From an uncultured Anaerolineales bacterium (lineage in GTDB: Bacteria; Chloroflexota; Anaerolineae; Anaerolineales; Villigracilaceae): a DNA stretch of 34,909 bases. The stretch covers positions 1-34,909 of the forward strand of contig CAIQQN010000025.1 in the NCBI GenBank assembly GCA_903873975.1. Reading direction: 5' to 3'. The notes beneath the pieces were generated by a model that was not told where the DNA came from, did no database searches, and saw only the letters and a list, made by a program, of their open reading frames with translations. A program made the position numbers and the translations under genes. Below are positions 1 to 34,909 of this stretch, piece after piece (within the stretch, counting starts at the first letter, position 1; each line of letters starts with the position of its first letter).

Positions 1-1299
1 GCGTCCGCCGGATTTTTGAAACATTTTGAACATTTTTTGCATTTCGCGGAACTGTTTCACCAACCGGTTCACATCCTGGACCTCAAGCCCGCAGCCACGG
101 GCAATCCGTCTTCGGCGGCTGGCATTTAGAACATCCGGGTTGCGTCGTTCGGCGGGTGTCATCGAATTGATGATCGCTTCAGTGCGCTTCGTCGAACGAT
201 CCATCTCTTCGGGCGAGATATTACGGGCAGCCCGTCCCATGTCACCAGGGAGCATATCTGCCATCTGGCTCAACGGGCCCATCTTTTTTGATGAACGAAG
301 CATTTCAACCAGGTCTTCCAGAGTAAACTCACCTTTGGCGAGACGTTCCGCCTGCCTCTGGGCCTGCTTTTCGTCGAAGGCTGCCTCGGCTTTTTCGATC
401 AGGCCGAGCATGTCACCCATGCCCAGGATCCGGGAAGCCAGACGTTCGGGCTGGAAGGCTTCCAGCGCGTCCAGTTTTTCACCTGTCCCGATAAACTTGA
501 TCGGGACACCGGTCACCGAACGGATGGATATGGCCGCGCCGCCGCGCGAGTCACCGTCCATTTTGGTCATGATGAGACCGGTGAGCGGGACAGCATCCCG
601 GAAGCCTTCAGCGACATGCAGGGCTTCCTGGCCAATCATCGAATCCACCACGAGTAGGGTTTCAGCGGGCGGCACGTTCCGGACGATGGCCTGGAGTTCA
701 TCCATCAGGGTTTCATCCAACTGCGAGCGGCCAGCCGTATCCACGATAACGACGGTATAGCCACCATTTTTCGCTTTCTGGAAAGCGCGCTTCGCCAGTT
801 CGGGCGGCTCGACGTTGGTCTCAAAGAAAACCGGAACGTCAAGCTGCTGACCCAAGGTCCGCAACTGCTCCGCTGCCGCGGGGCGGTACGGGTCCCCGGC
901 TACGAGCATGACGCGTTCACCCCGTCCTCGCAGGAAGTTCGCCAGTTTTCCGGCGGCGGTCGTTTTGCCCGAGCCCTGCAAACCGACCAGCATCAGCATG
1001 TGCGGCTTTACGCCTGATAGGTTGAGAGGGGCGGGTTCGCCAAGCGTGGCCACCAGCTCCTCATTTACGATTTTAACGACCTGCTGGCCCGGATTGAGAG
1101 CCTTCGAGACTTCCGCGCCAACGGCGCGGAGGCGCACGCGAGCAATCAAGTCCCTGACCACGCTGTAGTGCACGTCGGCTTCCAGCAGCGCCAGGCGGAC
1201 TTCCCGCATGGCAACATCTACGTCGGCTTCGGAAAGTTTGCCGCGTTTCCGCAGTTGATCAAAAAGCTGGGTAAGCCGTCCGGTCAATGTCTCGAACAT
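1..1299 (-). CDS. ffh: Signal recognition particle protein Ffh (3' end truncated by window edge)
   Basis: Manual reverse translation from ATG at 1299: MFETLTGRLTQLFDQLRKRGKLSEADVDVAMREVRLALLEADVHYSVVRDLI...LVGLQGSGKTTAAGKLA...VDTAGRSQLDETLMDEL...TKMDGDSRGGAA; SRP54 NG domain motifs and M domain start. Absent from ORF track because it runs off the edge. Confidence 0.96.
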   Translation of the reverse strand, partial: MFETLTGRLTQLFDQLRKRGKLSEADVDVAMREVRLALLEADVHYSVVRDLIARVRLRAVGAEVSKALNPGQQVVKIVNEELVATLGEPAPLNLSGVKPHMLMLVGLQGSGKTTAAGKLANFLRGRGERVMLVAGDPYRPAAAEQLRTLGQQLDVPVFFETNVEPPELAKRAFQKAKNGGYTVVIVDTAGRSQLDETLMDELQAIVRNVPPAETLLVVDSMIGQEALHVAEGFRDAVPLTGLIMTKMDGDSRGGAAISIRSVTGVPIKFIGTGEKLDALEAFQPERLASRILGMGDMLGLIEKAEAAFDEKQAQRQAERLAKGEFTLEDLVEMLRSSKKMGPLSQMADMLPGDMGRAARNISPEEMDRSTKRTEAIINSMTPAERRNPDVLNASRRRRIARGCGLEVQDVNRLVKQFREMQKMFKMFQKSGGR

Positions 1300-1453
1300 A
1301 TTATCTCTTCATTAAAAAGCAATTGCCCGAAGGCGAACCGATTTTAGCCGATAACGGGTAGATGGTCAAGGAAAAGCGCGTCCAAAGGGAACTATCAGGG
1401 TTATATCTCTGGTAAAATCAAGTGTCTCAAGATCCACTGCCAGAGGAGAAAAT

Positions 1454-2308
1454 ATGTCGAAAGTCGCAGTTATAACCGATAGTACCGCCTATATCCCCGA
1501 TGCAATGTTGAAAGCGCATTCCATTACCGTTGTACCTCAGGTATTGATCTGGGGCGAAGAAACCTTCCGCGACGGTGTGGACATCATGCCGGATGATTTC
1601 TACAAACGTCTGGAGACCGCCAAGGTCATGCCAACCACATCCCAGGTGGCCATCGTTGACATGAAAGCCGCCTTCGAGAAACTGCTGGAAAGTGGTTACG
1701 ATGTGCTGGGTATTTTCATCTCAGCGAAACTCTCCGGTACCATGCAATCTGCCACTCAGGCACGTGAGATGCTGCCAAAAGCAGCCGATAGAATTTCCAT
1801 TGTTGATTCCAATTCCACGGCGATGGCGATGGGTTTCCATGTGTTGGTTACCGCCCGGGCCGCCCAAGACGGAGCCACCCTGGCCGAATGCCAGGCACTG
1901 GCCGAAAACGCCCGCGATCACACCGGTGTCTATTTTGTGGTAGATACCCTGGAATTCCTGCGCCGCGGCGGCCGTATCGGTGGCGCGCAGGCACTGTTAG
2001 GTTCAGCACTGAATATCAAGCCAATCCTGGAACTACGGGATGCACGGATCGAATCGGTGGAAAAAGTTCGCACCAAAAGTAAAGCCATCGAGCGGATGAT
2101 CGACCTGGTTGTCCAGCATGTCGCAGGCCGGACCCCGGTCCGGCTGGCAACCCTACACGCCAATGCCGAAGCGGAGGCGCGCACCGCACTTAAAACCGCC
2201 GTGCTTCAGTTGCAACCAATTGAGACCGTCTTCGCGTCCGTCTCGCCAGTCATTGGGACGCATGCCGGTCCGGGCACGATTGGATTGGCTTTCATGGCCG
2301 GAATGTAA
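1454..2308 (+). CDS. DegV family protein (fatty-acid-binding fold)
   Basis: MSKVAVITDSTAYIPDAM...VPQVLIWGEETFRDGVDI...SAKLSGTMQSA...IVDSNSTAMAMGF...FLRRGGRIGGAQALLGSALNIKPIL; characteristic DegV motifs. Confidence 0.95.
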   Translation: MSKVAVITDSTAYIPDAMLKAHSITVVPQVLIWGEETFRDGVDIMPDDFYKRLETAKVMPTTSQVAIVDMKAAFEKLLESGYDVLGIFISAKLSGTMQSATQAREMLPKAADRISIVDSNSTAMAMGFHVLVTARAAQDGATLAECQALAENARDHTGVYFVVDTLEFLRRGGRIGGAQALLGSALNIKPILELRDARIESVEKVRTKSKAIERMIDLVVQHVAGRTPVRLATLHANAEAEARTALKTAVLQLQPIETVFASVSPVIGTHAGPGTIGLAFMAGM

Positions 2309-2336
2309 GAAGAAAATATTTTATCAGTCTACAAGG

Positions 2337-2370
2337 AAAGGGCCTGGCAAGTGCCAGGCCCTTTTATTTT
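2337..2370 (+). terminator. Rho-independent terminator after degV
   Basis: Perfect inverted repeat GGGCCTGGCA/TGCCAGGCCC followed by CTTTTATTTT. Confidence 0.85.
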
Positions 2371-2464
2371 CATTAATAGAAACGAAAATTGTGATTGACG
2401 GTTACCCATGAAGCAGGTATAATCCGCCTTCGGCTGAAATCAAGAAATTACGGGAGTAACCGAT

Positions 2465-3238
2465 ATGGAAACAACAAACGCGGCGCCGGAAAGCGCGCTG
2501 CAACCCAAGGCACGTCTGACAGGCAAAGTCATTAAAACCACCATTGCGGGGGCCATCGTGGACATCGGGCAAAAAGTACCTGGTGTTATTCACATTTCAC
2601 AATTGCAGAAAGATCCGGTCAACCGAGTTGAGGATATTATTCAAGCCGGTCAAGAGGTAACCGTTTGGGTACGCCGTGTGCACGACGACCGCGTGGAACT
2701 GACAATGGTTGAGCCTTTAACCCTCGAATGGCGCGAACTGAAGCCGGATATGGTTGTCAAAGGCAAAGTATCCCGCCTAGAAACGTATGGCGCATTCGTG
2801 GAAATCGGGGCAGAGCGCCCCGGCCTGGTGCACGTCAGTGAGATCTCACATGAATACGTCAAGAACCCGTCCGCAGTGCTGAAAGAGGGCGACGAAGTCG
2901 AGGCTAAAATCCTGGACGTGGACCGCCGTAAGAAGCAGATCCGCCTGAGCATCAAAGCCGCGATGCCGAAACCAGAAGAAGTGGTGGTTGAGGTTAAGAA
3001 GTCCGAACCTCGCAAGGGACGCAACAGCAAGAAAGGCAAGAAACAAGAAGAGTTCATCGAGGAACCAGAAGCCAAAGAGCCCGAATTGACAGCTTTCCAG
3101 ATCGCGTTCCAGAAAGCCCAGAATCGGGCTGATGATAAGAAGAGCTCGATTAAGAGCAAGAAATCAAAGTCCAATTTCAAGGAAGAGCAGGAAGAGATCT
3201 TTAACCGCACGCTTGAGAATCGCATCACGCCTGGTTAA
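2465..3238 (+). CDS. S1 RNA-binding domain protein (two S1 repeats plus Lys-rich tail)
   Basis: Two S1 repeats: LTGKVIKTTIAGAIVDIGQKVPGVIHISQL and VKGKVSRLETYGAFVEIGAERPGLVHVSEI...GDEVEAKILDVDRRKKQIRLSIK; charged C-terminal tail. Confidence 0.9.
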   Translation: METTNAAPESALQPKARLTGKVIKTTIAGAIVDIGQKVPGVIHISQLQKDPVNRVEDIIQAGQEVTVWVRRVHDDRVELTMVEPLTLEWRELKPDMVVKGKVSRLETYGAFVEIGAERPGLVHVSEISHEYVKNPSAVLKEGDEVEAKILDVDRRKKQIRLSIKAAMPKPEEVVVEVKKSEPRKGRNSKKGKKQEEFIEEPEAKEPELTAFQIAFQKAQNRADDKKSSIKSKKSKSNFKEEQEEIFNRTLENRITPG

Positions 3239-3255
3239 TCCAACGCTATGAAGAT

Positions 3256-3296
3256 AAAACCTGACAGGTTCTGAAAACCTGTCAGGTTTTTTTATA
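3256..3296. terminator. Bidirectional intrinsic terminator between convergent S1 gene and acylation operon
   Basis: AAAACCTGACAGGTT-ctga-AAACCTGTCAGGTTTTTTT; strong stem with A tract at left and T tract at right. Confidence 0.85.
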
Positions 3297-3339
3297 GGGG
3301 ATTAAGGCATCGCCAGAGAAGAACCTCTGGCAGATTTGT

Positions 3340-5034
3340 TCAGTAATCCTGACCCTTTGCTTGCATTTCCTTCAAGAACTTCTCGCGGTTGGCAGAGCGG
3401 GCGGTCTTGCCGCTGGAAGTCTTGACCAGCCAGGGCGGGCTGACCAGATGTATATATCGCAACGCCACTGCTGAACCGCGCGTCACCGCCGCGCGGATAC
3501 CGTCTGCGATCTTCCGGCGTTCGAATGGGCTGTTTATTTCCACTTCAGCCACCATGACCACATCTTCGGTCCCGGAGGCCTCGTTGAAGATACCGAAGGC
3601 CGAGGCGCGTCCGGCATGGACGCCGGGAACTTCGTAAGCCAGCAGTTCCAGGTCTTGCGGATAAATATTCTTGCCACCAACAATGATCAAGTCTTTCTTG
3701 CGGCCCGTGATGTAGAGTTCACCGTCCACAAGGTAGCCTAGGTCACCGGTCAGGTACCATCCATCCACAAAAGCCTTTTCGGTGGCATCCGGGCGGTGGT
3801 AGTAACCGGTCAGCATACAATCGCTTTGCACGGCCACTTCGCCCACTTGGCGGTCAGCCAAGGGCCGGCCTTTCGCATTAATAATGCGAACGCGCGTGTT
3901 GAGGATGGGTTTTCCGGTTCCAAGCATGCGCACAACAATCTGACCGGGTTTTGCCAGCAGGGCGATCTTCTTCGTCTGTAGAAATTCGCGGTCGATGTCT
4001 TCGTAAACCACTGGAGTGTCAATCCCGCCCTGGGTAACCGCAAACACATTTTCCGCCATGGCATAGCAGGTGGTCAGGGCTTCATGTCGTAGGCCCAGGG
4101 TGCGGAAGCGTTTGTAAAAGGCGTGGTGGCTGTCCCAGCGCATTGGTTCGGAACAGTTCGAAATGGCGCGCCAGGTGGAAAGATCCACGCCTTCCAGGTC
4201 ACGATCACGGATTTTCTGGGCACAGAAATTGTAGGCGAAATTTGGCAGCCAGGAGAGCGTCCCCTTAAATTCCGACACGGCCTGCAGCAAGCGGTGCGGA
4301 GCGCGGATCCAATCGAAGGGTGACATAAGCACCAGCGGGTAGCCCATCAGGATTGGCATCAGCCAGCAAGCAATAAGACCCATATCATGGTAGAGCGGCA
4401 GCCAGGAGATGAATACATCGTCGTCTGTCAGTTGGATGGCCTCGCCATAGTTATCGAGCTGATTGATGACCGCCTGGTGCGACAGAGCCACGCCTTTCTG
4501 AAGGCCAGTGGTACCGGACGAATGCTGGAGGAGGGCGATATCTTCGGGCTTGCGCCGGAGGCCATCGAATAAAGCGAAATCGGGCTGGAAAGGACCCTTG
4601 GCCTGGTTGCTGACAATTACGGCCCTGACTGAGTCCTGGCCAGGTTTGAGGGCGGCACGGACTTCCGGCTCGAATTCCCTGTAGGTGACGATAGCCGTTG
4701 GCCGGGTTACCGCCACCAACGCGGCCAGGTCGGCGCGGTAACGCTCAGGAAGTAGTTTTTCGGTCAGGAATGGCATGATGGATGGGATGGCCCCGTGCAG
4801 GACAGCCCCGAAGTAGGCAAAGAGCAAGTCTGCACTGTGCTGGAGGATAAACAGGACTACATCGCCGGGCTGGATACCGTTTTGGATGTAGGTCTGAACA
4901 TAGCCCGACGCACCAAGGATAAGCTGCCTATAAGTCACCGGGCAGGCGGGCTGGCCGGCAAACAGCATGGTGATACTGACTTTATCCGGTGCCTGCTGGT
5001 AGTGGCGCTGGAGGAATTTGGAAAAATTCGACAT
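3340..5034 (-). CDS. Fatty-acyl-AMP ligase-like (FAAL) adenylate-forming enzyme
   Basis: AMP-binding signature LLQHSSGTTGLQKGVALSH; FAAL-like SWLPLYHDMGLIACWLMPILMGYPLVLMSP, LSWLPNFAYNFCAQKI, YLTGDLGYLVDGELYITGRKKDLIIVGGKNIYPQDLE. Confidence 0.88.
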   Translation of the reverse strand: MSNFSKFLQRHYQQAPDKVSITMLFAGQPACPVTYRQLILGASGYVQTYIQNGIQPGDVVLFILQHSADLLFAYFGAVLHGAIPSIMPFLTEKLLPERYRADLAALVAVTRPTAIVTYREFEPEVRAALKPGQDSVRAVIVSNQAKGPFQPDFALFDGLRRKPEDIALLQHSSGTTGLQKGVALSHQAVINQLDNYGEAIQLTDDDVFISWLPLYHDMGLIACWLMPILMGYPLVLMSPFDWIRAPHRLLQAVSEFKGTLSWLPNFAYNFCAQKIRDRDLEGVDLSTWRAISNCSEPMRWDSHHAFYKRFRTLGLRHEALTTCYAMAENVFAVTQGGIDTPVVYEDIDREFLQTKKIALLAKPGQIVVRMLGTGKPILNTRVRIINAKGRPLADRQVGEVAVQSDCMLTGYYHRPDATEKAFVDGWYLTGDLGYLVDGELYITGRKKDLIIVGGKNIYPQDLELLAYEVPGVHAGRASAFGIFNEASGTEDVVMVAEVEINSPFERRKIADGIRAAVTRGSAVALRYIHLVSPPWLVKTSSGKTARSANREKFLKEMQAKGQDY

Positions 5035-5035
5035 G

Positions 5036-5281
5036 TTACTGGCGTGCTTTGATGAAAGCGGTCAGTTGGTTCAGGTTATCGAAGGAGGAGGCATTGAGTT
5101 CCGTATCATCTATGCGCACACCAAAGTTATTCTCGACAAACAGGGAAAGATCCACGAGGTGGAAAGAATCAATCAACCCACTGGAAAGCAGGGATTCATC
5201 CGGGTTGATGAGGCGGCCAGGCTGTTTGAGAAACTCGGTGGCGATATACCCGGCTAGTTTTTCAAGAATCGCATCTGTCAT
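5036..5281 (-). CDS. Acyl carrier protein-like protein
   Basis: 81 aa, LLSSGLIDSFHLVDLSLFVENNFGVRIDD; DSF phosphopantetheine attachment context (Ser39); 1 nt from the FAAL start. Confidence 0.88.
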   Translation of the reverse strand: MTDAILEKLAGYIATEFLKQPGRLINPDESLLSSGLIDSFHLVDLSLFVENNFGVRIDDTELNASSFDNLNQLTAFIKARQ

Positions 5282-5368
5282 AGCATCTCCGTGATTATTT
5301 TACTGCATCTTGCTAAAAACTCTGATCTTGCTATTATCAAATTGCAGTATCCTATGAATTCTCCTGAC

Positions 5369-6313
5369 TCAAGGCTGGCCGGACCAGGGCAGAAGGGTAG
5401 CAAATGCTGCCAGATCGGTACCATTGCGCACTTCAATGCGGCTCAAATAATAGAGCGTGCCCGGACTATGGACAAATCGAGTCCCCAGCCCAACGGCTGC
5501 AAAATAACCATATTCTGCGACCTTACTGACAACAAACGGATCAATTTCGCCATAGGGGTAGGCAAAGGTCTCCACACTTACTCCAATCTCTGTTGCAAGG
5601 CGGCCTTTTGATTGTCCTGCCTCATAATTTATCTGGTCATGGACAGTCGGCAAGTGCGGATGGGTCATGCTATGGCTCCCAATTTCCCAGCCATTGCCAG
5701 TCATTTCTTGAATCTGGCCAACATCCATATAGCCTTGTGATCCAACGGCATCCACAATCAGGTACATAACGCCGGTAAACCCCTTTGCCTGCATGATCGG
5801 GTAAGCATTCTCATAAACGCTCTCATAGCCATCGTCAAAAGAAATCACAACCGGTCTGGACGGCAAAGGAGCGCCTTTCATGATCGCATCCACCAATAGC
5901 GAAATAGGAATGGTTGTATAGCCCCAATCTTTAAGCGCCTGCATCTGCCATTCAAAATCTGCGGGGGGATTGTAATAACGTGCATCCAACGAACCGGGTA
6001 AAGGAGGCTCCGCAATTCGATGATAAAGCAGAATGGGACAGGTAATCGTTCCAGATTGGAAGACCAAAACTGGCGTCGGCGTGGCTGTGGCAGTAGCAGT
6101 GTCTGTGGCTGTAGCAGTATCCGTGGCTGTAGCTGTAGGCACCAGAAGAGGAGTGCCAGTGGGAGGAACTGGCGTTGGTAAAACCGGGGTCAGTGTGAAT
6201 GTTCCAGTCGGCACATAAGGCGGGGTGGTCGGGTTGTCTGGTAAATTACAGCCAGAGATCATTACAATTAAAAGCAGTAAAATTGAAGACTTTGTACAAC
6301 GCGCCATTGACAT
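5369..6313 (-). CDS. Polysaccharide deacetylase (NodB family) lipoprotein
   Basis: Lipobox-like VMISGCN; Thr-rich linker; ILLYHRIAEPPL, VISFDDGYESVYENAYPIM, WEIGSHSMTHPHL, FAYPYGEID motifs. Confidence 0.93.
   Translation of the reverse strand: MSMARCTKSSILLLLIVMISGCNLPDNPTTPPYVPTGTFTLTPVLPTPVPPTGTPLLVPTATATDTATATDTATATATPTPVLVFQSGTITCPILLYHRIAEPPLPGSLDARYYNPPADFEWQMQALKDWGYTTIPISLLVDAIMKGAPLPSRPVVISFDDGYESVYENAYPIMQAKGFTGVMYLIVDAVGSQGYMDVGQIQEMTGNGWEIGSHSMTHPHLPTVHDQINYEAGQSKGRLATEIGVSVETFAYPYGEIDPFVVSKVAEYGYFAAVGLGTRFVHSPGTLYYLSRIEVRNGTDLAAFATLLPWSGQP
6081..6134. repeat. 18-nt tandem repeat (about 3 copies) encoding TATATD units
   Basis: gtggctgtggcagtagca / gtgtctgtggctgtagca / gtatccgtggctgtagct inside the deacetylase linker. 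Confidence 0.75.
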
Positions 6314-6340
6314 ATCAAGTTTATCCTAAATAAATGATCA

Positions 6341-7279
6341 TCATGGGTGCCTGTACAGGGCACGGTAGACAGCGTCAATGGCCTGCAAGGCAGTCAGGTT
6401 GCGCCAGGGCCAGCCCATTTCCATGCGCGCCGGGTCGTCAAAGAATGGGCCGGCCCAGGTAAGATGGAATTCGTCCGCGGTCAATCCATGAGAAGGCAAA
6501 GGATATGCAGCCATCCAGAAATTCCAAAGTGGCACGTTGTAATCAAAAGCAATCCGGGCCACAGTGGCGTTAATGGAGATCTTGGTGTCCGGTTCCTCGG
6601 CCCGCGTGGCGAGGATCGGCACCACGTCCTGCGAAAGGACATACTCAACAATTTTACGCATATAACTATCATATTTACCAATATCCCCCGACCAGGACTC
6701 TTCCATGCTGATAATGACAATAGTGGGGTTGTTGACACGAATCTCGCAGGCAAGTGGAGTCTCGCCTGAATTGCACTCCTTGGGCTTTGGTGTCAGTGTC
6801 CAAAATGGATTTTGGACAGCTGCCACGTTCATCCCCCCTTTGACTGCCAAGCTCTCGCGCGACCAAGAACCGGCGAAATGATCAATCGTCGGTTGAAGGT
6901 AAGCGTAGACTGGGCCAAGCCTGTATTCTTTAGAGTCGTCGAATGCGGCCAGGAAATATGTGGTAATGTTCTGACAATCGCCAATTTTGGAAAACCGGTT
7001 CGGGTTACGGCCGAGCGCCAGCCCATGCTGGTAAACTTCCACTATGGACGCTGAGATAGTCGGGACGATAGGCATGGACTGCCAGTCATCCGGTGCGAGT
7101 GTGGCTGAGGGAGGTGGAGATGGAGTGCGCGTCTCACCAGGCCGCCTTGTAGGCGCGGGCGAGACCGTCGCTCCTCGGACTTGGGTGCTGGTGTCCGTGT
7201 CCGTTACCGGGATGGCCGCTTCACTGCCACAGGCAGTGAGAGAAACAAGTATTATAACAATAATAAAAAAGTACTTCAT
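6341..7279 (-). CDS. SGNH-like lipoprotein with GDC in place of GDS
   Basis: Start at second Met (MKYFFIIVIILVSLTACG lipobox), ATGA overlap with upstream gene; FSKIGDCQNITTYFL block-I-like and DEFHLTWAG block-V-like motifs. Confidence 0.75.
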   Translation of the reverse strand: MKYFFIIVIILVSLTACGSEAAIPVTDTDTSTQVRGATVSPAPTRRPGETRTPSPPPSATLAPDDWQSMPIVPTISASIVEVYQHGLALGRNPNRFSKIGDCQNITTYFLAAFDDSKEYRLGPVYAYLQPTIDHFAGSWSRESLAVKGGMNVAAVQNPFWTLTPKPKECNSGETPLACEIRVNNPTIVIISMEESWSGDIGKYDSYMRKIVEYVLSQDVVPILATRAEEPDTKISINATVARIAFDYNVPLWNFWMAAYPLPSHGLTADEFHLTWAGPFFDDPARMEMGWPWRNLTALQAIDAVYRALYRHP

Positions 7280-8385
7280 GGACAACTCTTCTGCAAGATG
7301 ATTTGATCCACCCGTCCGGCCAACATGGACTCGCCCGCGGGGGTCAGGTGGATGGCACTATTGGTAAACTCATCTGCCGGGATGATGTTCCATAGATCAA
7401 GGTAATTCCAGGCGCCCGCCTCAGCTCGTGCCGACATCATCTCCCGCCACTGGTCATAGGCCCAGCGCGGGTACAAAAAATTGTACCGCAAATCGCTGTT
7501 TTCACCAACGCTGATAAGGATCGGCTCATTGATCAGAATCACTGGCGTTCCTCCAGCGAGGCGCAAACCTGCTTCGAGCACTCCAAAGGCCAACCGGGAT
7601 GTATCCAGCGTTGGCGGTTGCATGTTATGGAAGGTAACGTCGGTATTGAAATCGGTCTGGGCATGCTGATAATCAGCCGGATAGGTCTGGTCTATGCCTG
7701 TGGCAGCCCAAAGCACTCCGTATATCTGGAGGCGGAACAAATCTGCCAAGGCGCGTCGCTGACCGATGAAAGTGTTGTCCCAGAAGTCAGGGTGAACGAG
7801 CGCAGGGTCGTTCGGGTCGAGCGGCAAATAATAACGGGCAATCAAATCTTCCACCCGGGCGGCATTGTTGGCAACAATGGGCGAGGAGAGTTGTTTGTCA
7901 GCGGGGAAGGCTTCCAGGGACACAAGCCAGATAATGAGGTCCGGCTGGTAACTAAGGGCGGAATCCAGCACCATTAAATCTTTCGTCAGTGAAATGGTCG
8001 GGTAGCCCAAGTTATACACACTAATCTTCTTCCCACAAATGGACAGTCCGGATGCGTTCAATTGACCAGCGAGGGTTTCTTCGGGACGCAGGAGCACACC
8101 CCAGGTGGACGAGTCGCCAACGACGACGACCCGGTATTCATCTGCTGGTTTTGGCACATTGGAAATAACGTGTGATGCGAACATGGCGTCCAAGTTGTAG
8201 AGACTCAAGTTATAGGACTGGGACGAATCTTCGCCAAAAGGAAAACGCTGACGGCCCATGAAGAGGTGGTTATAGAGGGAAACTTTTCCTAACCCGGCAG
8301 GGTTCACGGCGCCAAAGACCAGGTCGAGCAGAAGAAACAGGACCAGGCCTTTGATAATTACGTTTCGTAAAAAGCGTGAATTCAT
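7276..8385 (-). CDS. Membrane-anchored SGNH/GDSL protein (DltD/AlgJ-like role)
   Basis: N-terminal TM segment (MNSRFLRNVIIKGLVLFLLLDLVFG), VVVGDSSTWGVLLRPEETLAGQLN block I and NSAIHLTPAGESMLAGRV block V. ORF track start 8469 is likely upstream of the true start. Confidence 0.82.
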   Translation of the reverse strand: MNSRFLRNVIIKGLVLFLLLDLVFGAVNPAGLGKVSLYNHLFMGRQRFPFGEDSSQSYNLSLYNLDAMFASHVISNVPKPADEYRVVVVGDSSTWGVLLRPEETLAGQLNASGLSICGKKISVYNLGYPTISLTKDLMVLDSALSYQPDLIIWLVSLEAFPADKQLSSPIVANNAARVEDLIARYYLPLDPNDPALVHPDFWDNTFIGQRRALADLFRLQIYGVLWAATGIDQTYPADYQHAQTDFNTDVTFHNMQPPTLDTSRLAFGVLEAGLRLAGGTPVILINEPILISVGENSDLRYNFLYPRWAYDQWREMMSARAEAGAWNYLDLWNIIPADEFTNSAIHLTPAGESMLAGRVDQIILQKSCP

Positions 8386-8386
8386 A

Positions 8387-9808
8387 TTAAACCAGACCAA
8401 ACAAGAGGCGTAAGAAATGAACTGAAATGGACAGGCCCGGCAGGGCAAAGAAAACCCAGCCGAGAGCAATGAAGTTGAAAGTCAGCAGCACGCCGCCCAC
8501 GTTCAGCGCTGCCTGCCAGCGCAGTGGCAGCACCGCAAAGCGCGCTCTGGTCAACTCAGACCAGCGGTTGTGGACGAAAAGCCCCAGCCCGTGCCACAGG
8601 CCCCAGACCACGAAATTAAAAGTCACACCATGCCAAAGACCAATCAGTACCATCGTCGCCACTTGTGTGATAAAGATAACAACCGGGATGGGCAGTGGTC
8701 TCTTCCCGGAGCGCAGCGCCCGCGTCATCGGGTTGAAGAAATAAACCCGGAACCATTGCGTCAGGGTCATGTGCCAGTTGTTCCAGAACTGGGTCAGGTT
8801 GGGTTTGAGGTACGGCGCTTTGAAATTCTCCGGTAGTTTGATGCCGAGCAGCCGTCCCAGACCGATGGCAATATCGGTGTAACCGCTGAAATCAAAGTAA
8901 ATCTGGAAAGCGTAGGCGTAGAGCAGCACCCATGCCCATCCTGCCGAGCGGACCTGTAGTGCATTGGTCCCATTCAAGGCGATCATCGCCAGAACGTCTG
9001 CAACGGCGAATTTCTTGAACAAGCCAAGCACAAGACGTTTTCCCGCTTCGCCCAGGTCATCGGCAGTCAATGCCAGCGGGCGGCGCAAGTCCCCAACGAA
9101 ACGCTCAATGCGGTCAATCGGACCGGCGGTCAGCGCCGGAAAGAAAATGACATAAATCACATACTCAGACAGCGATACAGCCGGCAGTCGTCCGCTCTGG
9201 CGGTCGCGGATCGTATGAAGCAAACGGAAAGCGATGTATGAGAATCCCAGCCAGCGCAAATCCTGCGCCAAAGCCAGGCTGGTGGACTGGTGATTCAAAC
9301 TGCGCAACGCCATGCTGACCAGTGCCGCCAGCTGCGGGACTTTCAGCACAATAAATATCAGGATGATAAAAACAAATGCACTGATCAGCACTGCCTTGCC
9401 GGGTTTGGTTAAGCACGTCAGCAGGAAAGCAATCAACGCAACCGCTGCCAACCCAGTAAGGATTTGGAGAGTCTGCGGTGGACGGGAGGCTGTCAGATGC
9501 GGCGAGAAACCCAGGTAGCGCGTCAGGCCAAGAACCAGCACAATCCCGCCCAGGATTACTGCCGCCGGCCAGTTGATCCGCCAGGAACGCTGCTCACGCG
9601 GTGTGGTCAGGATCCACGCCAGTATGGCGAGTGCCAGTGTTGCAGTAGGCAACCAGAAATCCAGGCTGCGCACGGGCAGCAGGGGCTGGAACGCGTAAAC
9701 CGCCAGTGTGCAACTCACCAGTAAAAGCGGGATGCGCCAGCGGTTTTGCGTCACCAAGCCCAACATCGCGGCAACAACGATGGAGACGAGAATGAGGGCG
9801 AGGGTCAT
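8387..9808 (-). CDS. MBOAT family membrane O-acyltransferase (AlgI/DltB-like)
   Basis: Polytopic; YFDFSGYTDIAIGLGRLLGIKLPENFKAPYLKPNLTQFWNNWHMTLTQWFRVYFFNPM and LIGLWHGVTFNFVVWGLWHGLGL motifs. Confidence 0.95.
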   Translation of the reverse strand: MTLALILVSIVVAAMLGLVTQNRWRIPLLLVSCTLAVYAFQPLLPVRSLDFWLPTATLALAILAWILTTPREQRSWRINWPAAVILGGIVLVLGLTRYLGFSPHLTASRPPQTLQILTGLAAVALIAFLLTCLTKPGKAVLISAFVFIILIFIVLKVPQLAALVSMALRSLNHQSTSLALAQDLRWLGFSYIAFRLLHTIRDRQSGRLPAVSLSEYVIYVIFFPALTAGPIDRIERFVGDLRRPLALTADDLGEAGKRLVLGLFKKFAVADVLAMIALNGTNALQVRSAGWAWVLLYAYAFQIYFDFSGYTDIAIGLGRLLGIKLPENFKAPYLKPNLTQFWNNWHMTLTQWFRVYFFNPMTRALRSGKRPLPIPVVIFITQVATMVLIGLWHGVTFNFVVWGLWHGLGLFVHNRWSELTRARFAVLPLRWQAALNVGGVLLTFNFIALGWVFFALPGLSISVHFLRLLFGLV

Positions 9809-9927
9809 TAAAAGCCTTGATAAATCCAGGTAGGTGCGCTACTGACCGTCAAGACAACCAAAGCAATGAGAATCAGACAACAGATCAATGCCCAGAAATT
9901 CTCACGTGTGAAAAGCCGAGATTTCAT
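9808..9927 (-). CDS. 39-aa single-TM microprotein, DltX-like
   Basis: Manual translation MKSRLFTRENFWALICCLILIALVVLTVSSAPTWIYQGF*; ATGA overlap with upstream lipoprotein stop and TAATG overlap with MBOAT start; C-terminal W-I-Y-x-x-F. Below the ORF track length cutoff. Confidence 0.8.
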   Translation of the reverse strand: MKSRLFTRENFWALICCLILIALVVLTVSSAPTWIYQGF

Positions 9928-10313
9928 TTGTATCCGCAAACCAGATAATCGCCATCCTGCTCAACCACCTGATAAGTGCGTACGGAAAGGTCGAGTTCCT
10001 GGTCTTCGTTGTTATAAGTGGCAATGATTTTTCCCTGGCAATTGACCTGCGTGGTCGTACCGTCCGTGCCGGCTGCGGTGCATGCCAGGTTTTCCAAGCG
10101 GGTGGCTACCGCCTGAAGAGAATCCAGTTCAAGCAGGGCATTCGACTCCCAATCTGCACACGAGAGAGCGGAAAGAGCGTTGGTGTCCTTATTTACAAGA
10201 GCAGTAAGATAATCTTCAACAGCTTTCGCCGGCGGATTTGCGGCTTTTCCACAAGAAGAAAACAAAAGAGCAGCTATGCACAGTAAAAGCACAATCGGAG
10301 TGAATTTGCGCAT
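9924..10313 (-). CDS. Small lipoprotein of unknown function
   Basis: MRKFTPIVLLLCIAALLFSSCGKAANPPAKAVEDYLTALVNKDTNALS...; lipobox LFSSC; GGAG upstream of the ATG at 10313. Confidence 0.8.
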   Translation of the reverse strand: MRKFTPIVLLLCIAALLFSSCGKAANPPAKAVEDYLTALVNKDTNALSALSCADWESNALLELDSLQAVATRLENLACTAAGTDGTTTQVNCQGKIIATYNNEDQELDLSVRTYQVVEQDGDYLVCGYK

Positions 10314-10339
10314 GGGAGTCTCCATATTTAACTGGCGGG

Positions 10340-10391
10340 ATTATACCCGCTTCTGGCATGAATTGACAAAACTTTCTAATCCTGATAGGAT
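10340..10391. promoter_or_regulatory. Divergent sigma70-like promoters sharing a -35 element
   Basis: Plus: TTGACA (10363-10368) -17 nt- TAGGAT (10386-10391). Minus: TTGTCA (complement of 10364-10369) -18 nt- TATAAT (complement of 10340-10345). Confidence 0.6.
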
Positions 10392-10422
10392 GGGTCATAT
10401 TTTTTATATAGAAGAGGTACAC

Positions 10423-10785
10423 ATGACAACCACAATTCAAACTCAGATCGTTTTACTCACCCACGCCGCCGCCGAAGTTGTACGAGGATTGCGTCAACAG
10501 CAAGACCTGGATGAAAGTTACGCCCTGCGGGTTTACATCACTGGACAGACATGCTCCGGGTTCCAGTATGGTATGGCGCTCGACAATAAACCTCGCGAAA
10601 CCGATGCTGCCTTTGAGAGCGAGGGACTCAAAGTCCTGGTAGATGAAACATCCATCCAGTACATGGCTGGTGCGACAGTTGACTATATTGACGATCAACG
10701 CGGCAAGGGCTTCTTAGTAGATAACCCAAATGCAACCTCGTCCTGTTCCTGTGAAAGTGGAACGTGTGGAACAAGCGAAAATTAG
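10423..10785 (+). CDS. HesB/IscA/ErpA-type iron-sulfur cluster assembly protein
   Basis: MTTTIQTQIVLLTHAAAEVVRGL...LRVYITGQTCSGFQYGMALD...GKGFLVDNPNATSSCSCESGTCG; A-type carrier Cys pattern (atypical GTCG tail). Confidence 0.88.
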   Translation: MTTTIQTQIVLLTHAAAEVVRGLRQQQDLDESYALRVYITGQTCSGFQYGMALDNKPRETDAAFESEGLKVLVDETSIQYMAGATVDYIDDQRGKGFLVDNPNATSSCSCESGTCGTSEN

Positions 10786-10790
10786 GAATC

Positions 10791-10818
10791 AAAAAGAGAC
10801 CGGAACCATCCCGGTCTC
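10791..10818 (-). terminator. Intrinsic terminator for the SH3 gene
   Basis: On the minus strand GAGACCGG-gatggtt-CCGGTCTCTTTTT. Confidence 0.75.
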
Positions 10819-10836
10819 GCCGATTTATCGGGTCTG

Positions 10837-11460
10837 TTACCTGCCGCGCAAGTACGAAATGAGCGCACCGAGGATCCCGACCAGCGCCATGCCAAGGATG
10901 ACGAAGCCCATCGGCACGTGAGACCCCGTCCCGGCTGGCGTTTGAAAATTCAGGGTTGCCACCGGAGGCGGCTGAGTGAAAGTCGGCAGACGCGTGGGCG
11001 TTGTTTGAACCTGAAAAGCAGCCGCATAGGTCGGATTTATGGTTGGTGTGGTGCGCGGGGTCGCCGTTGGAGGTGGTTCGAGGATGGGGAGAGAAGAACC
11101 CGGCGAAAGCGATACCAATGGTGCATACACCCAACCCACTCCGCCGGGTGCGCCCAGATAGATGATCTCAATCCATTCCTGGGCTGGCGATCGTCCGAGG
11201 GCAGGGGCGGTTTCGCCAGGTACAAGAAAACCAATCGCAGCATAATCAAACGAACTTGGCCCGGCGCGGACGTTGGCGCCATCCGGGTTGATCACTGTGA
11301 TGAACGGCCCGGAGGGCGTACCGGTCACGGTGGGGATGTTTCCGGTCGGTTGTTGAGCCGCGGCGGGAGTCCAAGCTGGAGCAAACCAGAGCAGACCGGC
11401 AAATCCAAGCACCAAGAGAATCCGGAGTCCTAATTTTATCCAAGTGTGCATACGTCGCAA
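10837..11460 (-). CDS. Secreted/membrane protein with bacterial SH3 domain
   Basis: Signal peptide; GANVRAGPSSFDYAAIGFLVPGETAPALGRSPAQEWIEIIYLGAPGGVGWVYAPLVS; Pro/Thr linker; C-terminal TM. Confidence 0.85.
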   Translation of the reverse strand: MRRMHTWIKLGLRILLVLGFAGLLWFAPAWTPAAAQQPTGNIPTVTGTPSGPFITVINPDGANVRAGPSSFDYAAIGFLVPGETAPALGRSPAQEWIEIIYLGAPGGVGWVYAPLVSLSPGSSLPILEPPPTATPRTTPTINPTYAAAFQVQTTPTRLPTFTQPPPVATLNFQTPAGTGSHVPMGFVILGMALVGILGALISYLRGR

Positions 11461-11532
11461 CTTGCCATAGAAATTTCCGTAAATGGAAGTGGAGCATTGC
11501 CCAATTGGGCAAAACGATTATAATCGAAATCT

Positions 11533-12123
11533 ATGGACAGACGCGTATTCCACGGAAATATTACCCCGACCGACGTTGCCCAGGCATTGATGGCCGAATT
11601 CAACCAGGGCAACACCCAAACCCAGTTACTTGGTGAAAGCAATAACCTGACCGTCCAAATTGCTTCATCCCAGTATTCACATTCAGGGGGCAGGACTGCG
11701 GTGAGCGTTAACCTTCAGCGGATAGAAGACGGCGTAATGGTGCAGGTTGGCGAGCAGCAATGGCTGGGGGTGGCCGCCAGCCTGGGACAGACGGCAATTT
11801 CCGCTCTTCTCAATCCTCTGAACCTGTTGGGCCGCCTGGATGATATCGCGCAAGATGTAAGCAGCCTGCAATTGAATGAAAAAATCTGGCAGATCATTGC
11901 CGATGTCGCCCGCACAGCCGGGGCCAGCCAGGAGCTCTCCGAACGCCTAAGCAGCGTCACTTGCGAATTCTGCGGAGCCGCCAACCCGGTCGGCTCTTCG
12001 ACCTGTGCAGCCTGCGGTGCACCGCTGGGAAAGGCCCAACCGAAGACCTGTCCCAAGTGCGGTTTCGTGCTGGTACATGAAGGGAAGTTCTGTCCCAACT
12101 GCGGACAAGCAGTAACCACTTAG
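11533..12123 (+). CDS. Double zinc-ribbon protein of unknown function
   Basis: CEFCGAANPVGSSTCAACGAPL and CPKCGFVLVHEGKFCPNCG zinc ribbons at the C-terminus. Confidence 0.85.
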   Translation: MDRRVFHGNITPTDVAQALMAEFNQGNTQTQLLGESNNLTVQIASSQYSHSGGRTAVSVNLQRIEDGVMVQVGEQQWLGVAASLGQTAISALLNPLNLLGRLDDIAQDVSSLQLNEKIWQIIADVARTAGASQELSERLSSVTCEFCGAANPVGSSTCAACGAPLGKAQPKTCPKCGFVLVHEGKFCPNCGQAVTT

Positions 12124-12149
12124 ATTTTCCTCCAAACATTAGCTCTGAG

Positions 12150-12178
12150 ACCCGGCTGGATGGAAGAGCCGGGTTTTT
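12150..12178 (+). terminator. Rho-independent terminator
   Basis: ACCCGGCT-ggatggaag-AGCCGGGTTTTTG. Confidence 0.8.
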
Positions 12179-12242
12179 GTATAATCGAGGCGCAGCCTCC
12201 ATGCTTGCGGAATCCATCTCTCCCTTCTATAATAAACACAAT

Positions 12243-13073
12243 ATGCCAACGCTTGACGAACTGGAATCTCGTCTTCAAACCCTGCTAGAAGTCCACTTGC
12301 TGAAATACCTGCCCGGTTACAAAGCCGAAGACAGGGTTTATCAGCATTTGGCCGCTGCCATGCACGACAGCCTCAAAGAGCAGGAGGGGTCCACCTTCGC
12401 TCCCAATGTGTATGTGATCATCGCCCACCCCTCCACGCTGGCTCGCTGGCAAAGCGAACCGTGCCTGGTCAAGAAATTGGCAGAAGCGCTCCATACTGCC
12501 GGCGACGAGGCGGGATTCCGTTTCTTAACGAACCCAACGGTCACAACCGTTCCAGACACAGATATGGCTGCTGAGGAGACTCATATCAGCGCCTCCTTCA
12601 GCAACGAAAGCATCGCCGAGACCCGGGGAATGCCAACCGAATCTCGAACCGAGCCCCCGATTGAGATGATTCCCCCGAATGCCTTCCTCATCCTGGGCGG
12701 GACGAAAATCATTCCCCTCAACCGTCCGGTCATTAATATCGGACGCCGCCTGGATAATCAGGTTGTCATTGACGACCCGCGCGTCTCGCGCGCTCATGCA
12801 CAATTGCGAGTTGCTAAAGGCCGCTTTGCAATCTTCGATTTGAACTCCACTGGCGGGACATTTGTCAATGGCCAGAGCACCAATATGTGTATTCTGTATC
12901 CCGGCGATGTGATTTCCCTGGCTGGTGTGACTCTTATTTTCGGTCAGGATCTGCCGGCCGGGCAGGGTAAAGAAAGGATGGTAACCGAACCAAGATCGGC
13001 CATCTCCGCTGATCGCCCGACAGCTGTATTAGAAGCCGAGAGCGAACCCAATCAGAAAGCTAACATGAAATGA
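12243..13073 (+). CDS. FHA-domain protein with DUF3662/FhaA-like N-terminus
   Basis: MPTLDELESRLQTLLEVHLLKYLPGYKAEDRVYQHLAAAMHD...NVYVIIAHP; FHA: INIGRRLDNQVVIDDPRVSRAHAQLRVAKGRFAIFDLNSTGGTFVNGQ. Confidence 0.9.
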   Translation: MPTLDELESRLQTLLEVHLLKYLPGYKAEDRVYQHLAAAMHDSLKEQEGSTFAPNVYVIIAHPSTLARWQSEPCLVKKLAEALHTAGDEAGFRFLTNPTVTTVPDTDMAAEETHISASFSNESIAETRGMPTESRTEPPIEMIPPNAFLILGGTKIIPLNRPVINIGRRLDNQVVIDDPRVSRAHAQLRVAKGRFAIFDLNSTGGTFVNGQSTNMCILYPGDVISLAGVTLIFGQDLPAGQGKERMVTEPRSAISADRPTAVLEAESEPNQKANMK

Positions 13074-13528
13074 GCGGACCGGTTGTGCTTGCCTTGCGAC
13101 TCCTGCTGGCTGTCAGCTTGTATGCATTCCTGGGCTGGGCATTTGCCAGCCTGTGGCGCGATATAAAACAGCAGGGGGCGCTACTGGCATCCCGCAAAAT
13201 CCCACCCATCAGCCTTACCATCGTTCGCGGCGAACCAGCCTCGCAAGTGCGCCATTTCGTGCAGCCGGAAGTGATCATCGGCCGCGACCCCGCCTGCGAA
13301 TGCCCGGTAGCCGACGAGTCCATCTCCGCCCGCCACGCCCGGCTGAGTTTTCATCATAACCAATGGTGGTTGGAAGATCTGAATTCCACCAACGGCACTT
13401 TACTTAACCAGGAAAAACTCGCCATGCCAACCGTTGTAATAACGGACGACGAATTCAAGTGCGGCGAGACCCGTTTTATCATTTCCCTCACCGGTGACAT
13501 TCTAATGCCACCGACAAAGAGAATCTAA
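13070..13528 (+). CDS. Membrane-anchored FHA-domain protein (FhaB-like)
   Basis: ATGA overlap with upstream gene; N-terminal TM; VIIGRDPACECPVADESISARHARLSFHHNQWWLEDLNSTNGTLLNQEKL. Confidence 0.9.
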   Translation: MSGPVVLALRLLLAVSLYAFLGWAFASLWRDIKQQGALLASRKIPPISLTIVRGEPASQVRHFVQPEVIIGRDPACECPVADESISARHARLSFHHNQWWLEDLNSTNGTLLNQEKLAMPTVVITDDEFKCGETRFIISLTGDILMPPTKRI

Positions 13529-13606
13529 TTGCTCTCCGCATCGTCCCATTCGCAGGTACAGCCTTCAAGCTGGCGGTTTGAGCACGTGTAGTTTCGGAGT
13601 ACTTTT

Positions 13607-14473
13607 ATGTCTGAAAAGCCCTCTATTGCCATCCTCGGTGGTTCCGGCCTGTACAGCATGGCTGGGTTGACCGACGCCATCGAAAACGACCTCGAAACGC
13701 CTTTTGGGAAGCCGTCCGCACCCATCGTGATCGGGACACTGGAAGGCAAACGGGTAGCCTTCCTCGCCCGGCATGGCATTGGTCACCACATCATGCCGGC
13801 CGAGGTTCCTTATCGAGCCAATATCTATGCATTGAAAGCGCTCGGCGCGGAACGCATTATCAGCATCAACGCCTGTGGCTCATTACGCGAGGATTATGCC
13901 CCCGGTTCCATCGTCATCCCCGATCAAATTTTCGATAATACCCAAGGCCGCGCCCGCACCTTTTTCGGCGATGGATTAGTGGCACATACCGGAGCCGCTG
14001 ACCCGTTCTGCCCGGAACTATCAGCGGCGCTGAAAACTGCGGCAACGGGAACGGGGGCGACGGTTCATTATGGCGGGACATTTATCGTCATTGAAGGGCC
14101 GCGTTTCTCGACCAAAGCAGAGTCGAAAGTCTTCCGCTCCTGGGGGATGTCCATTATCGGCATGACAGCCGCGCCAGAAGCCTTCCTGGCGCGCGAAGCC
14201 GAGATGTGCTACGCTGTGATGGCCCACGTTACTGACTACGATGTCTGGCACATTACTGAAGCACCGGTGACGGTGGAAATGGTGCTCCAGACACTCTATA
14301 AAAACACGGAGGCAGCACAAGCAGCCATCCGGCTACTGGTAACATCCCTACCGGAGGAACGCTCCTGCACCTGCAGTTCCACCCTAAAATCCGCCATCAT
14401 CACTCGCCCGTCCGCCATCCCGACTGTCACGCGCCAGAAACTAAATCTGCTGGTAAAAAAATACCTCAAGTAA
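13607..14473 (+). CDS. mtnP: S-methyl-5'-thioadenosine phosphorylase
   Basis: IAILGGSGLYSM...FLARHGIGHHIMPAEVPYRANIYALKALG...IEGPRFSTKAESKVFRSWGMSIIGMTAAPEAFLAREAEMCYAVMAHVTDYDVWH. Confidence 0.93.
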   Translation: MSEKPSIAILGGSGLYSMAGLTDAIENDLETPFGKPSAPIVIGTLEGKRVAFLARHGIGHHIMPAEVPYRANIYALKALGAERIISINACGSLREDYAPGSIVIPDQIFDNTQGRARTFFGDGLVAHTGAADPFCPELSAALKTAATGTGATVHYGGTFIVIEGPRFSTKAESKVFRSWGMSIIGMTAAPEAFLAREAEMCYAVMAHVTDYDVWHITEAPVTVEMVLQTLYKNTEAAQAAIRLLVTSLPEERSCTCSSTLKSAIITRPSAIPTVTRQKLNLLVKKYLK

Positions 14474-14509
14474 AGGCGTCTCTGCCTCGTAAATTACAAG
14501 CAGAATTTA

Positions 14510-16948
14510 ATGAAACGCTTCCTTGCTCCTGCGCCTCCCTTTCAAATCCAATCCCGCCTGCTTCGGCTGGCGGGTGTCTTTCTTTTCCTTTACTCAATCA
14601 TCCTGACCCTCTCACCGGCGGCTCGTGCCCGCACCTGGGCCGTGGACTACCGCTGGAATCACTGGCTGGGGTTCGCAGCCTGGGTTGTCATCTTCACCCT
14701 GGCACAAATCCTGTCAAACCGCCGCCTGCCCGACACCGACCCATACATTCTCCCGATCGCCGCACTGCTGACCGGCTGGGGTATCCTTACCATCTATCGC
14801 CTAATCCCCAGCTTCGGTCTGCGCCAAACCGCCTGGCTGGTGGTTTGTGGACTGGTACTTCTGCTTGGTATGCGCCTTTCACCCGAATTGCGCTTCCTGC
14901 GCCGATACAAATATCTCTGGCTGACCAGCGGTCTGCTGCTCACCGCCTTCACGCTCGTCTTTGGCACCAACCCCACCGGTAGCAGTCTGCGTCTCTGGCT
15001 GGGTTGCTGCGGGGTCTACCTCCAGCCCTCCGAGCCGCTCAAACTCCTGCTCATCGTCTATCTGGCTGCCTACCTAGCCGACCGGCTCCCGCTCAGCCTG
15101 CTCCCGCTGCCTCTGCTCGCGCCCACTGCTGTTGTAATGGGCGTGGCTCTCCTTCTGCTCGTCATCCAACGTGACCTGGGTACGGCATCTATTTTTATCT
15201 TCCTCTATACAATCATTCTCTTCGTGGCGTCCGGTAAGAAGCGCATCCTGCTATTCAGCCTGGTCGGGCTCGCAGTGGCGGGCGTGGCTGGATATTTCCT
15301 ATTTGACGTAATCCGCCTGCGCGTGGACGCCTGGCTCAACCCCTGGCTTGACCCCTCCGGGCGCTCCTTCCAGATTGTTCAATCATTGATGGCAGTCGCC
15401 AACGGCGGGACTTCCGGGCGCGGACCGGGACTGGGCAGCCCCGGACTGGTGCCGGTGGCAATGTCGGACTTCGTCTTCACTGCCATTGCCGAGGAAACAG
15501 GGCTGGTCGGAACTCTGGGCCTGCTGGCCCTGATCGGCTTATTCGCCGCCCGCGGCATTCGGACCGCCATGCGCGCCCCAGACAACTTCCGTCGGATCCT
15601 GGCCGCCGGGCTGACGGCTTACTTGGGCGCACAGTCCATTCTTATTATTGGTGGCAATATTCGCCTCCTGCCGCTGACGGGAGTGACGCTGCCCTTTGTC
15701 TCTTACGGCGGCTCATCCCTGCTGACTTCCTTCCTCGCACTTCTCATCCTTTTACTCATCTCCAGCCAACCCGAAGAGGATCCTGCGCCACTCCTGAAGC
15801 CTCAGCCCTACCTGATCCTGGCCGGGTTGATCGGTCTCGGCCTTTTCGCCCTGGCTGCCATGAACGCCTGGTGGGCCGCCTGGCGCAGTCCATACATTCT
15901 CGAACGTACCGACAATGCCCGCCGCTCCATCGCCGATCGCTACGTCAAGCGCGGCAGCCTGCTCGACCGGCACGAAACGCCAATCAATCTCACCATAGGC
16001 GATTCAGGAGATTACCTGCGCACATATCTCTATCCGGCGCTGGCTCCTGTAACCGGCTATACGAATCCCGTCTATGGCCAATCCGGGCTGGAAGCCAGCC
16101 TCGACCTTTATCTGCGAGGCCTGCAAGGAAATCCCGCCAGCAGCATCTGGTGGGATCACATCGTATATGGTCAACCGCCGCCAGGACTAGATGTGCGCCT
16201 GAGTCTGGATTTGGAGTTGCAGCGCCAGGCAGATGAATTGCTCGGAGACCAAACAGGTGCAATCGTCTTAATCAACGCCTCCAGTGGTGAAATCCTAGTA
16301 ATGGCGTCGCACCCAACCTTTAACCCGAACCAGCTGGATACGCAAGCCTCCATCCTGCTCCAGAACCCCAATTCCCCGCTCCTGGACCGGGCTGCGCAGG
16401 GCCTATACCCGCCCGGGGATACCTTGCAGCCGTTCTTCCAGGCTGCCGGGTATAACCTGGGACCATCGCAGAGTATTGCGGAACAGTTGTATTCTGACCT
16501 GGGTTTCTACACCACACCGGAATTGAGTTTGCCAGTGGCAGCCGCCTCCACGCCAGGGAGCGCATTACGCGTCACCCCACTGCAGATGGCGCTCGCGGCA
16601 GCCACATTGAGCAGCAACGGAGTGCGGCCCGCGCCCCGCCTGCCAATGGCCGTGTATACCCCCACGCAGGGCTGGGTCATCCTGTCTGCACTCAGTGCAC
16701 CGGTGATGGTCTTCCCATCCGCTAGTGCGGCGGATACCGCCCAGGCGTTAATTGTCAGCGGTCAACCCTTCTGGCAATGGAATACACAGGTAACCCAGGC
16801 AAACCAAGCCTTCTCATGGTCGCTGGGTGGGACACTGCCTGACTGGCAGGGGGCACCGCTGGCAGTGGTGGTGCTGCTGGAAGAAAACAATCCAGACGGA
16901 GCTGGCATCATCGATCTGACACTGCTCGAAGCAGCTATCAATCCATAA
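14510..16948 (+). CDS. FtsW/RodA/SpoVE (SEDS) protein fused to a degenerate PBP transpeptidase-like domain
   Basis: SEDS: LWLGCCGVYLQPSEPLKLLLIVYLAAYL, DFVFTAIAEETGLVG, GVTLPFVSYGGSSLLTSF. PBP-like: KRGSLLDRHETPI, GQSGLEASLDLYLRGLQGN, TGAIVLINASSGEILVMASHPTFNPNQLD, LLDRAAQGLYPPGDTLQPF, TPLQMALAAATLSSNG. Confidence 0.9.
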   Translation: MKRFLAPAPPFQIQSRLLRLAGVFLFLYSIILTLSPAARARTWAVDYRWNHWLGFAAWVVIFTLAQILSNRRLPDTDPYILPIAALLTGWGILTIYRLIPSFGLRQTAWLVVCGLVLLLGMRLSPELRFLRRYKYLWLTSGLLLTAFTLVFGTNPTGSSLRLWLGCCGVYLQPSEPLKLLLIVYLAAYLADRLPLSLLPLPLLAPTAVVMGVALLLLVIQRDLGTASIFIFLYTIILFVASGKKRILLFSLVGLAVAGVAGYFLFDVIRLRVDAWLNPWLDPSGRSFQIVQSLMAVANGGTSGRGPGLGSPGLVPVAMSDFVFTAIAEETGLVGTLGLLALIGLFAARGIRTAMRAPDNFRRILAAGLTAYLGAQSILIIGGNIRLLPLTGVTLPFVSYGGSSLLTSFLALLILLLISSQPEEDPAPLLKPQPYLILAGLIGLGLFALAAMNAWWAAWRSPYILERTDNARRSIADRYVKRGSLLDRHETPINLTIGDSGDYLRTYLYPALAPVTGYTNPVYGQSGLEASLDLYLRGLQGNPASSIWWDHIVYGQPPPGLDVRLSLDLELQRQADELLGDQTGAIVLINASSGEILVMASHPTFNPNQLDTQASILLQNPNSPLLDRAAQGLYPPGDTLQPFFQAAGYNLGPSQSIAEQLYSDLGFYTTPELSLPVAAASTPGSALRVTPLQMALAAATLSSNGVRPAPRLPMAVYTPTQGWVILSALSAPVMVFPSASAADTAQALIVSGQPFWQWNTQVTQANQAFSWSLGGTLPDWQGAPLAVVVLLEENNPDGAGIIDLTLLEAAINP

Positions 16949-16952
16949 AATC

Positions 16953-16986
16953 AAACCGGGCTTCCAAAAGAAACCCGGTTTTTTAT
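16953..16986 (+). terminator. Rho-independent terminator
   Basis: AAACCGGG-cttccaaaagaa-ACCCGGTTTTTTAT. Confidence 0.8.
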
Positions 16987-17060
16987 TTCCTTCCTATCAT
17001 TGTCCCGCAGGATGATTTTCACCACTCTAGCACTTGAGAAAAACCTGCGGGACGTTTCAT

Positions 17061-18281
17061 TTACTTCACTCTCACAAACCGCCGCTTACCCACCTGCAAC
17101 ACCCCTGGATGTGGGAAGACTGCGTCGAATTTCTCCAGTATTTCCCCATCCAACTTAACGCCTTTTTGCTCGATCATGCGCCGACCATCGGATTTACTCG
17201 CCACCAGATCGGCCGCCGCAAGCACATCCAGCACGGTCTGACCGGGCTGGAGGGCAAACTCCGGCATTTCGTCGGGTAATTCCTTCAGCTGGAAGACTTT
17301 CTTGAAAGCCTCCTCGGCAGCCAGGGCAATGGCGTCATCGTGGAAGATGGTTACAATCTCTCGCGCCAGCGACATCTTGGCATCCCGCGGATGTAGCGTT
17401 CGAGCCTTGAGGCTGGCTTCGATCCCCGCAATCCGGTCGGGAGTCCAGCGTGTGACGAGGCGCATGAACGATCCCATGGCTTTGTCCGGCACAGACATGA
17501 CTTTCCCGTACATATCCTCCGGCGTCGAAAGAAGCTGGATATGGTTACCCAGCGACTTGCTCATCTTGAGTTCGCCGTCGGTACCAGGCAGGATTCCCAG
17601 AATGATGGCAATGTTGGGTTTGTCCCCCAGGGAGGTCATGATCTTGCGAGCCGCGGTGACGATGTTGAAAAGCTGGTCGGTGCCGCCCACCTGGATGTCG
17701 GTCTTCAGCGCATGGGCATCGTAACCCTGCATGATGGCGTAGAAGGTCTCGTGCAGGTAGATCGGGTCGCCATTATCCCAGCGCCTGCGAAAGTTCTCGC
17801 GGGTGATGAACTGCTGGATGGTGAAATTAGAAGCCAGTTCGATCAATTCAGCAAAGGTCAACTCAGACAGCCACTCGGAGTTAAAGCGGATCTTGGTCTT
17901 GTTGCGGTCGAGGATCTTATAAGCCTGTTCAGCATACGTGCGCGCATTGTTCTCGACCTCCAATTGGGTCAGGCGCGGTCGGAGCTTATCCTTGTCGGAC
18001 GGGTCACCAATCAACGAAGTGAACGAACCGACCACAAACGTGACCTCGTGTCCGAGTTCCTGGAACTGGCGCAGTTTGCGCATCGGCACGCTGTGACCGA
18101 GGTGCAGGTCCGATGTGCGCGGGTCGAAGCCGCAATAGACGCGCAGCGGGCGATGTTCTTTCTTAGCCTCGATAAGTCGCTGGCGTAGTTCATTGGCCAT
18201 GTTCTTTTTCAGCTCTTCGTCACCATATTCGGTACCTTGCATCAAAAGGACAACCTGGTCGTCTATGGACAATGTGGACAT
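17061..18281 (-). CDS. tyrS: Tyrosyl-tRNA synthetase
   Basis: VYCGFDPRTSDLHLGHSVPMRKLRQFQELGHEVTFVVGSFTSLIGDPS...QVGGTDQLFNI...ELKMSKSLGNHI; C-terminal S4-like domain. Confidence 0.97.
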   Translation of the reverse strand: MSTLSIDDQVVLLMQGTEYGDEELKKNMANELRQRLIEAKKEHRPLRVYCGFDPRTSDLHLGHSVPMRKLRQFQELGHEVTFVVGSFTSLIGDPSDKDKLRPRLTQLEVENNARTYAEQAYKILDRNKTKIRFNSEWLSELTFAELIELASNFTIQQFITRENFRRRWDNGDPIYLHETFYAIMQGYDAHALKTDIQVGGTDQLFNIVTAARKIMTSLGDKPNIAIILGILPGTDGELKMSKSLGNHIQLLSTPEDMYGKVMSVPDKAMGSFMRLVTRWTPDRIAGIEASLKARTLHPRDAKMSLAREIVTIFHDDAIALAAEEAFKKVFQLKELPDEMPEFALQPGQTVLDVLAAADLVASKSDGRRMIEQKGVKLDGEILEKFDAVFPHPGVLQVGKRRFVRVK

Positions 18282-18341
18282 GATTTACTCCATGAAAAAG
18301 GTATTCGTGATTGGTTGTTCGTAATTCGATATTCAGGAAAC

Positions 18342-18383
18342 AAAAAACGCGCCTGCCGTAGCAGGCGCGTCCCTCCCACCCGC
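18342..18383 (-). promoter_or_regulatory. Transcription attenuator upstream of tyrS (terminator/antiterminator)
   Basis: Terminator ACGCGCCTGC-TACG-GCAGGCGCGTTTTTT (complement of 18342-18370); alternative hairpin GCGGGTG/CGCCTGC using the terminator 5' arm. Confidence 0.78.
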
Positions 18384-18391
18384 AACGGCGT

Positions 18392-18436
18392 TTAAGGTTG
18401 GGAATAATAGAAAAGCGAAGCAGCTCCGGCGTTCAT
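18392..18436 (-). CDS. tyrS leader peptide MNAGAASLFYYSQP
   Basis: ATG AAC GCC GGA GCT GCT TCG CTT TTC TAT TAT TCC CAA CCT TAA; tandem Tyr codons directly upstream of an intrinsic terminator preceding tyrS. Confidence 0.75.
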   Translation of the reverse strand: MNAGAASLFYYSQP

Positions 18437-18445
18437 ATCGCCGCT

Positions 18446-18473
18446 ATTATACAGTATTTTTTTCTTCAGGCAA
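18446..18473 (-). promoter_or_regulatory. sigma70-like promoter for tyrS leader
   Basis: TTGCCT -16 nt- TATAAT on the minus strand, with the leader ATG about 10 nt downstream of the -10 box. Confidence 0.6.
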
Positions 18474-18476
18474 CCA

Positions 18477-18836
18477 TTATTTCTGTTCAATTTCCCGCGC
18501 CGCCCGGCGGGTGTTGTCTTCCATGTCCATGAACATCAGCAACGCCTGGGCCAAACCTTGTAAGACGACAAAATAGACCACCCCGCGTAAAGGCTGCTCG
18601 AACAAGTATAGGATGCTTTGGGCGATATCCGTAAACCCCATACCCGTCCAAAACCCGCGTGCGAGTTGCAGAATCATTGCCAGCGCCTGGACCAGCCATT
18701 CAAGCGAATAAACCCCCACTACCACCCAGGAAAGAATCTTCGCCACAACCGTCAGGCGCAGGACAATATCTTTACTGAAATATGTACCCAGAAAATTCCC
18801 ATATTTCTCCATATTCAATCTGAACTCTCCTTTCAT
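18477..18836 (-). CDS. Small hypothetical membrane protein
   Basis: 119-aa ORF with hydrophobic segments; no recognised family. Confidence 0.6.
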
Positions 18837-18896
18837 TTTGTTATAATAACAGCCTTACAAGCTTCACGATGGAATTATACCGAAAAGGACCGGATT

Positions 18897-20633
18897 ATGG
18901 ACACACCTGAGCTCCCCAATAAGTCAACCAACTTCATCCTCGAAGCGGTCGCCGAGGACCTGAAAACGGGCCGTTTTAACTACGTCCGCACTCGCCTCCC
19001 ACCTGAACCGAATGGATACCTGCACATCGGGCATGTCAAAGCATTCCTGATCGACTATAACACTGCCAAAGAGTTCGGCGGCGAGTTGATCCTGCGCTTT
19101 GACGACACCAACCCAACTAAGGAAGAGACCGAGTTTGTTGAAGCCATCGAAGACGACGCACGCTGGCTGGGCATCCTGTGGGTCAAAGTGACATTTGCAT
19201 CGGATTATTTCGACAGGTTGTACGAATGGGCCATCCGCCTTGTCACAAAAGGTCTAGCCTACGTGGACGACCAGACGCCCGAGGAAATGAGCGCTAGCCG
19301 CGGCACCCTGCCGCGCGGCACAAAGTGGAGTCAGACCGAATCGGCTTTAAAACCCGGCACGGAATCCCCCTACCGGAATCGTCCGGTCGCAGAAAACCTT
19401 GATCTACTGGAACGCATGAAGAATGGCAAGTTCCCTGAAGGCAGCCGCGTCCTGCGCGCCAGGATCGATATGGCCCATCCCAATATCGTCATGCGTGACC
19501 CGGTCATGTATCGCATCATGCACGCCACACACCACCGCACCGGCGATAAGTGGTGCATTTACCCGATGTATGACTGGTCGCACGGCCAAAACGATTCGAT
19601 GGAAGGCATCACCCACTCGCTCTGCTCAAACGAATACATCATCCATCGCCCATTATACGAGTGGTTCCTGGAGCAACTGGGTGAGTTCAAGACACGCCAG
19701 ATCGAGTTTTCGCGTCTCAACCTGACCTACGCCATGATGTCCAAACGCAAATTGCGCAAGCTGGTTGAGAACGGCATTGTGACCGGCTGGGACGATCCGC
19801 GTCTTACCACCCTGCGCGGCCTGCGCCGGCGCGGTGTGACCCCCGAAGCCATCCAGACATTCATCGCTGCAGTCGGAGAGACGAATAACGACAGCTGGGT
19901 GGACATGGCGCAACTGGAAGCCTGCATCCGTGACGACCTGAACAAGCGCTCCCTGCGCCGCATGGCCGTCCTGCACCCGCTGAAACTGGTCATTGATAAT
20001 TACCCCACTGACCAGGTTGAAGAAATGAGCGCCATCAACAATCCAGAAGACGAGACCGCTGGGAGGCGCAAGGTACCCTTCTCCAAGGTTTTGTACATCG
20101 AACAGGACGATTTCCGTGAGACGCCGCCGCCCAAATACCATCGCCTTTACCCTGGTAACGAGGTACGGCTGCGGTACGCCTATCTGATCAAATGCACCGG
20201 CGTTTTGCTCGACCCGGTCACAGGTGCGGTGGTCGAGGTTCATTGCACCTACGACCCGGCCACACGCGGCGGCGACGCGCCCGACGGCCGAAAAGTAAAA
20301 TCCACCATCCACTGGGTTTCAGCGGAACATGCCGTGAAGGCGGAAGTCCACCTATACGAGCAACTGTTCACTGTCGAGAACCCGGATATTGGGGAAGACG
20401 TCAATGCAATCATCAACCCGAACTCGCTCGAAGTGCTGACCAATGTTTTTCTCGAGCCATCCCTGGCTGAGGCGAAACCCGGCGATAAATTCCAGTTTGA
20501 GCGCACCGGCTATTTCTGCGTGGACCTTGACTCTACCCCCGGCAATCTGGTCTTCAACCGCACCGTCACGCTCAAGGATACCTGGGCAAAGATAGAGAAG
20601 TCCAGCAAACCTGGACATGACGTTACTCTGTAA
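18897..20633 (+). CDS. glnS: Glutaminyl-tRNA synthetase
   Basis: [46 protein letters not shown]...[25 protein letters not shown]...[11 protein letters not shown]; preceded by AAAGGACC. ORF track start 18618 is too far upstream. Confidence 0.96.
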
Positions 20634-20701
20634 ATAATATACTTGACAGTTGGCCAACGAGGACAGCGAAAATGTGGACATAATGAAGAGCTGATAGCAT
20701 T

Positions 20702-22309
20702 ATGACATCCCAACAAAAACGTATTTTTATTCTTCTTTTGTTCATGGCATTGATCGTTTTCGCTTTATTTTCATGGCCAAATTCGGTCGCGTCTAAAAAT
20801 CTGGCAATGGTTCAAATGTTCCAGCCAGACGAATCTATTTTTCTATATGTATTCCACATGATCGCCCCGGCGGAAAGCATCAATCAAGCGCTCAGATCCT
20901 TTGTGTTTTACGATTACTATTATTATGGTTTTCCATACTTCGGTCTTTCCGCTGCGCTCTTACTGCCATTACAGTGGATGGGATATATAACAAACATTTC
21001 TCTTATCATGCTCATCCTGCGCCAATTAGTCAGTGTACTGCCCATGTTGATAGCCTTGTTGTTGCTAGTCTATATGCAGGATGGTTTTCGAACATACCGT
21101 TCAATGGTGTTGTTTGCTATACTGCTTTGCGTGCCCGTTGTGGTTCAAAACAATCTGTGGTGGCACCCAGATGGAATTACATTTTTATTCGTAGTGCTAA
21201 CTATATTCTTTCTCAAACGTGATAATATGCGTTTCGGTCGGAACTTCCTTTTTGCCGCAGCAACAGCCGGCATCGCAACTGCAATAAAATTGGTGGGAGT
21301 ATATTTCTTCCTAGCAGTAGGGTTGACACTTGTACTCGGGCTATTACTTAAAAAAGCGTCCTGGAAGAAACTTATCGGGATGGCAATTGCTTTTCTATTC
21401 GTAATGGCATTGGCCTTCCTGATCGCCAATCCCTTCTTACTCTCACACTGGGCACGAACAGCTTATGGAAATATATTTCACAGGCAAGTCTTCATGCTTT
21501 CAGAAGGATACGGCGTCGTTTATGAAAAGGGACTGGCAGCAGCCTGGCCGCTCATGCGGGAATCTTACGGTGAGGCAATTTTCTTGCTTGTTGCCCTAGG
21601 AGCAGCGATTTGGGGAGCGTGGCGCGGACCACAACGCCTGCTGCATGGTTTAATACTGGCCTGGTTTTTCCCGATCACTGTCCTGGTGCTTTTCGTAACA
21701 CATTTCAAGTTTCAATACTGGTTACCTGTGGCACTGCCACTCTTGTCCAGTTTAGTCGTCCTATTACCCGAAAAGTGGTTCCTAAATAGAGCCGCTTTCA
21801 AGTCCGGTTTCGTCAAGCTAACTGCAAAAATTACTCACTTTTTTATCTTGTTGGTAGTATTAATTCAGGTAGTGTTATTTGTAAAACAGGATGTTCAGTT
21901 TCTTAATACGAGCTTGCATCGGGCGGATAATAATCCCCGCATCCAGTTCTATGATCAAATCCTAAATGCTCTTTCACCATTACCTATTAGGTCTTTTAAT
22001 GTCTACTACGATTATCGATTATATGTACCGGAAACAACTGGTTGGACAATACAGACCTCATATGATTTGTTGGAATATAGTTACATTCAAGAAAACAATT
22101 TTGAAATATTATTGCTACTTGAACAACGCATCCGCGATTATCTAAATCCAGATGTAACTGGCATTGACCCAGAGGTTTTTACCCGCAACCAGCAGTTTTA
22201 CCGTGACGCTGAGAATGAAACAATCAGCGGTTACCATTTAGTCTATCGCAACGACTTGGGGCTGCTTTACGTGCGGGAGGACTTATACCAGAACTATTTC
22301 CAGAAATAA
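20702..22309 (+). CDS. Polytopic membrane protein, probable GT-C-type glycosyltransferase
   Basis: Many TM segments, early QPDES acidic motif after TM1, GFPYFGLSAALLLPLQ; similar in layout to GT39/PMT-like proteins. Confidence 0.6.
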   Translation: MTSQQKRIFILLLFMALIVFALFSWPNSVASKNLAMVQMFQPDESIFLYVFHMIAPAESINQALRSFVFYDYYYYGFPYFGLSAALLLPLQWMGYITNISLIMLILRQLVSVLPMLIALLLLVYMQDGFRTYRSMVLFAILLCVPVVVQNNLWWHPDGITFLFVVLTIFFLKRDNMRFGRNFLFAAATAGIATAIKLVGVYFFLAVGLTLVLGLLLKKASWKKLIGMAIAFLFVMALAFLIANPFLLSHWARTAYGNIFHRQVFMLSEGYGVVYEKGLAAAWPLMRESYGEAIFLLVALGAAIWGAWRGPQRLLHGLILAWFFPITVLVLFVTHFKFQYWLPVALPLLSSLVVLLPEKWFLNRAAFKSGFVKLTAKITHFFILLVVLIQVVLFVKQDVQFLNTSLHRADNNPRIQFYDQILNALSPLPIRSFNVYYDYRLYVPETTGWTIQTSYDLLEYSYIQENNFEILLLLEQRIRDYLNPDVTGIDPEVFTRNQQFYRDAENETISGYHLVYRNDLGLLYVREDLYQNYFQK

Positions 22310-22373
22310 GTCTCCATACTTAGGTCGCACTTGAAGCATAACCTGCGTATGGCGCAATGAGGAGGATGCTGGC

Positions 22374-23186
22374 ATGAGAGATCCTGGCAAAGGAAAAGTT
22401 GTCATTATTACCGGCGCATCCAGCGGAATTGGAGCGGCGGCTGCACGGCGTTTGGCGCGTGACGGCATGCACCTGACGCTGGCAGCCCGCAGGCTGGACA
22501 GGCTCGAACAGGTAGCTGCCGAGGTCGAATCTCTGGGTGGGGAAGCCCTTGTGGTGCAAACCGATGTGCGCAACCGCGACGATATCCAGCGCATGGTAGA
22601 AGCCACGCTCGACCGGTGGGGACGTATTGACGTGCTGCTCAACAACGCTGGGATAGGACATGACAGACTGCTGATTCGTACCAAACCGGAAAGGATACAA
22701 AACGAGATCCACATCAACCTAACCGCCGTCATTGAATGCACCCAGGTTGTTCTACCGGTGATGCTCCGGCAGAAATCAGGGCATATCATCAATGTGGCAT
22801 CCATAGCGGGGTTAATCGCCACACCCGGTTCGACCATTTACAGCGCCACCAAATTTGGCGTAAACGGTTTTTCGGACGCCCTGCGCCGGGAATTGCGCGG
22901 CTCTGGCATTTCTATTTCGGCATTTTGCCCGGGCTATGTGCCGACGGAAATCTCCCCGGACCTCAAGGCCATCGCTGAAGGACAACCCGATGCGCCGCAC
23001 GTGCCGGGACTGATGCCGGTATCTTACGTGGCCGAACAGATCGCCCGTCTCATCCACCATCCGCGCCGGCGCGTCATCATACCGACCAGTTGGAAAATTC
23101 TGGTTGTAATCGCTTTCCTATTTCCTGGTTTGGCAGATGCGGTAATTACTCTATTTATGAAAAAGTTCACACAAGATAAAAAATGA
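22374..23186 (+). CDS. SDR family NAD(P)-dependent oxidoreductase
   Basis: [20 protein letters not shown]...[13 protein letters not shown]...INVASIAGL...[19 protein letters not shown]. Confidence 0.95.
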
Positions 23187-23959
23187 ACCTTATCAGCTAC
23201 ATCCTCGCTGGCTTGGCCGCAGTCATGGCGGGCCTCATCAACGCCCTGGCGGGCGGCGGAACACTGATCACCTTCCCCATCCTGATGGCGATCGGTCTTC
23301 CAGCTGTCTCGGCCAATGTCACCAATACAGTGGCCCTCTGCCCAGGTTATTTGGGTGGGACTCTGGCCCAGTCAAAAGACCTGAAAGATCAGAAAAAACG
23401 GCTGTGGAGCCTCATCTCTGCTGGAGCGCTTGGCGGGCTGATAGGAGGCATCCTGCTCCTGCAAACCGGTGAAAAACTCTTCACCCAACTGGTGCCATTC
23501 CTCATCCTGCTGGCATCCTCCTTGCTGGCTGTCCAGAACCCTGTGCGTGCATGGTTGACCCGTCGCCTGGAACAAGGCAATACCAAAGCCCTGTCAGAAG
23601 CATGGGCTTTCTTCCCGATTTTTCTGGCAGCCATCTATGGCGGTTATTTCGGCGCCGGCTTGAGCGTGATCGTGCTGGCCGTCCTGGGACTGGTATTGAA
23701 CGATTCCCTGACACGCTTGAATGCCCTTAAACAGGGTATTGCCTTTGCCGCCAACATCACCGCGGCACTGTTCTTCGTCTTTTCGGGCAAGGTTGTCTGG
23801 AGCGTGGCCCTGGTCATGGCTGTCGGTGCTCTGCTGGGCGGCGCCATCGGCGGAAAACTGGCCAGCAAGATCAAACCCGCCACCCTGCGCTGGGTCGTGG
23901 TCACGATCGGGTTCACGGTGGGGATTATATACCTGGTCAAAACTTTTTTCCTGGCCTGA
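23183..23959 (+). CDS. TSUP family (TauE/SafE-like) membrane transporter
   Basis: [44 protein letters not shown]...[22 protein letters not shown] overlap with SDR gene. Confidence 0.93.
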
Positions 23960-24002
23960 AAATCATATCGAAGAACCGCCTCCCCTCGCTGGTTCCCAAC
24001 CG

Positions 24003-26249
24003 ATGACTGACTTCACCCCCCGCCCCGCCCAATCCCAGATCCTCGCCTACAAGGGTGGGAAAATGGGTATTTCCGCCGTGCCTGGCTCTGGCAAGACGCA
24101 CACCCTCTCCGCTTTGGCTGCGCAGCTCATCCGCTCTGGCGCGCTGGCCGACGAGCAGGAAGTACTGATCGTCACCCTGGTCAACTCGGCGGTGGATAAC
24201 TTCTCCAGCCGCATCAAAGAGTTTCTAGGGCTGCCGATGCCCTTTGGCTACCGCGTCCGCACCCTGCACGGACTGGCGCACGATATCGTGCGCGAGAAAC
24301 CTGCCGCGGTCGGGCTGGAGGAGCGCTTCGCCATCCTCGACGAGCGTGAGGCTGATTTCATCCGCAAGGAAGCCGCGGCGGCCTGGCTGCAGGCCCATCC
24401 CAGCGAACTGGACGATTATCTCCTGGCGGACATGGACGAGGGCAGACGCGAGTGGGTGCGCCGCCAGCAGTTGCCGGACCTGGCGACTGGCATTGCCCTC
24501 GCTTTCATCCGTTCCGCCAAGGATAACCGCCTGACCCCGGAGAAATTGCGCCACTTGCTGGACTTTTCGACAGGCTCAGGGCAAGGCTGGAAACCTGCTC
24601 CGTTACCGTTAGCCGGGATGGGGCTGGCGATTTATACCGATTATCAACGCGCCCTGACCTATCGCGGGGCGGTGGACTTCGATGATCTGATCCGCCTGGC
24701 AATTGACCTGCTGGAGAACGACACCGAGTTTCTCGAACGCCTGCGCTACCGCTGGCCGTATATCCTCGAAGACGAGGCCCAGGATTCCAGCCTGCTCCAG
24801 GAGCAAATCCTGCGGCTCCTCGCCGGAGAAAGCGGGAATTGGGTGCGTGTCGGCGACCCCAACCAAGCCATTTTCGAGACCTTCACCACCGCCTCCCCAC
24901 AGCACCTGCTAGACTTCATCCACGCAGAAGCCGACCAATACAGGGAACTACCCGACTCGGGCCGCTGCCAACCAAGCATCATTGCGCTGGCGAACCAGTT
25001 GATCAAGTGGGTGAATGGCGAACATCCTGAACTGGCCGTGCGGGATGCGCTGACCGTCCCGTACATCCAGCCCGCGCCTGAGGGAGACCCGCAACCAAAT
25101 CCGTCCGATGATCCGCAAGGGGTCAAACTCATCGGTAGGAAATACACGCCCGAGGAGGAGGTCGAAGCGGTGGTCAAGTCCATTGAGCGGTGGCTTCCGG
25201 AGCACATGGACTCGACTGTGGCAGTGCTGGTGCCGCGCAACCAACGCGGTGTGGAAGTCATTCAGGCGCTCAAGCAACGTAATATTGACTTCGTGGAATT
25301 GCTCGGTAGCACCTCCTCCACCCGCCTGGCAGCCGAGCGTCTGGGCGAAATCGTCAGCGCGTTGGCTGACCCACAGTCCGCCACGCGGTTGGCGAAAGCC
25401 TACCTGGCCTGGCGGCGCGGGGAGGATGAAGATTCAAACGACGACTTCCAGCGTCAGATCGCCGAATTGATCCGTAAATGCAGCGAGGTGGAGACCTTTG
25501 TCAGCCCGAGGACAGACCGGGATTGGTTGGCAGGTTTGGGGTCCGAAGGCGCCTCCCCCGAGGAAATCGCAGAGTTGGAAGAGTTCCGGGGCGTCGTCCG
25601 CCGCTGGCAGGGGACCACCTTGCTCCCGATTGACCAGATGATCCTCACCCTGTCGCAAGACCTGTTCACCGCCCCCAACGACCTGGCCCTGGCGCACAAG
25701 CTGGCACTGGTGCTGCGCCAGGTCAGCGACGATCACCGCGACTGGCGACTGCCCGAACTGACAGGGGAACTCACCCTGATCGCCCGCAACGAACGCCGCT
25801 TCCTGGGCTTCAGCGAGGATGACTCGGGCTTTGACCCGTCGCACCACGCCGGCAAGGTGGTAGTGACGACCATGCACAAGGCCAAGGGCTTGGAGTGGGA
25901 GCGGGTCTATCTGATGTCGGTCAACAACTACGACTTCCCGTCCGGCCAGCCGAACGACCGCTACATCCCGGAGAAGTGGTTTGTGCACGCTGGCCTGAAC
26001 CTGGAGGCAGAGACGCTGGCGCAATTGGAAGCTGCCCTTTCGACCAGCGAGTACGAGTTCTACGCAGAGGGCGCAGCCACTCAATCTGCCCGGCTGGATT
26101 ACGTGCGTGAACGCCTGCGGCTGCTGTACGTGGGCATTACGCGCGCCAAGAAGGAACTGGTGCTGACATGGAATACGGGGCGCCACGGAGACCAGACCCC
26201 AGCGCTGCCATTTGTCGCGTTGCAGGGATGGGGGGATGGATATCAATAA
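24003..26249 (+). CDS. UvrD/PcrA-like superfamily 1 DNA helicase
   Basis: MTDFTPRPAQSQILAYKGGKMGISAVPGSGKTHTLSALA; ILEDEAQDSSLLQEQIL; VRVGDPNQAIFETF; VVTTMHKAKGLEWERVYLMS; RLRLLYVGITRAKKELVLTW. Confidence 0.92.
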   Translation: MTDFTPRPAQSQILAYKGGKMGISAVPGSGKTHTLSALAAQLIRSGALADEQEVLIVTLVNSAVDNFSSRIKEFLGLPMPFGYRVRTLHGLAHDIVREKPAAVGLEERFAILDEREADFIRKEAAAAWLQAHPSELDDYLLADMDEGRREWVRRQQLPDLATGIALAFIRSAKDNRLTPEKLRHLLDFSTGSGQGWKPAPLPLAGMGLAIYTDYQRALTYRGAVDFDDLIRLAIDLLENDTEFLERLRYRWPYILEDEAQDSSLLQEQILRLLAGESGNWVRVGDPNQAIFETFTTASPQHLLDFIHAEADQYRELPDSGRCQPSIIALANQLIKWVNGEHPELAVRDALTVPYIQPAPEGDPQPNPSDDPQGVKLIGRKYTPEEEVEAVVKSIERWLPEHMDSTVAVLVPRNQRGVEVIQALKQRNIDFVELLGSTSSTRLAAERLGEIVSALADPQSATRLAKAYLAWRRGEDEDSNDDFQRQIAELIRKCSEVETFVSPRTDRDWLAGLGSEGASPEEIAELEEFRGVVRRWQGTTLLPIDQMILTLSQDLFTAPNDLALAHKLALVLRQVSDDHRDWRLPELTGELTLIARNERRFLGFSEDDSGFDPSHHAGKVVVTTMHKAKGLEWERVYLMSVNNYDFPSGQPNDRYIPEKWFVHAGLNLEAETLAQLEAALSTSEYEFYAEGAATQSARLDYVRERLRLLYVGITRAKKELVLTWNTGRHGDQTPALPFVALQGWGDGYQ
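24564..24586. repeat. Short REP-like motif TTCGACAGGCTCAGGGCAAGG inside the helicase gene
   Basis: Matches, from memory, a short sequence recurring across many environmental bacterial genomes; encodes STGSGQG here and LSLSK on the opposite strand. Confidence 0.45.
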
Positions 26250-26339
26250 TAATAGCGTGAAGAAGGCAGGATTTGAGTCCCTGAACGGGATTTTTAAATG
26301 AACACCAGGATGTGAAGGCATTTCCCTTCTCTTCCAAAA

Positions 26340-26369
26340 TTGACAATCTTTGCGAATGTATGGTATGGT
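26340..26369 (+). promoter_or_regulatory. Putative sigma70-like promoter for the paralog pair
   Basis: TTGACA -18 nt- TATGGT upstream of 26401. Confidence 0.4.
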
Positions 26370-26400
26370 TTCCCAAGGTGAGTAACAGTCGGAGGCGTGT

Positions 26401-27267
26401 ATGGCAGAAGAGCATAAATCCACAGCCTTTCAAACAGCCCTTATCGGTCTGATCGGAACGATTTTAACAACCTGTGGGGGGATTGGCGGTGCGCTTGTGA
26501 CCAGCGCGGTTGCTGTCTACCAGGTTCAGCGGCAGAATCAACAGGTTGCTCTCCCCGCATCAGGGGGAGGAGAAACATTAAGCGTTGACACGGGCACCAT
26601 CTTTATCACCCGTAAGGAAGCGGCTGCCCTGGATCCCGCCGTATATTATGCAAATCTGGAAAAGGCTTTTATTCTACACAGGCCTCTCCCCGAATGGGAT
26701 GACTTGGAAGAAATGACCGTCCAGGAACAGTTGTCCGAGGAAAACGTAACCTGTCTGGCAGTCTGCGACCAGCCCGTTTTCCGCATCCGTTATGGAGAGC
26801 CGCTTGAGATCGAATCAGATCGAGAGACAACGGTCAATGGCCATATCATCCCTGAAGAAATGCTGAACATGAGCGAAAAGCTCTATGGGCCTCCACCTTG
26901 GAAATTGCCTTATTACAGCGAGATGATCCTCAATATATTCGAAAAGGGCGAAGTCCAGAAATTAGGGATCCGCACACTACCTGATATGGTCTTACTGATG
27001 ACACGCCATTCTGTTGGGCGGGTCAACCGGGTCATTGCGCGGACAGACAGTCATTTTGCCATTGTTCAAACATCGAGTACTTACGAAGGTATTCGCGTTG
27101 CTGGGGAACCAACGACAATGACCATCGATAACTGGCTCCTTTTTGCCGAAGCCGACAACGCATTTTATACAATTGAGATCAGATACACACCCCAGAGAGG
27201 CCAGCCCCTTCAAGTATGGGACGATCTGCAATCGTATATAGATCAATTCAGAATGATTCAGAAATAG
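26401..27267 (+). CDS. Membrane-anchored protein of unknown function (paralog 1)
   Basis: N-terminal ALIGLIGTILTTCGGIGGALV TM; C-terminal NWLLFAEADNAFYTIEIRYTPQRGQPLQVWDDLQSYIDQFRMIQK, shared with the next gene. Confidence 0.8.
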   Translation: MAEEHKSTAFQTALIGLIGTILTTCGGIGGALVTSAVAVYQVQRQNQQVALPASGGGETLSVDTGTIFITRKEAAALDPAVYYANLEKAFILHRPLPEWDDLEEMTVQEQLSEENVTCLAVCDQPVFRIRYGEPLEIESDRETTVNGHIIPEEMLNMSEKLYGPPPWKLPYYSEMILNIFEKGEVQKLGIRTLPDMVLLMTRHSVGRVNRVIARTDSHFAIVQTSSTYEGIRVAGEPTTMTIDNWLLFAEADNAFYTIEIRYTPQRGQPLQVWDDLQSYIDQFRMIQK

Positions 27268-27291
27268 TAATTAAGGTAAGGAGTGGAATAG

Positions 27292-28161
27292 ATGGAAAGT
27301 GAAAAAAAGCGGCAGAAATCCACAAGGCGGGCGGCAATCATTGGGCTGGTTGGCACGATCCTGACAGTCTGCGGAGGTCTTTCCGGGGCGTTGATTGGCG
27401 GTATTACTACCATCTACAAGATCGAACGGGAAGCTCACCAGATCGCCATCGCAGCCCCCAAGAGCGATCAACCATTGACGGTGGACACTTACAAGATCAC
27501 CATCAGTTCAAATGAAGCTGCAAAACTCGATCCATCAAAGTACCTGGTGTTCCAAGATCTAGGGTTTGTGATGGCCCAGCCCGTATCAGGTTGGAATGAC
27601 GGCGGACAAATGACATACCAGGACCTGTTCCTTGAACAGGGCACGAACTTATCACCTCTTATCCTCTTCTACACCTGGATAAAGGATGCATGGGATGACC
27701 AGCCGATTCGACAGCTCCACTACACGGATCCGGTTATGGTACAGTTCATCGAAGGATCCACCGAGAATGGTGTTACAGTGGATCCTACCAAATTGGAAGA
27801 TGATACGATCGCATTCTATAGCCGGATCACTACGTTGGCGCTTTCCAAGGCAGTCGTCGGAAATGATTTCGGCCTCTATGGGCTGGCACTGGCCTGGGGT
27901 AGCCTTCATCAGGGCGGTGTTAATGAGCTTATTGCCAACCCTAACAGCCAGTATGTCTTTGAGCAGGTTTCCTGGGAACTAAAAGGGGTACGTGTAGGTG
28001 ATCGTAAGGCTGACTTGACTTTACAGAGATGGGCATTGTTTGCGGAGAGTTCAGAGCGCTATTATATTGTTGAAGTGCAGTATGTCCCTGGAACAGGCCA
28101 GTCCACACAAGTTTGGGATGATCTACAGGCATATATGGATGCCTTTCGTATCATCCATTAA
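27292..28161 (+). CDS. Membrane-anchored protein of unknown function (paralog 2)
   Basis: N-terminal AIIGLVGTILTVCGGLSGALI TM; C-terminal RWALFAESSERYYIVEVQYVPGTGQSTQVWDDLQAYMDAFRIIH. Confidence 0.8.
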   Translation: MESEKKRQKSTRRAAIIGLVGTILTVCGGLSGALIGGITTIYKIEREAHQIAIAAPKSDQPLTVDTYKITISSNEAAKLDPSKYLVFQDLGFVMAQPVSGWNDGGQMTYQDLFLEQGTNLSPLILFYTWIKDAWDDQPIRQLHYTDPVMVQFIEGSTENGVTVDPTKLEDDTIAFYSRITTLALSKAVVGNDFGLYGLALAWGSLHQGGVNELIANPNSQYVFEQVSWELKGVRVGDRKADLTLQRWALFAESSERYYIVEVQYVPGTGQSTQVWDDLQAYMDAFRIIH

Positions 28162-28571
28162 GCATTTCTCTCCGAATTCTCTCGCTAACCTCCTTTCAAC
28201 ATCGCAGTTAATATATATGGGCCATCACAAGCACAATGAAAGAAGAAGTGCTAACATTGGATAAGAAACCGCAGGGCAACAAGAATCTGGCAATTCCGAT
28301 TATGGTTTTAAAGGGAATGAATGAGAATGGAGTGAATGCGCTGCCAGATTCCTTCAGTCTTTTCCAAGAATTTCACTCGCAATAACCTTGTCCCAGAAAT
28401 AGTCACCACGCCTTCCCGCATCCGGCGTGAGGAACCATCCCGCATGCCGAGTTTTGGCTTATATCAGAAATTGTTATGACTTTACCATTTCCCTATAGCA
28501 ACTTCCGGGTTGATACCAGCATGAAATGGCACTAGAAATGTCCAATTATTATAGAAAGGAATCTTCATTTT

Positions 28572-29477
28572 ATGAAAATCCGCATTGCAGCCGCCATGCT
28601 GGCAATCTACCTGATCTGGGGTTCAACCTACCTGGCGATCCGTTTCGCCGTACAAACGATTCCGCCGTTCATCATGGCTGGAACGCGCTACCTGATCCCC
28701 GGCATCCTCCTGCTGATTTGGAGACGACTAGCAGGCGACCCCGCCCCGACCCGCAAGCAATGGATCGCGGGTTCGATTGTCGGGCTTTTCCTCCTTCTGG
28801 GAGGAAACGGGCTGGTCTCCTGGGCGGAACAGCGCGTGGATTCAGGTGTGGCCGCACTCGTCATCGGCACCGCACCCATCTGGATGGTGATCTTTGATGC
28901 AGCCTTGGCCCGTAAATGGCCCTACTGGCAGGTGGTCGTTGGACTGCTTGCCGGCTTTGGAGGCATCCTCCTGCTGGTCGGACCAGACAGCCTGTTTGGC
29001 GGACATCCTCGTTATGACCTGGTTGGACTGGGTATTCTTATGCTGGCCGCACTGTTCTGGTCGATAGGCTCAATTTACAGCCGGGATGCCGACCTGCCCC
29101 GCTCCCCCCTGCTGGGGACTGGTGTCGAGATGCTAGCTGGGAGCGCTGGTTTGTACCTCGCCAGCCTGGTCAGCGGCGAATGGAAGACATTCAACATCAC
29201 AGCTATTTCACAGCTTTCCTTGCTGGGGTTGTTGTACCTGATCCTTTTTGGGACATTGGTAGGATTCGTAGCCTATACCTGGCTCCTGCGCAACGCACCA
29301 ATCTCACTAGTCTCCACCTATGCGTACGTCAACCCTTTGGTCGCCATCCTGCTGGGCAATTGGCTGGCGCAGGAATCTCTCAACTGGCATATAGTTCTGT
29401 CAGCGATGATAATCATCGGATCTGTTGTGTTAATCAATTCCTTCAAAAAAAAGGTGGAAAGCGCTCCGGCAGACTAA
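28572..29477 (+). CDS. EamA/DMT family transporter (YedA-like)
   Basis: AAMLAIYLIWGSTYLAIRFAVQTIPPFIMAGTRYLIPGILLL...NGLVSWAEQRVDSGVAALVIGTAPIW...YAYVNPLVAILLGNWLAQE. Confidence 0.94.
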   Translation: MKIRIAAAMLAIYLIWGSTYLAIRFAVQTIPPFIMAGTRYLIPGILLLIWRRLAGDPAPTRKQWIAGSIVGLFLLLGGNGLVSWAEQRVDSGVAALVIGTAPIWMVIFDAALARKWPYWQVVVGLLAGFGGILLLVGPDSLFGGHPRYDLVGLGILMLAALFWSIGSIYSRDADLPRSPLLGTGVEMLAGSAGLYLASLVSGEWKTFNITAISQLSLLGLLYLILFGTLVGFVAYTWLLRNAPISLVSTYAYVNPLVAILLGNWLAQESLNWHIVLSAMIIIGSVVLINSFKKKVESAPAD

Positions 29478-29495
29478 TAGCCATCCCACGTTGTC

Positions 29496-29526
29496 AAATC
29501 GCCCAGACAGACTGTCCGGGCGATTT
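29496..29526. terminator. Possible terminator hairpin between convergent genes
   Basis: AAATCGCCC ... GGGCGATTT with inner GACAG/CTGTC; weak T tract. Confidence 0.45.
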
Positions 29527-29569
29527 GTATTCTCCCCTGAAGCCTAAACAATTTCTCAACAACCCCCAC

Positions 29570-31108
29570 TTACTTCTTCTTTCTCATCACTTGATATAAA
29601 GGCTGGAGCCGTTTATACATCTGCTTATACACACCGTAATACAACTCATCATAGTACTCATGGACTTTGGCATCCGGCTCGAATGTGTCACGAATACGCG
29701 TCATCGTCAGAATGGCGGTCGTAAAATCGGGGTGGACTCCGATTCCCACTGCCGCATCCATGGCCGCACCGAGACCCGACGCCTCATACAAGTGCGGACG
29801 GGAAGCCGGCAATCCGAACACATCCGCAGTTAATTGCATGGCAGCCTCGGATTGACTCCCACCGCCCGCCACGCGCAATTCAGTAATGGGCACGCCGGAG
29901 CGTTTGGCAGTTCGCTCGGCTCCCTCACGCAGGGCATAGGCCAATCCTTCCAGGATGGCGCGGTAGATGTGGGCACGGGTGGTCACGTCGCTGAAGCCAA
30001 TGATGGCCCCGCGCGCCTCCGGGCCGGGGAAAACCAGGCCCGGCGACCAGTATGGCTGGAGCACAAGACCCTCCGAGCCGGGCGGAACGGATCGCACCAG
30101 GTCATCGAAGAGCGCTTCAGGTTCGATGCCCTGCGTTTCGGCCAGCCTCTGCTCACGCAAGCCGAATTCCTGCTTGAACCAGGTTACCATCCAGTAGCCG
30201 CGGTAGATCTGGATCTCAAAACTATACTCTCCGGGCACAGCCGCCGGATAGGGCGGGATGAGCGGGATAACTTCGATGTACTTCTTGTGAGTGGTATTGA
30301 TGGTGGCGGTCGTACCATAACTTAGGCAGCCGATATGCGATTCCAGACATCCTGCGCCGAGCACCTCGGTGGCCTTGTCAGCGGCAGCAGCGATGAGCGG
30401 CAGTCCCGCCGGTAAGCCGGTGGCGGCAGACGCCCCGGGTGTGATCTCACCTAATATGGACGCAACCGGCACGAGGTCAGGCAGGAGTGCTTTGTCCATC
30501 GGTACGGCCTGCCATTTCCAGCCCCAGGAGGCTTCCCAGTCCTGCTTCTTGTAATCGAACGGGATGTACCCGACCTGACAGCCGACCGAGTCCACGAATT
30601 TGCCGACCAGCCGATACGTCAGGTAACCGGAGAGGAACAGATACTTGTGCGTGGCCTTCCAGATTTCAGGCTGGTTCGTGCGCAGCCAGTTGGCCTCAGC
30701 CTCCGCCTGGAGATAGGCCACTGTCTCTGAAGCCCCGGTAAGTTTGAAGGCCATGCCCCATAGGCCGCTGAGCGGCTTCAGCCCCTCAGTGCGGCGCTGG
30801 TCGAGCCAGTGAATAGCTGGGCGCAACGGTTTGCCCTCTTTATCGACGTTGATGAGAGTGCTGCGCTGGGTCGTCAGCGCCACAGCAGCGATGGCGGACT
30901 TGTCCACACCCTGCGCCCACAATCCCTGGCAGGCTTCGCAGACAGCCTTCCAGAAGACTTCGGGGTCTTGCTCGGCCAAACCGGGGGCGGTGGAGTAGTA
31001 TGGCTCGATGGTGGTCCGGGACTTGTAAAGCAAATTTCCGCGCGGGTCAAACACGAGGGCACGCACAGATTGTGTGCCATTGTCGATGGCAAGCAGATTT
31101 TCAGGCAT
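29570..31108 (-). CDS. FGGY-family carbohydrate kinase
   Basis: [67 protein letters not shown]...[25 protein letters not shown]. Confidence 0.93.
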
Positions 31109-31131
31109 GACTTCTCCTTATGATTGCGAAA

Positions 31132-31893
31132 TTACTTCGCCATTTTGCGCGGGAAGCCAAATATCGCTCCCTGCGTAGGTCGAACCATATATGCACACTG
31201 CTCCAGAGTGAAATAGGTGCCGCGCAGTCTGCTATGGGCTTTCCGATATTCCTTGGCATGTTCTTCTGACCAGAAGAAAACTGAATTCCGTCAGAAGGCA
31301 TCGATGATGCTTGGGTCTTCCAGCCGGGCGAAGTTAACCATTGGAACAAAGACAAGTGGATCGGCCTCTGTCTCGGCCATTTTGTAATGCAAGTCGCTGT
31401 CTATCTGGATATGAATCGGTTGACCGCAATGGACGCAAGAAGTCTGGATGGAGAAGGTCAGGTATTCCTGGCGGAGCTGCCCTTGCACGAAGGGCGTCGC
31501 AATCGCGTCGACCGCTCAGGCTGCGTAGAGTTCTTCTCCCGAACTGAACGTGACCTGGTGCGGGGTTGTATCCACCGTCACCGGGTAGGCCCAAACCACC
31601 TCCCCCAGCGGGTTCCGGAATAAGAAGGTCATGCCTTGCTCCAACTCATCGAGGATGGCGGTCACCCGTTCGAGTGGCAGGTCGAATTGTTCGGCGATCC
31701 ACAGAGGTGGGATCGGCCGGCCATAGCGCGGCAATTCGCGCACCACCAGGTCACGAATGCGATGGTGATCCTGACTCATGAACTTAATAGCGCGGTTGCC
31801 GCCTTCAGCACTGCGTTCCACCTCACCGTGCCAAATCAGCGGCGGCACGGGTAGCAGATAATGCCACATACCAAGGAGAAGCATTTTATCCAT
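31132..31893 (-). CDS. MerB-like (alkylmercury lyase family) protein, probable selenoprotein with two Sec (TGA) codons
   Basis: Continuous frame with two internal TGA (31516-31518, 31291-31293) and TAA stop at 31132: ...TPHQVTFSSGEELYAAUAVDAIATPFVQGQLRQEYLTFSIQTSCVHCGQPIHIQIDSDLHYKMAETEADPLVFVPMVNFARLEDPSIIDAFURNSVFFWSEEHAKEYRKAHSRLRGTYFTLEQCAYMVRPTQGAIFGFPRKMAK*. The U residues align with MerB Cys96 (LYAWCALD) and Cys159 (SFCCHVHFF). Confidence 0.85.
31261..31278 (-). promoter_or_regulatory. Candidate bacterial SECIS hairpin for UGA-2
   Basis: UUCUUCU-GGUC-AGAAGAA beginning 12 nt after the UGA; apical loop at about 19 nt starting with GGU. Confidence 0.68.
31479..31495 (-). promoter_or_regulatory. 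Candidate bacterial SECIS hairpin for UGA-1
   Basis: GCCCUU-CGUGC-AAGGGC beginning 20 nt after the UGA; apical loop at about 26 nt with G in the first two loop positions. Confidence 0.65.
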
Positions 31894-31928
31894 GGCACCA
31901 CAAGAACAGGAAAACCGTGGTCTCCAAA

Positions 31929-33512
31929 TTATAGCCGATATGATTTTTTCAAGAGATCCTGATAGGCTTCGACTTCTTTCCGCCAGCGGGTATCGTCCCA
32001 GCCGAGGTCGGGCTGGGTGAGGAGGCGGATGCGAGCCATGTGGTCCTGCCCGCCATTGGGCAGCAGCAGCCCCAGGCGGACACGGCGCAGAAGCAGGTCG
32101 TCAAGGTGGACAACGCCCTCTCCATGCGCCGCCTGGCGTAGTTCCGACCAAACGTAATTTGTACTGGGGATGGCTTCCATATCTTCGCCCTTCGCACAAA
32201 AGGACGTGGAGGCGTTCACGCCGTAACGCGCTATCAAGCGCAAGCACTGGCTGGGAGGCAGGTGTGTGTTGGCAAGAAGTGCTTCGGCTTCCGGTGGGAG
32301 AGGGTCGAGCACAGGAACGTCCGGGTCGTAGGGGATGTGCCCGAGGTGGCGGCGGACAGCTTTCAGGGCGTCGCGCGCCATGATACGGAAGGTGGTTAGC
32401 TTGCCGCCGCTGACGGTCAGCAAGCCGTTCTCATCCCAGAGTACGTGCTCGCGCGATTCCTTCGAAGGGTTGGCTTTGCCGGTATTCACCACCGGGCGGA
32501 TGCCCGAGAAGGTGGCAATCACATCAGTGAAGGTCAGTTCCAGCGCTGGGAAAACCGCCTTCAGGCCATCCAGCAGGTATGCAGCCTCGGCATTGCTGAT
32601 GGACGGGTCAGTAACCAGGTTCTGTCCCTGGTCCACGTCGGTGGTGCCAAAAATGACCGCACCCTCCCATGGCAGGACAAAGACCGGACGTCCATCCTGA
32701 GGGTGCAGGAAGGTGATGGCGCGCGTCAACGGGAAGCGCTGGAATGGGAAAACCAAATGACTGCCGCGCAGCGGGCGCAGGCGGGGAGCTTTACCGATAT
32801 CCCCGCGCAATTTGTCCGCCCAAGCCCCGGTGGCGTTGATCACCACCCGGCCTTCGACTTCGACCTGCCGGTCTGACTCTCCAGAGGCGTCGCGCAGGAT
32901 GACGCCGCACACCTGCCCGATATTTGTCTTGAGCAGCGATTCAACCCGCGCATAGTTCAACGCCAGTCCGCCACCTGACACCGATTCGCGAATCAGACGT
33001 AAGACGAGCCGGGCGTCGTCGGTCTGGGCGTCAAAAAATCGGAAACCGCCGCGCATGGCAGACGTGGTTATCAGAGGGCAGAGTTCACGCATATCTTCCA
33101 CGTCATACGAGCGGTGCGACCACTGGCGTGCCATCAAGTCATAGACAATCAGCCCGGCCCCAAAAACCCAACCCGGCATGTGGTCGCCATCCAGGCAGGG
33201 GTAGAGAAAGCCCAGGCGATTGACCAGCCCGCGGCCTTGTTTGAGAAGGTACTCGCGCTCGGTGACGGATTCGAGCGTGACCCGCAACTGGGCATTCTTC
33301 AGGTAGCGCATCCCACCGTGGACAAGTTTCGACGATCTTGAAGATGTACCCGAGGCGAAATCGTCCGCATCGACCAGCACCACCTTCAGCCCGGCGTGCA
33401 CACACTGGCGCAGGATCCCCGCGCCGGTGATGCCGCCGCCAATGATGATCACATCCCATACCTGACTAAGATCCGACCAGGCCCGGTCACGCCAACCTTT
33501 TATCCAATCCAT
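31929..33512 (-). CDS. glpD: Glycerol-3-phosphate dehydrogenase-like FAD oxidoreductase
   Basis: WDVIIIGGGITGAGILRQCVHAGLKVVLVDADDFASGTSSRSSKLVHGGMRYLKNAQLRVTLESVTEREYLL; RPLRGSHLVFP; GRPVFVLPWEGAVIFGTTDVD. Confidence 0.93.
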   Translation of the reverse strand: MDWIKGWRDRAWSDLSQVWDVIIIGGGITGAGILRQCVHAGLKVVLVDADDFASGTSSRSSKLVHGGMRYLKNAQLRVTLESVTEREYLLKQGRGLVNRLGFLYPCLDGDHMPGWVFGAGLIVYDLMARQWSHRSYDVEDMRELCPLITTSAMRGGFRFFDAQTDDARLVLRLIRESVSGGGLALNYARVESLLKTNIGQVCGVILRDASGESDRQVEVEGRVVINATGAWADKLRGDIGKAPRLRPLRGSHLVFPFQRFPLTRAITFLHPQDGRPVFVLPWEGAVIFGTTDVDQGQNLVTDPSISNAEAAYLLDGLKAVFPALELTFTDVIATFSGIRPVVNTGKANPSKESREHVLWDENGLLTVSGGKLTTFRIMARDALKAVRRHLGHIPYDPDVPVLDPLPPEAEALLANTHLPPSQCLRLIARYGVNASTSFCAKGEDMEAIPSTNYVWSELRQAAHGEGVVHLDDLLLRRVRLGLLLPNGGQDHMARIRLLTQPDLGWDDTRWRKEVEAYQDLLKKSYRL

Positions 33513-33581
33513 AATTGCTCTCCTCTAAAAGCCATCAACCGTACCCCTCTCCAGATGGGAGAGATGTTGGGGGTGCAGGTT

Positions 33582-34909
33582 TTAGAATAATTTTCCCGGA
33601 TTCATCAACCCATCCGGGTCAAATGACTTGCAGACAGAGCGTAGCGCTTCCATGCCAAGAGCTCCCTTTTCAACCGGCAGGTACGGGGCAAGGTCCACGC
33701 CGACACCGTGCTGGTGCGTGATGGTCCCGCCTTGCTGCTGGATGGTCAGGGTGGCAGAGCGCTTCATGGCTGCCCAGAGCGCTAACAGTTCATCCGGGTC
33801 TGCCGGGTGACGGAAGAGGAATGTGGTGTAGACACTGGCGCCGTCGCGGTAAACGTGTGACAGGTGCGCAAACGCCAGGACTTCCTCACCAGACCTGCGC
33901 GCCGTTTCCACTATCGAAGCAGGGATGGCTGCCGAAGCCTCCATTACATTTAGCCAGGGCAGTGCCGTCTCCAGCGTGTCAATCGCCACGCCGAGCTCCC
34001 AGAGAGTGTTGCGCAGATAGGGCGAATAAAAGCGGCTCTTCTCCCATGTGTGTCCCACCACCGTCCCGACAAACAGGCCGCCATGCCTGCGGCAAATGGA
34101 TGAAGCCTGCGCCCGTGTCCGCTGAAGGTGCACAGCGGAGCCGGTAACACCGAAGACCAGCAGGCAGCGAGTCCCACCGTAGCCGATCAACCGCAGGCCC
34201 TTGTCTGCCGCGCCGACCCACGACTTGCCTGAGAGAATAAGCGTGGTCTCGGTCTCCTGCGGGTTGGAGAGCCGCAGCATCGAGACCGGGATTTCCTCCT
34301 GGGCAATTTGACGGACCGCCTGCGCGCCTTGTTCCCAAGACGGGAAAAAGACTCCATAGAATTCCTCTGCCTCGGGCATCCGGCGTATCTTAACTTTCGC
34401 CTGAGTAATGACTCCCATGCGTCCTTCCGACCCGAGGATCATCTCCTTAATATCCGGCCCGGCAGCCGAAGCCGGGAAATGAGGCAAATCTATCAATCCG
34501 CGCGGGGTTTCCATGCGACCCCCGGCAAACAACTGCTCGATGCGTCCGTACTTATAGGACTGCTGCCCTGACGAGCGAGTGGCGATCCAGCCGCCGAGAG
34601 TGGAATATTCGTGCGATTGAGGGAAATGCCCAAGGGTATAGCCATGCGTTACCAGGGATTTTTCCAGTTCCGGTCCGGTGACTCCGGCCTCAAAAGTTGC
34701 CGTGTGCCCGAACCCGTCCAGGTCCAGCAGCCGGGTCATATGCTCCAGCGAAAGCGTCAGGATCGGCGCGATAGATTTGGGTGGATTAATATGACCATTC
34801 ACGCTCGTCCCGCCGCCGTAGGGGATCACCTTCGCCCCGGCTTTTTGGGCATACGTTATCAGCGCCTGTACATCCTGCTCGGTCTGCGGAAAGGCCACAC
34901 CATCTGGAA
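33582..34909 (-). CDS. FAD-binding oxidase, alkylglycerone-phosphate synthase (AGPS)-like, 5' end truncated by window edge
   Basis: PDGVAFPQTEQDVQALITYAQKAGAKVIPYGGGTSVNGH; HSYTLG-like GYTLGHFPQSHEYSTLGGWIATRSSGQQSYKYGRIE; FAHLSHVYRDGASVYTTF; ITHQHGVGVDLAPY. Frame is open to the window edge; the listed start is an internal GTG. Confidence 0.85.
   Translation of the reverse strand, partial: PDGVAFPQTEQDVQALITYAQKAGAKVIPYGGGTSVNGHINPPKSIAPILTLSLEHMTRLLDLDGFGHTATFEAGVTGPELEKSLVTHGYTLGHFPQSHEYSTLGGWIATRSSGQQSYKYGRIEQLFAGGRMETPRGLIDLPHFPASAAGPDIKEMILGSEGRMGVITQAKVKIRRMPEAEEFYGVFFPSWEQGAQAVRQIAQEEIPVSMLRLSNPQETETTLILSGKSWVGAADKGLRLIGYGGTRCLLVFGVTGSAVHLQRTRAQASSICRRHGGLFVGTVVGHTWEKSRFYSPYLRNTLWELGVAIDTLETALPWLNVMEASAAIPASIVETARRSGEEVLAFAHLSHVYRDGASVYTTFLFRHPADPDELLALWAAMKRSATLTIQQQGGTITHQHGVGVDLAPYLPVEKGALGMEALRSVCKSFDPDGLMNPGKLF

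Follow-up and report, generated by a model that had tools for sequence, protein, structure and literature searches.

MerB is the well-established enzyme for cleavage of the mercury-carbon bond, and Asp99 is needed for its lyase reaction. The catalytic residues in solved MerB structures are Cys96, Asp99 and Cys159 (PMC4525700; PMC8261052). SaoL, a MerB-like selenoprotein with one selenocysteine (Sec) in a 'CU' motif, is the sole MerB-like entry in a 2026 review, and the SAO system is proposed for unspecified organometals (PMC13188914). The gene described here lies in a 34,909-nucleotide stretch of DNA from an uncultured Anaerolineales bacterium (contig CAIQQN010000025.1), referred to below as the window, and likely encodes a lyase of the MerB fold with selenols, Sec126 and Sec201, in place of both catalytic thiols; each UGA would be recoded by its own hairpin just downstream. 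Its family is probably unnamed so far, and the double-Sec MerB branch apparently undescribed: no NCBIfam model cut-off (June 2026) was passed by the two family members tested, and no double-Sec MerB was found in the literature searched, although a mention in Haft & Gwadz 2023 or Haft & Tolstoy 2025 is not excluded.

Two in-frame UGA codons in a MerB-family gene

The gene (31893-31132, minus strand) runs from an ATG start to a TAA stop at 31132-31134, encodes 253 residues by read-through translation, and is interrupted by exactly two stops, both TGA, spaced 75 codons apart. In a phmmer alignment with solved MerB chains, the first TGA (31516-31518, minus strand; Sec126) falls on Cys96 (LYAA[U]AVD against LYAWCALD), and the second (31291-31293, minus strand; Sec201) on Cys159 (AF[U]RNSVFFWS against SFC..HVHFFAS). 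Asp99 is kept as Asp129 (31507-31509, minus strand), which is invariant in 98/98 family members, and the structural Cys117 as Cys153 (31435-31437, minus strand), an ordinary Cys codon in the window gene and Cys in 97/98 members. Within the canonical Cys96-Asp99-Cys159 set, Asp99 is therefore met and both Cys are replaced by TGA/Sec. The two Sec positions, at both catalytic Cys columns, are supported by the sequence; the actual incorporation of Sec is inferred.

The homology and fold are likewise supported. The protein matches Pfam MerB (PF03243) with 63.7 bits (2.2e-17; gathering score 27), and an AlphaFold2 model built on a 79-sequence alignment (pLDDT 93.5, pTM 0.91) gives eleven PDB matches by Foldseek with E below 0.001, all of them MerB or MerB2 (best E 1.7e-12; target TM 0.74-0.82 for crystal structures and 0.62 for the NMR model). 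The model predicts a MerB fold with confidence, and by domain and fold together the protein belongs to the MerB superfamily PF03243. A first-pass annotation, made from sequence alone, had claimed a single minus-strand frame with two TGAs 75 codons apart and a TAA at 31132, MerB-like flanks placing the TGAs at C96 and C159 with Asp99 retained, and splitting of the gene by annotation. The first claim held on read-through translation, the second on alignment with solved MerB and Pfam, and the third also held, in that standard annotation breaks the ORF at the two internal UGA codons.

The family comprises 98 aligned members from genome collections, of which 83 are distinct at the DNA level. Of 97 relatives retrieved from 84,980 species genomes, 80 were kept; because FFWSEEH, one of the two seeds of this search (the other being an N-terminal motif), is the SECIS-encoded peptide itself, the search carries a caveat of bias. 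HMM searches of 396 class and 400 phylum genomes, which are independent of this peptide, gave 16 strong relatives and 2 more (18 with the window gene included), all of them with two or more TGAs, in agreement with the seeded search. One additional relative, in genome G019, likewise has two TGAs. Overall, TGA occupies both columns in 96/98 members from independent assemblies, which rules out chance and sequencing error. The sole exceptions, L078 and L094, have TGC at column 126 and TGA at column 201, so that among distinct homologs the first codon is TGA in 81/83 and TGC in 2/83, and the second is TGA in 83/83; Cys at both columns was found in 0/98 members. The motifs at the two Sec sites are AAU and FU, and Trp208 is invariant in aligned members. 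Additional stops lie nearly all in the last few residues and are real terminators (mixed TGA, TAG and TAA), the truncated frame of L074 being an exception to this C-terminal placement. In the tree, the double-Sec set forms one clade (support 100/99), with weak outgroup placement, and the two members with Cys126 branch from within it, likely as reversions.

The labelled carriers are all metagenome-assembled genomes, with labels including Chloroflexi/Anaerolineae, Deltaproteobacteria/Desulfobacterales, Acidobacteria, Nitrospirae, Spirochaetes, Rokuibacteriota and KSB1. Its members come from uncultured bacteria of several phyla (Chloroflexota, Desulfobacterota/'Deltaproteobacteria', Acidobacteriota, Nitrospirota and others). 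Selection on these genes is supported by sequence: in 25 pairs of moderate relatedness, purifying selection is equal across the three segments that the TGAs delimit, with a median dN/dS of 0.13 upstream of TGA126, 0.16 from there to TGA201 and 0.14 downstream of it. TGA is also the terminator of 36/83 family genes, and a normal terminator in 8/29 chosen window ORFs.

SECIS hairpins and selenocysteine machinery

The bSECIS model calls for a stem of 4-16 bp, a loop of 3-9 nt, a G within the first two loop positions, a spacing of 16-37 nt and an energy of -7.5 kcal/mol or lower (PMC13188914). Each TGA of the window gene is followed by a candidate, CCCUU-CGUGC-AAGGG (31480-31494, minus strand) with its loop 26 nt past TGA126, and UUCUUCU-GGUC-AGAAGAA (31261-31278, minus strand), which encodes FFWSEE and has its loop 19 nt past TGA201. 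Both satisfy the rules for stem, loop (CGUGC and GGUC), loop G and spacing. Segment medians of the folding energy are -16.2 and -10.9 kcal/mol for the two hairpins, with some single sequences weaker than -7.5 kcal/mol when the 48-nt segments are folded alone. Rfam at gathering score gave no match in the window.

Conservation of these hairpins across the family is strong. The hairpin 1 loop is identical in 81/81 Sec126 sequences, with 5/5 base pairs in 80/81, and hairpin 2 keeps 7/7 base pairs and the GGUC loop in 83/83. The covariation score was reached by 0/500 shuffles for either hairpin. In hairpin 1, a compensatory change turns a C-G pair into U-A in L089, and the pair one step further out varies among G-C, U-A and C-G; the closing pair of hairpin 2 varies among U-A, C-G and A-U once single-Sec relatives are included. 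Of 60 positions compared for synonymous freezing, all with degenerate codons and a conserved amino acid, the ten hairpin codons take precisely the ten top ranks, with codon identities of 0.92-1.00; no other position exceeds 0.80. The Ser209 codon, for example, is TCA in 79/83 sequences, whereas TCA accounts for about 9% of the serine codons at other places in family genes. Of the two Cys126 members, L094 has lost hairpin 1 and kept hairpin 2, and L078 still has both. The hairpins are thus supported by sequence, and for comparative work on bacterial SECIS elements the family offers unusually clean data, which include a natural Cys revertant without the matching hairpin.

The Sec machinery is also supported. 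The source genome contains tRNA-Sec with anticodon TCA, SelA, SelD, and SelB matches on two contigs, apparently two parts of a single gene. The bacterial selenoprotein criteria are met (UGA at Cys columns, bSECIS, and selA/selB/selC/selD), Sec in the protein being inferred. Among carrier genomes, tRNA-Sec exceeds the gathering score in 18/19, and SelA is present in 15/16 carriers of the class sample. Because 339/396 genomes of the class have selA, its co-occurrence within the class is uninformative, and SelA in carriers can at most be read as consistent with Sec decoding, not as diagnostic of it. No SelA was found in carrier G387, whose family copy (L113/L128 and L088) is broken by Ns into two halves in different frames, possibly reflecting decay following loss of Sec decoding, or else incomplete assembly. 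As a separate observation, the selD gene of the source genome carries its own in-frame TGA (L130, G000:C190:12-800), and its product itself looks like a selenoprotein.

The further claim of the first-pass annotation, that both catalytic Cys are Sec, is supported, with incorporation inferred; checks that could have refuted it were run, and none went against it. The genome contains tRNA-Sec, selA, selB and the TGA-containing selD; homologs carry Cys or Sec at exactly the two columns; no relaxed selection was detected past the TGAs; and a misread TGC or TGT is excluded by the presence of in-frame TGA at the same columns in 81-83 of the 83 distinct sequences.

Genomic context, proposed chemistry and alternatives

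The window gene lies between GlpD-like and FGGY-kinase genes (flanks within 29570-33512). In five congeners these two genes are directly adjacent, with the order intact, glpD 74-84% identical and no MerB between them. This identifies the window gene as a roughly 0.8-kb insertion, and its acquisition via horizontal transfer is inferred as likely. The first-pass mention of 'this operon', a glp-like one, is accordingly uninformative about the gene, and a function derived from the operon (GlpD, FGGY kinase, FAD-linked oxidase) was rejected because the five congeners keep glpD-kinase without the gene. Neighbour clustering across 83 loci showed no generally conserved partner genes, the gene being usually alone; recurrent neighbours are a MarR-like regulator directly upstream (7 loci), a MerR-like regulator directly upstream (6 loci) and a 4HBT thioesterase nearby (4 loci). 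The MerR-like regulators are those of L030, L038, L044, L046, L047 and L080, and inspection by eye showed that the Cys triad for Hg is not conserved in them. Viral or plasmid carriage was also considered and rejected: no viral contigs were found, and matches on plasmids were all distant (27-29% identity) and mostly annotated MerB or MerBA. MerA scores above cut-off in only 1/19 carrier genomes. Two MerA-like flavoprotein genes below cut-off (about 355 bits; G377:C15:55818-57368 and G356:C5:179536-181107) sit 110-145 bases from the tRNA-Sec gene in their genomes.

If the chemistry follows that of MerB, the cation of an organomercurial (R-Hg+) or similar organometal would be captured by the two selenolates, Asp129 would help to protonate the leaving carbanion, with proton transfer freeing R-H, and Hg(II) would stay between the two selenolates and Asp until passed to thiols; how it would be unloaded without MerA is unresolved. 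Mercury is held far more tightly by selenium than by sulfur. Compared with thiolates, selenolates are softer and more acidic, and the likely benefit would therefore be the capture of very low substrate levels, putatively in thiol- and sulfide-rich anoxic water. Cleavage of Hg-C bonds is faster with synthetic selone mimics than with thiones (PMC11639659), which makes the proposed chemistry plausible. That the protein cleaves metal-carbon bonds, that mercury is its substrate and that selenium brings an advantage are all inferred only. Against the favored reading stand the absence of biochemical or proteomic evidence, the absence of a mer operon context and the rarity of MerA in carriers, together with the MerR-like regulators that do not conserve the Cys triad, the missing SelA of G387 and the hairpins that fold more weakly than the model asks. 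A bolder reading, judged slightly less likely than not, is that a widespread bis-selenolate organometal lyase family in uncultured anaerobes provides a MerA-independent route for breakdown of methylmercury (or another organometal), one missed by mer-gene surveys because the gene is split at its UGAs and lacks the canonical Cys. If active, such enzymes could be an overlooked methylmercury sink in anoxic sediment and groundwater.

The best surviving alternative, considered unlikely, is that the same double-selenoprotein does not demethylate mercury, and either acts on another organometal or organometalloid substrate or serves mainly in tight binding of soft metals by its two selenolates. In its favor are the usual isolation of the gene without conserved neighbours, a clear MerA in just one of the 19 carriers, the identity of about 20% to MerB of known activity, and the fact that the SAO system is itself proposed for unspecified organometals (PMC13188914). 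Against it, the full catalytic set of two chalcogen residues and Asp99 is strictly kept (98/98 for Asp).

A second alternative, regarded as very unlikely, is that UGA126 or UGA201 is a regulated stop, with a truncated protein as the main product and Sec incorporation as minor read-through. Sec decoding usually competes with termination, which speaks for this possibility; however, selection is equally purifying before and after both TGAs, active-site residues lie on both sides, and a truncated 125-residue product would be without the catalytic site. Finally, a pseudogene, a base-calling error or a reassigned code in which TGA specifies another amino acid, any of which would fit the splitting of the ORF by gene annotation, is all but excluded, because the two codons are conserved at the same place in 83 distinct genes, dN/dS is about 0.14 (against a pseudogene or error), and TGA remains a normal terminator in both window ORFs and family genes.

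Comparison with SaoL, single-Sec relatives and MerB

The double-Sec, MerB-fold lyase favored here resembles SaoL (MerB-like organometallic lyase of the SAO system, NF040728) in being a MerB-like selenoprotein, but has two Sec, in AAU and FU motifs, in place of one in CU. The first-pass annotation had mentioned SaoL as a possible precedent for the family; identity with SaoL was rejected: NF040728 scores 51.3 bits for the window protein and 43 for a second member, against a cut-off of 140 bits, a shortfall large enough for the family to be taken as a separate double-Sec branch that is apparently undescribed. In the loci inspected, where neighbours were clustered and not searched with each Sao model, none was recognised as belonging to the SAO system.

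Chloroflexota also contain single-Sec MerB-like proteins (L116-L119, L122, L125, L126), which have Sec at the Cys159 column and the GGUC hairpin in the same place, but keep Cys at column 96 and form a separate clade. Three tested members reached no NCBIfam cut-off, and these proteins look like another undescribed single-Sec MerB-like group. Other Chloroflexota MerB-like genes (L115, L136-L143) have Cys at both columns.

Compared with MerB (PF03243; NF009710/NF033555; PDB 3f0o, 5c17), the window family shares the fold and columns 96, 99, 117 and 159. It differs in sequence, being only about 20% identical to MerB proteins whose activity is known and scoring far below the canonical MerB cut-offs in NCBIfam (58.2 of 193 bits for NF009710 and 45.6 of 200 bits for NF033555), in lacking a mer operon, and in an additional N-terminal segment of about 40 residues. 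It also differs in the replacement of Cys by Sec at columns 96 and 159. Such double-selenol kin of MerB, kept across phyla and accompanied by two frozen SECIS elements, amount to a natural experiment that may tell what selenium offers to an organometal lyase, with Sec at the catalytic columns in 96/98 family members and Cys in other MerB-like relatives.
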